Virus record (IMG/VR): IMGVR_UViG_3300035099_000117
Span: 1 to 53,236 of that record
DNA from: a virus
DNA length: 53,236 nucleotides
Reading direction: 5' to 3' (one strand)
Below, one piece after another: positions 1 through 53,236 of this stretch (positions are counted from its first letter, which is position 1; every line of letters begins with the position of its first letter). The position numbers and the translations under genes are program-made. The notes below the pieces were generated by a model. That model had not been told where the DNA came from. It did not search any database and saw nothing but the letters and a program-made list of their open reading frames with translations.

Positions 1-2200
1 TCGACGTGGGCCGATAGGCAACCGCGCCCGGCTGATTCGAAGTCTCGCCCACGTTCTTCAGCGTGGCGGAATCCGCGATGACGGTCGAGGAGATGTTCGG
101 CTGATAGTTCGCCAGCTCCAGGAACACATAGGCGGGATCGTAGCCCAGCGGTCCGCCCACGATGGTGAGCGAGCCCCACTTGCCCGTCTGCATCATCAGG
201 TCGCCCTGGAGCGGCATCACGAGGCGCGACTCGAACTTCTGCTTCGTGGTCGTGAGTCCGATGCGGTTGATCAGCGTCACGTAGACATCGTTGTCAAGGT
301 TGGCGTCGCGGAAATGCAGCCGCACGCGGAAGCCCGCGCTGATCGCCGGATTCGCCCTGGCCAGGATGGAGAAATAATACGTCCCGCCGGGGAAGATGGC
401 CACGGGATATGACAGGCAAGTCATGTACTGCGTGCTCGGCGCGCCGTGCGCGTCCCCTATGTTCAGTCCCAGCGCGTGAGCGCCTTCCAGTCCCGGCTGC
501 TGCGTGGGGTAGCCGTCCTGGGTATTCTGGTAATAGCTCCACAAATCCGGCAGGCCCACCATCTGCACGCCCGCCTGCTGCAGGTGCGACCAGACCTCCA
601 TCGCGCCGTTCGGGATCAGGTTCACGTCCGAAGGCGGCGCGGGCGTGGCTTGTCCGACGATGGGAATGATGCTCACGCCTGACAACAGGGTCTCCGCCTT
701 CCGAAAGGCCAGCGTAAGGACGGAAAAGATGCCATTCGTCGTCGTGGCGGGATTTCCGTGGCTGAAGTAGTCAATGCGGGAAGTCACGATGCCCAACTGC
801 GCGTCGGTGTAAAACACGATGCAACGCAGGGCGTAATTCGCGCTGAGTCCTGTCGGGATTCCTGTATCGTTGATGATCGTCAGATAGAACAGCTCTGCCC
901 TGTTGTAGGCATAACCATCGGCGGGGCTGGTGGGCAGCGGAACGGCGTTGCCGTTCACCTTGCCGCTGCTCAGGAACGCCTCGGGACGCAGCCGGGCGAA
1001 GTTGATGTTCTGGTTGAGTGTTTTCAGATTCACGTCGGTGGGTGGCTGGCCCGGCACGAACTGGCTGCCATCCGTCTCGACGTAGTTCGAAGCGGGCGGA
1101 CTGATGGCCCCCGGCCCCGCGCGCACGCAGATCGCCATGATGCCGAGCACGCCGTCGTTCGTGTTTATCGGCGTCGTGTTTTGGTGATAATCGACCTGAC
1201 AGTTTACAACCCGGTTCGTGACGGATTTCCGCAGCCGGTACATCCTCGGTGAGGTCACTGACGGCCCCAGAGGAAGCTGCGTCCCAGCTTCGACCGCGCC
1301 GGTGTAATACCACCAGGGCAGGTAGTAGCAGGCATCGCTCGCGGAGTAGGCGTACCCATCGACGGGGCTCACGGGATAGGCCATCGTCTGCCCGTGTTGC
1401 GCGCCGAAACCGACGGCAATCCACAGCACCCCGCCGTCCAGAACGAGTCCGCCCTTCTCGCCCGGCCACTCGGGTTCGAGCGCGCCGCTGGTGCCCGCGA
1501 TCAGGACGTGATACCAGCAGCCATCCTCGTGCCCGTAGTTGGGCTGTCGGATGTCGCCGGACGAATAGGCGTGGCTGGGCTGCCAGAAGGCCGCTCCCGA
1601 GCCGTTCAGGATGAACGCCTCGACTTTCGGCACAGATGCCCGCGCATTGTCATTCAGCTTGCGAATGCGCGCCTGGGTCAGCGCGTTGTCCGTGTTGAAC
1701 TGGGAATCCGCAATCGCGGCAAAGCTGGGCGAGCCCGCGATCCCGAGTCGGCCCCGCCCGCGCTGCCCGACGACCCAAACGCCCAGCGTGCCCTGATTGG
1801 TGTTCGTCCAGGTTTCTCCCGGAACGTAGTAGGCCTCCATGATGGAGGCTTTGCCCGTCTTCTGATTCAGCCTGTAGCTGCCCAAGACGAAGCCGCCCGG
1901 ACCGGCGGGCAGGCCCGACACCGGATCAACGGTGGTGCGGATCTCGGGAAGGTAGAGCAGTTCGCTCCGACGATAGCTGTAGCCATCAACCGCCGACACG
2001 CATTTGTCGAGCGGCACCTCCTGACCATCGGCAACCTCGAAGTAGAAGATTTCGAAGCCGACGCAGGCGAAATCGGCGTTGGACTGGATGGCGCTGAGCG
2101 CGAGCTGGTTGGCGATCTTCCCCGCCGCCAGCAGGGAATCCGGCAGGTCGTTGTATCCGGCCACGGTGGCGAGTTGGAAGAGGCTGCGTTGCGTGCTCAT
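1..2200 (-). CDS. Large tail fibre/baseplate protein, 3' part beyond window
   Basis: An open frame of at least 733 codons begins at ATG 2200 (MSTQRSLFQLATVAGY) and runs off the left edge without a stop. Its start overlaps the upstream stop by ATGA, as expected of coupled tail genes. The protein holds three copies of a module of roughly 200 residues, each marked by DGY(S/A)Y followed by an aromatic Y(Y)L patch and by FNTDNA/NINFARL-like helical linkers. The C-terminal visible part (from the sequence VNLIPNGAMEVW) looks like a carbohydrate-binding beta-sandwich. Position after the tape measure and the Tal-like gene suggests an adhesion or baseplate role, which is inference. No catalytic motif was recognised. 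Confidence 0.85.
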   Translation of the reverse strand, partial: MSTQRSLFQLATVAGYNDLPDSLLAAGKIANQLALSAIQSNADFACVGFEIFYFEVADGQEVPLDKCVSAVDGYSYRRSELLYLPEIRTTVDPVSGLPAGPGGFVLGSYRLNQKTGKASIMEAYYVPGETWTNTNQGTLGVWVVGQRGRGRLGIAGSPSFAAIADSQFNTDNALTQARIRKLNDNARASVPKVEAFILNGSGAAFWQPSHAYSSGDIRQPNYGHEDGCWYHVLIAGTSGALEPEWPGEKGGLVLDGGVLWIAVGFGAQHGQTMAYPVSPVDGYAYSASDACYYLPWWYYTGAVEAGTQLPLGPSVTSPRMYRLRKSVTNRVVNCQVDYHQNTTPINTNDGVLGIMAICVRAGPGAISPPASNYVETDGSQFVPGQPPTDVNLKTLNQNINFARLRPEAFLSSGKVNGNAVPLPTSPADGYAYNRAELFYLTIINDTGIPTGLSANYALRCIVFYTDAQLGIVTSRIDYFSHGNPATTTNGIFSVLTLAFRKAETLLSGVSIIPIVGQATPAPPSDVNLIPNGAMEVWSHLQQAGVQMVGLPDLWSYYQNTQDGYPTQQPGLEGAHALGLNIGDAHGAPSTQYMTCLSYPVAIFPGGTYYFSILARANPAISAGFRVRLHFRDANLDNDVYVTLINRIGLTTTKQKFESRLVMPLQGDLMMQTGKWGSLTIVGGPLGYDPAYVFLELANYQPNISSTVIADSATLKNVGETSNQPGAVAYRPTS

Positions 2201-3552
2201 GGGAAAAGTGGATGCCCCGGCGTCCCGTCTGAATACTTTTTCGTCGTGTTGTCCGCGATGAAAGAATACGTTGCCTTCTCCGTCGGCGAGGCGCTGGTCC
2301 ATGCCGGCGTGCCGTCCGGCGCGATCAGGTACGGGCCCTGCGCGAGATAATTCACGTCGATCAGATTCAAGCTGACCGTGCCCCGCTGCCAGTCCGGCGC
2401 AACGCCGCAGACCTCGAACATCTCGCCGGTCATGCTCTCCGCCCCGGTGAGTTTGTTCTTGATCTGCGCGTGCGTCACCGTCACCAGATCGCCCGGTTCG
2501 AGTTTGATTCCTTCCCAGTCCGCATCCGGTTGCAGGATGCCCGGTCGCAAACCGTACCGCTGGAAGAGCGTCCAAGCCACCAGGCGGGCATACAGCGCCC
2601 CGCCCAAAGGCGACCGCAAACCCTTCGCCTGAATGATGTCCTGCGCCGGCAGGCCGTAGACGTTCACCCCCGGCGCGTATAGTGAATCAATGCCAGAATT
2701 GAAGTTGCTGCCGTCATAATCCAGCCGGTAGGAAACGACGTTGTAATAGTCGCCCGCCGTCTCCACGGGCAGCGGCGACTGGATGTTGTTCGCGGTCAAT
2801 GCCAGGGCGATGACCGGGGCCGTCTGCGCGGCGTGGAAGTGCGGCGTGTAGCGCCCGAGATAGTCCCAGAATCCGAAGCCGAAAAAGGGCTTGAAGAGTT
2901 CCGTTTTCAGGAATTCGTCGGCCTGCGGCGGCTTGTCCAAGCTGAATTCCATCGTCAAGCCGGGAAAGAGATTCGTCTTGTAGGCGGCGATGACGGCGGT
3001 GTTCAGCCATCCGGCGGGATAGCCGATCTCGTTCTCCAGGATGTCCACCAGGATGTCCATCGGATTCGCCACGACGGTGCGCTTGTGGTCCTGCGAAGTC
3101 GGATAGCCATCGTCGCCCGTCTGGTAGATGACGTTGTTAAGCTCGACGCCGAGGTCGCGCAGCACGAAATCGTAAATCGTGCCGCGCTCGGCCACCTCCA
3201 CCTTGTCGATCTTCATCACAGCGACGGTGGCGAAATCGCTCTGCGGAAGTTCCCGGAAGCCGGTCTTGAGCGTGGCCACCGCGCCCTCGAAGATGATGGA
3301 TTGGAGATCGCGGCTGATTGTTCCGTCCTTGTCCAGCACGCGGACCGTCAGTTCGCTCCGCGAGGCCGAGCCGTTCAGGCAATCGGCGTCCAAGCTTCCC
3401 CCGGAAATCTCCTGAATCCAGGGGTGCTGCCCCGGAACGTTCGTGGTCTGCGAGGTGAACACGCGACTATATCCCGCGATCTCCAGCAGGTGGACGCGGC
3501 GCTTGTCCTTCAAGGCGTTGAATTTCGCGAAGTTGGCGCTCAGTGGAATCAT
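2197..3552 (-). CDS. Minor tail / baseplate hub-like protein
   Basis: 451 aa, starting at ATG 3552, which overlaps the tape measure stop (ATGA) and so is translationally coupled. It lies directly after the tape measure, where Dit/Tal or hub proteins sit in siphophages. The content is mixed alpha/beta with a conserved-looking LEPGDLVTVTHAQI stretch near residues 360-375, reminiscent of the knob-like domain in tail-hub proteins that process tail ends. No signal peptide or membrane segment is present. Assignment rests mainly on position, and the family was not identified with certainty. Confidence 0.75.
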   Translation of the reverse strand: MIPLSANFAKFNALKDKRRVHLLEIAGYSRVFTSQTTNVPGQHPWIQEISGGSLDADCLNGSASRSELTVRVLDKDGTISRDLQSIIFEGAVATLKTGFRELPQSDFATVAVMKIDKVEVAERGTIYDFVLRDLGVELNNVIYQTGDDGYPTSQDHKRTVVANPMDILVDILENEIGYPAGWLNTAVIAAYKTNLFPGLTMEFSLDKPPQADEFLKTELFKPFFGFGFWDYLGRYTPHFHAAQTAPVIALALTANNIQSPLPVETAGDYYNVVSYRLDYDGSNFNSGIDSLYAPGVNVYGLPAQDIIQAKGLRSPLGGALYARLVAWTLFQRYGLRPGILQPDADWEGIKLEPGDLVTVTHAQIKNKLTGAESMTGEMFEVCGVAPDWQRGTVSLNLIDVNYLAQGPYLIAPDGTPAWTSASPTEKATYSFIADNTTKKYSDGTPGHPLFP

Positions 3553-5648
3553 GTTCTCGTCACCGGGGTCGCGAGGGTGGCCGAAGAGATCAGGCGGATG
3601 GTGCCTCGCTGGACGTTCTGGCTGATCTGGCCGACGAACTGGGCCAAGTCGCGCGCGCCCACCACCCCGCCCTGCACCGTGATGTTGATGGTCGTCCCGC
3701 CCGCTGCTCCGCCTACCGGCGCGCCGCGCGGAACCATGTAGGTCCGACTCTCGCCGCCGTATCCGCCCATGCCGCCATAAGCGCCCGCGCCTCCGGCATA
3801 TCCACCTACCGCGCCGCCTCCACCGCCCGCTTTGGCCGCAGTGACGATGTATTGCGCGGCGGCAAGGGCGTGCATCGTGCCGCCCCAGAAATCCCCCGTG
3901 GCGTAGGCGGCAATAGATCGCGCTGTCTCCCAGGCAGCTTCTACTATGGCCGCGGCGCGGCGGAAACCAAGTACCTCAAGCAGTGCCGCGCCCTGCATAA
4001 CGACGGCGTTCGCCTGCTGAACTGTTTCCTGCTCCAGGGCGAGCGCACGCTGCTGCGCGAGAGCTACCGTCAGCTCAGTATAGGCTCTCTCGTTGGCCTC
4101 CATCTGGGCACGGGTAGCGTGGTGCTGGACGGCCTCCCGCCGCAAGGCCTGGATCTCGCCTTCCGCCGCAGCCATCTGACGCTCGTACTGTAATTGGATG
4201 CGCCGACGCGCTGGCAGTTCGTTCGTCTGCATTTCACTGACTAAGGCCTTGGTGGATATCAAGTGGCGTCCCAGGGCGCTGTTCATCGTGTTCATGTCGA
4301 GAACAATGCGCCGCACCGCCGGATCCCAGCCCTTCATGGCCAGGTTGGTGATCTCGACCTGTTCATCCTTCAATCGTGCCAGATGGAAGTCGCCCCAGCG
4401 TTTTTCCGTGGCACGCAGCTCGATTTCCTTGTCAATCGTCCGTTTCCAGGCTGCCACGCGCCGGGTGGCGGCTTCCTCGGCTGCTGCCGCGTGGCGGCGT
4501 TCGGTGGCCAAAGCTGCCGCCGCATGCCGCTCATGCGCCGCAAATGTCCGCTCCTCGGCCTTGGCTTTCTTATCCTCAGCCTTCTCAGCTTGATCCGCCA
4601 CTTCGCGCAGCGCTGCCGCATCCTTGTTGCGCTGCGTCCTGAGCGCAATGAGTTGATTCGTCAATCTCTGGGATTCTTCCCGAGCTCGGCGAAGCTGGTT
4701 TATGCGATTCTCGTGCATGGGTGCGCCCATGCTCAGCGCGGCCATGTCACCAAGATCAGCATCCTTGGTTTGTTCGAGAGATCGTATAAGCCTCTGCTGC
4801 GCCTGAATCGCATCGTTTGTCGCTTTGATCCGCGCGTCACTGACAGCTATGGCCGCCTTGATTTCCATCATCACGTATTCGTGTTCTTTTTTGGCACGCA
4901 GTTCACGATCCTTGATCTCACTGTACAAAGCCTTCGCCGTCTCTTCAGCGACCTGCCGGATGTTCTCTCCCGCCTCCTTCGTGAACTTGATGGCCTCGGC
5001 CATCGTGTCTTTGTAGATTTTCGTGAACCCGCCCAGCCAGTCGCCAGCCTCTCGGATCTTGCCGATCACCTTGTCCATGTTCTCGACGAAGAGCATGAGA
5101 ATACCGACACTGAAGGCATATTGGAGCAGCGGCCCGATAAGTTCGCTTCGGGCGAGCATGGCGTTTATGGCTCGCGGCATGTGGATGCCGAACTGCCGCT
5201 CCAGGATCATCGCCGAAGCCTGAGCCTGGCGAAGTTGGTTTCCGGTGCGTCCCAAGCCCTGATTAAATAGTTCATTCTCAGCCAAGGCCCGCGCGTGGAG
5301 GGTTTCCAGATGCGCTTGAAAAGCCCCGGCAGCCATTTGCGCCTTGCTCATTCCGCCCGCGACTGCGGTCGGGGCCGTGCCTCCAAAAGCCACCGCTATT
5401 TCCCTGCCCGCCTGCTCGCCGCCGAGACCCAGTTTCTTGTAGCCCAGAGCGGCTTCCTCCGCCGTCGCGCCCGCTTGCCTGAACGACTCGGCGATGGTCT
5501 TGCCCATCTGGACGGCGGTGGCGTTGACGCTCTTCGCCGTCCGCTGCATGGTTCCGTCTATGGACGTCCCCATCTGCGCCATCTGACTTTCGGCCTGCGC
5601 CGTGTCGGCAGTGGCTTCAAAAGCAACGGAGATCGCATTTTCTGCCAT
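3549..5648 (-). CDS. Tail tape measure protein
   Basis: 699 aa. The N-terminus (MAENAISVAFEATADTAQAE) is the typical helical start of a tape measure. A hydrophobic segment lies near residues 185-205 (GPLLQYAFSVGILMLFV). Long charged coiled-coil stretches follow at about 220-530, rich in Ala, Glu, Arg and Lys. The C-terminus is Gly-rich (GGYAGGAGAYGGMGGYGG) and ends in a domain beginning TTINITVQGG. The length is modest, predicting a short tail if the usual length-to-tail relation holds. The gene follows the two tail chaperone ORFs, the canonical order. Confidence 0.88.
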   Translation of the reverse strand: MAENAISVAFEATADTAQAESQMAQMGTSIDGTMQRTAKSVNATAVQMGKTIAESFRQAGATAEEAALGYKKLGLGGEQAGREIAVAFGGTAPTAVAGGMSKAQMAAGAFQAHLETLHARALAENELFNQGLGRTGNQLRQAQASAMILERQFGIHMPRAINAMLARSELIGPLLQYAFSVGILMLFVENMDKVIGKIREAGDWLGGFTKIYKDTMAEAIKFTKEAGENIRQVAEETAKALYSEIKDRELRAKKEHEYVMMEIKAAIAVSDARIKATNDAIQAQQRLIRSLEQTKDADLGDMAALSMGAPMHENRINQLRRAREESQRLTNQLIALRTQRNKDAAALREVADQAEKAEDKKAKAEERTFAAHERHAAAALATERRHAAAAEEAATRRVAAWKRTIDKEIELRATEKRWGDFHLARLKDEQVEITNLAMKGWDPAVRRIVLDMNTMNSALGRHLISTKALVSEMQTNELPARRRIQLQYERQMAAAEGEIQALRREAVQHHATRAQMEANERAYTELTVALAQQRALALEQETVQQANAVVMQGAALLEVLGFRRAAAIVEAAWETARSIAAYATGDFWGGTMHALAAAQYIVTAAKAGGGGGAVGGYAGGAGAYGGMGGYGGESRTYMVPRGAPVGGAAGGTTINITVQGGVVGARDLAQFVGQISQNVQRGTIRLISSATLATPVTRT

Positions 5649-5652
5649 TGTT

Positions 5653-5838
5653 CTACTCGTCGCCTCTTGCTTGCTTTTCCATCTGCTCGTTCTCCCAGTC
5701 TCTCAGCCGGATCGCGGCTGCCGCGTCGATCTGCCAAGCCAGTGCGCCGCGCTCCAGGATCTCGCTCGGGAGCTTCCCGAATATCTGCCCGACCTGCGCC
5801 AGCAGAATCAGGTCAGGGCTCGACAGGAACTCCCGCAA
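5653..5838 (-). CDS. Second tail assembly chaperone ORF (GT-like), possible frameshift product
   Basis: 61 codons opening at TTG 5838 inside the 3' end of the preceding chaperone gene, in the +1 frame relative to it. The frame is open back to a TAG about 30 nt upstream, so a +1 (or -2) shift within the overlap could fuse it to the upstream ORF, as happens with tail chaperones of many long-tailed phages. I saw no canonical slippery heptamer, so independent TTG initiation is also possible. The short charged helical product (REFLSSPDLILLAQVGQ) has no recognised domain. It lies just before the tape measure. Confidence 0.6.
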   Translation of the reverse strand: MREFLSSPDLILLAQVGQIFGKLPSEILERGALAWQIDAAAAIRLRDWENEQMEKQARGDE

Positions 5839-6274
5839 CTTCTCGCCGAACGGACCTCCCGTCGCGGTCTATGACGCCCGCCAGGTAGTTGACGATGAAC
5901 TCCGCATCGCGCTCATCGAGGTCTATCGGGTCAAGCTCGCCCGCCTCCTTGTTCGCCGGACGCCGGATCTTCGGCTGCAGGACGCAGTCCTCGATCATCT
6001 TGCGGCGATGCTCGTGGAACGCCGTCATTTCTTCCGGCGTGCGCGGCACCGGGGCGGGAGAAGCCGTGTCCAGCGGATTCCAGTTAACGGCACGCTCGAT
6101 CAGTTGCGCGGGCAAGGACCCGGTGTTCTCTCCGTACCAGAACAGGTTCGGCCTGCGAATGAGGAACACCGCGCCCGAAGGCAGCTTGACCTCGTACTGC
6201 TCCGCTTGCTTGCGCATGTATTCCTCGGCGCTCACCGCGCCGTTCCCGGCGGCTTTCTCGACAATCTCTTCCAT
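5813..6274 (-). CDS. Tail assembly chaperone (G-like)
   Basis: 153 aa from ATG 6274 (MEEIVEKAAGNGAVSAEEY), chosen because it follows a strong GGAGGGAGAC ribosome-binding site. The longer frame upstream runs through a terminator hairpin and is unlikely to be translated. Contains KLPSGAVFLIRRPNLFWYGENTGSLP, a pattern common to tail chaperone-type proteins located between tail tube and tape measure. The overlap of its end with the next small ORF is the typical arrangement for a frameshifted G/GT pair. Confidence 0.7.
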   Translation of the reverse strand: MEEIVEKAAGNGAVSAEEYMRKQAEQYEVKLPSGAVFLIRRPNLFWYGENTGSLPAQLIERAVNWNPLDTASPAPVPRTPEEMTAFHEHRRKMIEDCVLQPKIRRPANKEAGELDPIDLDERDAEFIVNYLAGVIDRDGRSVRREVAGVPVEP

Positions 6275-6286
6275 GTCTCCCTCCTG

Positions 6287-6318
6287 AAAAAGCGAAAGGC
6301 GGGGATGGTTTCCCCGCC
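6287..6318 (-). terminator. Rho-independent terminator-like hairpin before the chaperone genes
   Basis: On the minus strand an 8-bp perfect stem (GGCGGGGA with TCCCCGCC, loop of 5 nt) is followed by TTTCGCTTTTT. It lies between the 73-aa membrane gene and the chaperone RBS. Because tail genes continue immediately downstream, it would act as a partial terminator that lowers chaperone and tape measure expression relative to the tube gene. Confidence 0.7.
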
Positions 6319-6406
6319 TCTCATCGAATAGGGTGGCAGGAGCACGAGGATCGCTCGCTCGCCCTGCCGTGACCATGCGTGATTTCTTTTTGCTCGTTCC
6401 GAAACG

Positions 6407-6625
6407 CTACTTCGGGTCTTGCTCTCTCGCCTCGTGCCGCGCAAAGCCGATTTTCAACTCCTCCAATTCTCCGTTCCTCAGCTCATGCGCGCGCGTGTGC
6501 TGTCTTATCCACTCCTTGATCGCGTTGATGTCGGCCCCGATGCGCGTCCAACTGACGCCGAAGCCGAAAATCATGACGCACAGAATGATGACGTTCCCGA
6601 CCGTTATTTCGCCGGAGAGATGCAT
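6407..6625 (-). CDS. Small membrane protein in tail module
   Basis: 72 aa from ATG 6625 (MHLSGEITVGNVIIL). One transmembrane segment at about residues 10-27 (VGNVIILCVMIFGFGVSW) is followed by a charged helix (HTRAHELRNGELEELKIGF). The topology resembles small phage holin-like or inner-membrane accessory proteins, but no family was recognised. GGGGCGGTG upstream is the candidate RBS. The terminator at 6287-6318 lies immediately downstream. Confidence 0.7.
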   Translation of the reverse strand: MHLSGEITVGNVIILCVMIFGFGVSWTRIGADINAIKEWIRQHTRAHELRNGELEELKIGFARHEAREQDPK

Positions 6626-6635
6626 CACCGCCCCG

Positions 6636-7454
6636 CTACTTATGCCGCCGCGCGTTGATCGTGCCGTAAGCCTTCAAGGTGCTCGCCGTGAAGGTCGCTT
6701 TCGCCACCAAATAGACCGTGGTGGTCGTGGTGAGATTGAGCCGCACGACCGGCGTAGGCAGCGCCGATTCGGGCGCGGCACCGGGCACTTGGGCCGCCAT
6801 CGTCAGGCTGGAGAAAGTGTCCTGCGCCCCGAGGGTCGCCGAAGTCGTGCTGATTCCCTGCGTCTGGTTCGTGATGCTGGTCGTGCCTGTCGGCGTGTAA
6901 TCGACCACGCCCCAAACGTCCCAGTCGCCGGCTCCCAAACTGATGCTGGTCACGTTCGCAACCGTCGCCGTGGTCAAGGACACCGATGAGCCCGTCGCCA
7001 CCGTGTTCGTCACGAACTCCGGGTTCTGGGGAATCGCTCCAGGCAAAGCGAGCGAGGCCGGGAAGATCGCCGTGATCTTGCTATCGGCCCCGGTGGTGAC
7101 CAAAGCCACCACGACGTTGCCCGCAGCCGCAGCCGTGCCGTAGGCGTTGCTCTTCGCCAGCGCCGTGCCCGAGCCCGGCCAATAGATGTACGCGCAGGCG
7201 TCCGTCCCGGCGATGATGCTCGCCGTCGAGCAGTCCGTCTTGGACGCGCCCAGGGTCGTGAGCGTTCCTGCCACAATAGAGTTGGCGTGCCCGGCATCAT
7301 AGATGCTGCCCGCTGTGTACGTCAATGTCGCCGTGCCGACGCCCGTCATGCGCGGTGCGGCCAGGCCGCCCAGGTAGGCTTTGTAGCTCACCTGCGCGAA
7401 CAGCGAGGCCGCAAACAGCAGCGCCGTCGCCAGAAATCCGAGTTTCTTCAGCAT
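6636..7454 (-). CDS. Virion-locus protein with Sec signal peptide
   Basis: 272 aa with a clear signal peptide (MLKKLGFLATALLFAASLFA-Q, cleavage likely after residue 20). The start follows GGAGGAAAAAC. The mature part is Ala/Thr/Gly-rich beta structure. Its C-terminal region (LSLGAGDWDVWGVV-type stretch near residue 175 and VYLVAKATFTASTLKAYGTI near 250) resembles phage tail or fibre surface domains. A signal peptide on a protein coded between tail tube and chaperones is unusual. It may be an exported host-type protein borrowed by the phage. Confidence 0.8.
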   Translation of the reverse strand: MLKKLGFLATALLFAASLFAQVSYKAYLGGLAAPRMTGVGTATLTYTAGSIYDAGHANSIVAGTLTTLGASKTDCSTASIIAGTDACAYIYWPGSGTALAKSNAYGTAAAAGNVVVALVTTGADSKITAIFPASLALPGAIPQNPEFVTNTVATGSSVSLTTATVANVTSISLGAGDWDVWGVVDYTPTGTTSITNQTQGISTTSATLGAQDTFSSLTMAAQVPGAAPESALPTPVVRLNLTTTTTVYLVAKATFTASTLKAYGTINARRHK

Positions 7455-7515
7455 GTTTTTCCTCCGTCTACGATACTGGAAATCAAGTCAAGCGCCATAT
7501 CAATTTGACCGGCAA

Positions 7516-8124
7516 CTATAGCTGGCGGTAGCTTGAGCCAACCTGATCGCCGACCGCTCTGGTCGTGACCGCCAAGCCGTCGAACCGACCCTTCACGATG
7601 ACTTCTTTCGTGCGCGTGTACTGCCGTTCCAGCAGCGACACGCCCTTCGTGCTGTAGAGCACCGCGACTTCGTACTTCCCCGGAGCGGAATAGCCCCGGA
7701 TGGGAGAGATGACGGCGACGGAATGGCTCGGATAGGCGACAAGGCCGCCGAACGTCATCTTCTCGTACTGCTGCGCGCCAGCCGGAAGGCCCGGATCGGT
7801 CCCCGTCGAGTACGTCGCGTGCCCCAAGAACTTTATCAGCTTCGAGAACGCCGAGGACTTGAGGCTGAATTCGATGTAGGCGGTCTCCGCCGTCATCACC
7901 TTGTCGATGGGTGCCGTCACCTGGTCGGCCAGGATCAGTTCTTCTTTGGCCGAAGCGTGGAACGTTGCATGACCGTCGCCCGGCCCCATGCCGAACGGCG
8001 AGCCGCCTTGCGGGATGCCGTCCGCGTCCACAAGCAGTAGGCTGCCTTCCGCCGGAACCGCCACATCCACCCACAGGAATCCCGGCCCTACGTGGATTTC
8101 GTTTGCAGTTATCAGATAAGGCAT
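7516..8124 (-). CDS. Major tail tube-like protein
   Basis: 202 aa from ATG 8124 (MPYLITANEIHVGPG), preceded by GGTAGGTGACC. The frame also offers a GTG at 8130. Beta-rich and soluble, it lies between minor connector genes and the tail chaperones, the standard location of the tube protein. Sequences such as YIEFSLKSSAFSKLIKFLG and the conserved-looking GKYEVAVLYSTKGVSL suit a tube subunit. The function is assigned by size and position only. Confidence 0.65.
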   Translation of the reverse strand: MPYLITANEIHVGPGFLWVDVAVPAEGSLLLVDADGIPQGGSPFGMGPGDGHATFHASAKEELILADQVTAPIDKVMTAETAYIEFSLKSSAFSKLIKFLGHATYSTGTDPGLPAGAQQYEKMTFGGLVAYPSHSVAVISPIRGYSAPGKYEVAVLYSTKGVSLLERQYTRTKEVIVKGRFDGLAVTTRAVGDQVGSSYRQL

Positions 8125-8130
8125 GGTCAC

Positions 8131-8352
8131 CTACCCTTCGATCACCGCGAAGCCGAGTTCGACCAATCCGCGCAGATTCTCGTCCACGGGTTTTTGCTCG
8201 GCGTCGAGTTCCGCTTCGATCAGCTCGCCGTCGCGATATTCGACCCGCGCGCCGTCAACGGGGGAGTTGATCCAGCGGCTTCCTGGCACGAGCTTGAGCC
8301 TCACTTTGCCCGTCACGGTTTCGCCCATCGTCGCTTTTCTCCTCGCCGCCAT
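8131..8352 (-). CDS. Small virion-module protein, unknown
   Basis: 73 aa, MAARRKATMGETVTGKVRLKLVPGSRW. Lies between two structural genes with only 6-7 nt to the tail tube start, clearly part of the same operon. Basic N-terminus, then a small beta-type body. No family recognised. It could be a tail-completion or tube-accessory peptide. Confidence 0.65.
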   Translation of the reverse strand: MAARRKATMGETVTGKVRLKLVPGSRWINSPVDGARVEYRDGELIEAELDAEQKPVDENLRGLVELGFAVIEG

Positions 8353-8354
8353 CC

Positions 8355-9170
8355 CTATGCCGCGCTTATTGCCCTATCGGGCAAGATCACCAAGCTGAAC
8401 GTGTCCCCCGTGACTCCGCCCGAGATGCTGACCAGGGCCGTGCAATCGCTGAAAGTCAGCGTCACATCGTTTCCCGCCGTCAGATAGTTGTTCGTGGTCA
8501 TATTCACCGTGAACGTCACGCTGGTCGCGACGCCCGACTTCGTGCAGGTCATGGTGAGCGTGGTGCTCGTGAGTCCTTCGGTTTTCGTGTTCAGGACGGC
8601 GATCTTGCCTCTGCCGTACAGCGTCAGATCGAGCGCCGCAACGTGCGTGAACGTCGCGCTGGTCGCCCCGGTCACGGCGAGCGTCGCCAGCGTGAAGGGC
8701 GTCGGCACGAAGACGTTCCCTGGCGAGAGATCGCCGAAATACCGATTGAACAGCCCGTGTGCCCTCACGGTCGGAGCAGAGGCGTTCAGAACGCGCAGCA
8801 TCGCGTCCAGCCCCGAAAGGTCGCCCGACGCCAGAGAATTGTATCGCAGCGCGTGAGTGTCGAGCGCCTGCCTCAGCGCGGCCCAGAAATTGTAGCCGAG
8901 GCTTCCCAGCGCGGGCTGAGCGTCGTTGAGCGCGACCACGGGCGGGATGAAATCCTCCTGCTGATGAGCGTCCGTGAATCCGCCGACCAGAGTTTGAAGC
9001 GCCGCGAGCACGTCGGTGTCCGCCACGGCGATGCCGGCATTCGGGCTGGTCGCGGTGTACACGCCCCCGGTGGCTACCGCCGAAGCCAGCGGGGTGCCCC
9101 CCGCCTCGGCTGCCCAGCGCGCCATGCGGTCCAAAATCGTGCTGAGGTTCGCATTCGATATTTGCGCCAT
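8355..9170 (-). CDS. Virion structural protein, unknown
   Basis: 271 aa. The N-terminal half is helical (MAQISNANLSTILDRMARWAAEA; ALGSLGYNFWAALRQAL). The C-terminal half is a Thr/Val-rich beta domain (FTHVAALDLTLYGRGKIAVLN, then repeated TLTMT-type strands), Ig-like in appearance. Sits between the tail terminator-like gene and a small gene before the tail tube. Probably a tail sheath-less connector, decoration or tail-surface protein. No certain family. Confidence 0.7.
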   Translation of the reverse strand: MAQISNANLSTILDRMARWAAEAGGTPLASAVATGGVYTATSPNAGIAVADTDVLAALQTLVGGFTDAHQQEDFIPPVVALNDAQPALGSLGYNFWAALRQALDTHALRYNSLASGDLSGLDAMLRVLNASAPTVRAHGLFNRYFGDLSPGNVFVPTPFTLATLAVTGATSATFTHVAALDLTLYGRGKIAVLNTKTEGLTSTTLTMTCTKSGVATSVTFTVNMTTNNYLTAGNDVTLTFSDCTALVSISGGVTGDTFSLVILPDRAISAA

Positions 9171-9177
9171 CAGAACC

Positions 9178-9750
9178 TCACTTTGCCCTCGCCAATGGAT
9201 TCCCCTCTTCGATCTCGACCGTCACGACCAGCGTCACCAGCATCGCCAGAAGCGAGGAACGCGCCCGCCGCAGCTCGCCGTAATCTATCGAGGCAACGAA
9301 CAGCCGCGTCACGTTCGTGACTGACGCGTCCATCTGCACGGTCGCGGCTGGAGATGCGAATCCACTTATCGGCGGCAACTGCAAGGGTGTGTAGAAATCC
9401 GCCAGCTCGATGCTGTTCAGGATCCTGTCCAAAGCCAGCGCGTAATCCTCGGCAAGCTCGGCCAGCAGATTCGGGTCGGAGTGCGTGACGCCCGCCGCGA
9501 CGAACAGCGCGACGGTCTGCTTGCGCGTCAGCTCTGAACCGGCATCGAACACGTCCGAGGCCGGCGCTATCAGCACGCAGGGCCACTGGCGAATCGGGGC
9601 AAGCGCGATCTGGAATTCCTGGAACTGATACTGCGATGCCGCAAGCCCGACCGAAGCGAGTGCCGCTCCCTGGTCGCGGTAGATTATCGCCGCCAGCTGG
9701 CGAATCAGCGGCTTGACGAGCTGCGCGCTGTAATACGGTGTCCAACCCAT
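9178..9750 (-). CDS. Tail terminator/head-tail connector-type protein
   Basis: 190 aa starting at ATG 9750, a few bases after the upstream stop. RBS GGGGA lies about 12 nt upstream, inside the previous gene. Helix plus beta pattern (SAQLVKPLIRQLAAIIY; FQEFQIALAPIRQWPCVLIAP) resembles minor tail or tail-terminator proteins that sit after the gpG-type completion protein. Position and size support this role, with no diagnostic motif. Confidence 0.65.
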   Translation of the reverse strand: MGWTPYYSAQLVKPLIRQLAAIIYRDQGAALASVGLAASQYQFQEFQIALAPIRQWPCVLIAPASDVFDAGSELTRKQTVALFVAAGVTHSDPNLLAELAEDYALALDRILNSIELADFYTPLQLPPISGFASPAATVQMDASVTNVTRLFVASIDYGELRRARSSLLAMLVTLVVTVEIEEGNPLARAK

Positions 9751-9753
9751 TCA

Positions 9754-10470
9754 CTAGATATTCCCCATCGCGATCTCGCCGATGTCCAACGCCGTGGCAC
9801 CCGCAGCCGGCATCTCACGCTCCTCGGCTCCCATCCGGGCAAACCCCGCGCGCCTGGCCGCCTCGCGCAATTCGTGACGCACGATGCCGATCATCTTGTC
9901 GTTCCACGGGCTGTATTCTTTGCCCAGTTCGGCGACTTTGAGCCAGTACAGGTCAAGGATCGGACGCTGCGGCATCCCCCGGCCCTTTTCCATCGGCTCC
10001 CAATGTTCCATCCATCCGATAAGCGGTTCTCCCTTGCGAGCTTTGAGGCGCTCCACGCGCTCATAGCTGCGCGGCGTCGCGTCTCCAAGCTTGATTCCCG
10101 TTCCAGTCTGATGAAAGAGCGCATAGGGCGACTCGCTTCCCCACTTCATGCGCTTGGGCTCGACCTCCTCGACATGGTCGGGACCCCCGATGAATGACAG
10201 TTGCAGCATTCCCGTCTGCTGGAGTATGGGCTTGCCGGGATAGAGTCTCCGCTTCAGGGTTGTCGGGGCCAGTTCGGCCCACTGCCTGCGGCCCTCGCCG
10301 CCCTGACTGCGGAATTGTCTGACGACGAACGGCATGAGAACTTCCGAAATCAGCCGCCGCCAGATCCTCGTCCAGTCGGTCATCTGCTCCTTGAATTTCT
10401 CGTGCCAGATCACATGGCTGCCTTTCTTGCCTTTGTAGTCCCAGTCGATCTTGAAATTCAGAACAGCCAT
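9754..10470 (-). CDS. Phage virion morphogenesis (Mu gpG-like tail completion) protein
   Basis: 238 aa. Contains the family signature order: QWAELAPTTLKRRLYPGKPILQQTGMLQLSF followed by ESPYALFHQTGTGIKLG. This is the pattern of the Mu gpG / P2 gpS tail-completion family (hallmark W.x.L...T, L..TG.L, YA.fHq.G), seen here around residues 65-130. It would finish the tail or head-tail joint. N-terminus (MAVLNFKIDWDYKGKKG) is basic. Neighbours are connector proteins, as in Mu-like heads. Confidence 0.78.
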   Translation of the reverse strand: MAVLNFKIDWDYKGKKGSHVIWHEKFKEQMTDWTRIWRRLISEVLMPFVVRQFRSQGGEGRRQWAELAPTTLKRRLYPGKPILQQTGMLQLSFIGGPDHVEEVEPKRMKWGSESPYALFHQTGTGIKLGDATPRSYERVERLKARKGEPLIGWMEHWEPMEKGRGMPQRPILDLYWLKVAELGKEYSPWNDKMIGIVRHELREAARRAGFARMGAEEREMPAAGATALDIGEIAMGNI

Positions 10471-10471
10471 C

Positions 10472-10963
10472 TCAGTACTTGTTCGCCTTCCCGAAGGCCA
10501 CGTTCAAGCCCAGGCTCGAAGGCGTTGCGCCGACGAGCGTGTCGCCTCCCGCGTATCCTTGGAGCCGCGACGCGTTGCTGAACAGCGCATCGTAGAAGCC
10601 GCGCGCGATCTCCGTCAAGAGCTGCTGGTATTCGCGCATGGCCCGCGACGCCTCGCTCACCTCGCCAGCCTGAAGCGTCATGCTCGATTGCAGCGCATTG
10701 AGCACGTCGGCCAGCGCGCCCTTGATGTTCGCCTCGCGCAGCCAAGCCGTGGCTGCGGCCACCTGGTCGGCGGTCAACCCCATGCTGTTGAGCTTCGAGC
10801 CGTTCCAGCCGGGGTCGATGCCGCGATTCAGTAGCCGCGCGTAGATTTCTCCGGCGCGATTGTCGATCCACTGACCGATCTGCGCCGTGCTGGGATTGTT
10901 TGGCAAGTCCACCGTGAAGCGGGGAACCCGCGCCGTGACATCGGCGAGCACGCAGAAACCCAT
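10472..10963 (-). CDS. Head-tail connector (adaptor-type) protein
   Basis: 163 aa, mostly helical: IGQWIDNRAGEIYARLLNRGID, LTADQVAAATAWLREANIKGALADVLNAL, then a long helix around residues 100-125. This layout suits adaptor proteins of the gp6/gp15 type that join portal and tail. The gene is separated by one base from the gpG-like gene. Function is inferred from position and helical pattern. Confidence 0.68.
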   Translation of the reverse strand: MGFCVLADVTARVPRFTVDLPNNPSTAQIGQWIDNRAGEIYARLLNRGIDPGWNGSKLNSMGLTADQVAAATAWLREANIKGALADVLNALQSSMTLQAGEVSEASRAMREYQQLLTEIARGFYDALFSNASRLQGYAGGDTLVGATPSSLGLNVAFGKANKY

Positions 10964-10975
10964 CGTGAGCTCCGT

Positions 10976-11305
10976 TTAATCGCCGTAGGTTATGCCGATG
11001 CGAAACGCCGTCGGACCATTGACATCTACATGGATGTTCAAGACGACGTTGCCGGCAGCATCGACGCTCGGCGCGGCGCTCTCGTACCATCCACCCGTGG
11101 CTGCCGCGACGTACTTCGGAACGTCCACGAGCTTCGCCGATGCTCCCAGCAGCGGCGTGCCCGAACTCGTTCCGTCGCTGGTCAGGCTCACGGCATTGTC
11201 GGCAGCAGCCGTCAATCCGGTCATCGTCAGGATGGCCGACGCCAGCGGCACGCCGTCCTGACTCCGGCCCAGCTTGTAGTACGTCGCCGTGATCGCTATC
11301 GCCAT
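10976..11305 (-). CDS. Small virion-module beta protein
   Basis: 109 aa, MAIAITATYYKLGRSQDG. Predicted beta-rich, Ala/Ser/Thr/Gly-rich, without cysteine or membrane segments. Lies between the N-terminally basic 196-aa protein and the connector gene. Possibly a decoration or head-completion protein. No family recognised. Confidence 0.65.
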   Translation of the reverse strand: MAIAITATYYKLGRSQDGVPLASAILTMTGLTAAADNAVSLTSDGTSSGTPLLGASAKLVDVPKYVAAATGGWYESAAPSVDAAGNVVLNIHVDVNGPTAFRIGITYGD

Positions 11306-11330
11306 CGCTCATGCCCTCCTGGGAGTCCAA

Positions 11331-11921
11331 CTATCCGATCGAGATATGCCGCGCGATCGCGCGCATCCGTTCCTCTTGCGCGGCTTGCCGTTCGGCCAAT
11401 TGCCGTATGGCCTCGTGCGGGTCGTCCGGGCCTTCCAAATTCCCGCGCGCCATGGCCAATTGTTCCTGACTGATGACGTCGATCAGGCCGCTCGGTACCG
11501 ACGGCGCTCCTGGGTCGATAGGCTCGATTTGTCCGTGGCGAAACTCCATGACCTGCTTCTCGGTCAGCCAGACCTCGCCGCTTAGGTCTATCGGAATAAG
11601 CCCGCCATGTCCGCCGGAGGGAACCATGCCGTTGATGCAGCCGGGGATCATCGCAACCGTGGTCGTAACCGCCTTGCCGTCAACAATCGTCTCGCGCGGC
11701 CAGTAGCAGATCTCCTCGTCGATTCCCCCGGCCAGCACCTGGCGGTTTCCGGAAACGTCCGTGCCCAACTTGCCTGGCGTACCGCGCACTACTAGATGTA
11801 TCGGTTTCAGAACGCGATAACGGAAGCGTTTGGGCTCCGTCACGACTGCCGGAGCCTTGCTGCCTGTAGCCGAGGGTGCCGCAAGGTTTTCTTCGATTGA
11901 ATCGATTGCTTTGCGCATCAT
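11331..11921 (-). CDS. Virion-module protein downstream of major capsid
   Basis: 196 aa from the first of two ATGs, after AAAGGAGCGCGC. The central part (KRFRYRVLKPIHLVVRGTPGKLG, residues 31-53; GGLIPIDLSGEVWLTEKQV) looks like a small beta barrel. The C-terminus is a charged helix (RQLAERQAAQEERMRAIARH). It immediately follows the major capsid gene, so a head-completion or scaffold-accessory role is plausible but unproven. Confidence 0.68.
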   Translation of the reverse strand: MMRKAIDSIEENLAAPSATGSKAPAVVTEPKRFRYRVLKPIHLVVRGTPGKLGTDVSGNRQVLAGGIDEEICYWPRETIVDGKAVTTTVAMIPGCINGMVPSGGHGGLIPIDLSGEVWLTEKQVMEFRHGQIEPIDPGAPSVPSGLIDVISQEQLAMARGNLEGPDDPHEAIRQLAERQAAQEERMRAIARHISIG

Positions 11922-11960
11922 GCGCGCTCCTTTCGATGTCTACGGTCTAACAGCAACGCG

Positions 11961-12923
11961 CTACGCGATGCAGTTCAGCCACAAATAGCCAGCCTGAGCC
12001 CGCACGAGCCGCACGTCCCAAAACGACCGGCACTCGATGAATTCGCCTTCGCGAATCTCCCAGCGATATCGGTACACCGCCGGGCCGCCTCCTGGAACCG
12101 TGTCCGAGAACCAATAGGAGTAGCCCAGGGCGGGCGTCCGCACCGCCGGGGTGTCCGGCACAAAGGCGAGCAGAGCGACCTTCGACCAGACGAAGTCGAG
12201 CGGCGAAGTGGCCGCGTTCACGCTCCCGAATTTTCCGCTGGCGTATCCCGCAGAAGCGTCGTACAGCGCATTCAGGATCACCACCTCGCCCACGTCGAAC
12301 AGTCCGGCGAGGATGTCCGGCGTGATGACGCCGCGTTGGGTGTACTTGATACGGTCGAGGATCTTCGGGTGATTCTTCAGCGCGATGAACGTGTCGTAGC
12401 CGAGGCCGAGCTTGCTGGCCTCGCGCGTCGCCCCCTTCAAGATCGTCGGCTTCTGGGCCTCGATGGCCGCTATCGGATCCGAGTTCACGTAGTCCGACCA
12501 CTGGTTCGGCCCCGAAAGGGTCGCGCTGGTCACGCCAGACGTGATCAGATTGAACGCGGCGAATTCCAGGTCGAGCCAGATGATCTCGGTGACCTCGTTC
12601 GTCGTCGTGACGTCGACCTCGAAGCCCGGCAGATTCGATGCCTTGCGCTCCGTGTCCGACACCAGCTTCTTGATGTAGTGCGGCGCGCACAGGTAGGCGT
12701 CCAAGATGATGTTCGAGCGAATCATCTCCCGCGCCTCGCCGCCGGGAAAGTACGCCGTGTTGTAGCGGTGAAACCGCTCGAAGCCCGCCTTCGGAATCCG
12801 TCCGCTGATCGTCGGCACGGGCACGCGCGGCAAGAACTTCTGCGCGGCCAGGCCCGGCTGCGTGAACTCCACGGACACGTTGCTCAGAATTTGATCTGGA
12901 TAGATCGCTGGCGTTGCTCCCAC
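11961..12923 (-). CDS. Major capsid protein (HK97-fold, Mu/gpE-like type)
   Basis: 320 aa from GTG 12923 (MGATPAIYPDQILSNVSV) behind GGAGGTGTATC. The order protease/scaffold, decoration, this gene is the standard head order. Family-like features: EFTQPGLAAQKFLPRVPVP near the N-terminus, VDVTTTNEVTEIIWLDLEFA around 103-122, then the TLSGPNQWSDYVNSDPI stretch near residues 134-150, a hallmark region in this capsid group. A diverged copy of that stretch recurs as a fragment at 41.3-41.4 kb. C-terminal YRYRWEIREGEFIECRSFWD is typical of the group. Confidence 0.85.
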   Translation of the reverse strand: MGATPAIYPDQILSNVSVEFTQPGLAAQKFLPRVPVPTISGRIPKAGFERFHRYNTAYFPGGEAREMIRSNIILDAYLCAPHYIKKLVSDTERKASNLPGFEVDVTTTNEVTEIIWLDLEFAAFNLITSGVTSATLSGPNQWSDYVNSDPIAAIEAQKPTILKGATREASKLGLGYDTFIALKNHPKILDRIKYTQRGVITPDILAGLFDVGEVVILNALYDASAGYASGKFGSVNAATSPLDFVWSKVALLAFVPDTPAVRTPALGYSYWFSDTVPGGGPAVYRYRWEIREGEFIECRSFWDVRLVRAQAGYLWLNCIA

Positions 12924-13011
12924 GATACACCTCCACTACTGAATAAGCCCTGTTTGTTGCTCAGGGTACTGTTTCTTACCCTCTTTCATTCTTCACTCAC
13001 TCAGCCGCCGT

Positions 13012-13530
13012 CTAGTAGTGCGACGGCGCGAAGTCGAGCAGCACTTCCGTGAAGCCGTTCGCGACGCCCGGCGTCTGCGCGATGCCCACGGGGTAGATCG
13101 CGTCGCCTGGATTCAGCGGGATCGACGCCGCCAGGTTCGCCAAGCTGTCCACGCGTCCGTAGGCGTCGGCGATGAGCACGACGACGCCCGCCGCGAACGT
13201 TCCCGCCGCGATGCACAAGGCCACGTCGCCCGTCACGGCCCCGAGTATCGGCTTGCCAACGCCTTCGCCCGCATACGCGCCAGCCCAGGCCACGCCGTTC
13301 ACCGTCGTCGGGTCGTCGCCCGTGGCGTAGCCCGCATACACGATGGGCGGCTCGAAGAAGTTCAGCAGCGTGACGCACTTGACCGGTCCGGCATTCGCCC
13401 CCGTCGGCAGCTTGACGTATTGTTCACTGAACGTGGAGGCGTGCGTGGTGCCGAACACCAGCGCCGTGTGCGCCACGATGCGCACGCTCGCGTCGCTCAG
13501 AAACGGAACCCCAGAAGGTGATGTGGCCAT
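13012..13530 (-). CDS. Head decoration / capsid-stabilising protein
   Basis: 172 aa. Start preceded by GAGGAGAAAAAGC. Between the protease-scaffold gene and the major capsid gene, where decoration proteins lie. Beta-rich and Ala/Gly/Val-rich (GVVVLIADAYGRVDSLANLAASIPL near 115-140), soluble. Size and pattern resemble small head-decoration or DUF2190-like proteins. The exact family is not certain. Confidence 0.7.
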   Translation of the reverse strand: MATSPSGVPFLSDASVRIVAHTALVFGTTHASTFSEQYVKLPTGANAGPVKCVTLLNFFEPPIVYAGYATGDDPTTVNGVAWAGAYAGEGVGKPILGAVTGDVALCIAAGTFAAGVVVLIADAYGRVDSLANLAASIPLNPGDAIYPVGIAQTPGVANGFTEVLLDFAPSHY

Positions 13531-13586
13531 TGCTTTTTCTCCTCTTCGTCATTTCGCCGCCGTCGCTCTGCCGAAGGCGGCGGTCG

Positions 13587-14618
13587 TCACTGCACGAATG
13601 TCACCGGGTGCTTCGCGGCACCGACGCCTGCGGCTTTCTGCTCGACATCGACCCGTTTCGCCAGCTCGGGCTCCGCCGCGCGCACGCTGATCATCGCCTC
13701 GCCCAGATTCAGAACCCGGCCGTTCTTCTTGCTGTCCTCGATGAGCTTGTGCGCCTTGGTCTTCAGCTCTTCCGTCGCGGTCAACACGAAACCGTCCGCA
13801 CCGGGAACGACGCCGACCGATTCCAGGTCGATGCGCGGCAAGGTCGCCGAGAGCCAAGCCGCGAACTCCTGCGGGCGCTCCAGGGCCTCGCGGAGATAGA
13901 AGGCGGCCTCGCGCGGCAGGATCTTGCCCTGACTGATCCCGTTCTCGATCCGTCTGCGTGCCTGCGTGATGCGCATGTAGTCTGCCATCGAGAGCTTGTT
14001 CTGCCCGGCGAGTTCCGTCATGCGCGCCTCGAACGCGTCCGGTGTGCGAAGCGCGCCCTGGTTCGTCACGCTCTCCTTCAGCAGCAGCGTGTTCGTCGCG
14101 GCTATGCGCGCCGCGTCGTCCGCTTTGCGCCCTGCGTCGATGAACCGGCGCACGTCAGCCAGCTTCACGCCCCGCGCGTCGAGCTTGGCGGAGAGCTTCG
14201 GCGGCAGTTCCTTGTCGTCGTCCGGCTCGCCATCGTCCGGCTCGCCATCGCCGCCGGCGCGTTTCCAAGGAGGGAACTTTCCCAGGCATTCTTTCAGCTT
14301 CTTGGCGAACACGCCGTCTCCAGCATCGCCTTCGCCCTCCAGCCGGCGCATCACCTCGTCCAGCACGTCTTCGGCATCGAGCCGTTTCAAGCCCTCGGCA
14401 TCGAGACGCTTGAGCGCCTCGGCATCCAGTCCGGCGTCTTCCAGGGCGTCCAGCATGTCATCGGCCTCCAGCTCGCCCAAGGCCTCGCCGTCCTCGCCGT
14501 GGACGCGGAACTTCTTCAGCGCCTCGCCGTCCTCGCCCTCCATGCGCCGCAACTCAAGCTTCTTCATCACATCTGCGGCGCTCTCTTGCGCGCGCACCAG
14601 TTTTGTTTTCTTCGACAT
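13587..14618 (-). CDS. Nested in-frame scaffold protein
   Basis: An internal start at ATG 14618 (MSKKTKLVRAQESAADVMKKL) is preceded by CTTGGAGGAAGAC, a better Shine-Dalgarno than most true starts here. It would make the last 343 residues of the protease-scaffold ORF as a separate scaffold, as in Mu gpI/gpZ and lambda C/Nu3. The product is acidic and coiled-coil in its first half, with the imperfect repeat LKRLDAE(G/D). In-frame nesting is well established for such phages. Actual use of this start is inference. Confidence 0.7.
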   Translation of the reverse strand: MSKKTKLVRAQESAADVMKKLELRRMEGEDGEALKKFRVHGEDGEALGELEADDMLDALEDAGLDAEALKRLDAEGLKRLDAEDVLDEVMRRLEGEGDAGDGVFAKKLKECLGKFPPWKRAGGDGEPDDGEPDDDKELPPKLSAKLDARGVKLADVRRFIDAGRKADDAARIAATNTLLLKESVTNQGALRTPDAFEARMTELAGQNKLSMADYMRITQARRRIENGISQGKILPREAAFYLREALERPQEFAAWLSATLPRIDLESVGVVPGADGFVLTATEELKTKAHKLIEDSKKNGRVLNLGEAMISVRAAEPELAKRVDVEQKAAGVGAAKHPVTFVQ

Positions 14619-15830
14619 GTCTTCCTCCAAGATGAGCGAATCGCGGCTTTCCGTGAGCCGCAGGGAGACCAGGGCTCCCGCCGGCTGCGGCGGGAACCCC
14701 AGGCTCGCGTTGTAGTCCGTGTCAGACACTTCGATTTCCGGCAGTTCCCTGAGGAATGGACGGTTCGTCAGCGCGCCAGCCTTCAGGCGCGTGCCCCGCT
14801 TCTCCCCGGTCTCGTCCGTGCTGTCGAATTCCAGCTCCGGCGAGAAATGCGTGTACTCCTTCGCTTTGACGAAGGCCAGCGCGCGCGGCGTCGGCTCCCA
14901 GAAGGCCCACAGCGCCTGGCGACCGTCTTTGAACGGCTTGATCTCGGCCCCTTCGGCCAGAATCTTGCCGCTTTTGATGTCGTTTCCCGGCGGCGCATCC
15001 TCCTTCGCCGACCAGTGGCCGTAATCCGTCGGGACTTGGCCGTCCTTCTTCAGATTGCGAAGCGTCTGTTCTAAGTCGTCTGCGCTGATCGTGAATTCAC
15101 GGCCATCCTTCGAGAACGTCTTTCCGGTCGGCGTGGTGTAGGCGATCATGATCTTGATCTTGCCGTCGCGGACTTCGGAGAATTCCAGCGGCTCCCGCAT
15201 GTACTTTTTCTCGAACCCGCTCGTGTCGATTTTGTATTGCTTGGCCTTGCGCAGGATCTTGCGCTTCACCGCCTGCTTCGCGCCCGACGGCAGGTCTGCT
15301 TGATTGTAGCGCGCCAGGGCGTTCCTCGTGCGCGATTCCGTGTCGATAGGCAGCTTCCATTCGCTCGGCCCGCTTCCCGGCGGCGCGTAGGCAAAATCCG
15401 AGCGGTGCACGCGCTTCCCGCCGACCGTGGCGTAGTCCTTGTCGTCGCTCGCCTCGATCAGCTCTTCATCGTAGCCCTCGTCTGCCAGCCGCGCGACGAG
15501 CGTGTCCAGCGTGGCCGTGTCGTCCAGCTCCACGGATTCGTCGGCGTCGAATCGGTCGTCCTCGCGCCCCTTGATCGTGATCGTGCGGAAGCTGTTCCTC
15601 TTGAATTCGCTCGGCTCGGACTGCCGCGCGCGGTAGCTGTCTCCCGTGGCGTCAAGTGCTGAAGCCTTCTTGTGCTTCTTCAGCCAAGCCTTGACTTCGT
15701 CGGGAGTCCACGCAGACTTCGGCGCGAAGATGTAGGACTGAATCTCGGTTGCGTCTTTGCCCGGACGCTTGCCGATGACCGCAGAAATCTTCTTCTGCCC
15801 GCCCGCAGCTTCAAGTGCGTTCGTCGCCAT
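13587..15830 (-). CDS. Prohead protease-scaffold fusion (Mu gpI-like)
   Basis: 747 aa. Residues about 1-210 include a DUF-like KAWLKKHKKA module and SGAKQAVKRKI stretches. Residues about 210-400 resemble the Mu gpI protease domain (IMIAYTTPTGKTF, TDYGHWSAKEDAPPGN, AFVKAKEYTHFSPELE). The C-terminal third is an acidic coiled coil rich in LDAE/GEDGEAL repeats and ends in a helical tail, typical of scaffold. An internal ATG at 14618 with its own strong RBS separates the scaffold part. Together they would direct prohead assembly and then be cleaved away. Confidence 0.82.
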   Translation of the reverse strand: MATNALEAAGGQKKISAVIGKRPGKDATEIQSYIFAPKSAWTPDEVKAWLKKHKKASALDATGDSYRARQSEPSEFKRNSFRTITIKGREDDRFDADESVELDDTATLDTLVARLADEGYDEELIEASDDKDYATVGGKRVHRSDFAYAPPGSGPSEWKLPIDTESRTRNALARYNQADLPSGAKQAVKRKILRKAKQYKIDTSGFEKKYMREPLEFSEVRDGKIKIMIAYTTPTGKTFSKDGREFTISADDLEQTLRNLKKDGQVPTDYGHWSAKEDAPPGNDIKSGKILAEGAEIKPFKDGRQALWAFWEPTPRALAFVKAKEYTHFSPELEFDSTDETGEKRGTRLKAGALTNRPFLRELPEIEVSDTDYNASLGFPPQPAGALVSLRLTESRDSLILEEDMSKKTKLVRAQESAADVMKKLELRRMEGEDGEALKKFRVHGEDGEALGELEADDMLDALEDAGLDAEALKRLDAEGLKRLDAEDVLDEVMRRLEGEGDAGDGVFAKKLKECLGKFPPWKRAGGDGEPDDGEPDDDKELPPKLSAKLDARGVKLADVRRFIDAGRKADDAARIAATNTLLLKESVTNQGALRTPDAFEARMTELAGQNKLSMADYMRITQARRRIENGISQGKILPREAAFYLREALERPQEFAAWLSATLPRIDLESVGVVPGADGFVLTATEELKTKAHKLIEDSKKNGRVLNLGEAMISVRAAEPELAKRVDVEQKAAGVGAAKHPVTFVQ

Positions 15831-15878
15831 GCTGGTTGCAAGGATTATTCAATCCCGTGGCGGATGTCAAAAGTAAAA

Positions 15879-16085
15879 TCACCTAATTTCGCCGGAGCGG
15901 GAAAAGCTGGAATGGCGGTCGAGCTTGGCGAGCCGCTGCCAGTTGGAGGGAACCTCGGAGTCGATGATTTCTTTCGTGGCGAACTGGCCGCACTTCGGAC
16001 ATTCGCGCAGGCGCGCTTGCATGGCGCGCCCGTTGCGCGAATCAATGACGTGCGCCCTGCGAAGATGGCAGTAAGGACAAAGCAT
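15879..16085 (-). CDS. Zinc-ribbon protein, NrdR/Ogr-like N-terminal type
   Basis: 68 aa from ATG 16085, which follows the upstream stop (CTGTAAA-ATG). Four cysteines at 3, 6, 29 and 32 (MLCPYC ... ECPKCG) with HVIDSRNGR and FATKEIID between and after them, the layout of the zinc ribbon at the NrdR N-terminus and of other small phage zinc fingers. Lies in the structural module between virion genes, so its role may be assembly-linked or regulatory. Function unknown. Confidence 0.75.
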   Translation of the reverse strand: MLCPYCHLRRAHVIDSRNGRAMQARLRECPKCGQFATKEIIDSEVPSNWQRLAKLDRHSSFSRSGEIR

Positions 16086-16086
16086 T

Positions 16087-16404
16087 TTACAGCTCGACAA
16101 CGCTTAGATCCGCGTCAGCCTCATATCGTTCGCCCCCGGAGGCCACAACCCTGACCGTGACTCTGTGCCGCGCGCCGTTCGTGCCGTTTTGAACTCGGAA
16201 ACAGACCTTCGTTCCGACGACCGTTGGCGCAGGAATGCTCGCGATGACCACGCTGGTTGAATCCTGCTGCGTGGCCAAATCCTTGGCCGTTACGCCTCCG
16301 CCAGTCAATGAAATCGTCTCTCCGGCCTTTACGAGATTGACGAAGTCGATTGAAGCGTCGAGCTGCTCGAACGGCTGCTTCACGATTACGCCCACTACGT
16401 CCAT
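16087..16404 (-). CDS. Small virion-module protein
   Basis: 105 aa, beta-rich (MDVVGVIVKQPFEQLDASIDF; GTKVCFRVQNGTNGARHRVTVRVV). RBS AAGGTGTGAC. It is followed by the zinc-ribbon gene with the stop and next start 1 nt apart. No domain recognised. Resembles small phage tail- or head-surface accessory proteins in size and composition. Confidence 0.65.
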   Translation of the reverse strand: MDVVGVIVKQPFEQLDASIDFVNLVKAGETISLTGGGVTAKDLATQQDSTSVVIASIPAPTVVGTKVCFRVQNGTNGARHRVTVRVVASGGERYEADADLSVVEL

Positions 16405-16405
16405 G

Positions 16406-18388
16406 TCACACCTTGAAGTCGCGTGCGATTCGGCCTTTCTGAAAGTCTCTCTCGCATCGTGATCTGCTGAAATCGCGGAGGCGCTGCGGAGCGGCGAAGG
16501 CGTGCTCCGGCAAGACGTGAAACGACGGTGGCGCGCCTTCTATCGCCCCGGTTGCCGTTAGAAGGCCCTCTCCCCCGAGCGCAATCTTGCCTGCCCAATC
16601 CAGCCGGGCCGCGACGACAACCGTTCCTTCGCCGCTCAGAGCAGTAGCGCCCTGATGAAGGTAAGTGCCGACGGCGACAAGGGTTCCGTTTCCGCTCAGC
16701 GCGCTGGCGCCGGCATGGAGATAGCTTCCGACGGCGGCCAGCGTTCCTTGGCCGCCCAAGGCGGCTGCGCCGAAAACTTCTGGGCCAACTGAGCCCCTCG
16801 CGGCTAGGACACCTTCGCCGGTGAAAGCAGCCTTGCCCGCCCAAGCCACTCGCGGCGCGGCGAGAATGGTTCCTTGACCATTCAGCGCCGACTGCGCGGC
16901 GTAGACATGCGCGCCGGTGGCAACGACTATGCCCTCACCGCTTAGAATAGCAGTGCCTTGGTGAAGATAAGTGCCGAGGGCAATCAGCGTTCCATTTCCG
17001 GTCAGCGACGTGGCAGCAGCGTGGAAATAACTCGCAACGGCTGTCAGTGTTCCCTGTCCGCTTAAGGTCGCTGCCCCCCCGCAGGTGACTGCGCCGACCG
17101 CTGCTACGATTCCCTCGCCGCTCAGAATGGCGGCACCATGCTGAAGGTAGGTGCCAGCGGCAGTAAGCGTCCCTTCGCCACTCAGCGCTGATCGTGCCGA
17201 ATAAAGGCGTGCTCCGGCAGCGGCAACTATGCCCTCGCCATTGAGTGCGGCGGCGCCCTGGTGAATATAGGAGCCGACAGCAGCAAGTGTTCCCTGTCCG
17301 CCGAGGGCCGCAGCGCCAGAGACTTCCCCGCCAGCCGTGGTCCCCCAAGAAGGCCATACTATTCCATCACTACCAGATCCAACTATCAGTCCAGTGACAA
17401 CGTGGAGTTTCCGGCTGACTTGGGGCTTCTGCCATAGGGTTGTCCCCCCGATTAAAACGCCAGCACTTCCAGGGGCTTCTACAACCGTGCCAGTTGCTGT
17501 GATGGTTCCTTCCCCGGTCAAAGCGGCGGCACCGCTCCGATCACAAGCGCCAGCAGCCGCTACAGTGCCGCTGCCGCTGAGAGCCAATGCCCCGGCGAGG
17601 ATGCAACTGCCAACAGCCGCAAGAACGCCGGAACCGAGGAGGGCTGAAACTCCTTTCCAAATCGCGGCCCCAATCGCCGCCAGGGTGCCCACGCCGCTCA
17701 AGGCGGCAGCGCCAGAAACTACCGGCGGGGCAGGCTTGAGCGCAATGGTGCCTAAAATCTTGGTCTGGGTGGTGTTGGAGGCGTAGGTCAGCGTCGTGGC
17801 TCCCGTGGCTCCGGCAGCCGCCTTTCCGCCGTAGGCGACATAGATGCCACCACCGCCTCCCTGGGTGGTGCCGCCATCGGCTCCCTCCGTGATAGACGGG
17901 TTCGCCAGATTCGCGTTCGTCCAACCAGAAGCGCGGGCGCTGGCGTTGTCTCGGGAGTCACAGCCGAAAACCACAATCAGGCAGTCGGCAACGGTGGTCG
18001 TCACATCGTTCGCGGAGAGTGCCGTCACGGTGTTATCGACCTGATTCGTGCCCGAGTTTGTGGCATCCCAGGGATCGCCGTTGGTGATGCATTGGTAGAA
18101 AGCCAGGATAATCGCCCATTTGTGGTCGGAGCCGCCCGTAACGGTCGGCGCGGTTTCTGAAGCCGCGGCGCGTTTCCAGAAAACGTTGAGCGAGGTCGGC
18201 GCGGTGCTCCCCAGACTGATCGGGAAGCCAGAAACCGCCGCGTAGCCCGAGGGCGCATCGACGGCGGCGTTTGATTCGACAAACAGCAGGAAGATGTCGT
18301 CCGCCTGATAGCCTGAAGGCAATCCTGGCGTGACATCGCCCGTGCCGCCCGCGCCCGTCCCTGCCCCTCTGAATAGTGGTATCGCCAT
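16406..18388 (-). CDS. Virion surface protein with about 17 repeats of 20 residues
   Basis: 660 aa. Residues 1-220 form a Gly/Thr-rich beta domain (DDIFLLFVESNAAVDAPSGYAAV). From about residue 222 a 20-residue repeat follows, consensus x-A-A-L-S-G-x-G-T-L-x-A-x-G-x-Y-L-H-x-G. I count 17 copies, interrupted once near 305-350. The last 40 residues are basic (RLRDFSRSRCERDFQKG). Regular G-x-G-T-L strands suggest a beta-solenoid fibre on the head or neck. The DNA of the repeats is similar enough for copy-number changes by recombination. Confidence 0.75.
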   Translation of the reverse strand: MAIPLFRGAGTGAGGTGDVTPGLPSGYQADDIFLLFVESNAAVDAPSGYAAVSGFPISLGSTAPTSLNVFWKRAAASETAPTVTGGSDHKWAIILAFYQCITNGDPWDATNSGTNQVDNTVTALSANDVTTTVADCLIVVFGCDSRDNASARASGWTNANLANPSITEGADGGTTQGGGGGIYVAYGGKAAAGATGATTLTYASNTTQTKILGTIALKPAPPVVSGAAALSGVGTLAAIGAAIWKGVSALLGSGVLAAVGSCILAGALALSGSGTVAAAGACDRSGAAALTGEGTITATGTVVEAPGSAGVLIGGTTLWQKPQVSRKLHVVTGLIVGSGSDGIVWPSWGTTAGGEVSGAAALGGQGTLAAVGSYIHQGAAALNGEGIVAAAGARLYSARSALSGEGTLTAAGTYLQHGAAILSGEGIVAAVGAVTCGGAATLSGQGTLTAVASYFHAAATSLTGNGTLIALGTYLHQGTAILSGEGIVVATGAHVYAAQSALNGQGTILAAPRVAWAGKAAFTGEGVLAARGSVGPEVFGAAALGGQGTLAAVGSYLHAGASALSGNGTLVAVGTYLHQGATALSGEGTVVVAARLDWAGKIALGGEGLLTATGAIEGAPPSFHVLPEHAFAAPQRLRDFSRSRCERDFQKGRIARDFKV

Positions 18389-18392
18389 CGCG

Positions 18393-18485
18393 TCAGCCTG
18401 TCATCCCGAAGGTCAGCGAACTCAGGTGCCCAACTTGAAAATCCTGTTGGCACCAGTGTTCCACTTTGAAGGTTGGCAGAGCCAT
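18393..18485 (-). CDS. Tiny ORF between virion genes
   Basis: 30 codons (MALPTFKVEHWCQQDF...). The ATG lies 6 nt after the stop of the upstream gene and the TGA lies 4 nt before the next start, so it fills the gap exactly. RBS is weak (TAGGATC). Conservation would be needed to call it real. It is reported because its spacing is that of a translated operon gene. Confidence 0.4.
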   Translation of the reverse strand: MALPTFKVEHWCQQDFQVGHLSSLTFGMTG

Positions 18486-18491
18486 CGGATC

Positions 18492-18911
18492 CTACGCAAG
18501 GCTGATGTCGAGGTCCCCCACGTTGAACTTGAACGTATCGCCGGAGTTCACGGTCTTCGGGGTGGTTAAGGCCCCGTAAAACAGGCAATTCCCTGCCCCC
18601 GAAGCGGTGTCCACAATCATCACGTCGGTGATGGTTCCCCAATTGGCCGTGGCCTGCGGGAAGGTGATCGCGTTCACGTTGTCGATCAACCCGGCTGCGC
18701 CCGGCGCAGTCCAGTTGGCATCGGATTGCGCGACTTGCTGCCGAGCGTAACTGCCGCCGGAGACTTCACCCGGCGTGCTGCCCGTCGCGGTGTCATCGAG
18801 CGTGGCTGTCCACAGGCCGATGTAAATGGCCGAGGGTTTCCACGCCGTCTGGCTCCGAAAGAGGAGGTTCAAGAGCTGAGCCTCAAGGTAATCGCTTAGA
18901 TTGTTCGCCAT
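18492..18911 (-). CDS. Conserved-type phage virion protein
   Basis: 139 aa (MANNLSDYLEAQLLNLLFR). Contains IYIGLWTATLDDTATGSTPGEVSGGSYARQQV, a pattern frequent in phage virion proteins annotated as tail fibre or structural, with YIGL, P.EVSG..YAR.. as fixed points. Probably a small trimeric surface protein. It shares an operon with the 212-aa and 376-aa genes just upstream. Confidence 0.72.
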   Translation of the reverse strand: MANNLSDYLEAQLLNLLFRSQTAWKPSAIYIGLWTATLDDTATGSTPGEVSGGSYARQQVAQSDANWTAPGAAGLIDNVNAITFPQATANWGTITDVMIVDTASGAGNCLFYGALTTPKTVNSGDTFKFNVGDLDISLA

Positions 18912-18920
18912 GATCTTCTC

Positions 18921-19559
18921 CTATGGTGCTGTCACTAAGGTCACCAGCGTATCGTCACACCCGGTTGCGGTGCAACGCAGAGTAATTACGTTTCCGTTCA
19001 GATCGCCCGCGCCGAAATCTACTCGGTAGATTCCGTTTGCAACTTCCGCCACGTTTGCCAGAGTGCCCGCGGCGAAGGCTCCACCGTCAATCGAACGCGC
19101 GCAGGTTACGGTCTTGCCGGTTACTGGCTGGTGGTTGGTAGAATCCGTCATCAGGAACTCAAAATTGGCTAGGGCCTGGTTCTTTTTAATGTTCGAGGCG
19201 ATCGGTACATCATCCAACTGGATTTCGAGGGGCAGCATAGCGATTCCAGCGCCTTTGATGTGAAAGTTGACCCAACCTGCGCCTGGAGCCAACGCTGCAT
19301 TTGGTAATCCAAGCTCATAGAACCCCGGTTGATTAGTGCCATCCTTTTCAACAAATCCACCAGAAGTCCACGTCCCGCGTGTGGCAGCGACCAGGGAGAC
19401 GGCCGTGCCCCCGACATCCCCGTCATCTTCTCGGCAGTAGTAGCAAGTCACGCTGGTGTTGGTCAATCCAGTCTTGCCTGCGCCGGTGGTTGAGGTAGAG
19501 TCTTGGATGAACACCATCACGCGCTTCGACGTTGTGCCTTTTTTGATAGCTAGCTTCAC
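18921..19559 (-). CDS. Virion protein, Ig-like beta type
   Basis: 212 aa (MKLAIKKGTTSKRVMVFIQDS). Two beta modules of about 100 residues. FYELGLPNAALAPG near residue 87 and IYRVDFGAGDLNGNVITLRCTA near 180 resemble each other (G-x-Y-x-(L/V)-(G/D)-(L/F)...) and suggest a duplicated domain. This protein type is often seen near head genes of metagenomic phages. Function unknown. Confidence 0.7.
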   Translation of the reverse strand: MKLAIKKGTTSKRVMVFIQDSTSTTGAGKTGLTNTSVTCYYCREDDGDVGGTAVSLVAATRGTWTSGGFVEKDGTNQPGFYELGLPNAALAPGAGWVNFHIKGAGIAMLPLEIQLDDVPIASNIKKNQALANFEFLMTDSTNHQPVTGKTVTCARSIDGGAFAAGTLANVAEVANGIYRVDFGAGDLNGNVITLRCTATGCDDTLVTLVTAP

Positions 19560-19560
19560 G

Positions 19561-20691
19561 TCAGCCTCTCATCCCTCCGCTCATGCCGGGATGCACCAGC
19601 AAACCGCCACCGCCGCCCGCGCCATCGTCAACTGAACTGACGAAGAGGCCCATCCAAGGTCGCCGTGTGGTCAGACTATTGTTCCAAGCCCCGCCATCGA
19701 CCCGGTAGGCGTAGTGGAATTCCACGCCTCCAGCGCAAGCCATAAAGTGATTGGCGTCGGCCACCTCGAATGATCGTTGGTAAACATCCGCTACCGCTTG
19801 AGTGGGTTTTACGGCAAGATAATATTCGGTATCCTTAGCGAGGGAAATCTCAGAAGCAAACGGAACGAGGTTCATTCGTTGGTTGAGTGTATAGGCGGCA
19901 TTGGCATCTATAGAGACTGTTCCACCCTCCATTGGCGTCGTCCCCTCGTAGAGGACAATATCGTAATTAGCGGTGTTGACGTTTGTTCCGTTGTGAACCC
20001 AACAAGCATCAACTTTGACAGGAAACGGGAACTTGAAATGCAGGGCAACCTCGTCTGGATCACTGGTTGACCTGAAGCTGTAGGTGATGAGGTTGGATGC
20101 TGGCAAGGCGCCATACAGAGTCCCGAACGTCCCGTCGGCAAACTCTAGGATGCAGTTCACCTGGACACTCTGTGCTGCCCAACCAGTCGTGTAGAGGGCG
20201 CTGGCACATTGGTGCAGCTCCATATAATTATTGAGATTAAGGCCGGAGATTACTACGGAATCCGAACCTAAGCGCCCGCCAGCGTCATATTCAATTACCA
20301 GCGACAGGAGTTCACCAAATGCCACAGTGCGGCTGGCGCTCAAAGGGTTTGTTCGATACCAGACGTTTGAGGTGAATCCAGCATCGCTATTGGCAATCGC
20401 CACAGTCTGATCCTGCGTGCCGTCAGGTTGGATGGGTGGCCCGGCGGCCAGGTTTACGTGCTGCAAGGAAACCGTCAGGCCACTACCTCCAGCTTTTGTC
20501 ACCGCCCCAAAGCGAAAGCCGACGCGCGTGATGGTCTTGCTGGCCCGGTCTTTGTTCCAAACTCTCCCGGAGAAGGCGACTTTTTCCCCTGTGGCATCAA
20601 TGACGAGGAGGTTGGAAAATGACGGATCGCCAGCATTGGGCAATGGCCCCGGGATCATCAATCCTGAACCGGCAAGTCGTTGCCAAGCCAT
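19561..20691 (-). CDS. Virion surface/adhesion-type protein
   Basis: 376 aa, beta-rich. MIPGPLPNAGDPSFSNLLVIDATGEKVAFSGRV and later YYLAVKPTQAVADVYQRSF suggest sandwich domains used in capsid decoration or glycan binding. It ends in a glycine-rich tail (DDGAGGGGGLLVHPGMSGGMRG). Start overlaps the upstream gene stop by one base. No family recognised with certainty. Confidence 0.7.
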   Translation of the reverse strand: MAWQRLAGSGLMIPGPLPNAGDPSFSNLLVIDATGEKVAFSGRVWNKDRASKTITRVGFRFGAVTKAGGSGLTVSLQHVNLAAGPPIQPDGTQDQTVAIANSDAGFTSNVWYRTNPLSASRTVAFGELLSLVIEYDAGGRLGSDSVVISGLNLNNYMELHQCASALYTTGWAAQSVQVNCILEFADGTFGTLYGALPASNLITYSFRSTSDPDEVALHFKFPFPVKVDACWVHNGTNVNTANYDIVLYEGTTPMEGGTVSIDANAAYTLNQRMNLVPFASEISLAKDTEYYLAVKPTQAVADVYQRSFEVADANHFMACAGGVEFHYAYRVDGGAWNNSLTTRRPWMGLFVSSVDDGAGGGGGLLVHPGMSGGMRG

Positions 20692-20927
20692 TAGGCAATC
20701 ACCTGATTCAGCAAGCTCGCCAAGGTCGCTCCCTGGCTCAACCGATAGCGCGCCCAGGCCAAAACCAAGGCGGCTTTCGGGCCGTAATCGAAGCTCTCGA
20801 ATGCTTGCCGGAGTTCATCGAGCGAGATGTTCACCGTGCGCTCCACGCCATCTTCGTCAATGGTGAGCCGATAGTGCTGGCACGGCGCGGGATTAATGCG
20901 CACCGCATTCGTGATCGACAGGCTCAT
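20691..20927 (-). CDS. Small protein of the portal-proximal module
   Basis: 78 aa (MSLSITNAVRINPAPCQHYRLTIDEDG). Helical C-terminal half (LDELRQAFESFDYGPKAALVLAWARYRLSQGATLASLLNQ). RBS GGAGGCG about 8 nt upstream. Lies between two virion-type genes. The fold may be a small head-accessory protein. No match recognised. Confidence 0.68.
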   Translation of the reverse strand: MSLSITNAVRINPAPCQHYRLTIDEDGVERTVNISLDELRQAFESFDYGPKAALVLAWARYRLSQGATLASLLNQVIA

Positions 20928-20963
20928 GCTAAATCGCCTCCATCCTCAGCGCCTCTCCAGCGC

Positions 20964-21281
20964 TTAGCTGATTCCCTGAATCTGCGCCACCGTCAACGCC
21001 GGACTCGCATCCGCCGCCGATTTGCGGACCCGCAGCCAGCGGAACGGGGTGGTGATCGACACGTAGCCGTCCGCCGAGATGTCCGAGCCGACCTTCAGCG
21101 TCCCGTCCCCGGCGATAGGCGTGACCGCCGCAGGTTTCGCGTAGGTGTTCGAGACGTAAATCTGCGCCTTGTCGTTACCCGCAAATCCGAAAATGGCTAT
21201 CGTGTACGGCACCAGAAGATTGTCAACCTGAATCCACGTCCCCTCGCTTACTCCGCTGCTCGACAGAATCTCTTGGTTCAT
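20964..21281 (-). CDS. Small virion-module protein
   Basis: 105 aa (MNQEILSSSGVSEGTWIQVDN). Beta-rich with a FRWLRVRKSA segment, a layout seen in discoidin-like fragments that position a surface loop. RBS GGGGGTGCAGG just upstream. Lies in the run of accessory virion genes between portal and protease. Function unknown. Confidence 0.68.
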   Translation of the reverse strand: MNQEILSSSGVSEGTWIQVDNLLVPYTIAIFGFAGNDKAQIYVSNTYAKPAAVTPIAGDGTLKVGSDISADGYVSITTPFRWLRVRKSAADASPALTVAQIQGIS

Positions 21282-21293
21282 CCTGCACCCCCG

Positions 21294-21428
21294 CTATTTG
21301 CCCGGAAAATACTTCAAGCGATCAACGATGTTTCGATGATTGCGCAGCATCCAGAAAGGCTTACGCCAGAAGAGAGGACCCCAATCCCTTGTAAACCTTT
21401 TCACGGCGACGCGCTTGGCTTTATTCAT
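21294..21428 (-). CDS. Basic 44-residue protein
   Basis: 44 aa (MNKAKRVAVKRFTRDWGPLFWRKPF...). ATG 21428 overlaps the portal stop (ATGA) and has GTGGAGTAAAGC as RBS. Very basic and Trp-rich (two W-R-K-P/W-M motifs), unlike its acidic neighbours, so it may bind nucleic acid or the portal. Too short for family assignment. Confidence 0.6.
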   Translation of the reverse strand: MNKAKRVAVKRFTRDWGPLFWRKPFWMLRNHRNIVDRLKYFPGK

Positions 21429-23971
21429 GCTTTACTCCACTGATACGTTGACTCGTCCTGAAAAATCTCGATTAGCTCGCCCCGGCACATCCGGCCCCCT
21501 TCGCAATCTTTCCCCGGCCACCAGTCGATCTCGTCCAGGCTGTAATAGGCGTCGCCCTTGCCTTCAAGACAGGGATCGCAGGTGCGGTCGTCGTCGAATT
21601 CGTGCCGATACCACATGCGGATTTCCGGCGCGAGCGTCGCGTAGGCATCGAAGCGTCCCGCCTGGATGGCATTGCGCGAGGCGCGCAGCGCCGCGTTGTC
21701 CAAAGCGCCGTCCGAGGCTCCGGCAACATTCTCGACGACGAAGTCGGCGAGCGGTTTGCCCGTGAGCCCGCGCTCCAGCCCCGTCACGGTGAAGCTGTTG
21801 GCCAAGCCGATCAGCCAGCCCTGACTCTGAGCCACGGCGAGCGTGGCAAGCTCTTCGGGGGTTCTGGTGACGGCTTTCTTTTTCTCTTTCGCCTCTTCTT
21901 CCAACTTCAGGCCGCGAAGATTCAGCACTTCCGCATTGCGTCTCCGGCCCGTGGCCCGCCAGCGTTCGCTGAAGACCCGCTCCCGGCCGTAATCGGCGTT
22001 CCGTTCGAGCAGCGCCGCTATCTTCCCAGCGGCGTCCCTGTCATGTTCCAGCGCCAGGCCGTGCCGACGGTCGGAGCGGTCTATCGGCAGCAGCATCCGG
22101 TGCAGCTCGTCAAGCCACGCAGATTTTCTGGAGCGTAGAGTCTCGGCCACGCGCCGTGCCGTGCTCTCAGCTTTGCTGGACTGCGCTCGCAGATTGATCT
22201 TGTTTTCACCCACGCGCGAGTAGGGCGGGAACTTCGCTGCTTCCGTGAGGCGCATCGTCAGTGCCGGCTCTTGCTTCGGCATGCCCCCAGTAGCCTGCTT
22301 CGGTATCTCGCCGCCGCCAGCAGATTCGTCCGGTATCGTATCTTCCGGTGCATTCTCCGCCTCTCGCACCGTCTGCGCGATGGCCCGGAAACGCGGACGC
22401 GCCTTCTCCTTCGCCGGCAGCCCGGCCAACTCCAGCAGCTTATTCTCCAGCGCGTCGCTGGGCTGGATGGCATCCGTGTTGTCCTGCATCAGCCAGCGTA
22501 TGGACTCGAACAGCTTGATGGGATTCAGCACGGCGATCTTCGCCGGTTTCAGCAGCGGATACGGCATCCGGTCAATGCGCAGCGCGTGCGGCAGTTCATA
22601 GTTGTAGTCCACCAGGCGGCGCACGACGGAGAGGTTGATCTCTTCGGCGATCATCTCGGCCACGGAGTTCTCCGCCAAATTGAAGAAGTCCGAAAGCGTC
22701 TCGCCCGTCGCGTAGCTCCCCGTCACCTTCTCAGCCAGATGCAGGAAGCCGGCCAGCACGTTCATGTAGATTTGCGCGGCGTGGTACCGCATCGACTCCA
22801 CCACGTCGTGCGTCTGCCCCTCGACGCCCTTCAGGCCGAACTTGAAGCCGGGCGGGCAGACGACGCCCATCGCCTCGTGCGCCGCCAGCTCCGTCACGTA
22901 TTTCCTGGCCGCCTCGATGTCTTTCGGGCTCGCCCCTTCCGGCACCTCGAAGTAAGGCACGCCGACTGCGTTGTGCTCTGCGGCGATGCCGTTGATGCGC
23001 GTCAGATTATCGAGGAAATACCAGTCGAGGAAGGCCGAGCGAAGCGCGCTGATGCCGTAGAAGTTCGCTCCTAATTTGCCGAAAGTGAACGTGGTCAGCT
23101 TCTGAGCCGGGACGATGACGTTGACGTATTCGTTGCGCCGATAGCCGAGCTGTTCCAGGGCGAGCAGAGTCATGCCGTCGTAATCCACCCACCACCGGTA
23201 GAAGGTTATCGGCAGGCGCGGGGCCAATGCGCGAACCCTCACGCGGCTGCCGTCCACGGCCCAGAGGATCTCGTGCGCCGCGCAGCCGTAGAGCAAGCAG
23301 AGCAGCGCGTTCGAGATCACAGACTTGAACGTCTGCGAGGCGTAGCCCCCGGTGCGCATCGGCGTCTCCAGGCCGCCGAACACGTTCTCGCGCACCATGT
23401 CGGCGAGCTCGACGGCGAATTCGTAGCCCGGTTCGTTCGGATTCAGCGCTGGCCTCACCTCCCATTCCGCCGTCTCGATGGGCAGCCAGCAGGCGCGCAG
23501 CGAGGCGCGCACGGGCACGGAAGTTCGAAACATCTTGTCGTAGTACGGCAGAGCGTTTCGCCCGATGAACTGCGCGTTGTATTCCTGAAGGTCGGTCAGG
23601 AACCCCGCCGTGAACAGCGTGCCCACCGCGCCCAGAGTCATCGTCGTGACCGGACGTTCAGGCCGCTCGGTCGGGGGAGCCATGGGGCGCGAGCCCGTAG
23701 GCGTGAGAACGGGCCGGGCCGCGTCGGGGATGCCTATCTCGCCGCGCGTCGGGCCACCGGGATACAGCGGAGTCTCCTGCGTCGGGGGAACCGTGGAGAT
23801 CGAAGGCAGCGACTGGTCGGGTGTCAGCCGCGCATAGACACCATCGGCAAGAACCGCATATCGACTGATCTTGCCAGTCAGTTCCCCCTGATCATTTCGC
23901 AGCGGGATGTCGATGAATCTGCCGGGCTCACGCGCTAGAAAACGACGCCAGAAAGGTGTGCGTCTCGCCAT
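21425..23971 (-). CDS. Portal protein (Mu gp29-like) fused to MuF/SPP1 gp7-type head morphogenesis domain
   Basis: 848 aa. Residues about 90-560 match the DUF935/Mu gp29 portal pattern (RASLRACWLPIETAEWEVRP, YGISALRSAFLDWYFLDNLTR, GSYATGETLSDFFNLAENSVAEMIAEEIN). Residues about 720-840 match the SPP1 gp7/Mu gpF minor head pattern (MWYRHEFDDDRTCDPC, MCRGELIEIF, with Cys pairs). Normally these are two genes, and here they are one frame. The linker is rich in charged helices around 590-700. The fusion would tether the minor head protein to the portal. No stop or frameshift separates them. Confidence 0.85.
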   Translation of the reverse strand: MARRTPFWRRFLAREPGRFIDIPLRNDQGELTGKISRYAVLADGVYARLTPDQSLPSISTVPPTQETPLYPGGPTRGEIGIPDAARPVLTPTGSRPMAPPTERPERPVTTMTLGAVGTLFTAGFLTDLQEYNAQFIGRNALPYYDKMFRTSVPVRASLRACWLPIETAEWEVRPALNPNEPGYEFAVELADMVRENVFGGLETPMRTGGYASQTFKSVISNALLCLLYGCAAHEILWAVDGSRVRVRALAPRLPITFYRWWVDYDGMTLLALEQLGYRRNEYVNVIVPAQKLTTFTFGKLGANFYGISALRSAFLDWYFLDNLTRINGIAAEHNAVGVPYFEVPEGASPKDIEAARKYVTELAAHEAMGVVCPPGFKFGLKGVEGQTHDVVESMRYHAAQIYMNVLAGFLHLAEKVTGSYATGETLSDFFNLAENSVAEMIAEEINLSVVRRLVDYNYELPHALRIDRMPYPLLKPAKIAVLNPIKLFESIRWLMQDNTDAIQPSDALENKLLELAGLPAKEKARPRFRAIAQTVREAENAPEDTIPDESAGGGEIPKQATGGMPKQEPALTMRLTEAAKFPPYSRVGENKINLRAQSSKAESTARRVAETLRSRKSAWLDELHRMLLPIDRSDRRHGLALEHDRDAAGKIAALLERNADYGRERVFSERWRATGRRRNAEVLNLRGLKLEEEAKEKKKAVTRTPEELATLAVAQSQGWLIGLANSFTVTGLERGLTGKPLADFVVENVAGASDGALDNAALRASRNAIQAGRFDAYATLAPEIRMWYRHEFDDDRTCDPCLEGKGDAYYSLDEIDWWPGKDCEGGRMCRGELIEIFQDESTYQWSKA

Positions 23972-24006
23972 CTTGCCCGAATAGTAGGACTAGGCAATTG
24001 ACGCTG

Positions 24007-24537
24007 TCAAGCAATCTTTTTTTTGCGCCACCGCCGAATCGCGCTCCGCAGGCACGCCACGGGATACATCAGCGCCGCAGCGAACAGCCCGAGGACCAGG
24101 AATGCCAAGCACATGGCCTTGCCGTACCAGGGCAAATCTCCGAGCGATCCGTTTGCTTCTTCCTTTCTCGGCGGAAGCCCCTGCTTTTCCTGCCAGAACG
24201 GGCAGAGCTGACAGAACTCGGCGCGCGGCATTACTTCCCGCATCTGCTCGCGCACCGCCGCGTTTTGCTCCGCCTTCACATAGTCCAGCAATTCTGGGCA
24301 GCGGCAGACGAGAACCATCATGGGCGGGCCTTGGAGCATCGGCATCTGCGCCATCAACTGCTTCTTCGGCGTGCCGACGAGCAGCGGGTCTTGGGCAACC
24401 TCGAACGATTGCAGGCTGATCGCGACACTCACTATCGCCCGCGGGAACAGCCATTCGCAGCGGCTCACTTCCTCCGCGCTCCGCGGCCTGCCCCACAACC
24501 AGGACAGCCTTGTAAAGTCAAGGTTCTCTTCTGTCAT
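24007..24537 (-). CDS. Unknown protein with C-terminal membrane segment
   Basis: 176 aa (MTEENLDFTRLSWLWGRPRSAEEV). Cys pair C-R-C near residue 79 and C-Q-L-C near 110. One transmembrane segment (MCLAFLVLGLFAAALMYPVACL) near the end, followed by a basic tail RRWRKKK. The ATG overlaps the upstream stop (TAATG). Between terminase and portal, an unusual place for a membrane protein. Role unknown. Confidence 0.65.
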   Translation of the reverse strand: MTEENLDFTRLSWLWGRPRSAEEVSRCEWLFPRAIVSVAISLQSFEVAQDPLLVGTPKKQLMAQMPMLQGPPMMVLVCRCPELLDYVKAEQNAAVREQMREVMPRAEFCQLCPFWQEKQGLPPRKEEANGSLGDLPWYGKAMCLAFLVLGLFAAALMYPVACLRSAIRRWRKKKIA

Positions 24538-24734
24538 TATATCTGTTCCTTTGTCGGTTTCAATGTATCAATCTCAGCTTCGCGACCACCTAGGACTTCG
24601 CGTAATCGACGGTCTAGTTGAGCAAGTGAAATCTCAAGAACACCTAAGGCAGCCGGCGCATATTTGCAGCGCTCTTTAATCTGAGTGTGAAGCGTCTCTA
24701 ATGTCTCGCTTAGTTCCTCTGTTTCCTTTGGCAT
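24537..24734 (-). CDS. Short coiled-coil protein
   Basis: 65 aa (MPKETEELSETLETLHTQIKERCKYA). Two amphipathic helices with heptad pattern. Strong RBS GAGGAGG before ATG. Sits between terminase large and the membrane gene. May be an oligomerising accessory factor. No family recognised. Confidence 0.65.
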   Translation of the reverse strand: MPKETEELSETLETLHTQIKERCKYAPAALGVLEISLAQLDRRLREVLGGREAEIDTLKPTKEQI

Positions 24735-24746
24735 AACATCGCCTCC

Positions 24747-26366
24747 TCAGAAATTCATCTTGCGGAAGCTCCCGTGCTCTAGTCTGCGCTCCTCGGGCCG
24801 CGCCTGGCCGACAACCACCTCGGATGCTGGCATGGTTGCGGTCATCCGCCCGAGTTTGTTCAGCGCCTGGCTCATGGCGTCGGCGCGGTCCCAGAGCCCC
24901 GACTTCTCGCTGTAGCACTTGCAGACTTCGTCGATGAAGTCGTTCACCCAGCCGTATCCAGGCATCTCCGGATCGGGCAGATAGACGTTCCCCGCCTCGA
25001 TGTCCCGGCTCGCCGCGCTCAGTCGGGCGGGCTTGCTGCCCTCGGCCCGCACCGCGATCAATCGCGGAACGACGCCGTGAAGCTGCGCGATGACGGCTGG
25101 GCCGTTCGCGGCATCTTCGACCCAGCGCGCTCCATCGCGCGGATATTGCTTGTCCCAGAGCTGGAGCTTCCGGCACGTGTTCGGGAAGTCCAGATGCTCG
25201 TGGATCTCTTCTAGCAGATACTTGTTGGCTCCTTTTCTGCGCCAGCGCTGCCCGGCCACGTAGCTGCTGTCCGTGTGCGCCTTGAAGCTCATGTCCCAGC
25301 TTTGCACATCTTCGTCGGCCTCAGTCTGATTCGGCAGCACGGGCATAATCCCTTTGGGATCCGGGCACCAGTCGAGTCGGTAGAAGCGGAACCAGGCGCG
25401 TTTGACGATGCCGCCGCCGACGGGCGACGGCGACTGCTGATACTGGCTGTCATAGCCGCGCCGCCCGAGCACAGGGATCTGAGCATGGAGTCTGTCGAGC
25501 GCCCAATAAGTCTGATGGAGCGCCTCGCCCTGCTCGCGCACGTATGTCTTCCCCGAGCGCGGGAAGATGTACGTTCGCTTCTCGGTGGCCTCCGCCTCCA
25601 GCAGCACGTGCGTCCAGCGGCCCGGCTCGGTCTTCAGCAGCCAGTTGCTCAGGTCCTTCTCGTTCACCTGCTGACAGATCACGACGATGGCCGCACGTTC
25701 CGGATCGGTGATGCACTGCGGGACGTTCGCACGATAGGCGCGCACGTTCGCCTCGATTGCCGCGTCGTTGTCCATGTCGTCGCGCGAGTGCGGATCATCG
25801 ATGACGATTATTTCACCCGAGTGTCCAGTGACCGAGCCCGTCAGCGACGCCGAATACATCACGCCGGTGCGGTCGTTCTCGAACTGCGTCTTCAAATTCG
25901 CGTCTCCGCGCAGCCGGAACTTGCGGCCCCAGCGTTCCTGAAACCATCGGCTCTGAATCAGATCGCGACGCTTGAGCGAGTGCTCGGTGGCGAGCATGGC
26001 GTCGTAGCTCAGATACATGTAGCGCAGCGCCGGCTGTCGTATCCAGCTCCAAACGGGCCAGTGAATCGCGGCGCAATGCGACTTCGAATGACGCGGAGGC
26101 TCATTGACGAGCAGACGCTTGATTTCGCCCGCCGTCACCGCCTCCAGATATTCGCAGATGTAGCCGATGTGCCAGTTGTCTTTGAACACCGTCTCCGGTT
26201 CTAAGACCGGCCAGGCACGAACTATGAATTCATGAAGACTGTTTTCGCACCGCTCGGCGTCTTTTAGTTTGCGCTCTTCCTCATCGTCCGGGCTGAGCAC
26301 GCTGAGAACGTCCCGCCCTATCTGCGCGACGGCCCCGCCTGCCGTGTGATGATTGGGTTGCTTCAT
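24747..26366 (-). CDS. terL: Terminase large subunit
   Basis: 539 aa. ATPase: Walker A-like PRHSKS at 91-96 and Walker B IVIDD at 187-191. Nuclease (RNase H-like): D358 in QSWDMSF and E417/D418 in WVEDAANG are candidate metal ligands. YLSYDAMLATEHS (118-130) and SASLTGSVTGHSG (172-184) are typical of the family. It would cleave and translocate DNA into the prohead through the portal downstream. Start overlaps the stop of the 125-aa gene (ATGA-like). Standard order small subunit, large subunit, portal. Confidence 0.95.
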   Translation of the reverse strand: MKQPNHHTAGGAVAQIGRDVLSVLSPDDEEERKLKDAERCENSLHEFIVRAWPVLEPETVFKDNWHIGYICEYLEAVTAGEIKRLLVNEPPRHSKSHCAAIHWPVWSWIRQPALRYMYLSYDAMLATEHSLKRRDLIQSRWFQERWGRKFRLRGDANLKTQFENDRTGVMYSASLTGSVTGHSGEIIVIDDPHSRDDMDNDAAIEANVRAYRANVPQCITDPERAAIVVICQQVNEKDLSNWLLKTEPGRWTHVLLEAEATEKRTYIFPRSGKTYVREQGEALHQTYWALDRLHAQIPVLGRRGYDSQYQQSPSPVGGGIVKRAWFRFYRLDWCPDPKGIMPVLPNQTEADEDVQSWDMSFKAHTDSSYVAGQRWRRKGANKYLLEEIHEHLDFPNTCRKLQLWDKQYPRDGARWVEDAANGPAVIAQLHGVVPRLIAVRAEGSKPARLSAASRDIEAGNVYLPDPEMPGYGWVNDFIDEVCKCYSEKSGLWDRADAMSQALNKLGRMTATMPASEVVVGQARPEERRLEHGSFRKMNF

Positions 26367-26743
26367 TATATGCGCGCCTTCAAACGCTCAAGAGAACAAG
26401 GCGCCCTGCCACGAAGGGCTAGCTCATCCAACACGCAGTGCTCAAACATGTATGTTCGCTTTTTGCCTTGGATTATTATCGGGACAAAACCTACCAGTTT
26501 TCCATTCACCCCTCCGCGCAAAATCTCCCATTCCTGATACCCGAATCGCTCGCACAAAGATTGCACCATTTCGGATTTCGGATGCCATGCATCCGCCAAT
26601 TGTTGCCGTTCTTCTGCCAAAAATAGCCATCTGGCATCAAATAAGAGACTACGAAGTGGTCGCCCGATCCAACGCCATAAAAATCTGTATGCGCCTTCAC
26701 GTGATTCCCCGAATACACGGCACAGTTTCCACAGGGTTAGCAT
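26366..26743 (-). CDS. Unknown protein between terminase subunits
   Basis: 125 aa (MLTLWKLCRVFGESREGAYRFLW). RBS AAGGAGACTAAT. Basic, Arg/Trp-rich, two helix-rich halves. The segment LVGFVPIIIQGKKRTYMFEHCVLDELA may form a beta hairpin. An extra gene between terS and terL is uncommon. Its lower GC content than the neighbouring genes (A/T-rich stretch 26430-26560) hints at recent gain. Function unknown. Confidence 0.65.
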   Translation of the reverse strand: MLTLWKLCRVFGESREGAYRFLWRWIGRPLRSLLFDARWLFLAEERQQLADAWHPKSEMVQSLCERFGYQEWEILRGGVNGKLVGFVPIIIQGKKRTYMFEHCVLDELALRGRAPCSLERLKARI

Positions 26744-26760
26744 ATTAGTCTCCTTGTTTT

Positions 26761-27426
26761 CTATTCAACTTTCTGCGGCAGCAGCGCCACCGGCCCCTGC
26801 GTCAGCTTGGCGAAGCCCTCGGCTATCGCCCGCAGCGCCTGCTTGTCCTTCACGTGCTCCCGCACCAGATGCGCCATGCCGGAGAAAAGCACCTGGGCTT
26901 CGGTCAAGGTAACGATCTCCGCCGACTGCACTTCATGCTTCCTGATCGAGTCTATCAGCCGCCGCCGCTGCTCGATGACCTGCATTATCTCGCCCCAGGT
27001 CTGCCAGTCTGCCGCACCCCGCTTGATCCTGTCGCCCAATTCGTTCAGTGTCACCGAGACCGCGACCTTGTCCCCACCGCGCAAAGCTTCCTGGAACTCC
27101 GCGAAGGCTTTCTGGACGTTCGCCCACAACTGCCCGGCCCCGGACTTGTCCACGCGCTCGATCAGTTCCAGAAGCCGAGCCTCGATCAAGCCGACATCCT
27201 TCTCCAGTCTCAGCAACTCCGGATCCGACATGGCCGCGCTGAATCTTCTGCCCAGGCCCTGCGGCATGTACTTCGAACGGAGACCACTCTTCCAATGAGG
27301 CGAGGCAATCCCTTTCAGATTCAACCCGCCATGGAATTTACACCGGCCATTGGCTAGCGCCCAGGCACGGCAGGATTTCCCCTGGCGATTCTTTGCCCCG
27401 CACCGTTTTGGTGACGACGCCAGCAT
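26761..27426 (-). CDS. Terminase small subunit-like protein with HGG zinc motif
   Basis: 221 aa. N-terminus has Cys9, Cys19, Cys29 and His32 followed by GG (CGAKNRQGKSC ... CKFHGG), the HGG-type motif seen in proteins just upstream of terminase large in many phages. The rest is helical (LLRLEKDVGLIEARLLELIERV and further), fitting a DNA-recognition and oligomerisation role. Position upstream of terL supports small-subunit function. No classical HTH seen. Confidence 0.72.
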   Translation of the reverse strand: MLASSPKRCGAKNRQGKSCRAWALANGRCKFHGGLNLKGIASPHWKSGLRSKYMPQGLGRRFSAAMSDPELLRLEKDVGLIEARLLELIERVDKSGAGQLWANVQKAFAEFQEALRGGDKVAVSVTLNELGDRIKRGAADWQTWGEIMQVIEQRRRLIDSIRKHEVQSAEIVTLTEAQVLFSGMAHLVREHVKDKQALRAIAEGFAKLTQGPVALLPQKVE

Positions 27427-27475
27427 GGGTTCAGGTGAATGTCATGAGTTTGCGTGATTCGATCCGCGCCACAAG

Positions 27476-28411
27476 CTACCACTGAAGTCCTTTGCTCATC
27501 CACTCCCACGTCAGTCGCAGCGACTCTTTCGGCGGAATCTTCGGCTCGTAACCGAGAATCCTCCGAGCTTTCTCGTTCGAGAAGCATTCACGTTGACCCT
27601 GCTCGCCTGGCCGGTGAGGCACGCGGATGACTTCGGTTCTCTTGCCAGCGATCTCGAAACACCATTCAAGGATCTCATCGACGCGGTGCTCTTCTCCATA
27701 GCTGATCTGGAATTTCTCGCCTGCAACGTTTTCGGCATCGGCGTGAATCACCCGCATCCAGCCGTCCACCACGTCGCTTATGTACGTGATGTCTCTCGTC
27801 TGATCGCCCCCCTCCAGAACGCAGGGAAGTCCACGCAAGACGTTCTTGAACCACTTGAAGATGAAAATCTCGCGGCGCATTCCCGGCCCGGTCACGATTC
27901 CGTTGCTCATCACCACCACGGGAAGATCGTAGCAGCGGCGGTAAGCCCAGAAGTAAAGCTCTGCGCTGGCCTTGCTTGCCGAGTAGGGATTGTGCGGCGT
28001 CAGCGGGTGCTCCTCGTCTATCGGCAGATACAGCGGACGTCCGAATTCGTTCCCCGACCCGGCATAGATGATTTTCTGCGGACGCGGACGCGCGTCTTTT
28101 ATGGCTTCCAACAGCGCGCAAGTTCCATAGACGTTCTCCCAACACGACCACAACGGAGACGAATGACCCATCGGGACATCGGCCTGAGCCGCGAGGTGAA
28201 CGACGACGTCCTGGCCGGAAACATCTTCCGGCCTCAAATCGTGGACGGATTTCCAGAGCCAATTGATCCTGTCAACTTCGTCCGACTGCAGCAAAGTGTT
28301 CTGATTCGCCCCCACGACATCGACCGCAGTCACCTCTGCTCCCTCTGCCAGCAGCCTGCGCACCAATCCCGATGCTCCGAATCCCGCCGCCCCAGTTATC
28401 AGAATCTTCAT
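27476..28411 (-). CDS. NAD-dependent epimerase/dehydratase (extended SDR, GalE-like)
   Basis: 311 aa from ATG 28411, overlapping the upstream stop by ATGA. Rossmann motif GAAGFGASG at residues 7-15, HLAAQ at 82-86, catalytic Y143 and K147 in NPYSASKASAE, SNGIVTGPG near 175. Family members interconvert nucleotide-sugars. It is coupled to the TAGT-like glycosyltransferase, so it may make the sugar donor for DNA or surface glycosylation. The coupling is inference. Longer frame upstream (starting 28630) overlaps the preceding gene and lacks an RBS. Confidence 0.85.
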   Translation of the reverse strand: MKILITGAAGFGASGLVRRLLAEGAEVTAVDVVGANQNTLLQSDEVDRINWLWKSVHDLRPEDVSGQDVVVHLAAQADVPMGHSSPLWSCWENVYGTCALLEAIKDARPRPQKIIYAGSGNEFGRPLYLPIDEEHPLTPHNPYSASKASAELYFWAYRRCYDLPVVVMSNGIVTGPGMRREIFIFKWFKNVLRGLPCVLEGGDQTRDITYISDVVDGWMRVIHADAENVAGEKFQISYGEEHRVDEILEWCFEIAGKRTEVIRVPHRPGEQGQRECFSNEKARRILGYEPKIPPKESLRLTWEWMSKGLQW

Positions 28412-29313
28412 GTCTCGGCCCCCTTGTTTTTCCATCGTTCGACGAGCTTTTTCAGCCTGTCGCTCTTGATGTCGCGCACAGCGACGAGTTTCATGCCGTA
28501 TTCGTTCGGTTCCTCGCCGACAACCACTCCCGGTTTGAGTTTGAGCGGCGTGTCGAATTTCCTCCACGCGTCGCGCACGACGTGTTGCGGTCTCTGATAT
28601 TTCCGCCGCGTGGTGACTACTCCTGGCCACAAGCGCTCCAGCGAGCGCGCCATTCGGAGCCGACCGTCACCTTGATATAAAGTATCCGTGTTCCCGCCTT
28701 TCACGGTCATCGTTCGCAGCTTCTTTACCAAAAAAGCTTCCATCAGAACAGTGCACCAACCGCCCGCCAAAACTTGCAGGCACATGTCCGTGTCCTCGTT
28801 GTATCGGCCCCGCCACTTGTACGGGATGGCATTCAGAACGAGCGTGCACGAATAGACGTGGTGATTCAGATAGAACGGCGGTCGAGCAGTGTCGATGGTG
28901 ACGTAGAACATGTCGTAATCCAGTCCGGCGATGGCGACGTTTTCGTAGCGATCGACGAAATCTTCAACCGCCCGCAGGGCGACGCCAGCGACACAGGGTA
29001 TCCGTTTTCCGCCATAAACGCGCATGAACCCTATCATGTTGTCGTCCAATTGCCAGTGGCGGATGTTTCCAGCCGCCGTCGAATGGTCTTTGATCCAGTT
29101 CCGCGCCGGGACGACAGAACCCGCGTCTCTGAACGGCAATATCAGCACATGCTCGGCTCCGAATCGATCCGCGTACGATGCTGCTTCTTGCGGTTCCACG
29201 ACCAGACGAAAAGGGACTTCGTCTTTCACAAGCACCCGAGCAGTATAGCAATGTTCCGCGCGGCCCCTTGAAGGGATGTAGACGGGATAGCGCGGCATGA
29301 TTTTCTCGGTCAT
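28408..29313 (-). CDS. TAGT-like DNA-base glycosyltransferase
   Basis: 301 aa from ATG 29313, 3 nt after the ParB-like stop. Core matches the TET/JBP-associated (GREB1-like) glycosyltransferase pattern: YPVYIPSRGRAEHCYTARVL at the N-terminus, LPFRDAGSVVPARNWIKDH near 59-77, HWQLDDNMIGFMRV with D90-D91 near 87-99 (probable nucleotide-sugar/metal site), and YNEDTDMCLQVL near 180. These enzymes are known near oxidised or hypermodified DNA bases. No TET/JBP gene is visible, so a different modified base may be the acceptor. Family identification is from memory of the motif pattern. Confidence 0.78.
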   Translation of the reverse strand: MTEKIMPRYPVYIPSRGRAEHCYTARVLVKDEVPFRLVVEPQEAASYADRFGAEHVLILPFRDAGSVVPARNWIKDHSTAAGNIRHWQLDDNMIGFMRVYGGKRIPCVAGVALRAVEDFVDRYENVAIAGLDYDMFYVTIDTARPPFYLNHHVYSCTLVLNAIPYKWRGRYNEDTDMCLQVLAGGWCTVLMEAFLVKKLRTMTVKGGNTDTLYQGDGRLRMARSLERLWPGVVTTRRKYQRPQHVVRDAWRKFDTPLKLKPGVVVGEEPNEYGMKLVAVRDIKSDRLKKLVERWKNKGAET

Positions 29314-29315
29314 GT

Positions 29316-30041
29316 TCACGCCTTGAACTTCAACGACGAAACGTCGTCCCGATGCTCCGGCGGATACCACATCGACATCTTCCAGACTCTGTCTTGCGAT
29401 TGAAGTTTTCTGTCCTCGACGGCAACGCCGAGACGCGCGGCGAATTCCTCGAAAGCCTCGGTTGTCCGGAAACTTACGACGACCTGCACGGCTGCCTTCT
29501 CGCCCGGTTCGTATTCTGGCATCCCCACCCACTCGGCGGCGGCGTCGAAGTCTGTCACTTCGTGCCTTGACCTCGTCGCCATGAGCAGGTTCGCCACCAT
29601 CATTTCGTCGTAGCCGGTCCCGAGCAATCCTCGCTCGTCTGTGTCTTTGATCCACTTGAGCAGATTCGACAACTTCCGGTCGTCTTGTTCGGCCAAGTGG
29701 TCGATTTCGTTGTCGGCCACGAGCAGCTTGACGGCAGCCGCCTCTTCAGGAGCCAAATCGAGTCGCATCACCGGAATGCTTTCCAAGCCCGCCTTGCGCG
29801 CCGCCGCCACGACTCCGTGACCTGCCAGGATGGTCTTGTCCCTGGCGCACACCACGTTCCGATACACGCCGAAGCGTTGCACGCTCTCAGTCAAGTGTTC
29901 GAGTTGGTCTTCTGGATGAGAACGATAATTCATCGGATGCGGTTTGAGTTCGGAAAGCGCGATGATTTCCACCTCGAATCGCGGGCGGCCTTCCTTGGTT
30001 GCGGATTTCGTCGGCTTTTTTACTTTCGCCGGGCTCCCCAT
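29316..30041 (-). CDS. ParB/Srx-fold protein
   Basis: 241 aa from ATG 30041, preceded by ATGGAGGACGC. Residues 21-85 form the ParB N-terminal fold: EIIALSELKPHPMNYRSHPEDQLEHLTESVQRFG, then ILAGHGVVAAARKAG (the GHG replacing the common GHR). The C-terminal 100 residues (VVVSFRTTEAFEEFAARLGV) resemble a small alpha/beta module. In phages this domain is often an adapter or nuclease in modification clusters rather than a partition protein. Located between UDG-like and TAGT-like genes. Confidence 0.8.
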   Translation of the reverse strand: MGSPAKVKKPTKSATKEGRPRFEVEIIALSELKPHPMNYRSHPEDQLEHLTESVQRFGVYRNVVCARDKTILAGHGVVAAARKAGLESIPVMRLDLAPEEAAAVKLLVADNEIDHLAEQDDRKLSNLLKWIKDTDERGLLGTGYDEMMVANLLMATRSRHEVTDFDAAAEWVGMPEYEPGEKAAVQVVVSFRTTEAFEEFAARLGVAVEDRKLQSQDRVWKMSMWYPPEHRDDVSSLKFKA

Positions 30042-30487
30042 GCGTCCTCCATGAATCGGCGCGCCGCTGCTTTGTTCCGAGCCCCGTTCCACCATCTGTT
30101 GATCCCGCTCGGGTGCGGCACGACGGCGACGTCGAATCCGATGTTCACCCATTTCAGATATCCGACGGTCAAGCCAAATGCCTTGGCCACGCTTCGGCCC
30201 AGCAAGATGACTCGTCTGCCGCCGAATCGCAGCGCGAGACGACGCGCATTTGTCTTCGCCTGCCGCATCGGGAAACGGTCGCCCTTGCCGCTTTTGCCTG
30301 GCCAGCGACGGAGAACATTGCATCTCTCCGTCAACGCCATGTACTCTTCTCTGCCCATCCCGCACGCGCCCGCCAGCCTGCGCACGACCAGATCACCCTC
30401 CAACGGCTTCTCCGGGTCTCCCCTCCTCGATGGTGCCTGGCCGACGAGCACGAGCTTCTCCTTCCCAGTTTTCGTCTTGTTTACCAT
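30020..30487 (-). CDS. Uracil-DNA glycosylase superfamily protein
   Basis: 155 aa. I use ATG 30487 (MVNKTKTGKEKLVLVGQAPS) because GGA lies 6 nt upstream. An in-frame ATG at 30493 is adjacent to it. Motif I-like GQAPS at 16-20 and motif V-like HPSGINRWWN at 125-134 place it in the UDG superfamily, but the usual catalytic Asp/Asn of motif I is not evident and no four-Cys FeS set is seen. Such divergent members occur in DNA hypermodification clusters. It overlaps the end of the radical SAM gene. Confidence 0.75.
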   Translation of the reverse strand: MVNKTKTGKEKLVLVGQAPSRRGDPEKPLEGDLVVRRLAGACGMGREEYMALTERCNVLRRWPGKSGKGDRFPMRQAKTNARRLALRFGGRRVILLGRSVAKAFGLTVGYLKWVNIGFDVAVVPHPSGINRWWNGARNKAAARRFMEDAWGARRK

Positions 30488-31571
30488 GCGCATTCCATAT
30501 GGGCAACAGCGTCGGCGCGCGATGCGAACCTTTCTCGTCTTTCGGCAGTTGTTGCCAGCCAGCGCCGTCCCAGAATTGATTGACTTGCTCGTCCGTCCAG
30601 TGTTTGTAGTCGCATCGCGCAAACGTGATGCAGCAGCGTGAACAATACGATGTATCGGCGCGATTCTTGTCGCGCAGACGGCGACGAATGATCTGGAGTT
30701 CTTTCCCATACCAGAAGCGGAGAAATCCCGGCACGCCGTCATGCACGGAGCCGAATTTGCCGGAAGTTTCTCCCGTGTTGTCTTGGCAGCACAGCAGATA
30801 ATTTCCCCTTGAATCGACATTCGCATATATGAACGGCTGATTGCATCTGCGTTTCAACGGTTCGGTCACGGGCTTCAAGCCGAACCTCTTCGCTGCTTGC
30901 CAATCTAGGTGGTTGTACCACGTGCCCAAGAGTCCTGCTCGCAGGCGCGATTTCGGCCAGAACGCGGGTTGTTCTTGCAACACGATGAGCTTGACGTGGG
31001 GACCGTGATACGTCCATGGCGACGGCGCTCCCGATGGCCTGTTGTAATACTCGTACCACGGGAGTTTGGATTCCTTCGCCATCTCGATGAACCGCTTCCT
31101 CGGGCCGTACATGTCCGTGTACACGATGTTCGCGCCGCTGGCGATCAAGCCGGCATACGCGATTTTGCCTTGCATCAGCATGGTGCCGTTCGTCGTGATC
31201 TGTATCTGCGAATCGGGACTCAGCTCGCGCGCGATCCGCAAGTAGTCGTACAGGCGAGGATGCAGCGTCGGTTCGCCTCCGAGGCAGATGTCTGCGCGGC
31301 AGGTGGGCGTCACTTTGCGCATTATGCTCCAAGTCTCGCGCCACGTCTGCTCGTCCATGAAATGATAAACGCCTTTCGGATCCAAGCGGCACGAGCAGTG
31401 GCCGCAGCTCAGATTGCATCCGTGCACGAGCTCCACCACCCAGTTGTACGGGCTGGTCTTGCCGAGCGGCTTTCGCTTCTTCAATGCCCTGAGTCTCGGC
31501 CAAGGCCACGTCTGGCTGTCCGGCGCGATCTTGTCTTGGCAAAGGACTTGGTTGTCGCGTTCGCCATTCAT
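30393..31571 (-). CDS. Radical SAM protein with SPASM-like C-terminal cysteines
   Basis: 392 aa, RBS GAAGGAGG. Canonical CxxxCxxC at C52, C56, C59 (HGCNLSCGHCSC), GGEPTLHP at 98-105 for SAM binding. Further cysteines near 245 (RRCNQPF), 262 (LLCCQDNTG) and 310 (SYCSRCC) resemble a SPASM or twitch extension holding an extra cluster. Likely acts by hydrogen abstraction on a nucleotide, DNA base or peptide. The cluster with UDG, ParB and TAGT genes favours DNA base hypermodification. The substrate is unknown. Overlaps the HNH stop by ATGA. Confidence 0.85.
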   Translation of the reverse strand: MNGERDNQVLCQDKIAPDSQTWPWPRLRALKKRKPLGKTSPYNWVVELVHGCNLSCGHCSCRLDPKGVYHFMDEQTWRETWSIMRKVTPTCRADICLGGEPTLHPRLYDYLRIARELSPDSQIQITTNGTMLMQGKIAYAGLIASGANIVYTDMYGPRKRFIEMAKESKLPWYEYYNRPSGAPSPWTYHGPHVKLIVLQEQPAFWPKSRLRAGLLGTWYNHLDWQAAKRFGLKPVTEPLKRRCNQPFIYANVDSRGNYLLCCQDNTGETSGKFGSVHDGVPGFLRFWYGKELQIIRRRLRDKNRADTSYCSRCCITFARCDYKHWTDEQVNQFWDGAGWQQLPKDEKGSHRAPTLLPIWNAHGKQDENWEGEARARRPGTIEEGRPGEAVGG

Positions 31572-32029
31572 GGCTTCGCCTCCTTCTTTTCGGCTCGCTT
31601 TGCGAAACCGAGCGCTCTCAACATCTTGCCACCAGCCCGCAGCCGACGCAACACGTCTTGCTTCGCCGCTGGGTCCATGGCGTCCAGCGTCTCCAATAGC
31701 CGCATGAATTCGTCGCGCGTGAGCTTCCCCTTGACTTCGTTTCCCCGCCGCGACACGATGCGCAGATTCGCAAACCAGAAAGTTCCGCCGCGCGAGACCG
31801 GCACATCATGGTCCACGGAGAAGTTCCTGACCGTGATCAGTTCACCTGTGTAGGGGCACCGCTTGCCCAGTTTCAGCCTGATGTCGTCACGCAGCTGCTG
31901 CAAACTATAATCCAGTTCGCGGCCAGACTGCGCTGCCAATTCTCGCTGATGACGATAGATGTTCGCACTGCGGCTCATCAGTATCCGCTGCCGCCAATGC
32001 TCAAGCGTCTCTCCGGGCTTCCTTTTCAC
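31568..32029 (-). CDS. HNH endonuclease next to the repeat array
   Basis: 153 aa from GTG 32029 (KRKPGETLEHWRQRILM...). GGGGGT sits 6 nt before it. The frame is open upstream through array unit A, but no RBS supports those starts. HNH core: SVDHDVPVSRGG with H74, then N88 (FANLRIV) and N97 (RRGNEVKGKL). CPYTGE at 58-63 supplies one zinc-type Cys. The DH-x-x-P-x-SRGG pattern resembles McrA/Cas9-type HNH. Immediately follows the three-unit part of the array, so it could act with the IS110/Nop-like protein or be an independent homing nuclease. Confidence 0.82.
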   Translation of the reverse strand: MKRKPGETLEHWRQRILMSRSANIYRHQRELAAQSGRELDYSLQQLRDDIRLKLGKRCPYTGELITVRNFSVDHDVPVSRGGTFWFANLRIVSRRGNEVKGKLTRDEFMRLLETLDAMDPAAKQDVLRRLRAGGKMLRALGFAKRAEKKEAKP

Positions 32030-32058
32030 AATTGACCCCCATAGCATCGCATGAATAC

Positions 32059-32239
32059 TCGGGAGCGGCAGGGCTTTTTCGGTTTTCACCCCAGAGATGG
32101 CCGCTCCCGATTTCTACAAGAGCGCAGGCAGCAGAAACCTGCTGGTATTCAACTTGAAAGTGGCCGCCTGCGCCCCCTCCTCGAATGAGATGGTCGGCAC
32201 CTGGAGGGTGGTTTTCAAGTGCCCAATGGCCGACCATGC
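32059..32239. repeat. Structured dual-spacer repeat array, part 1 (3 units)
   Basis: Three hairpin units with loop cores GG(T/A)TTTCA or variant at 32081, 32144 and 32210 on the plus strand. Each has CA exactly 11-12 nt before the core, TGG starting 10 nt after it, and so two 9-nt variable segments around a 9-nt conserved loop. Closing stems: unit A 32059-32069 with 32100-32110, 11 perfect bp. Unit B 32122-32132 with 32163-32173, 11 bp with one mismatch. Unit C 32190-32198 with 32229-32237, 9 perfect bp. The stems differ between units. Same architecture as the 8-unit block, separated by a 160-aa gene. Confidence 0.85.
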
Positions 32240-32246
32240 TCGCACT

Positions 32247-32729
32247 TTAGCGTGCCGCTTTCCTGGCTTCCTGATAGGCTGCTAGAATCTCCCGCCGAAG
32301 TTCACGCCATTCCATCCCCAGCAGATTCAGCCGCCGCGAATCCGCCGTGACCCGCACCTTCAGCCGCTCCAGGATGAATTCCTTCGCCTCGGCGTCGCAG
32401 GAATCGACGAATCCGAATCTGCCGTCATCGTCGATGACGCGTATCGTCGCCAGCCTTATGGGCTTGCCGTCCTTGCCGCGATGGACGTGCATGCAGTAGC
32501 TATAAAGGAAGCGCCGATAGACCTCGTAGACTCCCGCATCCCAAATCTGCTCGTCCGTGTAGAGCGCGCGGATACGCCCGCCGTTGTGCCGCTCATCCCA
32601 GTCCCGGAGCGATTCGACGCTCGGCTCGACTTCGTTCTTCTTACACCACTCGCACCAGGCCAGATAATACACCTCGCCTTCTGAGATTTTCTTCTGCTTC
32701 TTTTCCTCGATTGCTAACGAGTTAGCCAT
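32247..32729 (-). CDS. Unknown protein splitting the repeat array
   Basis: 160 aa, RBS AGGAGGAGAAG. Soluble, charged; contains WCEWCKKNEVEPSVESLRDWDERH (Cys pair at 26 and 29) and a helical C-terminal third (LERLKVRVTADSRRLNLLGMEWRELRREILAAYQEARK). No nuclease motif recognised. It lies between the two blocks of repeat units, either an accessory gene of that locus or a later insertion. Stop is 8 nt from the stem of unit C. Confidence 0.7.
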   Translation of the reverse strand: MANSLAIEEKKQKKISEGEVYYLAWCEWCKKNEVEPSVESLRDWDERHNGGRIRALYTDEQIWDAGVYEVYRRFLYSYCMHVHRGKDGKPIRLATIRVIDDDGRFGFVDSCDAEAKEFILERLKVRVTADSRRLNLLGMEWRELRREILAAYQEARKAAR

Positions 32730-32752
32730 CTTCTCCTCCTAATTTGGAATTC

Positions 32753-33257
32753 GCAGGCGGCTCGCAACCCTTTCGTGGATTTCATATCACCCTTGGCAAG
32801 CCGCCTGCGCTTGCGAAGACGCCAGCCGGCCTTTGGATTTCACAAAATTGCTGGGCGTCTTCGCATTCACCTTTCGGGGTGGCCCACAGTCTTTATGTGG
32901 ATTCCACCTGAGAATTGGTAAGCCACCCCCTCGACGCTGGCTTCAGCACGGTCCGTCTGGTTTTCAGGCGCGAGGTGGCTGAAGCCTCCGCTTTCCACCT
33001 TCTGGCGCGACGCAGCAATTTCGGGTTGGTTTTCATCGTTACCGTAGCCGCAATCGCGCCATCCATGCCATGCACCGGCATAGGCTCGATGGTTTTCAGA
33101 CCCGTATTGGCCGTACGCATAGCTTACTCTCGCCTACGAGGGAGACGGCACTCCCACGATGGATTACAACATTGGTGTGGCCGCCTCCCCTGAAGGCATC
33201 GTTCCGAGGCCGACATCGAATCGCTGGTTTTCAGATACTGCGTGGCCGGCATCGAAT
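32753..33257. repeat. Structured dual-spacer repeat array, part 2 (8 units), TIGR-like
   Basis: Eight tandem units at spacings of 58-70 nt. Core (plus strand) at 32777, 32835, 32899, 32959, 33028, 33091, 33161, 33226, consensus GG(T/A)TTTCA. In all eight, CA lies at -12/-11 and G at +12 after the core, with T at -1, and TG at +10/+11 in seven of eight (TA in the unit at 33028). Between these fixed points sit two 9-nt segments that differ in every unit. Outer arms are unique to each unit but mutually complementary (for example 32813-32823 with 32854-32864, 11 bp; 32939-32947 with 32978-32986, 9 bp). Geometry recalls TIGR arrays with two 9-nt spacers. Transcribed strand unknown. Confidence 0.85.
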
Positions 33258-34258
33258 CTTTTCCCATTACCCGCAACCCAGATTCGCTTCAAAATTTCTT
33301 TCATCATCTTCCGCCGCGCCCGCGCGCCGCAATGTCCCTGCTTCGTCTTGCAATTCGGGCATTTCGCATCGTGCGCCGCGAATTCCTTGGCATATTCCGC
33401 CTCGTAGAACGCTCGCCAGGGATTCGCCCGGTTCCTGATTATCGCCGTGCCTACCAAGTAAACCGCCGTGCGCATCGCCGGCGACCAATGCGACGGCACG
33501 CCCCGCATCCGCTTTGGCGCTTTCCCATTCTCCACCGATTGGCCGCAGAATCGCCAGAATGCCGCCACGCTCGGGAACCTCTCGAAGCCTCCAGAGAAGG
33601 CCACGAACGCCGCCGCTGAAATCCACTCCTGGACATGCAGGATCCTCCGCACCATCACGCACTCCGGAATCTTCGCCGCCAGCTTCCCGATATAGGTGTC
33701 AAGCTGCGTGCCCTCTTCTGAGACCACCGACGTGCGAATCTCGCTCAGTTTCTCTAGCGCTTGCTTGAATAGCGGTTCGGCCTTGATCGAGTCCTCATCG
33801 GCCAAACCGATGTTCCGGGCTTCTTGCTTCACCGCCCGCACCGCGTCTCCGTAGAAGCGAACGACGGCACCACGAAGCGAGAGAGCGTGCCGCAGCTGAG
33901 CGATATCCGGTCGGGGCTGGAATTGCCGGAAGATTACATTCGGCAATTTCGCCCATGTCGCAACAATCTCTTCCGGCGGAAGATTCTTGGCGATTCCCGT
34001 TTGATGCCAATGAGTATAAAGCAGCTTCACGCCTCGCTCCGCCAATCCGAACAAGAAGCTGTCCGTGGCGCGCACCGCCGTCAGACGCACAATGCCTCCT
34101 GTTTTCAGTGATCTAACAAAGTCGTTCAGCTTTGCTCCGGTCAGGCGCTCAACGCCCTCACCGTTCGAGACATAAGCCGTAGGTATCCGTCTGCCATCGG
34201 TCTTCTCGTAGCAGACATGTAGAGCAATGATTTTTTCCTGGTTGGATTTCATCTGCAT
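33164..34258 (-). CDS. IS110/Nop-like protein, candidate Tas-type RNA-guided protein
   Basis: 364 aa from ATG 34258 after AAGGAG. The N-terminal half resembles the IS110 DEDD region in layout (GGIVRLTAVRATDSFLFGLAERGVKLLYTH, then a long helix PRPDIAQLRHALSLRGAVV) but the acidic tetrad is not clear, so nuclease activity is doubtful. Residues 230-290 (FWRFCGQSVENGKAPKRMRGVPSHWSPAMRTAVYLVGTAIIRN) resemble the IS110 Transposase_20 / Nop RNA-binding region. C300, C303, C310 form a Cys knuckle. The stop TAA lies inside the loop of array unit 7. Adjacent to the dual-spacer array and an HNH gene, it fits a Tas-like RNA-binding protein. Confidence 0.7.
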   Translation of the reverse strand: MQMKSNQEKIIALHVCYEKTDGRRIPTAYVSNGEGVERLTGAKLNDFVRSLKTGGIVRLTAVRATDSFLFGLAERGVKLLYTHWHQTGIAKNLPPEEIVATWAKLPNVIFRQFQPRPDIAQLRHALSLRGAVVRFYGDAVRAVKQEARNIGLADEDSIKAEPLFKQALEKLSEIRTSVVSEEGTQLDTYIGKLAAKIPECVMVRRILHVQEWISAAAFVAFSGGFERFPSVAAFWRFCGQSVENGKAPKRMRGVPSHWSPAMRTAVYLVGTAIIRNRANPWRAFYEAEYAKEFAAHDAKCPNCKTKQGHCGARARRKMMKEILKRIWVAGNGKRFDAGHAVSENQRFDVGLGTMPSGEAATPML

Positions 34259-34272
34259 CTCCTCTCCTTTTT

Positions 34273-34344
34273 GCGCCGGGTTCGGGGCGAGGCTTTTTAC
34301 CATCAGGGTCGGAGTCTAAGCTGACCTCGCCCCGTGGCCCGGCG
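34273..34344. other. Large two-part GC hairpin before the IS110/Nop-like gene
   Basis: Outer arms 34274-34280 and 34338-34344 (CGCCGGG with CCCGGCG) and inner arms 34283-34292 and 34325-34334 (10 perfect bp) enclose 32 nt. It covers the leader just upstream of the RBS at 34258. No U tract follows on the minus strand, so it is not a plain terminator. It could insulate or regulate translation of the gene, or be a degenerate array relative, but its loop lacks the core motif. Confidence 0.7.
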
Positions 34345-34360
34345 GTCTTGTTGCGCGCGT

Positions 34361-34591
34361 TCACCTTTCGCGCCCGATGCTGATCAACTTCGCCTGCTTC
34401 TTTTCCCACCGATGCTGCTCAATCCTACGCCAGCCTTCCGCGCAGATCGGCCCCAGATAGCGATCGAGCTTGTCCCACGGCACCCCGATGAGCAGCACGG
34501 CATATATCCAGCCCTCCCGACCGACGCCGGCTAACAGCGCGACGGTGAGCCCCATGAGAAACGCGGCGAAAGTTCGGCTGTCTCGGATCAT
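34361..34591 (-). CDS. Small membrane protein
   Basis: 76 aa from ATG 34591 (MIRDSRTFAAFLMGLTVALLAG), after GAAGGAGAAGCG and overlapping the HNH stop. Two hydrophobic segments (residues 8-23 and 29-38 region) then a basic amphipathic tail (WRRIEQHRWEKKQAK). Holin-like topology is possible, but its place among early genes argues for another role. Function unknown. Confidence 0.65.
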   Translation of the reverse strand: MIRDSRTFAAFLMGLTVALLAGVGREGWIYAVLLIGVPWDKLDRYLGPICAEGWRRIEQHRWEKKQAKLISIGRER

Positions 34592-35040
34592 CGCTTCTCC
34601 TTCACGCTCCATTTGGGCTCAGGCCCAGTTTTTCGATGGCACTCGGCACACAGAGTCACGAGATTCCGCACCTTCCTGCCGTCTATCGTGACCCAGATGC
34701 GGTCATCTCTCCGTCCCCCGCTCATGCCTCTCCCATGCACGTGGTGAATCTCAGCTTCGTTCACCAGGTCTTTTCCTGGCGGCGTCAGGAATTTTCCGCA
34801 ACTCTCGCAGCATCCGCCATCAAGCAAAAAGACATCCACCTTCCGTTCCCGCCATGCCGCGCCGCTGAGCACTTCTCGGCCATCACGATAGATGATCCGC
34901 AGGCGCTTCTTGACTCGTTTGAGCTTTGGCGGCGGGGAATCACAATCAATCGTTTCGCAAAGCTGAAGGCGACAAACCCAAGCACGCTTTGACGGTAGCC
35001 AGCGAAGCGCGCGATTGTGAACCGGGCATCGCGGTTTCAT
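34588..35040 (-). CDS. HNH endonuclease
   Basis: 150 aa, coupled to the upstream gene by ATGA. HNH/zinc signature: C78 and C81 (CCESCG), then H99-H100 (EIHHVHGRG), N126 and C131-x-x-C134-H135 (NLVTLCAECHRK). Additional Cys at 5, 23, 28 and 33 may bind a second zinc. Typical of phage HNH proteins that may act at cos, in homing or in DNA processing. No target is evident here. Not in the terminase cluster, so packaging-linked nicking is less likely. Confidence 0.85.
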   Translation of the reverse strand: MKPRCPVHNRALRWLPSKRAWVCRLQLCETIDCDSPPPKLKRVKKRLRIIYRDGREVLSGAAWRERKVDVFLLDGGCCESCGKFLTPPGKDLVNEAEIHHVHGRGMSGGRRDDRIWVTIDGRKVRNLVTLCAECHRKTGPEPKWSVKEKR

Positions 35041-35618
35041 TGTTGCATCTCGCGCACTGACTCTAATGCCATCAGCACGCCGTCGTCGTATCGCAGATCA
35101 AAATCAGCGAAGATGGCCTCAAGTGCAACCGTCTTGCTCTCCGTCTGATTCAGACGCTTCGCCTTCTCGATGCACCGGTCGATGACTGGGACAAATGAAC
35201 GCGGCACGGTGAAGAACACCTGGACATTGCCTTCCAATAGCAGGCCGGGAACACGCTCTGATACTGTGCGCTCGAACGTCCGCTCCGTCTCCGAATTCGC
35301 CGCATGAAGCAGTTCCTTCCGCCGGGATGTCGGCACCTTACTCAGCACAATCGCGTTCGCCAAGGTCAGGGATTCAATCTCCGTCTCGTCCATCCCGCCG
35401 GCGCATAACTCCTCAATCGCGTGCATCGCGGCATAGACCGTGGACCGACTGCGCCCGAATTTCGCCTCCACCCAGTCGCCGAAACGCTCATAGCCGAGTT
35501 CCTTATACAATCGTTGCTCCCGACATTCCTGGCAGAGCTGTGCCACGCGAATCCAGGCCCGCCCAATTGTCTGGGCGAGACGGTCGGCTTCCTTGTCAAT
35601 CTGCTGCGCTCGGGTCAT
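35037..35618 (-). CDS. DNA-binding (ParB-HTH-like) phage protein
   Basis: 193 aa from ATG 35618 (MTRAQQIDKEADRLAQTIGRAW), which follows GAGAGGAAATCG and overlaps a small ORF stop by ATGA. The longer frame upstream includes other small ORFs. Segment YKELGYERFGDWVEAKFGRSRSTVYAAMHAIEEL (residues 40-75) is a helix-turn-helix typical of phage regulators of this layout. Later KVPTSRRKELLHAANSETERTFERTVSERVPG then a VFFTVPRSFVPVIDRCI module. Probably a transcription or replication regulator. Confidence 0.72.
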   Translation of the reverse strand: MTRAQQIDKEADRLAQTIGRAWIRVAQLCQECREQRLYKELGYERFGDWVEAKFGRSRSTVYAAMHAIEELCAGGMDETEIESLTLANAIVLSKVPTSRRKELLHAANSETERTFERTVSERVPGLLLEGNVQVFFTVPRSFVPVIDRCIEKAKRLNQTESKTVALEAIFADFDLRYDDGVLMALESVREMQQ

Positions 35619-35728
35619 CGATTTCCTCTCTTCCCAATAGGTACGAGATAACGTGGTGGTCCCACGGGCGCCCGCTTCGTAGGCTCCAGAGCCGGCGTAC
35701 TCTCGGGCCGTATGTCGGCGGGCGGCAC
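35615..35728 (-). CDS. Tiny Pro-rich ORF, coupled
   Basis: 37 codons from GTG 35728 (MPPADIRPESTPALEPTKRAPVG...). Stop overlaps the next start by ATGA and CGGAG lies 8-10 nt upstream of the GTG. The ATGA overlap and proline-rich composition argue it is translated. It overlaps another frame that also reads open (the N-terminal extension of the 193-aa gene), so confidence is limited. Confidence 0.45.
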   Translation of the reverse strand: MPPADIRPESTPALEPTKRAPVGPPRYLVPIGKRGNR

Positions 35729-35746
35729 GCCGGTGCCATCTCCGCA

Positions 35747-35833
35747 TCACATCGTCTTTACAGGCTTCCAAAATCCAACCCACCAAACTTGCGGCCAGCG
35801 CATGCCATCGATCTGTAGTTCCACCTGCGTCAC
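35747..35833 (-). CDS. Tiny Trp-rich ORF
   Basis: 28 codons from GTG 35833 (MTQVELQIDGMRWPQVWWVG...) after GGAGGGGGAAATAT. Four tryptophans and a good RBS suggest a small protein rather than noise. It lies in a 350-bp stretch that otherwise has no long gene with an RBS. No function can be assigned. Confidence 0.45.
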   Translation of the reverse strand: MTQVELQIDGMRWPQVWWVGFWKPVKTM

Positions 35834-35893
35834 ATATTTCCCCCTCCGGTGGCGGTCGCCAATAATCCAGCATCCGCGACGCGTGACTGTCGC

Positions 35894-35971
35894 TCACCGG
35901 TTCTTGAGATGTGGCCAACGCCTTGACGCTTTCATGACCAATCGTTGACCCGGTTGATATTTCGCTCTCAT
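35894..35971 (-). CDS. Tiny basic ORF with strong RBS
   Basis: 25 codons from ATG 35971 (MRAKYQPGQRLVMKASRRWP...), directly after AGGAGGGGAT. Six basic residues. May be the start of a longer gene broken by a frameshift, since the adjacent frame remains open for another 90 codons. Translation is likely, function unknown. Confidence 0.45.
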   Translation of the reverse strand: MRAKYQPGQRLVMKASRRWPHLKNR

Positions 35972-35998
35972 ATCCCCTCCTGATTCATCGTTCCGAAC

Positions 35999-36943
35999 TC
36001 ACAGTAGTTTCCTAAAGTACAAGACCCAGACAAATGGATTTAAGCCCCAGCCGAACCCCCGCTTTTCGTTGATGGAATCCCAGAAGTGGCGAAAAGCGGC
36101 AGGGGCGCTTCCCTCCGGACCCAGATTGCACCCGTCCTTGTTGAAGCCCTCCGCATAAGCGTCCTGTTCGCCGATTTCCTGTACTCGCTCGACGCGGATG
36201 CCAGTGATTTCAAGCCTTCGGTGTCCCCCTACGGATGGGAACCACGATTCCTTGAGCCATCGCTTGCTGTTCACTATTCTTGAGACCTGAGATTGACTGA
36301 TTGAGAACTGGTCGGCGATATCCCTTTGGTAGATGTCCTGCTCCCAGTAGAGGCTGCGAATCTCATCTACCTGGGCGCGTGTCAGCCCAGCGCTACCGTT
36401 GTCCTCGCCGCATACCTCAGCTGAACGTCCACGTTTGACCTTGTCTCGGATGTTGTCATCGTTTGTTCCGAGATACAAATGACCGGGATTAACGCACCAC
36501 GGTAGGTCGCAGGTATGGAGCACATGCTGTCCCTTAGGAATACTGCCCCCATGAAGTAGCCATGATGCACGGTGGGCGGCAATCTCCATCCCGTCCCAAC
36601 GAATGGTGCCGTATCCTTTGCGATTCGTTTTGCCAAACCATTCCCAGCAGGATTCGAATTTGTAAACGCGGCTCCAAAATCGCTCCTCCTTGGGGATGCT
36701 CTTAGTGAAGGATGCTCCTTGGATTATCCAAAGGCGGTCGCCGGGCTGACCGTAGGGGCATTTGATGAAAACCCGATCACGCACGCCCGTCGTGCTAACC
36801 TGAACCGCTTTGAACTCGGCGGTCAACCGATAGTCCCAACCAAGGCGAGGTTGTGGCTTGATGACCCGCCGCGTCTGCGTCTTGCGGCCTTCCAGGATCG
36901 CCCGTACCATCGAACCGCTGAAGAGGATTGGCACTTCTTTCAT
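35999..36943 (-). CDS. ASCH-type phage protein with in-frame HNH endonuclease insertion
   Basis: 314 aa, RBS GAGGAGC. Residues 1-72 (MKEVPILFSGSMVRAILEGRKTQTRR ... CPYGQPGDRLW) and 231-314 (KESWFPSVGG ... FRHFWDSINEKRGFGWGLNPFVWV) together make the familiar phage ASCH-like protein. Residues about 80-230 are a complete HNH_3-type unit (CWEWFGKTNRKGYGTI at 99-113; H143, N152, H155 in VLHTCDLPWCVNPGHLYLGT; then an HTH, YQRDIADQFSISQSQVSRIV). The insertion keeps frame at both ends. No intein splice residues (terminal Asn, Cys/Ser/Thr) are seen. Confidence 0.85.
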   Translation of the reverse strand: MKEVPILFSGSMVRAILEGRKTQTRRVIKPQPRLGWDYRLTAEFKAVQVSTTGVRDRVFIKCPYGQPGDRLWIIQGASFTKSIPKEERFWSRVYKFESCWEWFGKTNRKGYGTIRWDGMEIAAHRASWLLHGGSIPKGQHVLHTCDLPWCVNPGHLYLGTNDDNIRDKVKRGRSAEVCGEDNGSAGLTRAQVDEIRSLYWEQDIYQRDIADQFSISQSQVSRIVNSKRWLKESWFPSVGGHRRLEITGIRVERVQEIGEQDAYAEGFNKDGCNLGPEGSAPAAFRHFWDSINEKRGFGWGLNPFVWVLYFRKLL

Positions 36944-36955
36944 TTTGGATGCTCC

Positions 36956-37150
36956 TCACCGCGCCTGCGGCTTATCTTGACGTTCGGCGAACAGAAAGAA
37001 CTTGCGCTCCGGCTGCGTACACCTCCAACAGAGTAGACGATAGGTTCCTCGGCCAGTCCGGTACAGGAAATGAAGAGCCCCGTGCCATTTGCCGCATTTG
37101 CTGCATTGCAATCCGCACGCTGATAATTCCCTGACGAATTGTGGCTTCAC
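36956..37150 (-). CDS. Zinc-ribbon microprotein
   Basis: 64 aa from GTG 37150, with GAGGTGAAGG as RBS. Overlaps a preceding frame end by GTGA. Four cysteines at 16, 19, 41 and 44 (CSKCGKW ... CWRC) form a zinc ribbon. Basic overall. Belongs to a row of Cys-rich small genes between the replication block and the ASCH-type gene. Likely nucleic-acid or protein binding. Confidence 0.7.
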   Translation of the reverse strand: MKPQFVRELSACGLQCSKCGKWHGALHFLYRTGRGTYRLLCWRCTQPERKFFLFAERQDKPQAR

Positions 37151-37305
37151 TCCTTCACCTCGGGCAGCCCGTCAACCAGGTCCAGCCACGCCTCGAATAC
37201 TCGCGTGCGGCGGACAATAATCGAAGTAGCCAGCCACCACCACCATGCCCCGCGCGCGGCAGATTGTCCCCTGCGTTTTCTCAGCCCTTCGCTCCAGCGC
37301 AGGGT

Positions 37306-37404
37306 CTAGAGCGCGGGCATAAACGGCGAACAACCTGGCCTGTGTATCTTGTTGCCCGTTGTGTCCGTCGGGCAATTGCAAAGTCTGTTGTCGCCTATGA
37401 ACAT
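37306..37404 (-). CDS. Cys-rich microprotein with amber end, post-stop frame open
   Basis: 32 codons (MFIGDNRLCNCPTDTTGNK...) from ATG 37404, after AAGGGAGGTGAGGTAA, a very strong RBS. Ends in L-UAG at 37306. The same frame continues open for 50 more codons, beginning T-L-R-W-S-E-G-L-R-K, to end in PEVKE-stop coupled to the next gene. The neighbouring gene at 37480 ends the same way with a related post-stop sequence, so readthrough or a conserved signal at the stop is possible. Confidence 0.6.
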   Translation of the reverse strand: MFIGDNRLCNCPTDTTGNKIHRPGCSPFMPAL

Positions 37405-37479
37405 TTACCTCACCTCCCTTATTCGCCAGTTGCGCCTTTCGCCGTGCGATTTCCCCAGCCCCTTGCTCCAGCGCACGGC

Positions 37480-37608
37480 CTAGAGCGTGGCGTTACCGGA
37501 TGGAACTACCATCGTATAAGCGTCAGGTAGAGACTGGCAGTTATGCTTTTCTCCCAGACTCACCCAGGCCCCGCAACGACCGCACTCCCATCCATTGTAA
37601 ATGCTCAT
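37480..37608 (-). CDS. Cys-rich microprotein, paralogous stop context
   Basis: 42 codons (MSIYNGWECGRCGAWV...HN-C) from ATG 37608, with AAAGGAAG as RBS. The C-G-R-C and H-N-C spacing suggests a small zinc site. Ends in L-UAG at 37480. After the stop the frame reads A-V-R-W-S-K-G-L-G-K and on to TAA, matching the post-stop frame of the neighbour (R-W-S-x-G-L-x-K). A 7-bp hairpin straddles the UAG in both. Confidence 0.65.
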   Translation of the reverse strand: MSIYNGWECGRCGAWVSLGEKHNCQSLPDAYTMVVPSGNATL

Positions 37609-37614
37609 CTCGGG

Positions 37615-37830
37615 TCACTTCCTTTGTGCGCCAGTTGCACCTAACTTCTTCGCGCATGTCTCACAAATGTCGCAATCTTCGTAGGAGTGAACTGTTTCTG
37701 CCGGGCGAAATCTCTTGCAAGACTCGCAATACTCAACTGTGTTGCCTTCCGAGTCCTCGTAGTGATACGAATCAATCTTGCGCCGAACCCCTTGGTCGAT
37801 TCTAGCTTTGTGGAACTCATTAACTGCCAT
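37615..37830 (-). CDS. Zinc-finger microprotein
   Basis: 71 aa from ATG 37830 (MAVNEFHKARIDQGVRRKIDSYHYEDSEGN), with AAAAGGAGCG as RBS. The upstream extension starting 37938 has no RBS. Cys35, Cys38, Cys53, Cys56 and Cys59 (CESCKRF ... CDICETC) form a zinc-binding core. Acidic middle. Function unknown. The gene ends 7 nt before the next ATG. Confidence 0.7.
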   Translation of the reverse strand: MAVNEFHKARIDQGVRRKIDSYHYEDSEGNTVEYCESCKRFRPAETVHSYEDCDICETCAKKLGATGAQRK

Positions 37831-37912
37831 ATTCGCTCCTTTTGCGCCTTTTTTGGAGCGGGCGACCCGCCAGCAACCTCGCTTGGCCTGGCTTCCCTTG
37901 CGGGTTTCGGGA

Positions 37913-38119
37913 CTACAACACGCGAAGGCCGCCCGCATTCTCGTCTCGATCCAACATCTCGCTCAGCTTAATCAGCGCCGTGCTATCACATACCGGGCAG
38001 TGGTGGTTCCGCGCGCGGGTGATGCAATTGCAATTGACGCACAGCACCGCCTCATTCAGCGGAATGGACTCCACCGGCGTCCAAGCCTTCGCTTCGAGTG
38101 AGTTGTAAGGTTCGGGCAT
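37913..38119 (-). CDS. Zinc-ribbon protein
   Basis: 68 aa (MPEPYNSLEAKAWTPVESIPLNEAV). Cys27, Cys30, Cys41 and Cys44 (CVNCNC ... CPVC) form a rubredoxin-like zinc ribbon. RBS GAGAAGAAAG. Highly soluble. One of the row of zinc proteins in this part of the early region. Confidence 0.7.
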   Translation of the reverse strand: MPEPYNSLEAKAWTPVESIPLNEAVLCVNCNCITRARNHHCPVCDSTALIKLSEMLDRDENAGGLRVL

Positions 38120-38128
38120 TCTTTCTTC

Positions 38129-38386
38129 TCAGTTCGCCGCCCAGGTCAGGATAGCGGCCACCACAAATCCGCAGATCGCGCCGATCAGGAACGCGAACAG
38201 GACGTCACACCAGCGCTTGCTAGCGTCGCGTTCCGCCTGCTCCGCCTTCCCAGCTTCGTAGCCTTGCACCCAGCCTTGGGTGCGGGCGCGGAACCGTTCG
38301 CGAGCGAATTCCGCATCGGCAGCCTCTTGCCGCTGTCGCGCCTCGCGGCACATGCGGATTTGATATTCGTCGTAGGTTTCAGCCAT
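38129..38386 (-). CDS. Tail-anchored membrane protein
   Basis: 85 aa. The N-terminal 55 residues form a charged helix (MAETYDEYQIRMCREARQRQEAADAEFARERF). The C-terminal transmembrane segment (DVLFAFLIGAICGFVVAAILTW) anchors it. RBS CTGGAGGC. Possibly a small inner-membrane factor used to recruit phage proteins. No family recognised. Confidence 0.65.
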   Translation of the reverse strand: MAETYDEYQIRMCREARQRQEAADAEFARERFRARTQGWVQGYEAGKAEQAERDASKRWCDVLFAFLIGAICGFVVAAILTWAAN

Positions 38387-38422
38387 GGGAAAAGCCTCCA
38401 GTTGCCAGTAGCCAGTGGCCAG

Positions 38423-38743
38423 TCAATCTTCTGGCTGATATGCTGGCGGGTCCTCGTAAGCGGCGAAACCCATGTCGCCTTCGAGAGAGGAAACGCCGAC
38501 GGCGCGCAATTCCTTTTTGGTTAACAGCCTGCTGTTCCGCTCGTGGGCAGCGAAAGCTATGTCACCCTCTTCTCTGTTTGGAGCGAGAAATTCAAGCGCC
38601 AACTGACTGTATTCAAGGGCTTCTTCGAGCGCTTTAATGCGCCTGTTTTGGCTCTCTGCTACCGCCTTAAGAGAGCGGATTTCCTCGCACGCGTCCGCGA
38701 ACGCCCGCGCGTTATACGCGGCCATGCTTGATTCGTCGCTCAT
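38423..38743 (-). CDS. Coiled-coil protein with internal repeat
   Basis: 106 aa, strong RBS AGGACGGAGGAAAGAAA. The N-terminal 50 residues are a heptad-like coiled coil (SLKAVAESQNRRIKALEEALEYSQLALEF). Two copies of EGD(I/M)(A/G)FAA(H/Y)E occur at 58-67 and 88-97, an internal duplication. Function unknown. Overlaps the adjacent zinc-ribbon gene. Confidence 0.65.
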   Translation of the reverse strand: MSDESSMAAYNARAFADACEEIRSLKAVAESQNRRIKALEEALEYSQLALEFLAPNREEGDIAFAAHERNSRLLTKKELRAVGVSSLEGDMGFAAYEDPPAYQPED

Positions 38744-38921
38744 TTTCTTTCCTCCGTCCTGTCCCCCGACAAATTGGACATATCACTGCTCGCGCTGTGC
38801 CTCTCGACGTGCAAGATGGAGGCACCGGCGCCGTGTTCCCTGCATCTTTGTGCTGATACACCGGCGGGTCTATCACCTGAACCCAGCCCCTGTCACAGCC
38901 AGGGCATTTGTCGTCACGCAT
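38712..38921 (-). CDS. DnaJ-type zinc-ribbon protein
   Basis: 69 aa from ATG 38921 (MRDDKCPGCDRGWVQV), chosen because AAAGGGGGAGCT precedes it. The frame extends upstream to 39005 without an RBS. Cys6, Cys9, Cys48 and Cys51 (CPGC ... CPICRGTG), with the CxxCxGxG element, resemble DnaJ zinc fingers. Overlaps the 106-aa coiled-coil gene. Confidence 0.65.
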   Translation of the reverse strand: MRDDKCPGCDRGWVQVIDPPVYQHKDAGNTAPVPPSCTSRGTARAVICPICRGTGRRKENERRIKHGRV

Positions 38922-39078
38922 AGCTCCCCCTTTTTTGACCTGCGAGGCAACCTCCAGATCCTCTAGGCTGAATCCTATCATCCGCGCCGCCTCGACGAGA
39001 CGCATAAGGCAATCGGCAAGTGTATCTCAGAAGCGGTTCCCGGCAAACCATAGCCACTTGGTTGGCATCGGCGGATGA

Positions 39079-39822
39079 TCATTGACGGTCTCCTGCCGCC
39101 TCAGCTTTGTAGTCCGGCGCTTGCCTGTGAGAACGTCCGATAATCGGGCACGGCTTACCTGTCCTGACGGGCTTGCTGTCAGTCGCGATACGCGCGCCGT
39201 TCTTGAGCGCCGCGCCGCAATTGTCACAGACCACCGTGCCCTTGAAGTACGGAATCCAGTTCTTGGTCTGCTTCGGATATTTGTGCATCAGCCAGACCAC
39301 GAGCGGATTCACCAGCTTCGTGAATTCGTGACCGCAGAACGGGCAGCGGCATCTATCCGCCGTGCATTCCACGTGAATCGCTTCGTAGGCATCTGGCTCG
39401 ACGAAGGCCAACAGGGCTCGGGGTTCGGACACCTTCGCCAGCGTGGAGACTCTCTGCCTGGCTTCGCCAAGGGCAGATTGCGCCTCCTTGTACGCTGCGA
39501 TTGCCTTGCGCGCCCGCTCAACGTTTGCGCAGCATTCATGCTCCAGCGCGCCGAACTTCACCGTCATCGTCGGGCGTTGCTCGATCATCCGATTCTGCCT
39601 CGCTTCGTTCGTCAGCCAGTAGATCGCCGCTGGCCGGGGTTCCCGCTGCCCCTCCTCGCTGCTTTTGTATTGCTCGATGGCCTTGGCGAAATCCTGCGCA
39701 TCCACGTCGGCAAACGTCCTGTACCAGGCCTCGCCAAGCTTCCTGAGCTGCGCCTCAGAGCGGCCCGAGAAATAGATGACCTCAAGTTGCTGCATTTCTT
39801 TGTTGAATTCGCTGCGCTGCAC
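39079..39822 (-). CDS. Replication-type protein with helicase-loader-like N-terminus and zinc ribbon
   Basis: 247 aa from GTG 39822, which has AGGAGG 9 nt upstream and overlaps the replication initiator gene. Residues 20-75 (FSGRSEAQLRKLGEAWYRTFADVDAQDFAKAIEQYKSSEEGQREPRPAAIYWLTNEA) resemble helicase-loader/inhibitor proteins such as G39P (F/W...L.D.D...A..AI....). Zinc ribbon at C160/C163 and C199/C202. Probably aids replisome assembly with the neighbouring wHTH protein, but this is inference. Confidence 0.6.
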   Translation of the reverse strand: MQRSEFNKEMQQLEVIYFSGRSEAQLRKLGEAWYRTFADVDAQDFAKAIEQYKSSEEGQREPRPAAIYWLTNEARQNRMIEQRPTMTVKFGALEHECCANVERARKAIAAYKEAQSALGEARQRVSTLAKVSEPRALLAFVEPDAYEAIHVECTADRCRCPFCGHEFTKLVNPLVVWLMHKYPKQTKNWIPYFKGTVVCDNCGAALKNGARIATDSKPVRTGKPCPIIGRSHRQAPDYKAEAAGDRQ

Positions 39823-40699
39823 GCCGTTGTGCCTCCTGTTCGATTTCCAGCATTATCCTTTCGTGTTCGCGGTCTTCTTCCGCCGTGGATTGTCTCTTGC
39901 CGATTCGCGGCGTGATCTCCCATTGATGGCGCTCCAGGAATCTATCGGCCCGCTCGATGCGATCATTCTCCCATTGTTCACATTTTTTCCACAGTTCCAA
40001 TCCCTGCATGAGCCGTGTCCGATAATCGGACGTCTTGATTTCCGTCAGAAAAATCTTGGCGGTCTTTTTCTTGTCTCCCCGCCGATGCGCAGGATAGGCA
40101 AACCAGAAATCCTCGAAGCCTTCGGGCCAGGGAGGTTTTGGGGGAAGCTTTATTTGATTGCTTTCCAAATCAAATAAAGCAGGGGGATCTTTAATCTCTG
40201 TAGTAGTTTCTGGTATTGCTTGTCCCTTTTTGTCCGACCGTGATCCCTTTTGGGCACTCGATAAGCCATTTTGGGACAATCGACCGGTCACTTTTAGCCA
40301 TTCCATTATGACTTTTGGCTTAAACAGGAAATGTCTGGTCCGGTCAAATTTGTATCGGGGATTTGGATTCCGCATCACAAAGATCACGCCTTTTTTTTCG
40401 AGCAGATCAATCGCGTCGGCAATCGCTTTGCGTTTGAAAATCAAAATGCCAGCCTCTAGGTCTTCGGCGGTATGGAATTGGATCAGGGATTCATTCTGCG
40501 TGGGTGGATCGCCGTGCAACTTCTGAATGGTATTTTCCTGCTCGGCTTTCTGTGACTGCTCTAGCCTGATGTTGTGCCAGTATTCGAGGAAAGATAACAG
40601 GGCGGCGGCACACTGATTGCCTTCGCAAAACTCAATCTGCCATTTGCGAATAATTATTAGCGGCTCACTATTTGGATGTGAAATACAAGACGACCTCAT
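39782..40699 (-). CDS. Winged-helix replication initiator / replisome organiser-type protein
   Basis: 305 aa, RBS GAGGAGGGAGT. N-terminal winged helix is visible in CEGNQCAAALLSFLEYWHNIRLEQ (25-48) followed by a LILIFKRKAIADAIDLLEKKGVIFVMRNPNPRYKFDRTRH-type wing near residues 85-122. Later segments are charged and low complexity, then a helical end (LEIEQEAQRRAAQRIQQRN). Layout matches phage replisome organisers that open the origin. It precedes the helicase loader-like gene. Confidence 0.72.
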   Translation of the reverse strand: MRSSCISHPNSEPLIIIRKWQIEFCEGNQCAAALLSFLEYWHNIRLEQSQKAEQENTIQKLHGDPPTQNESLIQFHTAEDLEAGILIFKRKAIADAIDLLEKKGVIFVMRNPNPRYKFDRTRHFLFKPKVIMEWLKVTGRLSQNGLSSAQKGSRSDKKGQAIPETTTEIKDPPALFDLESNQIKLPPKPPWPEGFEDFWFAYPAHRRGDKKKTAKIFLTEIKTSDYRTRLMQGLELWKKCEQWENDRIERADRFLERHQWEITPRIGKRQSTAEEDREHERIMLEIEQEAQRRAAQRIQQRNAAT

Positions 40700-40790
40700 A
40701 CTCCCTCCTCAACAGGGAACTGGGGCCGCCGGTTGAGGCAGCGGCCCCCTGGAGATGCTTCCATATGGCCCCGGCCAAGGGCCCGCGTCT

Positions 40791-41231
40791 TTAAGATATA
40801 AAACTGCCGCCATGAATGTCAACCTTTTTGTTGCTTGCGTTAGCTTGGCGCGTCAGGCTCTTTTTGCTTTTTAGGAAGCGCGGCGCGGGATATCTGCTAT
40901 CGGGGCGCAGGCGTTTGCTGACCTTGTTTCTACGCCTCTGCGGCGGGATCTCCGACGTCTCCACAGCCACTTTCTCTTTGCGCGGAAGTGCGCGTCGAAA
41001 ATCATAGAGTACATGTTGGATAAAATTCGCCACGCATTCAATGCCGCACAGATGTTTAGCTAGAGAGCAGTGCGCGATCCCCTCATCCCATGTCGCAAGA
41101 CTGACTAAAAGGTTTTGTGCGGGATTGGGGCCGAATCCGGTGAACCAGCCGTCAAGCTTCGGGTCGTCTGACTTTCGCGAGCACTGGTCGCACGTTGCTT
41201 CGATTTCGGTGCTCGTTTGTGTCTTGTACAT
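40791..41231 (-). CDS. Cys-rich unknown protein
   Basis: 146 aa (MYKTQTSTEIEATCDQCSRK) with AAGGAGAATTAG as RBS. C14 and C17, with later HCSLAKHLCGIEC (around residues 54-66), suggest a zinc site. The C-terminal half is basic (RRRNKVSKRLRPDSRYPAPRFLKSKKSLTR). Just downstream of the capsid fragment at 41.26-41.44 kb. Function unknown. Confidence 0.6.
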   Translation of the reverse strand: MYKTQTSTEIEATCDQCSRKSDDPKLDGWFTGFGPNPAQNLLVSLATWDEGIAHCSLAKHLCGIECVANFIQHVLYDFRRALPRKEKVAVETSEIPPQRRRNKVSKRLRPDSRYPAPRFLKSKKSLTRQANASNKKVDIHGGSFIS

Positions 41232-41257
41232 CTAATTCTCCTTTTTCCCTTGGTGGT

Positions 41258-41440
41258 GATGCGCTCGGAATTCGTATAGTCGGACCACTGACTGGTGCCG
41301 GAGAGCGTGATCGACTGCGTGATGATGCTGGAATCCAGCGCCTTCGAGGCGACCAGGATCTTGCGCCGCAGATAGATGAGGTCAGTGAGCATCTCGGTGA
41401 TGTCCACATCCACATCGGTGGCTTGGTCGGACAACTTGTC
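41258..41440 (-). pseudogene. Fragment of a foreign major capsid protein gene
   Basis: The minus-strand reading frame (about 60 codons) contains MLTDLIYLRRKILVAS followed by TLSGTSQWSDYTNSER, closely matching the capsid stretch TLSGPNQWSDYVNSDP in this phage's own major capsid protein (12.47-12.55 kb). The preceding DVDVDITEMLTDLIYL pairs with DVTTTNEVTEIIWLDL. The differences show it comes from another capsid lineage. Only the middle of the gene remains, joined between a zinc-ribbon gene and a Cys-rich gene. It lacks start, N-terminus and C-terminus. Confidence 0.8.
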
Positions 41441-41693
41441 ATTCTGACCGGATTCCACGTATAATACGACGTTTCTCCGCTAGCCATTCAGCTGCCAAAC
41501 GGATAGCATCCCTTGTAACAAGGCGTGCACTTCCAGCTAGATAGCGATTTCGGCGTTTTACGAGAGCCTTGCGTCTTATCCTGGCCACAGGTCGCTTCCA
41601 GGCCCAGTAAGCGCCGGTGCATTTGGCCGAACACGAGACTTGATTCTCGGTCTTGGGCTCGAACGGCTTTTGACACCAGCGGCAGCGTTTCAT
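41439..41693 (-). CDS. Small zinc-binding, Arg-rich protein
   Basis: 84 aa (MKRCRWCQKPFEPKTENQVSC). Cys4, Cys7, Cys21 and Cys25 form a zinc knuckle of the HNH-less type. The rest is strongly basic and helical (KALVKRRNRYLAGSARLV). RBS GGAAG. The last codons overlap the capsid fragment by one or two bases. May bind RNA or DNA. Confidence 0.68.
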   Translation of the reverse strand: MKRCRWCQKPFEPKTENQVSCSAKCTGAYWAWKRPVARIRRKALVKRRNRYLAGSARLVTRDAIRLAAEWLAEKRRIIRGIRSE

Positions 41694-41703
41694 GAGCTTC
41701 CGA

Positions 41704-41913
41704 TCAATATGAAAGTGGCGATCCTTTCAAAACTGCTTGTTCCAGGGCGCGGCGAGCCTGCTTCCAGTTAACCGTGCGCCCGTGGCAGCAGGTGAACAGC
41801 TTCCGGGCCTGCTCGACATCGTACTCGCTTCCCGACGGGCCGACTTCCTTGCGCGCCTCTAATTCCGACAATGGGCGGGCAGGCTGTTGTTCTTCGCTGT
41901 AAATACATCCCAT
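41704..41913 (-). CDS. Small early protein, unknown
   Basis: 69 aa (MGCIYSEEQQPARPLSELEARKEVG). Strong RBS TAGGAGAT. Helical C-terminus (VNWKQARRALEQAVLKGS). A CC pair at residues 42-43. No family recognised. Directly follows the 326-aa recombination-associated gene. Confidence 0.65.
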   Translation of the reverse strand: MGCIYSEEQQPARPLSELEARKEVGPSGSEYDVEQARKLFTCCHGRTVNWKQARRALEQAVLKGSPLSY

Positions 41914-41922
41914 GTTTATCTC

Positions 41923-42903
41923 CTACCGTGTCCGCTGGACGAGTGAGGCCTCAGGATAGACTTCGATCCCCGGAATGTTCGTGGCCGATTTCATAGCGCG
42001 AACGACGCGAGCGACTTTCGGATAGGATTTTGCGTCGAACGGATCGTCCGGCATCAGATACTCACGGGGGATCAGGTCGGGATTCTTCACCCGGAACAGC
42101 CAGTTCTCCCGTTTGCCCGTCCCGGCCACCTTGGGCATGGTGGATTCCACGACGATGGGAGCCATAGAGGGCATAGGGGGAGGCGGTGGAAGCGGCTCTG
42201 CGGGCGCGCTAGGGCCATTGGCGGCCGCTTGTAGAATGTCCTCGGCAACGTCGGGATGTCCCAAGGCCCTGGCCTGTTCTGCGGCTTCCTCGGCTTCTTT
42301 CCGGGCTTTGGCTTCTTCGGCCTTCGCTGCGGCCTGCCGCACCAAGTCTTCCAGGTTGGAAACGTCGGCATCCGTGAGCTGGTCGAGGGGCTTTCCCACC
42401 AACGCCTCCAGGGATTCTATCTGCTCACCATAGGAGAGCAGCTGATCGAACCAGTGGCGCGCCGTGTAGATTCGCGCTTCCCGCTCGCGTTCCCGGCGCG
42501 CCTGTTCCTCTTGCTGCCTTCGGATCGTTTCCTGCTGCTGCTCGAATCGGAGAATGGCCGACCCCAGAATCTCGATGGGGGGATCAATCAAGCCAAATTG
42601 CTTTTTTTCCTGAGCACAGATCATCGAATGCAAACGGTGTGCCATGCTTTTCTGGGGATCGAAAGTCTCCCTAATCGAGGTTCCGTTCTCAGTCGGCCCA
42701 TTGCGCATGATGAGTAGCCTTTTCCGAGTCTCCACCACCTTGATGTATTCCCGATTGTCTAGAATCACCAGATTTGGTGTGATTCCGCGGATAGCTTCTT
42801 TGATGCGCTGCTCCAGAGGCTTGCTTAATTCCGCCGTCACGGACTGCGAGAGCGTGACGATCTGGGCGAACTCGGGGCTTATGCTTTCAGCTGAAGTTCC
42901 CAT
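41923..42903 (-). CDS. Recombination-cluster protein, conserved phage type
   Basis: 326 aa, RBS AAAGGAGGCAGAC. N-terminal half helical; middle is a long Arg/Glu-rich coiled coil (ETIRRQQEEQARREREREARIY, residues 124-145). The C-terminal WLFRVKNPDLIPREYLMPDDP ... VVRAMKSATNIPGIEVYPE is common in phage proteins next to annealing proteins and exonucleases. Likely a partner of the recombination pair upstream. Biochemical role unknown. Confidence 0.72.
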   Translation of the reverse strand: MGTSAESISPEFAQIVTLSQSVTAELSKPLEQRIKEAIRGITPNLVILDNREYIKVVETRKRLLIMRNGPTENGTSIRETFDPQKSMAHRLHSMICAQEKKQFGLIDPPIEILGSAILRFEQQQETIRRQQEEQARREREREARIYTARHWFDQLLSYGEQIESLEALVGKPLDQLTDADVSNLEDLVRQAAAKAEEAKARKEAEEAAEQARALGHPDVAEDILQAAANGPSAPAEPLPPPPPMPSMAPIVVESTMPKVAGTGKRENWLFRVKNPDLIPREYLMPDDPFDAKSYPKVARVVRAMKSATNIPGIEVYPEASLVQRTR

Positions 42904-42915
42904 GTCTGCCTCCTT

Positions 42916-43608
42916 TTAGATGTTGATTCCGTACTTGTTTCTTCGCCAGATGGCGACAGTCAACGCGGCCCGGAAAACATCATAGTCTGCCGGGTCGTCG
43001 AACAGTTCGAGCCTGTAGGGTTCCCCCGTGGCATCCGGCATGAGGCGGACGCCGTACCGCGCCCACTTGTAGGGTCTCACGTCCGGCGGGCCGTATTCTG
43101 CCAGCAGACCGAGTTCGTAGCCCGCGAGCTGAACGCCCCACCAAGGCTCGTCCTGCCGCGAGCACTTGAGGTCGAGGATGACGGGCTTGCCTGCAAGCAG
43201 GCCTGCCCGGTCGAGCGTCATGCCGTACTGGATTTGTGCGATTGTCGGACGCAAGCGAAGTTCGATGGCTGGCCGATCACACATATCCATGTAGGCTCTG
43301 AATTGCGCTCGCACTTTAAACGCTTCCCAAGCACGCACGTAATCGCCGATTTCAGGATCAATCCGATCCCACGGTCCGCGCACCTTCTGAGAAACAGTAT
43401 CCCAATGGTAGCCATGCAAATCCAGGAATGCCGTCGCCTCGTGCACCGCGCTGCCGATGATTCGTGCCCTCGGGTCGTCGGGGTAATGGCTTGCATCCGT
43501 GACATGCGATAGTACGAGCGCTTGAGTCACGGAAATCAACGGTCGCCCGTCGTCGGAGAAATACCGATGCGCTGCTTTTTCAGAATTCCTCGAATCCCCT
43601 TTGTGCAT
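42916..43608 (-). CDS. PD-(D/E)XK nuclease, RecB/Cas4-like
   Basis: 230 aa, RBS TAAAGGTC; start lies inside the annealing-protein gene end. Active-site elements: H56 (GSAVHEAT), E116 (IELRL), D133 (TLDRAG), D146-L-K148 (VILDLKCS) and Q160 (GVQLAGYELGLL). The pattern is that of RecB-type exonucleases used in phage recombination. It probably resects ends to give single strands for the neighbouring annealing protein. Confidence 0.82.
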   Translation of the reverse strand: MHKGDSRNSEKAAHRYFSDDGRPLISVTQALVLSHVTDASHYPDDPRARIIGSAVHEATAFLDLHGYHWDTVSQKVRGPWDRIDPEIGDYVRAWEAFKVRAQFRAYMDMCDRPAIELRLRPTIAQIQYGMTLDRAGLLAGKPVILDLKCSRQDEPWWGVQLAGYELGLLAEYGPPDVRPYKWARYGVRLMPDATGEPYRLELFDDPADYDVFRAALTVAIWRRNKYGINI

Positions 43609-44728
43609 GACCTTTAGGCTCCCGTTCCGGCTCCGCCTTCGGCTTAGCGAAGTGCTTGAGCACGTCGTCGAGCTGGGCCTTCGACATCAGGTGGACGTGC
43701 TCGACGCCGAGCGTTTTCAAGACGCTGTGCACTTCCTCTTCGGTCCATCCCTGCTTTTTGACTACCGCCCAGAAGAGCTTGATCTGATCCTTCGTGATCA
43801 CACCCTCGGCGAGAGGCTCCTTCGGCTTCGCCGCTTCTGGCGGCGTTTGCCCTGTCGCCTTTTCGGCTGGCGCTTTGCTGTCCGTCTTCTTTGAGATTCC
43901 GCTGCGCTTCGGCTTCGGCGGCTCTCCCGTATTCGCCGCGCCTTCCTTTTTGGCCCTCGTGTGGTCGCTCCACGTCGTTGCCCCGTCGGCGATGGATTTG
44001 TAGATCGCCCGCAGATCGACCAGTTCAGACGGAGAGCATTCCGCGATCTTATGACCGAGAAACTGCTCCAGAGATTCGACGCGGATGTTGAGATTCGAGA
44101 AAGCCAGGATGATCCGTTTGCGCTCCGCTTCCGGATCTTTGGCCGCGTCATCCCGGAGCGTCTGCTTCGCGGCGCTCACGGCATCCTCGATCCAGTCCTT
44201 CGGCAGTAGCTGGAGCAGGCAATTGCGGTAGAGGATGGCTCCGCGCCGTCCGGTGAGTTCCCGAAGTTCGCGCTCGTTCGCCGGAATCCAGCCTTCCGTC
44301 CGCCGATAGACAATCTTGCCGAACTGATCTTGCTGCGAGACCTTGTTGTTGTTCTCCAAGTCGTAGGCCCAGCCCTCGATCTGGCGTTCGTCCCTCGTCT
44401 CGGAGAGCACCGAGATCCCCCAGCGCATGTGGCGATAGACGCGCGCGGCTTCGCGGGCCAGATTGACGCTCGGTCCCTCGACCATCACCTGGTCGTCGCC
44501 CTTGCCGCGCGGGAAGCGGTAGAAAGACTCGCGGGCGAACGACGGGCGTCGACAGGCAGCCAAGAGCTTTTGATATGCGGCATCCTCGTTCCGAGGAAAC
44601 TTCAGCGCGACGATGATGGCGGCCTCGATTTCCGCCTGGGCCTCCGCCGCCCCGCGCTTGGGCAGCAGTTCGGCGATCTCTTTCTCTCTGGTATCATCGG
44701 CCAGAGCCAATTTGTTTTCTTCGGGCAT
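43580..44728 (-). CDS. Candidate single-strand annealing recombination protein
   Basis: 382 aa, RBS GGAGGAAC. Core region residues about 80-230 (VEGPSVNLAREAARVYRHMRWGISVLSETRDERQIEGWAYDLENNNKVSQQDQFGKIVYRR, then GRRGAILYRNCLLQLLPKDWIEDAVSAAKQTLR) has the look of phage annealing proteins. The C-terminal part is low complexity and basic, then ends in HVHLMSKAQLDDVLKHFAKPK. The nuclease downstream strengthens the call. Family name cannot be fixed by eye. Confidence 0.6.
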   Translation of the reverse strand: MPEENKLALADDTREKEIAELLPKRGAAEAQAEIEAAIIVALKFPRNEDAAYQKLLAACRRPSFARESFYRFPRGKGDDQVMVEGPSVNLAREAARVYRHMRWGISVLSETRDERQIEGWAYDLENNNKVSQQDQFGKIVYRRTEGWIPANERELRELTGRRGAILYRNCLLQLLPKDWIEDAVSAAKQTLRDDAAKDPEAERKRIILAFSNLNIRVESLEQFLGHKIAECSPSELVDLRAIYKSIADGATTWSDHTRAKKEGAANTGEPPKPKRSGISKKTDSKAPAEKATGQTPPEAAKPKEPLAEGVITKDQIKLFWAVVKKQGWTEEEVHSVLKTLGVEHVHLMSKAQLDDVLKHFAKPKAEPEREPKGHAQRGFEEF

Positions 44729-44768
44729 GTCTGTTCCTCCTCAAAGATTAGAATGAGAGCGCTTCGTG

Positions 44769-45002
44769 CTATCGTTCGAGCGTGCTCAGAGCCTTCGCGG
44801 CCTCTGTCAGTCCGACCTCTTCCGTCCGCCTTTGCACGCGCGCGAGCAGCTTCCCCGCTTTCAAGAAGAATGCGCTCGCCGACAACCCAGACCGCTTGAT
44901 CGCTCCGTCGAGCAGCGCGGCCTCCTGGCCTCGGCTGTAGACGAAGAAAACCCGGTAGCCGCCCTTGAATACTTTCCGCGTCGCCTGCCTGTTCGGTTCC
45001 AT
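44769..45002 (-). CDS. Small regulatory-type early protein
   Basis: 77 aa from ATG 45002 (MEPNRQATRKVFKGGYRVFF), with GGGATGA as RBS. An earlier ATG at 45011 gives 80 aa with little leader. The C-terminus LDGAIKRSGLSASAFFLKAGKLLARVQRR resembles the helix pair of ribbon-helix-helix proteins. First gene after a sigma70-like promoter at 45021-45049, so it may control the recombination operon. Confidence 0.6.
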   Translation of the reverse strand: MEPNRQATRKVFKGGYRVFFVYSRGQEAALLDGAIKRSGLSASAFFLKAGKLLARVQRRTEEVGLTEAAKALSTLER

Positions 45003-45020
45003 GTCTATCATCCCGTGCTG

Positions 45021-45049
45021 ATTATTGCATAATACAATTCAGAATGCAA
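45021..45049 (-). promoter_or_regulatory. Promoter with TTGCAT half-site operator
   Basis: On the minus strand TTGCAT (45044-45049), 17 nt, AATAAT (45021-45026). Arms TTGCAT/ATGCAA form an inverted repeat (45025-45030 with 45044-45049) across the promoter. The predicted start lies just before the 44769-45002 gene. The TTGCA half-sites also occur in the palindrome of the promoter at 50953-50981, suggesting one repressor acts at both. Confidence 0.55.
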
Positions 45050-45081
45050 CGGAAATCTTTTTCGTTGTGTCGCCGGAAAAA

Positions 45082-45846
45082 TCATGCTACATTCCCTTTG
45101 TCTGCTTCTCCTTTCGGGGCGGCGTCTGGTCTCGGCCCGGCGTCGCCCTGCTTTTCCGCCAAGACGGACGACCGGGGCCTCAATAAATGCCAAGCGTTCC
45201 AGAAACTCGGCCAATCATGCTGGGCGGAGTGCGTTCCGCTTTTCCCCCTTTCCCGACCGAACACGAACGTCGTCCCGCGCTTGAGGGTCTGAAAGCGGCT
45301 GCGGGGAACGACGAATGCGCCCCCCTGCCACAAGTAGAGGGCAAAGTCGGGCACAAATAAACCCTGAGGCCGGCACATCCGAAGCCAGGAAGGATTCCCC
45401 TCGTGCGGCCACACACTGTAGATGCCACAGGAATGACCCTCTATGAGGACACGGGAGGAAATCCAGCGCCGGTTACGAGTCGTCTTGATCGGCTCGCAGG
45501 TCAAGCCGTGCGCAGCCGCGAGCTTGCGGATGGCTTCTACCCTCGGCGGAAGCGGCAGACAAGCCCAGCGCTGGATGGCACAAGTTGTGCGCCTGACCCG
45601 TCCGGTCTCGTAACCGAACGTCCTGGCGATTTGTCGCGCCCACTCTCTGGTCACGCCCAAGCGCCTCGCGATCTCCGCGAGAGTGATGCAGGGCTCATGC
45701 AGCAAGGCTTTTATCCGCTGGGCTTGCTGGTGCATGATACCACTTCTGTGTCGAATCATTTTGGGATCCCGAAGCTTCAAATTGCAGACTTTGCACCAAA
45801 CGGGATACGAGAGGCCGCGAACGGATTGGTCAGCGCTGAGGTTCAT
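45082..45846 (-). CDS. HTH DNA-binding protein with Cys pair
   Basis: 254 aa, start overlapping the previous stop (TGATG). C18-x-x-C21 and a clear HTH at about 55-75 (TLAEIARRLGVTREWARQIART), similar to sigma-factor region 4 or homing-type HTH. The middle (CEPIKTTRNRRWISSRVLIEGHSCGIYSVWPHEGNPSWLRM) resembles the beta region of site-specific HNH/GIY-like homing proteins, but no nuclease motif is visible. C-terminal tail is low complexity. Probably a regulator or defective homing protein. Confidence 0.6.
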   Translation of the reverse strand: MNLSADQSVRGLSYPVWCKVCNLKLRDPKMIRHRSGIMHQQAQRIKALLHEPCITLAEIARRLGVTREWARQIARTFGYETGRVRRTTCAIQRWACLPLPPRVEAIRKLAAAHGLTCEPIKTTRNRRWISSRVLIEGHSCGIYSVWPHEGNPSWLRMCRPQGLFVPDFALYLWQGGAFVVPRSRFQTLKRGTTFVFGRERGKSGTHSAQHDWPSFWNAWHLLRPRSSVLAEKQGDAGPRPDAAPKGEADKGNVA

Positions 45847-46058
45847 CAGTCGTCCGTGAAAATCCCAGCATATGAATCCAAGTTCCCGCGCGAGTGCGGG
45901 AGCCGCAGCACGCCGTAATGCCCGTCGGGATCGAAGTCCCCGAGATCGCGCGGGATGGTGTCGCGCCGGGGCATGCTTCCCTTGCGCTTTCGCCAGGCAA
46001 AGGCCCGGCGAGTCGGTCGCTTCTTCGTTCCGTTATTTGGCGTCCGATTGTCGGACAT
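45846..46058 (-). CDS. Small basic early protein
   Basis: 70 aa from ATG 46058 (MSDNRTPNNGTKKRPTRRAFAWRKRK). Its first codons contain the palindrome GTCCGA-TTG-TCGGAC (46042-46056), shared with the 47212-47226 site. Overlaps the end of the exported-protein gene. C-terminal half DFDPDGHYGVLRLPHSRGNLDSYAGIFTDD is acidic. Function unknown. Confidence 0.55.
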   Translation of the reverse strand: MSDNRTPNNGTKKRPTRRAFAWRKRKGSMPRRDTIPRDLGDFDPDGHYGVLRLPHSRGNLDSYAGIFTDD

Positions 46059-46677
46059 CGGTTCCACATCCCACCGCATTGAATAATTCATCCGCCAGAT
46101 CCTTGTGAGACGGACGGTCTTCTGTTCTCAACGACCAGTTCCCGACCTTGTTCCCTTCCGCGTCGTAAAGCACAAGTTCTTCAAAAACAGGCGGCAGTAT
46201 CGGGCCGCTCAGCGAATAGCCTCCATAAGGCGTGGAGGTGCTCGTCGTCCAGATTCCGTCTCCCGTACATGTGGTCGTCACCTCATAGCCAACGACCCGC
46301 GATGTGCAGCTTGTGTATCCATCCGAATCTGTGTATCCATCCCAAGGCCTCCTCGACTCGGTGTAATCAAGCCCGAGACTAGCGTCGGCTTCAGCAAGGC
46401 TGTCCATGATTTGGATGCACGTGCCTGCAAGGTCTTTCCTCAATTTCTCCCTAAGATGACCTTTCGGTTTCGCATCGATCATGCCCATCTCCCTTTGGTA
46501 CTCCAGGGGCATCGAGCCTAGAGAACGCCACGAGCCATGATAGAGATCCACGCGCACATATATCTTGCGCACCTTTCCGATGGGCATCGGCGAGACGGAC
46601 GCAGCGGACATGGGAACGTCCTGAGCACAAGCCGCTGCTGTCGTCAAAATCAAAACTGACAAGAGAATCGATTTCAT
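46033..46677 (-). CDS. Exported protein (signal peptide), unknown
   Basis: 214 aa from ATG 46677 after AAAGGAG; an upstream extension has no RBS. Signal peptide MKSILLSVLILTTAAACAQ with a lipobox-like TAAAC or cleavage after ACA. Mature part has Tyr/Asp/Ser-rich loops (YHGSWRSLGSMPLEYQREM; SRRPWDGYTDSDGYTS) and four or five cysteines. Not phage-structural in appearance, more like a host periplasmic protein. It may change the host surface or modulate superinfection. Confidence 0.7.
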   Translation of the reverse strand: MKSILLSVLILTTAAACAQDVPMSAASVSPMPIGKVRKIYVRVDLYHGSWRSLGSMPLEYQREMGMIDAKPKGHLREKLRKDLAGTCIQIMDSLAEADASLGLDYTESRRPWDGYTDSDGYTSCTSRVVGYEVTTTCTGDGIWTTSTSTPYGGYSLSGPILPPVFEELVLYDAEGNKVGNWSLRTEDRPSHKDLADELFNAVGCGTDVRQSDAK

Positions 46678-46699
46678 GCTTTTCTCCTTTATCGCACAT

Positions 46700-47065
46700 C
46701 TAAGGTTCACCCGTGGCATCAGCCATCGGCTCCGCTGGACTTGGGCAGCCCAATTCGCCCAGAATTTCCCGGATCGAGTGCGGCTTCAGATAAGCGCGGA
46801 CGCCCAGATTGCGGGCCGCCTCTATCTGTCGGCCATCTCCCGAGAGCAGGACAAAGGCTTTGCCGAGTTTCACCGCTTCCGTAAAGGGCCTGAGCCAAAG
46901 ACCTTCGAGACCGTCAGAGAGAACGGCATCGACGTGGCCGAGGCTCAGGATGCGCAGGGCATCGTCGAGAGTTTCCGGAGCGTCAACCTCGCAACCGTAA
47001 GCCTCGATTGTTTCCTTGAGCATCTGCCGGCATTGACTGTCATCCTCAACAATCAGGACGGTCAT
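46700..47065 (-). CDS. Stand-alone response-regulator receiver domain
   Basis: 121 aa, RBS AAAGGGAAC. CheY-like: acidic pocket E7, D8, D9 (MTVLIVEDD), phospho-acceptor D51 (VDAVLSD), switch Ser75 (LLSGD) and K94 (YLKPHS). No output domain follows. Full set of catalytic residues suggests it is phosphorylated by a host kinase. Phage-coded stand-alone receivers are rare and could rewire host signalling or act as a decoy. C-terminal 20 residues are low complexity. Confidence 0.85.
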   Translation of the reverse strand: MTVLIVEDDSQCRQMLKETIEAYGCEVDAPETLDDALRILSLGHVDAVLSDGLEGLWLRPFTEAVKLGKAFVLLSGDGRQIEAARNLGVRAYLKPHSIREILGELGCPSPAEPMADATGEP

Positions 47066-47198
47066 GGCTGTTCCCTTTCTTTTCCTCTGCCAAGGCCATC
47101 CTTTCGAGATACGCGGTGACGGCCAAATCCACCTCGTGGGCGTTCTTGGCTTCGGCGACTTCCTTCTTCAGGAGATCTTCGGCTTCTTCTTTCGTCAT
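47046..47198 (-). CDS. Small helical protein
   Basis: 50 aa from ATG 47198 (MTKEEAEDLLKKEVAEAKNA), which has AGAGGGA 7 nt upstream. A GTG at 47228 would add 10 residues reading MSDNRTEGQT and overlaps the palindrome. Highly charged amphipathic helix. Overlaps the start of the receiver-domain gene. Function unknown. Confidence 0.6.
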   Translation of the reverse strand: MTKEEAEDLLKKEVAEAKNAHEVDLAVTAYLERMALAEEKKGNSHDRPDC

Positions 47199-47217
47199 CG
47201 TCTGTCCCTCTGTCCGA

Positions 47218-47394
47218 TTATCGGACACACTCTTGGCTCAAGATCGCGATGAGCAATCCCGCCAGCATCGCCCCGGCCAAACCCGCCAGGATCGCCGGCA
47301 GATGCCGCTTCCGTTTCCATAGCATGAACCCAGCGCTCAGGAGCGTGAAACTCAATCCCGCAACTGCTCCGAGAATCAAGGGATACGATATCAT
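47218..47394 (-). CDS. Two-span membrane microprotein
   Basis: 58 aa (MISYPLILGAVAGLSFTLLSAG...) from ATG 47394 with AAGGAAAAG. Two transmembrane helices, about residues 4-24 and 33-51, joined by a basic WKRKRHLPA turn. Stop sits at the palindrome GTCCGAT-T-ATCGGAC (47212-47226). Possibly a membrane-directed toxin, holin-like or host-takeover peptide. Not in the lysis cassette. Confidence 0.65.
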   Translation of the reverse strand: MISYPLILGAVAGLSFTLLSAGFMLWKRKRHLPAILAGLAGAMLAGLLIAILSQECVR

Positions 47395-47675
47395 GTTTCT
47401 TTTCCTTCGGCTTTGGCAATCGCAGCTTCGGCATAGGCGCGCAGCTCGTCAGTACGCATAGTTGCATGACCCAGTCGGCTGCTCGGCGCGAAATGCCACA
47501 GTAGATTTTTGCACGCCTCCAGCAGCTCAGGAGCCGCGTTGAAGAGATCGGCATTTGCCCACGATGCTCCGGCGCCCTTAGCCGCCAGGACTTCAGCAAT
47601 GGGCTGCTCTCCATCGCGTTGCGAGTAGATATATCTATGGTCGGTTTTGAGCGGTCCTGGCGTGTGCTTGTTCAT
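47391..47675 (-). CDS. Widespread phage HTPGP-type small protein
   Basis: 94 aa, RBS AGGGAGCG. Starts MNKHTPGPLKTD and holds NADLFNAAPELLEACKNLLWH, the pattern of a very common phage protein (HTPGPW ... DANARLIAAAPELLEALK) of unknown function, often in early regions. Helical C-terminus. Its presence supports an early, non-structural operon here. Confidence 0.75.
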   Translation of the reverse strand: MNKHTPGPLKTDHRYIYSQRDGEQPIAEVLAAKGAGASWANADLFNAAPELLEACKNLLWHFAPSSRLGHATMRTDELRAYAEAAIAKAEGKET

Positions 47676-47693
47676 TGTTCGCTCCCTGTTCGT

Positions 47694-47933
47694 TTAGCGG
47701 ATATCTTTCCGCCGGTAAATTATCGTCAGCTTTGCGTGCATTTTCTCACGCTGGGACGCGGTTGCCGTCCGGTATCGAGCGATGAGCGGGTCTGTCTGCG
47801 CCTTGTACCGTTCCCAGATTGCGGCAATTTCACGCTCCGCCTTTGCCCTGTACGGCGCACACGCAGCGACCAAGATGCGGTAAGCTTCCGCTGTCGCCGC
47901 TTCGTATTCTCGCCAGATTTCATCTTCGCTCAT
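47694..47933 (-). CDS. Coiled-coil small protein
   Basis: 79 aa (MSEDEIWREYEAATAEAYRILVAACAP). One long amphipathic helix pair with heptads. RBS is weak. Between two other small early genes. No function visible. Confidence 0.6.
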   Translation of the reverse strand: MSEDEIWREYEAATAEAYRILVAACAPYRAKAEREIAAIWERYKAQTDPLIARYRTATASQREKMHAKLTIIYRRKDIR

Positions 47934-47974
47934 GCATCACCGTTGCGCTAGGGCATCTCATCCCGTCGCGCCGT

Positions 47975-48214
47975 TCAATGTCGTCCGTCCCTAACTTCGC
48001 CAGCACGAAGTCCGCAGTCGCATGGCTGGCAATTCTCCAGCCATTCAATGCGAGAGTCAGGGATTCTCTTCTTGCCATCGCCGCGCCACACCTCGAAATC
48101 TTCTGGCGTGTGGACATGATGCTGGCCCATCATGCCCATCACGACGTTCTGGACGTGGATCGTCCCGTCTTTCTCCCGCGTGCAATAGAACGTCATCTCA
48201 TAGTAGGCTGCCAT
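47975..48214 (-). CDS. Small early protein with Cys cluster
   Basis: 79 aa from ATG 48214 (MAAYYEMTFYCTREKDG), preceded by the repeated leader GGGAGGTGCTAC. A longer frame starts at 48247. Beta-strand pattern then HTPEDFEVW and C-terminal CQPCDCG. The leader is identical for 17 nt to that of the gene at 49910-50065. Function unknown. Confidence 0.65.
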   Translation of the reverse strand: MAAYYEMTFYCTREKDGTIHVQNVVMGMMGQHHVHTPEDFEVWRGDGKKRIPDSRIEWLENCQPCDCGLRAGEVRDGRH

Positions 48215-48235
48215 GTAGCACCTCCCGTTGAGCTG

Positions 48236-48428
48236 GCCCCGATTCATCGGGGCAGGCCCGCCTCGAACCTTAGCGGCTGACAGAGAGCTAACGCTTGCTC
48301 ACCGAGTCGATTCGTCCAACGGCGATTTTCCTCTGGCGGGCCTGAAATTGTAGCACCTCTCGTCCCGATGCCTCCGATAGATTCGCTTCGCTCATCCCGA
48401 TTCCGAATCGGGAGGCGACATCGGGACG
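48236..48428. repeat. Cluster of short hairpins in a 230-bp gap
   Basis: Between the genes ending 48447 and starting 48214 there is no convincing CDS. It holds (i) 48236-48253, GCCCCGAT..ATCGGGGC, 8-bp stem; (ii) 48253-48262 with 48335-48344, CAGGCCCGCC/GGCGGGCCTG, 10-bp arms around 72 nt; (iii) 48361-48370 with 48419-48428, CGTCCCGATG/CATCGGGACG, enclosing a 9-bp palindrome 48395-48413. The element iii 3' half recurs at 49890-49907. REP-like or regulatory RNA. Confidence 0.75.
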
Positions 48429-48446
48429 GCAACTGAGTTGTAGGGT

Positions 48447-48830
48447 TCAGCCACGTCGAGCCCCCGGTACAACGGCCAGCAGCCTTCTCGCTTGCTCGAA
48501 CCAGTGTGGATGCGCTAAGTGATTTATACGTGCGTAGTCATCCTCCTGCTCAACTGCCAGTTGAATCACCTGCTCAAGCTCGCGCAATCTTTCGGTCGTA
48601 ATAGCCAGCCGCCGCAGAAGGCATAGTGGCTTTCCACTCTCCTGTCGTGCGATACCCAGATCATTTAGCCACTCGTGTACAGTCTTGCGCTCTGCGCACT
48701 TCGCGAGCGCTCGGTCGCGCTGAAGCTTGAGGCTATTTAGCACCTGCGCACAGAAATGACCTGGCACACCCTGCGTCTCTAGCCACACCATGCATTCCTG
48801 CTCGGTTAGCGGAATTGCCAGCTCACTCAT
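48447..48830 (-). CDS. Early protein, unknown
   Basis: 127 aa, start coupled (ATGA) to the XRE regulator. MSELAIPLTEQECMVWLETQGVPGHFCAQVLNSL then LRRLAITTERLRELEQVIQLAVEQEDD; helical. No domain recognised. Pairing with the regulator suggests a co-regulator or anti-repressor. Confidence 0.65.
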   Translation of the reverse strand: MSELAIPLTEQECMVWLETQGVPGHFCAQVLNSLKLQRDRALAKCAERKTVHEWLNDLGIARQESGKPLCLLRRLAITTERLRELEQVIQLAVEQEDDYARINHLAHPHWFEQARRLLAVVPGARRG

Positions 48831-49024
48831 TTCTCCCCCTTCGTATATTCCATAGTTTTCACCAGACCAAAGTATGCCAAAATCTTTGGCCCTGGATGTC
48901 GATTGCCGAGCAAAACATCAGAGAGATAGGCTGGTGAGCAGCCAATTTCAGCGGCTAGCCGCGCCTGCGAGCCTCGTCGTCTGGCTAGGCGGCGCAGAAT
49001 GCTAATGATGCTGTCCTCCCTCAT
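48827..49024 (-). CDS. XRE-family HTH regulator (Cro/CI-like)
   Basis: 65 aa, RBS GGAGGGG. HTH at about residues 20-42 (SQARLAAEIGCSPAYLSDVLLGNRH), the classical HTH_3 layout. Short, with no C-terminal oligomerisation domain, so more Cro-like. Candidate repressor for the palindromic operator at 50956-50970. Overlaps the 69-aa gene upstream. Confidence 0.8.
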   Translation of the reverse strand: MREDSIISILRRLARRRGSQARLAAEIGCSPAYLSDVLLGNRHPGPKILAYFGLVKTMEYTKGEK

Positions 49025-49211
49025 GAGTTCCCCTCCGAGGTGCTGGTTTGGAGAGTTGCTGGAGAGCTAGTTCCACGATTTCTATCTCATGCCGCGTGGC
49101 CTCTGACGCCGACAGCGAGTCAGGTTCGGCAAACAACCACTCCCTTGCCAAGGACAAACGTACGGTAGCGCAAATTAGATTCCACGTTAAGGCTGCTTCT
49201 CGGCCGTTCAT
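49002..49211 (-). CDS. Small helical early protein
   Basis: 69 aa (MNGREAALTWNLICATVRLSLAREWLF). RBS GAGGAAGGGAAG. Helical, ends in a low-complexity basic tail. Overlaps the start of the HTH gene. Function unknown. Confidence 0.6.
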   Translation of the reverse strand: MNGREAALTWNLICATVRLSLAREWLFAEPDSLSASEATRHEIEIVELALQQLSKPAPRRGTHEGGQHH

Positions 49212-49316
49212 GTTATCTTCCCTTCCTCTTCCGTCGTGGTAGCACGTCCTGCCCGCCTCCCTGCAGTGAGCCGAGCGAACCTGGCACCTGGAGAGGCGGA
49301 CAGCAATCGGGCGAAC

Positions 49317-49544
49317 CTACGCCTGTCCCGATTCCGGACCATCTTCACCTTGCAACCTGCCGGGTTTATTCACGCACAAGACTCGCAGACGCTTCAGTTC
49401 ATTCTCAGTCACCGTGGCTACGTAGCGAATCTGGCCACCCTCGCAGCCAGGCTCCTGATACGCACGACCTTGGAATGCCAGCCGCGCCAGGAACCGGTCG
49501 GCGTTGTGAAAGCTTGCATCGGTGTCAATCGTGATGATTCTCAT
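49317..49544 (-). CDS. Small early protein
   Basis: 75 aa, RBS AAGGAGG with 4-nt spacing. MRIITIDTDASFHNADRFLARLAFQGRAYQEPGCEGGQIRYVATVTENELKRLRVLCVNKPG looks alpha/beta. Overlaps the gene upstream by 4 nt. The 105 bp to the next gene hold no other ORF with RBS. Function unknown. Confidence 0.65.
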   Translation of the reverse strand: MRIITIDTDASFHNADRFLARLAFQGRAYQEPGCEGGQIRYVATVTENELKRLRVLCVNKPGRLQGEDGPESGQA

Positions 49545-49861
49545 CTGCCCTCCTTGTATACAGTAAATTCATCGTCGCGTGCGCGTGACAATTTCTCTGC
49601 CGTCCAAACCGGGAGCTCGCTAAACTTCTTGTTTGTGCGAATCAGATAATCGAGGCATCGCCGCATGCCCATTTCGAGACGAGGCATGCTCTCGATAGCG
49701 AGTCTGGTCGCAGCGTCCATGCTCGGGCCAGCTTCGACTGGCTGTGATAACGGCAGTGTGCGATACCACCTCCCCCGCCATCGAACAACATAGGCTGGCT
49801 GAATAATGCCCTGCTGAGAGCCGGGCGTGTACCAAGCTGCGCCGGTTTTGTTCCTTTTCAT
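49541..49861 (-). CDS. Small early protein
   Basis: 106 aa (MKRNKTGAAWYTPGSQQGIIQPAYVVRWRGRWYRTLPL). RBS TAGGAG, in a GATAGG...CCTATC hairpin that could mask it. Basic N-terminus, helical C-terminal two-thirds. No domain recognised. Confidence 0.65.
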   Translation of the reverse strand: MKRNKTGAAWYTPGSQQGIIQPAYVVRWRGRWYRTLPLSQPVEAGPSMDAATRLAIESMPRLEMGMRRCLDYLIRTNKKFSELPVWTAEKLSRARDDEFTVYKEGR

Positions 49862-49909
49862 GATAGGTCAACTCCTATCCTCACAAGGGCGACATCGGGA
49901 CGGCAACCG

Positions 49910-50065
49910 CTACACGTCCCACTTTATTGGCTCAGTCGCTAGAGCTTGAATATGCTCAATCAATTCTTCGGCGGATATGTAGTCATGTTTGTACAGCCAC
50001 GCTCCGTCGTATATGATTTTCGCGAGCTTCTCAATCTCTTCCTTCTTGTTGGCCAGTTTTTCCAT
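49910..50065 (-). CDS. Small helical protein under a hairpin-flanked leader
   Basis: 51 aa from ATG 50065 (MEKLANKKEEIEKLAKIIYDGAW). Preceded by the GGGAGGTGCTAC leader (same 17 nt as at 48211-48227). A 13-bp GC hairpin (50076-50105) abuts this leader. Amphipathic helical product. Function unknown. Confidence 0.65.
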   Translation of the reverse strand: MEKLANKKEEIEKLAKIIYDGAWLYKHDYISAEELIEHIQALATEPIKWDV

Positions 50066-50075
50066 GTAGCACCTC

Positions 50076-50105
50076 CCGCCCGCCCCGACGCCTCGGGGCG
50101 GGCGG
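50076..50105. repeat. 13-bp perfect GC hairpin upstream of a repeated RBS leader
   Basis: CCGCCCGCCCCGA and its complement with a 4-nt loop, between the stop at 50112 and the RBS at 50066-50078. On the minus strand it sits 5' of GGGAGG, so it may stabilise the mRNA or block read-in. Not followed by a T tract. Confidence 0.8.
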
Positions 50106-50111
50106 CAACCG

Positions 50112-50339
50112 CTACTGCGGAGTGGCTTCTAGCGCGTAGAGCACAGGATAATGTGTGCTGTAGATCGTATTTCCGAATCCGCATTCTTCTGGACCGAGAC
50201 CCGCACGATCTTCTTCCACGTACATGGGGTGGATCAATTGATTGCGTGCCGAAGATAGACGAACGATGTAGCCTTCCGCACGAAGCCGCTTCGCTTCGGC
50301 GTCGCGATTCGCGCGGATTCTATAGTGTTTAAGTATCAT
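50112..50339 (-). CDS. Small early protein
   Basis: 75 aa from ATG 50339 (MILKHYRIRANRDAEAKRLRAEG) after AAAGGAGGTCATC, a strong RBS. The same frame stays open upstream to 50564, so a longer product is possible. Contains YIVRLSSARNQLIHPMYVEEDRAGLG. No domain recognised. Confidence 0.65.
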   Translation of the reverse strand: MILKHYRIRANRDAEAKRLRAEGYIVRLSSARNQLIHPMYVEEDRAGLGPEECGFGNTIYSTHYPVLYALEATPQ

Positions 50340-50564
50340 GATGACCTCCTTTGTCGTCAGCGCTCCCAGATCGAGTACCCCAACAGATAGATCCCACCCG
50401 CCAACGTCGCGCCCAGGAAGAACAGCGCCAGCAACCAAGCTAGAATGTCCCAGCCTCTCATATTCTCCCCTCCTCTGCGACGCATCGAATTCCTCGCGAG
50501 CTACGCGACGGATGATTGCCGCCAAATCCCGCGTGAGATACTTGGTCTTGTTTCTGATTCGCAT
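50112..50564 (-). CDS. Alternative longer form in the same frame
   Basis: 150 aa from ATG 50564 (MRIRNKTKYLTRDLAAIIRRVAREEFDASQRRGEYE), with GCAGGAGAC just upstream. The first 35 residues look coding, then the frame crosses the 34-residue membrane ORF in another frame before joining the 75-aa ORF. Could be a distinct small gene, a fusion, or a frame left open by chance. Confidence 0.35.
   Translation of the reverse strand: MRIRNKTKYLTRDLAAIIRRVAREEFDASQRRGEYERLGHSSLVAGAVLPGRDVGGWDLSVGVLDLGALTTKEVIMILKHYRIRANRDAEAKRLRAEGYIVRLSSARNQLIHPMYVEEDRAGLGPEECGFGNTIYSTHYPVLYALEATPQ
50357..50461 (-). CDS. 34-residue membrane peptide
   Basis: MRGWDILAWLLALFFLGATL... with one transmembrane helix, from ATG 50461 after GAGGAGGGGAGAAT, an excellent RBS. 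Stop is 18 nt before the next start. Small membrane peptide of the type phages use against the host or in lysis. Overlaps a longer open frame. Confidence 0.55.
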   Translation of the reverse strand: MRGWDILAWLLALFFLGATLAGGIYLLGYSIWER

Positions 50565-50580
50565 GTCTCCTGCTCGTCGG

Positions 50581-50946
50581 TCAGGCATGACCGAACTCCA
50601 GGGCATCCTCGGGGCGGTACAGATAGGGCAGATTATCGAGAGCGATCATCTCCAGAAGCCACCATCGCAGATCGCTGACCGTCCGCTCTTCCGGCGAGAT
50701 CGAAAAATCGGCTGCGCTGTGTCGTTCGCCGCGCGTAACGTCGTAGCCGCCCCATTTGCCGGCGAACGGCTGCGAATGGTCTGAAACTCTAATCGTGAGT
50801 CCGAGCGGACGTAGTTCGACGTAAGTGCTCGCGCCTGCAACCGTATAGCCTCGGATCTCGATGTCTTCGAAACGGTCGTAGCCAAGCGAGGTGATAACTC
50901 GCACCGCCTGAGCTACGGTCCGTTTTGTGCTCCATGCCCGTTTCAT
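50581..50946 (-). CDS. Early protein under a leaderless-type promoter
   Basis: 121 aa (MKRAWSTKRTVAQAVRVITSLGYDRFEDIEIRG). No Shine-Dalgarno; the -10 hexamer lies 6 nt before ATG, so the mRNA would start at or near the start codon. Alpha/beta content. First gene after the promoter at 50953-50981, so probably early and regulated by the palindrome there. Function unknown. Confidence 0.65.
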   Translation of the reverse strand: MKRAWSTKRTVAQAVRVITSLGYDRFEDIEIRGYTVAGASTYVELRPLGLTIRVSDHSQPFAGKWGGYDVTRGERHSAADFSISPEERTVSDLRWWLLEMIALDNLPYLYRPEDALEFGHA

Positions 50947-50952
50947 GGTATT

Positions 50953-50981
50953 AGTATTGCAAATTGCAATGCGTAAGTCAA
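50953..50981 (-). promoter_or_regulatory. Promoter with palindromic operator, leaderless design
   Basis: TTGACT (50976-50981), 17-nt spacer, AATACT (50953-50958). The spacer and -10 contain the perfect palindrome ATTGCAA-A-TTGCAAT (50956-50970), placed so a bound repressor blocks polymerase. Transcription would start about at the ATG of the 121-aa gene. Candidate target of the XRE regulator. Confidence 0.7.
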
Positions 50982-51070
50982 CAATTTTATTCGTTTTGTT
51001 TTCAATAACTTACGGTGGCAGGCGTCATCGCGCAGGTAAACTTCAGGCGCGTGTGTTCTCAGGAAGGTTA

Positions 51071-51571
51071 TCAGCCCATGACGCGGCGCAGCCAGCCGAG
51101 AAGGAATCGTTTCTTCTCGGGTTCGGATGCGTCCGGCTGACGAATAACCAGGTCGGCATAATAGTACGCCTGCCGAGCGCGGAACTCCCGCAGCAAAAGC
51201 TTGGGCTCCAGAGCATTGGCCGCTTCGCGCGTCTTCGGACCGAACATGCCGTCGATAACTACGGGACCGACGGAGAGATAACGTATCGCCTCTTGGAAGA
51301 TCCGGACAGCAGGTGGACGTCCGACATTCACGCCGAAGTCGAATAGTTCGTCGGCGACTTCCTGGCTTGAGATCCCGTCATAGAGCGGATTCCAGTACTC
51401 CGCGCGATAGATTTCCTTCGCTCGCTCGACGGTCAAGGCAGCGATGTCGATGTTCGGGTGGAACCGCTTCGAGATGCCGAATCGGGTCTCTCCCCCTGGA
51501 TCGAGCAAATCATGGACATAGCCTCCCTCCCATGCTAGCGTTTTTTTGACAGATAATTCAAATTGGCTCAT
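51071..51571 (-). CDS. GH108-type N-acetylmuramidase (endolysin)
   Basis: 166 aa. Catalytic E15 in WEGGY, followed by DPGGETRFGIS (residues 24-34), the signature of the TtsA/secretion-type lysozyme family. Length is usual for the family. No signal peptide, so it needs a holin or export partner. The RBS AAGGG lies in the end of the LAGLIDADG ORF just upstream. It follows a spanin and membrane proteins, a lysis cassette. Confidence 0.88.
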   Translation of the reverse strand: MSQFELSVKKTLAWEGGYVHDLLDPGGETRFGISKRFHPNIDIAALTVERAKEIYRAEYWNPLYDGISSQEVADELFDFGVNVGRPPAVRIFQEAIRYLSVGPVVIDGMFGPKTREAANALEPKLLLREFRARQAYYYADLVIRQPDASEPEKKRFLLGWLRRVMG

Positions 51572-51576
51572 ATTAT

Positions 51577-52029
51577 TTACCCTTGGTTCCTTTTGATAAG
51601 CCGATCTGTGATTGGATCTCTTCGTGTATGCCGAGGCCCAACAAATTTTTGGTCTTTTCCCAATGCAGTACCTACTTGACTTAACTTATGGCTGATTCTT
51701 AAGAGCGGTGAGATTTCATTGAGAAATCTTCTAGCATCTGCGGAATAAGCCCGCCAGTGAAATACTAATCCGTAACTCCCTTTATTTTGTGTTACCAAAC
51801 CAATACCCAATTTTTGCTTAATTGTGTCCAGAATTGATCGCTCTTTTTGAGAAATGGAAGCTTCTAACCTATACCGGCCTCGACCATGGTGATAGCAACC
51901 ACACGAACTTTCTCCCTCAAAAAAGCCAGCGAGCCAAACAAGAAAATCACCTTGCGGGTCGAGAACATCGTGCACCCATCCACCTTCCCAAACGAGCGTT
52001 TTGTTGACCGCGATGTCGAAACTTGCCAT
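51577..52029 (-). CDS. Lysozyme N-terminus fused to LAGLIDADG homing endonuclease
   Basis: 150 aa from ATG 52029 (MASFDIAVNKTLVWEGGWVHDVLDPQGD), with GGAGG 5 nt upstream. The ATG at 52032 is too close. Residues 1-28 are a diverged copy of the GH108 N-terminus including E15. Then WLAGFFEGE (residues 32-40), a LAGLIDADG motif, and typical family features (YRLEASISQKERSILDTIKQKLGIG). No lysozyme C-terminal part follows. The intact lysozyme begins 5 nt after the stop. The 5' exon plus intron ORF seems to have inserted before the second lysozyme. Confidence 0.82.
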   Translation of the reverse strand: MASFDIAVNKTLVWEGGWVHDVLDPQGDFLVWLAGFFEGESSCGCYHHGRGRYRLEASISQKERSILDTIKQKLGIGLVTQNKGSYGLVFHWRAYSADARRFLNEISPLLRISHKLSQVGTALGKDQKFVGPRHTRRDPITDRLIKRNQG

Positions 52030-52042
52030 CATGTCCTCCTTA

Positions 52043-52144
52043 TCAGAAGTTGTCCCGGCCCAGCCAACCGAAAAGCCAATTTAGCAGCCTTTTCAGCAGG
52101 ATGATTCCGCCGATCCCGAGCAACGCCCCGACCAGATATTTCAA
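52043..52144 (-). CDS. 33-residue membrane peptide in lysis cassette
   Basis: TTG start at 52144 (MKYLVGALLGIGGIILLK...), RBS GAGGAGGTAGG formed by the last codons of the spanin gene. One transmembrane span then a basic amphipathic tail. Sits between spanin and endonuclease/lysozyme genes. It may be a holin or regulator of lysis timing; it is too small for a classical holin. Confidence 0.6.
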   Translation of the reverse strand: MKYLVGALLGIGGIILLKRLLNWLFGWLGRDNF

Positions 52145-52145
52145 C

Positions 52146-52781
52146 CTACCTCCTCAAGATGGCGACGACGATGCCGCCGCTCGCCCCGCCGACCAGAAAC
52201 CACTTCGCGTTTTTCCTGAATCTCAGCCACAGTCCGCCGCCCTTGAGCGCCTTGACCGCGCTGTCTCGCTCCTCAGTCAGCAGCTTGACCTGCTCCTTGT
52301 AAGCCGCTTCCTTTTTGAAGAGATCGGCCTTGTCTTCGCCGCAGGACTTCAATTCCAAATTCGCGCGATGGCAATCCAGGTAGAATTCCCGCAGGGCATT
52401 CGCCTGGGCAGCGTCGAACACGAGCGACGGCTCCGCAGGCTTCTCGCCCGGCGTCGGCGTCGGAGGCTCCACCACTGTGGGCGTGCCAGGCAGATTGACG
52501 TACTGGGGAATCTCGCGGACGATCTCGCGCACAGGGATGGGCCGCCGCTTCAACTCCTCCACGGCCTGTATCAGCTTCGCCGTCTCCTCGGCCCGCTGCG
52601 CCATTCCCCGGTCAATAGCCTCGCGCTGGGCGCGCAGTTCGCCCATCATCCGGTCTTTCAGCTCGATCTCCGTTTGCAATCTGACGTTGGCGTCGCGCGC
52701 GTCGCGCCAGGCGAAATAACCGAAGACGACCAGCGCGGCGATGAGCAGCCAAGGCGCATAGCGCTTTGCTGTTTCGAGCAT
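52146..52781 (-). CDS. Inner-membrane spanin (Rz-like)
   Basis: 211 aa, RBS GAGGTGAAG. N-terminal transmembrane helix (YAPWLLIAALVVFGYFAW), long coiled coil (DANVRLQTEIELKDRMMGELRAQREAIDRG), a Pro-rich linker (PPTPTPGEKPAEPS) and a C-terminal hydrophobic segment (FLVGGASGGIVVAIL). Rz-type spanins share the N-terminal anchor and coiled coil, but a second C-terminal hydrophobic segment is atypical. Neighbours support a lysis function. Confidence 0.68.
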   Translation of the reverse strand: MLETAKRYAPWLLIAALVVFGYFAWRDARDANVRLQTEIELKDRMMGELRAQREAIDRGMAQRAEETAKLIQAVEELKRRPIPVREIVREIPQYVNLPGTPTVVEPPTPTPGEKPAEPSLVFDAAQANALREFYLDCHRANLELKSCGEDKADLFKKEAAYKEQVKLLTEERDSAVKALKGGGLWLRFRKNAKWFLVGGASGGIVVAILRR

Positions 52782-52808
52782 AAGGCTTCACCTCACACTT
52801 TTATTCCG

Positions 52809-53228
52809 CTACTGCCCCGTCGGCGGTTGTGACTTCGGCGGAGGAGGCGGAGGAGCCGGGGGAAGCGGCCTGGGAATGGCTGGCAGGAACTTCACGCCTT
52901 CGCTGGAGTTAAAGTTGTTGACCGGCGGAATCTCTTTCTGCCAATGCAGTATCCCGATCAGTCGGTCCAGGCCCATGTCCACCATCAGGCCGATCATCCC
53001 GGCCAGGAACGGATTCATCTGCATGGCGAGCAGGTCGCCGACCCAACTGAACGTCTTGGCCGAAAGCCAGGCGGCGAAGCTCGGCGGCATGTAGGCGATC
53101 ATGCCGAAGCCCATCGTCTCCAAAAACAGCCGCCAGGCGATGGCGACGCCGTGGACCGAGAAGTAATGCCGATAGGACACGATGCCGTTCAGCGCGGACC
53201 TCTTGGACGCCTGCGCATGCGACAGCAC
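52809..53228 (-). CDS. Membrane protein with Pro-rich tail, start near window edge
   Basis: At least 139 codons, GTG at 53228 as apparent start, but the frame stays open to the window edge so the true start may be outside. Hydrophobic segments around residues 28-48 and 65-90 (WRLFLETMGFGMIAYMPPSF; MQMNPFLAGMIGLMVDMGL). C-terminus is polyproline (PPAPPPPPPKSQPP). Could be a holin-like or lysis membrane protein by location. Family not recognised. Confidence 0.6.
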   Translation of the reverse strand: MLSHAQASKRSALNGIVSYRHYFSVHGVAIAWRLFLETMGFGMIAYMPPSFAAWLSAKTFSWVGDLLAMQMNPFLAGMIGLMVDMGLDRLIGILHWQKEIPPVNNFNSSEGVKFLPAIPRPLPPAPPPPPPKSQPPTGQ

Positions 53229-53236
53229 GCTGAGCA

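What the first reader, a model, noticed from the sequence alone, without database searches (positions are those of the whole stretch)
32059..34258. Candidate TIGR-Tas-like locus: IS110/Nop-like protein with dual-spacer repeat array and HNH
Eleven units all follow CA-N9-T-GG(T/A)TTTCA-N9-TG-G (one unit has TA for TG, and a few vary one core base). Two 9-nt variable segments sit at fixed distance around a 9-nt conserved loop, which matches the described TIGR layout (two 9-nt spacers, about 36-nt guide). An adjacent 364-aa protein has the IS110 Transposase_20/Nop-like stretch, the protein family that TIGR-associated Tas proteins share with IS110 and box C/D RNPs. An HNH gene follows. Such systems are known from phages. 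No CRISPR identity exists in the repeats.
Basis: partly seen in the sequence, partly recalled or inferred. Interest (0 to 1): 0.95.

Follow-up and report, generated by a model that had tools for sequence, protein, structure and literature searches.

The report
Phage TIGR-Tas array of hairpin guides
This uncultured phage carries a TIGR-Tas system, a recently described CRISPR-like way of aiming a protein at DNA with small two-part guide RNAs; here each guide sits in its own hairpin, the guides are replaced in place between related phages, and one is written inside the gene for the protein that uses them.

Summary
Eleven units lie at 32,056-33,256. Read on the minus strand (the tas strand) each is stem-CCA-N9-TG(A)AAACCA-N9-TG-stem'. 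CCA and TG are the published TIGR box C and box D; the arms are unit-specific palindromes, so this is the stem-loop type of TIGR array, not the dual-repeat type. The adjacent 364-aa protein is a Tas: its own sequence matches PDB TasR (4e-16), a family profile led by it gives 5e-65, Foldseek's top hits are TasR and TasH, and NCBIfam TIGR_Tas scores 87.8 bits (cut-off 100). Its N-terminus looks like a truncated RuvC/RNase-H fold without the beta-1 aspartate, so it is probably nuclease-dead. The nearby HNH gene is separate. In a related phage (87% aa identity) the 11 hairpins are orthologous (loops 98%, stems 85-95% identical), but spacers are 23% identical, which is chance level (tas four-fold sites 79%): guides are replaced in place. 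Unit 1 lies in frame inside tas. Cultured mycobacteriophages carry homologous, hypervariable arrays, and related actinophages embed many units in tas. No targets found. Most likely role: RNA-guided DNA binding (roadblock) against competing elements; that step is inferred.

The parts
33164..34258 (-). tas gene, 364 aa: residues ~10-110 truncated RuvC/RNase-H-like domain without the beta-1 Asp; ~117-195 coiled coil; ~198-336 Nop/Transposase_20-like RNA-binding domain; 335-364 disordered tail encoded by guide unit 1
33200..33256 (-). stem-loop guide unit 1 (core 33214-33245; spacers CGCAGTATC / GCGATTCGA), inside the tas ORF
33134..33192 (-). unit 2 (core 33149-33180; CACCAATGT / TCGTGGGAG); tas stop codon TAA lies in its loop TGTAATCCA
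33060..33122 (-). unit 3 (core 33079-33110; ATACGGGTC / TCGAGCCTA); weakest fold, z -1.0
32992..33066 (-). unit 4 (core 33016-33047; CGGTAACGA / ACCCGAAAT; box C is CTA)
32936..32988 (-). unit 5 (core 32947-32978; CCTCGCGCC / GACGGACCG)
32876..32936 (-). unit 6 (core 32887-32918; ATTCTCAGG / CATAAAGAC); stem shows a compensatory G-C to C-G change in L009
32814..32866 (-). unit 7 (core 32823-32854; GCAATTTTG / AAGGCCGGC); the only unit whose spacers are kept in L009 (16 of 18)
32748..32812 (-). unit 8 (core 32765-32796; AGGGTGATA / CGAAAGGGT)
32247..32729 (-). 160-aa ORF between the two sub-arrays, 88% identical in L009, no known family; association only
32188..32240 (-). unit 9 (core 32198-32229; TTGGGCACT / CCCTCCAGG)
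32118..32176 (-). unit 10 (core 32132-32163; CTTTCAAGT / GCAGGTTTC)
32056..32112 (-). unit 11 (core 32069-32100; TCTCTGGGG / AAAAAGCCC)
31568..32032 (-). neighbouring HNH nuclease gene (154 aa from the start conserved in L009; ORF open from 32089); conserved neighbour, not shown to be part of the system

Best explanation
This is a phage-borne TIGR-Tas system of the stem-loop-array type with a Tas protein whose RuvC-like domain is degenerate. The array is transcribed on the minus strand with or downstream of tas, and cut in the linkers into single hairpins, each with two 9-nt spacers between box C (CCA) and box D (UG). A Tas dimer binds box C/D of the closed stem with one protomer and of the UGAAAACCA loop with the other. 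Spacer A then pairs with one strand and spacer B with the other strand of an ~18-bp DNA target. With no intact nuclease in Tas, the complex most likely binds and bends the target (a roadblock to replication or transcription of a competing element) rather than cutting it. Shown here: protein family and fold, box/spacer/stem anatomy, strand, spacer replacement in place, overlap of unit 1 with tas. Inferred from the published system: transcription, processing, dual-strand DNA pairing. Inferred only: loss of cleavage and an inter-element competition role.
For: Protein: phmmer to PDB TasR 9mty 4.3e-16; profile A4 (29 viral Tas, window first) to TasR 4.7e-65, TasH 1.6e-42, IS621 only 3.5e-5; Foldseek top 12 hits are TasR, TasH and IS621; NCBIfam NF052498 87.8 bits, E 9e-25. 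RNA: UG...CCA edges and a UG-AAAA-CCA loop match the box D/box C anatomy in Faure et al. 2025 (PMC12045711); palindromic variable arms match their stem-loop arrays. Evolution: 11 orthologous units in L009, spacers 23% identical (unit 7 excluded) against 79% at tas four-fold sites, loops 98%, as expected of guides and not of structural or coding sequence. N-terminus: beta-beta-beta-alpha-beta-alpha-beta model with best-supported hit TasR RuvC (prob 1.00) and no Asp in beta-1, LHVCYEK.
Against: The window protein scores below the curated NCBIfam cut-off (87.8 against 100) and below the Pfam Transposase_20 cut-off. The N-terminal model rests on two sequences (pLDDT 72), with fold hits no better than E 3e-3, so 'dead RuvC' is moderate evidence only. 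No target was found: no own-genome match above control, counts not above chance in IMG/VR for the one window unit scanned, no exact gap-free match in 50,697 phages for the four targets tried. No expression data. Only one close relative was found, so replacement in the window's own lineage rests on one pair of phages, backed by the mycobacteriophage set.
Confidence: 0.8

Rival explanations
1. Same TIGR-Tas machinery, but with cleavage in trans: the separate HNH protein encoded just downstream (31568-32032) is recruited by the nuclease-dead Tas, a split TasH.
For: HNH gene adjacent, co-directional and kept next to the array in the related phage (79-86% aa identity); fused HNH-Tas (TasH) is known (PMC12045711).
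Against: No relative of this HNH at any other tas locus fetched. It resembles endonuclease VII / generic HNH, does not match TasH in the PDB, and further HNH genes lie nearby at 34588-35040 and 35999-36943, so adjacency is weak evidence.
Confidence: 0.12
2. Same machinery used as a regulator of fixed phage or host loci (RNA-guided repressor or recombination aid) rather than against competitors.
For: The Tas looks nuclease-dead; unit 7 spacers are kept (16/18) between phages whose other spacers are all replaced.
Against: 10 of 11 guides turn over completely, unlike guides for fixed housekeeping targets; no target of any unit clearly stands out above shuffled-pair controls in either phage genome.
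Confidence: 0.15
3. The protein is an IS110-family transposase remnant and the hairpins are unrelated structural repeats (terminators, RNase sites or sites for a DNA-binding protein).
For: Weak Transposase_20 match; PHROG match named transposase; hairpins alone occur in many settings.
Against: Much closer to TasR/TasH than to IS621 or ISCro4 by sequence and fold; no DEDD catalytic domain evident; exactly 9-nt hypervariable segments inside conserved boxes in both phages, which terminators or operator sites would not show; no T-tract terminator found in the array.
Confidence: 0.03

Closest known systems
TIGR-TasA with stem-loop array (Peromyscus leucopus gut contig; Faure et al. 2025, PMC12045711)
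   Same: Unit-specific palindromic arms, two short spacers between box C and box D, sub-arrays split by a ~450-nt stretch (here a ~500-nt gene), Nop-domain effector.
   Different: Here every loop is a constant 9-nt UG-NNNN-CCA and spacers are exactly 9 nt; the effector has an extra degenerate RuvC-like domain; one unit lies inside the tas ORF.
Inactive-RuvC TasR clade of CPR bacteria with stem arrays (same paper)
   Same: RuvC-like N-terminus lacking catalytic residues, stem-loop array.
   Different: Located in a tailed-phage genome; no large Nop-domain insertion is evident. Relationship within the Tas tree not tested.
TaTasR (PDB 9mty)
   Same: RuvC-like domain + coiled coil + Nop domain; loop UG-A-rich-CCA.
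   Different: TaTasR has an active RuvC (D11) and constant edge repeats (dual-repeat array).
Fromanvirus (Euphoria, BPBiebs31, Pinto) and Gordonia phage (Morrissey, Spooky, BENtherdunthat) tas loci, annotated 'transposase' or 'hypothetical'
   Same: Tas family (NF052498 207-232 bits for the two scanned) with stem-loop units upstream of or inside tas; hypervariable spacers.
   Different: Nop-only TasA without the RuvC-like domain; box D is mostly CG rather than UG.
IS110/IS621 RNA-guided transposases
   Same: Transposase_20/Nop-like RNA-binding domain.
   Different: No DEDD active site evident; an array of many guides instead of one bridge RNA.

Membership tests
TIGR-Tas | Nop-domain Tas protein related to TasA/TasR/TasH | tested here: met
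   TasR 4.3e-16 single sequence, 4.7e-65 profile; Foldseek top hits TasR/TasH; NF052498 E 9e-25 but 87.8 bits, below its 100-bit cut-off
[quoted passage not shown]
   11 units, both spacers 9 nt, CCA and UG at edge and loop, with single-base variants in units 4 and 11
TIGR-Tas | Spacers vary while boxes are kept | tested here: met
   spacers 23% (unit 7 excluded) against loops 98% identical between phages
TIGR-Tas | Array processed into unit-length tigRNAs bound by Tas | not testable with these tools
   needs RNA pull-down and small-RNA sequencing
TIGR-Tas | Tandem-spacer pairing to both strands of a DNA target | tested here: inconclusive
   target searches at or below chance; no natural targets found
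TIGR stem-loop array type | Variable palindromic arms in place of edge repeats | tested here: met
   7.5/8 paired against 5.6 +/- 0.3 shuffled; 2 compensatory and 4 G-U-type changes, 1 lost
TIGR dual-repeat array type | Constant edge repeat between units | tested here: not met
   arms differ unit to unit
TasH | HNH domain fused to Tas | tested here: not met
   HNH is a separate ORF; the Tas N-terminus models as an RNase-H-like fold
Active TasR | RuvC catalytic Asp in beta-1 | tested here: not met
   beta-1 reads IALHVCYEKT in both phages; model of moderate confidence
IS110 transposase | DEDD catalytic domain with Transposase_20 | tested here: not met
   Pfam hits only sub-threshold Transposase_20 (17.9 against 21.3 bits); IS621 match far weaker than TasR
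CRISPR | Identical direct repeats with ~30-nt spacers and Cas genes | tested here: not met
   the only fixed element is the short UG-NNNN-CCA loop and boxes; no tandem array at 32-33 kb found by TRF

The most novel reading that the evidence does not exclude
In this phage system and its actinophage relatives the guide hairpins are partly written into the coding sequence of the effector itself, so tas mRNA doubles as guide precursor, and guides are swapped in place inside preserved hairpins at high rate without any recognised adaptation gene. That would be a mode of guide storage and turnover not described for TIGR-Tas (main text of the founding paper) or CRISPR.
Probability: 0.5. Interest if true: 0.8.

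Novelty: new variant of a known kind. Interest (0 to 1): 0.68.

Why it matters
The founding TIGR-Tas paper left open where spacers come from, what they target, and what nuclease-less Tas proteins do. Here guides are replaced position by position while stems, boxes and flanking genes stay put, both in this phage pair and in cultured mycobacteriophages whose tas genes are 95-99% identical. The latter infect Mycobacterium smegmatis and are genetically tractable, so guide turnover, targets and function become directly testable in a laboratory system. The overlap of guides with the tas reading frame is a new constraint on how such arrays evolve and are processed.

Tried and rejected
Targets (spacer A + 0-2 nt + reverse complement of spacer B): own genome, the L009 genome, Bxb1 and Euphoria with mismatches gave nothing clearly above shuffled-pair controls (one 16/18 hit of unit 1 in the L009 genome, about 0.08 expected by my estimate for that scan and ~0.3 over the scans made). 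IMG/VR exact scans of three targets gave 6, 3 and 4 hits, not more than chance by my estimate. N-padded blastn of 15 exact gap-free targets against 50,697 phages found none, while an 18-mer positive control was found. Plasmids: no Tas relative. Rfam: nothing. Genome contigs: two distant actinobacterial Tas only, so the host stays unknown. HNH as part of the system: no support outside one close relative. ParB-like link: a ParB-domain gene lies a few kb downstream in both phages (29316-30365; L009 9015-9872) but the two are only 32% identical over ~100 aa and neither adjoins tas. The supplement of the founding paper could not be read, so these loci may be listed there.

Full report
WHAT IS THERE. 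The window is a whole IMG/VR virus record with portal, large terminase, capsid and endolysin genes, i.e. a tailed phage of unknown host. Between 32,056 and 33,256 there are eleven units. On the minus strand, the strand of the adjacent gene, each reads: palindromic arm, CCA, nine variable bases, a 9-base loop (most often TGAAAACCA or TGAAATCCA), nine variable bases, TG, complementary arm. Nine units fit the strict pattern, where shuffled sequence gives 0.005 per window; the other two differ by one core base. Arms differ from unit to unit but pair with each other: 7.5 of 8 positions against 5.6 +/- 0.3 when arms are shuffled between units. Ten of eleven units fold with z-scores of -2 or below. 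A gene of 160 aa separates units 1-8 from units 9-11.

THE PROTEIN. The 364-aa ORF at 34258-33164 starts at an ATG preceded by a GGAG motif. Pfam gives only a sub-threshold Transposase_20 match. phmmer against the PDB gives TasR (9mty) at 4.3e-16 and TasH at 0.022. A profile of 29 viral relatives led by the window protein gives TasR 4.7e-65, TasH 1.6e-42, IS621 3.5e-5. The AlphaFold model has a coiled coil (117-195) and a confident Nop-like domain (198-336); Foldseek's only hits below E 0.001 are TasR, TasH and IS621. NCBIfam NF052498 (TIGR_Tas_endo) scores 87.8 bits, E 9e-25, just below its 100-bit cut-off. The first ~110 residues, modelled alone from two sequences, have the RNase-H strand/helix order beta-beta-beta-alpha-beta-alpha-beta (pLDDT 72) and match TasR's RuvC domain (prob 1.00, E 0.004), with Argonaute PIWI and integrase cores also listed. 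Strand 1 reads IALHVCYEKT, with no aspartate where TasR has D11, and is identical in the relative. I infer a degenerate, probably inactive RuvC; confidence is moderate.

WHY IT IS TIGR-TAS. Faure et al. 2025 (PMC12045711) define box C as CCA and box D as UG, a TasR loop UG-(A-rich)-CCA, and a second array type in which edge repeats are replaced by variable palindromes and the loop may keep a constant length and sequence. The window fits that second type feature by feature. It does not fit the dual-repeat type, TasH (no fused HNH), active TasR or IS110.

GUIDE REPLACEMENT. The closest relative, IMGVR_UViG_3300032069_000147 (L009), has an 87% identical Tas and eleven orthologous hairpins in the same order. 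Loops are 98% identical, arms 85-95%, and four-fold sites in tas 79%, but the spacers of ten units are 23% identical, the level of unrelated sequence. Two stem pairs changed on both sides with pairing kept, four changed on one side with pairing kept, one was lost. Only unit 7 keeps its spacers (16/18). So guides are exchanged inside preserved hairpins; they neither drift with the genome nor arrive as added units.

RELATIVES IN CULTURE. The same family occurs in Mycobacterium phage Rich, Gordonia phage Morrissey and 86 phage records in all, mostly mycobacteriophages, annotated as transposase or hypothetical; the Euphoria and Morrissey proteins score 232 and 207 bits with NF052498. Nine Fromanvirus loci show about five hairpins just upstream of a ~235-aa Nop-only Tas. 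Their tas genes are 95-99% identical, yet spacers at the three positions measured average 34-36% identity, with some whole units shared between phages. Bxb1, of the same genus, has no tas annotated at that position.

GUIDES INSIDE THE GENE. In the window, unit 1 occupies tas codons 334-354 and the stop codon lies in the loop of unit 2; the frame stays open in L009 with different spacers. This corresponds to the disordered tail of the model. In actinophage relatives it is far more marked. Among the tas loci scanned, 103 units lie inside the tas ORF, either in an N-terminal extension or in a loop of the Nop domain, e.g. 8 of 8 in L076 and 9 of 10 in L082. The codon phase of box D in these units is 3 or 2 and never 1 (67, 36, 0), so the frame is constrained, as expected if the units are translated (related loci are not independent, so this is not a formal p-value). 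Across all these loci 200 units lie on the tas strand and 7 on the other. The founding paper's main text places arrays upstream or downstream of tas only; its supplement could not be read.

HOW IT LIKELY WORKS. By analogy to the solved TasR complex, a Tas dimer would hold the two box C/D elements of one hairpin, and the two spacers would pair with opposite strands of an ~18-bp target. Without an intact RuvC the complex would bind and bend DNA rather than cut it, which suits a roadblock against competing mobile elements. Transcription, processing and DNA pairing are inferred from the published system; the lack of cleavage and the biological role are inference. The adjacent HNH gene could act in trans, but nothing beyond adjacency supports it.

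TARGETS. None found. Own-genome and relative-genome searches stay near control level, IMG/VR scans of three targets give few hits, and 15 exact gap-free targets have no match in 50,697 phage records although the method detects an 18-mer control. Gapped or mismatched targets, hosts and unsampled phages remain open.

VERDICT. A confirmed stem-loop TIGR-Tas locus with a probably nuclease-dead effector: a known kind of system. The features not in the main text of the founding paper are in-place guide replacement and guides overlapping the effector's reading frame, and cultured mycobacteriophages make both testable.

Noticed in passing
L013, L018, L019, L036-L041 (Fromanvirus phages Euphoria, EnzoK, HarryOW, Ohno789, Kanely, Tripl3t, BPBiebs31, Pinto, Thor), ~330 bp upstream of tas: Unannotated stem-loop TIGR arrays (about five units) next to a Nop-only Tas annotated 'transposase/hypothetical'; spacers hypervariable although tas is 95-99% identical; some units shared between phages.
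   Followed up: yes
L022 3272-3650, L076 3067-4000, L082 3083-3995, L031 3275-3995, L072, L074, L017 (Gordonia phage BENtherdunthat) and others: Guide hairpins lie in frame inside the tas ORF, in an N-terminal extension and in a loop of the Nop domain; codon phase of box D is never position 1 (0 of 103).
   Followed up: yes
window 32814-32866 and L009 7391-7450: Unit 7 alone keeps both spacers between the two phages (16/18) while all other guides are replaced; reason unknown.
   Followed up: partly
window 32247-32729: 160-aa protein of no known family between the sub-arrays, 88% identical in L009, absent from the other tas loci fetched.
   Followed up: partly
window 29316-30365 and L009 9015-9872: ParB-domain genes a few kb downstream of tas in both phages, only 32% identical to each other; ParB-like genes have been reported in operons with tasA (PMC12045711).
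   Followed up: partly
window 34588-35040, 35999-36943, 31568-32032: Three HNH endonuclease genes within 6 kb around tas.
   Followed up: partly
window 30393-31571: Radical SAM domain protein (PHROG match E 7.5e-7) downstream of the HNH gene in this phage.
   Followed up: no

What the first reader, a model, noticed from the sequence alone, without database searches (positions are those of the whole stretch)
41258..41440. Stray piece of a different major capsid gene in the early region
A 60-codon frame reads like the TLSG..QWSDY.NS region of HK97-type capsids and differs from the phage's own copy. It sits between two zinc-type genes 29 kb from the head genes. It is evidence of past exchange with another phage lineage or of a deliberate decoy or guide target source.
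Basis: seen in the sequence. Interest (0 to 1): 0.7.

Follow-up and report, generated by a model that had tools for sequence, protein, structure and literature searches.

The report
Decaying scrap of another phage's capsid gene
A 180-base piece of a different phage's capsid gene really is lodged between two early genes of this phage, but it looks like a leftover of ordinary gene exchange that is rotting by random mutation rather than a working part.

Summary
Window 41251-41430 (read on the minus strand, 180 bp) is 92.8% identical in DNA to the inside of a full-length capsid gene of another phage (L003); similarity stops abruptly at both ends. The phage's own capsid, 28 kb away, is only 45% identical in protein there. 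The closest bacterial copies found are capsid genes in Terriglobia (Acidobacteriota) genomes. The piece lies between two small genes, 8 bases after one stop and 19 before the next start, in a cassette that a relative (G001) lacks. Of 13 differences from L003, 12 fall to the window copy by majority; 9 change the amino acid, as expected without selection. Two hit residues invariant in 107 of 107 capsids. I saw no well-placed ribosome site, no RNA structure beyond chance and no reverse transcriptase. Best reading: a small foreign gene fragment caught by recombination and now drifting. Exchange is supported; decoy or guide target is not. An assembly chimera is unlikely but not excluded. Interest is low.

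The parts
41251..41430 (-). foreign capsid-gene fragment, 180 bp, 59 codons of capsid frame
   Evidence: 92.8% DNA identity to L003 3564-3743 inside a 359-aa capsid ORF; similarity ends at both edges; phrog_1005 match
41439..41693 (-). 84-aa zinc-finger gene just upstream in the direction of transcription, intact, weakly NinG/HNH-like; 8 bases lie between its stop and the piece
   Evidence: 62% identical full-length homologue in L083-L086 that ends within a few residues of the same place; Pfam NinG E 2.4e-4, below its gathering score
40791..41231 (-). 146-aa cysteine-motif gene downstream; 19 bases lie between the piece and its ATG and hold a ribosome-binding-like AAAAAGGAG
   Evidence: sequence; weak relatives (26-37% identity, mostly over part of the protein) in 18 of 399 Terriglobia-class genomes; none in viral contigs or phages
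41704..41913 (-). 69-aa ORF of the same variable cassette
   Evidence: ORF with RBS-like GGAG; no PHROG or Pfam match
40823..41919 (-). variable cassette (1,097 bp): in relative G001 there are 343 bp here with a different 66-aa zinc-finger ORF and no capsid piece
11961..12923 (-). the phage's own major capsid gene, a different lineage from the fragment
   Evidence: phrog_1005 E 1.1e-55; 95% identical in protein to the G001 capsid

Best explanation
A 180-bp internal piece of a major capsid gene of an L003-type phage (a lineage whose closest bacterial copies found are in Terriglobia genomes) was inserted by recombination into the intergenic gap of a variable accessory cassette in the replication/recombination region of this phage. 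It left both neighbouring genes open and most likely carries no function. It has since gathered about 12 mutations as neutral DNA. Shown: foreign origin, sharp limits, intergenic position, absence from the one relative at hand, and a mutation pattern without visible constraint. Inferred: the direction of the event (gain here rather than loss in G001), entry by illegitimate or short-homology recombination during co-infection or with a resident prophage, perhaps helped by exonuclease-like genes 0.5-2 kb away, and that the piece is inert.
For: DNA match to L003 with abrupt edges. A tree of 11 DNA rows joins the window copy to L003 with support 96/92, L003 branch 0, window branch 0.08. 12 of 13 differences fall to the window copy by majority (four outgroups); with seven outgroups 11 of them occur in none, one is shared with L002, and the thirteenth is unclear. 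9 of the 12 are nonsynonymous; neutral simulation 7.2 +/- 1.6. L093 against L003: 3 nonsynonymous, 13 synonymous, Fisher P 0.0095 against the window's 9 and 4. E to K and P to R at columns invariant in 107 of 107 capsids (102 distinct rows). Relative G001 shares blocks mostly 83-85% identical (range 66-90%) over 24,821 of 53,236 bases, but has other DNA at this site and only one phrog_1005 match. The 8 of 399 Terriglobia-class genomes that match the fragment do so inside capsid frames of 305-363 aa. Exonuclease-like (phrog_69, phrog_10477) and replication-initiator-like (phrog_270) genes stand close by. A passage of PMC3945230 says that small gene fragments are exchanged much more often than complete modules.
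Against: Only 13 differences over 180 bp, so the constraint test is weak. Against the seven other relatives of L003 the nonsynonymous share is 33-40% versus 69% here, and Fisher P lies between 0.047 and 0.16, so the contrast is clear only with the closest one. No exact empty site was found: G001 differs across the whole cassette, so direction and junction homology are open. The frame has no stop codon, although 62% of neutral runs have none either. [quoted passage not shown] No reads were available to test the junctions.
Confidence: 0.85

Rival explanations
1. Assembly or library chimera: the piece was joined to this contig from another phage of the same community.
For: No second copy in this setting was found; no reads or coverage are available here; L003 and G001 come from IMG/VR records with neighbouring dataset numbers (3300032070 and 3300032069), so a related community is plausible. 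G+C content does not set the piece apart from the window (58% against 59%, flanks 53-55%).
Against: A chimera with a working capsid gene should differ from L003 largely at synonymous sites; instead 9 of 12 assigned changes alter the protein, two at residues invariant in 107 of 107 capsids. A join to an already decaying prophage copy would escape this argument. Both edges fall between open genes and leave the ribosome-binding sequence of the next one.
Confidence: 0.08
2. Working element: a translated capsid peptide that poisons assembly of a competing phage, or acts as a decoy or trigger for a capsid-sensing defence.
For: Sense orientation with the surrounding genes, open frame of 117 codons; capsid-sensing defences exist (PMC9712102, search listing and start of abstract only).
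Against: By eye no start codon in the capsid frame has a well-placed Shine-Dalgarno; mutation pattern as neutral and invariant residues broken; not present in relative G001.
Confidence: 0.04
3. Nucleic-acid element: a retroelement template, a guide or CRISPR decoy target, or a structured RNA.
For: A non-self capsid stretch would be a natural target sequence (inference).
Against: No RVT_1 match in the record; no Rfam match at E<=1 in 40000-43000; fold z-score +0.85, 161 of 200 shuffles fold at least as well; no repeat array in two simple scans; read from the surrounding genes' direction the RNA would be sense, not antisense, to capsid mRNA.
Confidence: 0.02
4. Remnant of an L003-type capsid gene that the phage's ancestors once used in full.
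For: Same broad capsid family (phrog_1005).
Against: The own capsid is shared with G001 at 95% protein identity in a block of shared head-region DNA; the piece is 28 kb away and no other donor-type DNA was seen around it, although donor genes were held only near the capsid.
Confidence: 0.01

Closest known systems
Mosaic recombination patches of temperate phages (PMC3945230 and PMC2327257, passages only)
   Same: Small foreign gene fragment from another phage or prophage, in a phage with exonuclease-like recombination genes; a passage of PMC3945230 says small gene fragments are exchanged much more often than complete modules.
   Different: Here the fragment is out of place (capsid DNA in the replication/recombination region), has no homology to the site outside its edges, and is decaying; those papers stress homology-driven exchange.
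Morons / accessory cassettes of lambdoid phages (recalled, no paper read)
   Same: Extra DNA between two phage genes that a relative lacks.
   Different: A moron carries an expressed gene with its own signals; no such signal was seen for this piece.
phrog_1005 major head proteins in Terriglobia genomes (L093, L095, L092 and others)
   Same: The 180 bp derive from this lineage.
   Different: Only 59 of about 310 codons are present; an invariant E and an invariant P are lost; it cannot be a capsid.

Membership tests
phrog_1005 major capsid protein | significant profile match | tested here: met
   E 4.2e-5, 7.5e-6 in six-frame search
phrog_1005 major capsid protein | full-length coding sequence | tested here: not met
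   positions 100-157 of 315 only; no donor homology outside 41251-41430
phrog_1005 major capsid protein | invariant residues kept | tested here: not met
   E and P columns, 107 of 107 in capsids, are K and R here
gene fragment / pseudogene acquired by phage recombination | close homologue elsewhere as intact gene | tested here: met
   L003 92.8% DNA, 359-aa ORF
gene fragment / pseudogene acquired by phage recombination | relaxed constraint after acquisition | tested here: met
   9 nonsynonymous and 3 synonymous changes assigned to it, neutral expectation 7.2 +/- 1.6 nonsynonymous; contrast with capsid pairs P 0.0095 for the closest, 0.047-0.16 for seven others: low power
gene fragment / pseudogene acquired by phage recombination | absent at the site in a relative | tested here: met
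   G001 holds 343 bp of other DNA there; one relative only, exact empty site not seen
gene fragment / pseudogene acquired by phage recombination | recombination signature at the junctions | tested here: inconclusive
   no homology beyond the edges; only short two-copy repeats nearby, one of 11 nt (10 of 11 alike) straddling the 41430 edge and recurring inside the piece
moron (expressed accessory gene) | own promoter and start site | tested here: not met
   no minus-strand promoter-like site at the piece; no in-frame start with well-placed Shine-Dalgarno, judged by eye
DGR template or retron | reverse transcriptase in the element | tested here: not met
   no PF00078 match at E<=1 in the record; the record may be incomplete
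decoy or dominant-negative capsid peptide | peptide made and active | not testable with these tools
   needs expression data

The most novel reading that the evidence does not exclude
The phage keeps a slice of a competitor's capsid gene in its replication/recombination region that is translated from a weak GTG or TTG start and interferes with the competitor's capsid assembly or with capsid-sensing immunity; the amino-acid changes of its own (such as E to K and P to R) would then be what turns it into a poison.
Probability: 0.03. Interest if true: 0.65.

Novelty: new member of a known kind. Interest (0 to 1): 0.17.

Why it matters
It is a clear example of how phage mosaicism can leave a non-functional scrap in an intergenic gap, with the donor lineage identified and the mutations since the transfer assigned to one side. 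It links two capsid lineages whose relatives both occur in Terriglobia genomes. It also warns against reading such fragments as decoys without a test of constraint.

Tried and rejected
Searches for the same piece elsewhere: an exact 26-mer from it in viral-contig hits only L003. Of the 80 loci kept (of 141 relatives reported), 79 lie in frames of at least 260 aa; the exception, L046, is a capsid interrupted by in-frame stops under table 11, not evidently a stray piece, and it was dropped from the 107 capsids. The other 61 relatives were not seen. In some searches the genomes were 399 drawn from a larger class; only the two best candidates of each genome were scored, so weaker second copies could be missed. 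DNA search of 40500-42500 in phages: none. Protein search of the piece in phages: four weak hits, best E 4e-4. Relatives of the 146-aa neighbour: none in viral contigs or phages, weak ones in 18 of 399 Terriglobia-class genomes, so whether it travelled with the piece is unknown. Repeats near the edges are short two-copy matches, which the tool says are often chance. A six-frame comparison of the window with the loci held then (three self loci left out, best hit of each segment only) showed no second scrap of the donor lineage; donor-type DNA was held mainly around the capsid gene, so this is a partial look. Class-wide DNA search thresholds were E<=1e-6; at E<=10 in ten named-locus genomes only short chance-like matches were added. 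Structure prediction was not used: a 59-residue decaying slice would not tell.

Paper searches: none of the titles listed is on this case; the lists were capped (for example 20 of 1,606). From PMC3945230 and PMC2327257 I saw passages only; PMC9712102 only as a search listing and start of abstract.

Full report
What is there. The 60-codon frame is real and lies on the minus strand. It matches the phrog_1005 'major head protein' profile (E 4.2e-5; E 7.5e-6 in a six-frame search of the record). The phage's own capsid gene at 11961-12923 is a clearly different sequence: 45% identity over 53 residues. DNA comparison with a viral contig, L003, fixes the limits: 41251-41430, 180 bp, 167 of 180 bases identical, no gaps, inside a 359-aa capsid ORF. 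Directly outside these limits identity falls to about what chance gives: over 40 bases and slides of up to six bases, 4-12 matches on one side and 6-16 on the other.

Where it sits. Eight bases lie between the stop codon of an 84-aa zinc-finger gene and the piece, and 19 bases between the piece and the ATG of a 146-aa gene whose ribosome-binding-like AAAAAGGAG is intact. A homologue of the 84-aa gene in L083 ends within a few residues of the same place, so that gene was probably not cut. Genes for exonuclease-like proteins (phrog_69, phrog_10477) and a replication-initiator-like protein (phrog_270) stand nearby, which supports the label early region. A relative, G001 (the record behind L082), shares DNA in blocks, mostly 83-85% identical (range 66-90%), that together cover 24,821 of 53,236 window bases. 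Between the end of the exonuclease-like gene (41920) and a conserved promoter-like TTGACA...TATCTT (40822-40793), G001 has 343 bp with another small zinc-finger ORF where the window has 1,097 bp. So the piece lies in a variable cassette. G001 has one phrog_1005 match only, its own capsid. Gain in the window or loss in G001 cannot be told apart from one relative.

Where it came from. The best DNA relatives of the piece among the loci held are L003 (93%), then a Terriglobia contig, L093 (85%), then others at 72-81%. A scan of genome contigs with the L003 capsid gave 17 loci, the best 11 labelled Terriglobia or Acidobacteria. In 399 Terriglobia-class genomes, 8 match the 180 bp at E<=1e-6; comparison with the capsid search of the same class shows all 8 places inside capsid frames of 305-363 aa. 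Relatives of the phage's own capsid also occur there (42 of 399 genomes at E<=1e-6, best identity 44%), so a meeting of both lineages in one host clade is plausible, though the host of this phage is not established.

How it has evolved. Of the 13 differences from L003, 12 fall to the window copy by majority of four other capsid genes, one is unclear. With seven others, 11 of the 12 are seen in none of them and one is shared with L002. A tree of 11 DNA rows gives L003 a branch of 0 and the window copy 0.08, joined with support 96/92; it is the only well-supported fork of eight. Nine of the 12 changes alter the amino acid; random placement of the same kinds of change gives 7.2 +/- 1.6. L093 against L003 shows 3 nonsynonymous and 13 synonymous changes (Fisher P 0.0095 against the window's 9 and 4). 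Seven farther relatives show a nonsynonymous share of 33-40% against 69% here, with P from 0.047 to 0.16, so this line alone is not strong. Two changes, E to K and P to R, strike columns that hold E and P in 107 of 107 capsids compared; these rows include near relatives (102 distinct) and are not all independent. Together this is what a capsid fragment without a job should look like, and not what a chimeric join to a working capsid gene should look like. The lack of a stop codon means little, since 62% of neutral runs also have none.

What it does. Nothing found here suggests a function: by eye no in-frame start has a well-placed Shine-Dalgarno, there is no Rfam match at E<=1, RNA folding is no better than shuffles (z +0.85), no reverse transcriptase matched in the record, and two simple scans showed no repeat array. 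The most likely mechanism is entry by illegitimate or short-homology recombination during co-infection or with a resident prophage, followed by neutral drift; this step is inferred. Passages of PMC3945230 report that small gene fragments are exchanged much more often than complete modules but argue that illegitimate events are probably much rarer; a passage of PMC2327257 gives illegitimate and homeologous recombination a similar share. Without an empty site the choice cannot be made here.

Verdict. It is a new instance of a known kind of thing, and of low interest.

Noticed in passing
51577-52032 (-), next to 51071-51571 (-): An ORF matching LAGLIDADG_1 (E 1.4e-4, at the Pfam cut-off) begins with about 28 residues (by eye) like the N-terminus of the gene that follows it (53 bp at 74% DNA identity): a second captured gene start in this window. 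No Rfam family matched there at E<=1. That the following gene is a lysozyme is recalled, not tested.
   Followed up: partly
36002-36955 (-): A phage protein whose middle looks like an HNH endonuclease inserted in frame; residues 90-159 of the frame match a G001 protein at 41%. The HNH label is recalled.
   Followed up: no
41436-41465 (+): A promoter-like TTGTCA-18-TATAAT (11 of 12 matches) just outside the edge of the piece, pointing antisense into the neighbouring genes; only two sites this good in the window. Probably chance; the L083 homologue shows no TATAAT there.
   Followed up: partly
33164-34303 (-): Transposase-like gene (phrog_4285 E 1.1e-19; Pfam IS116/IS110/IS902 family below cut-off) kept in G001 at 86% protein identity, so perhaps a resident phage gene rather than a recent insertion.
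   Followed up: no
L046 4400-5800: A capsid gene with many in-frame stops under table 11 in an AT-rich contig, as if a stop codon were reassigned.
   Followed up: no
48414 and 49888: The only pair of exactly repeated 20-mers on the same strand found in the window.
   Followed up: no
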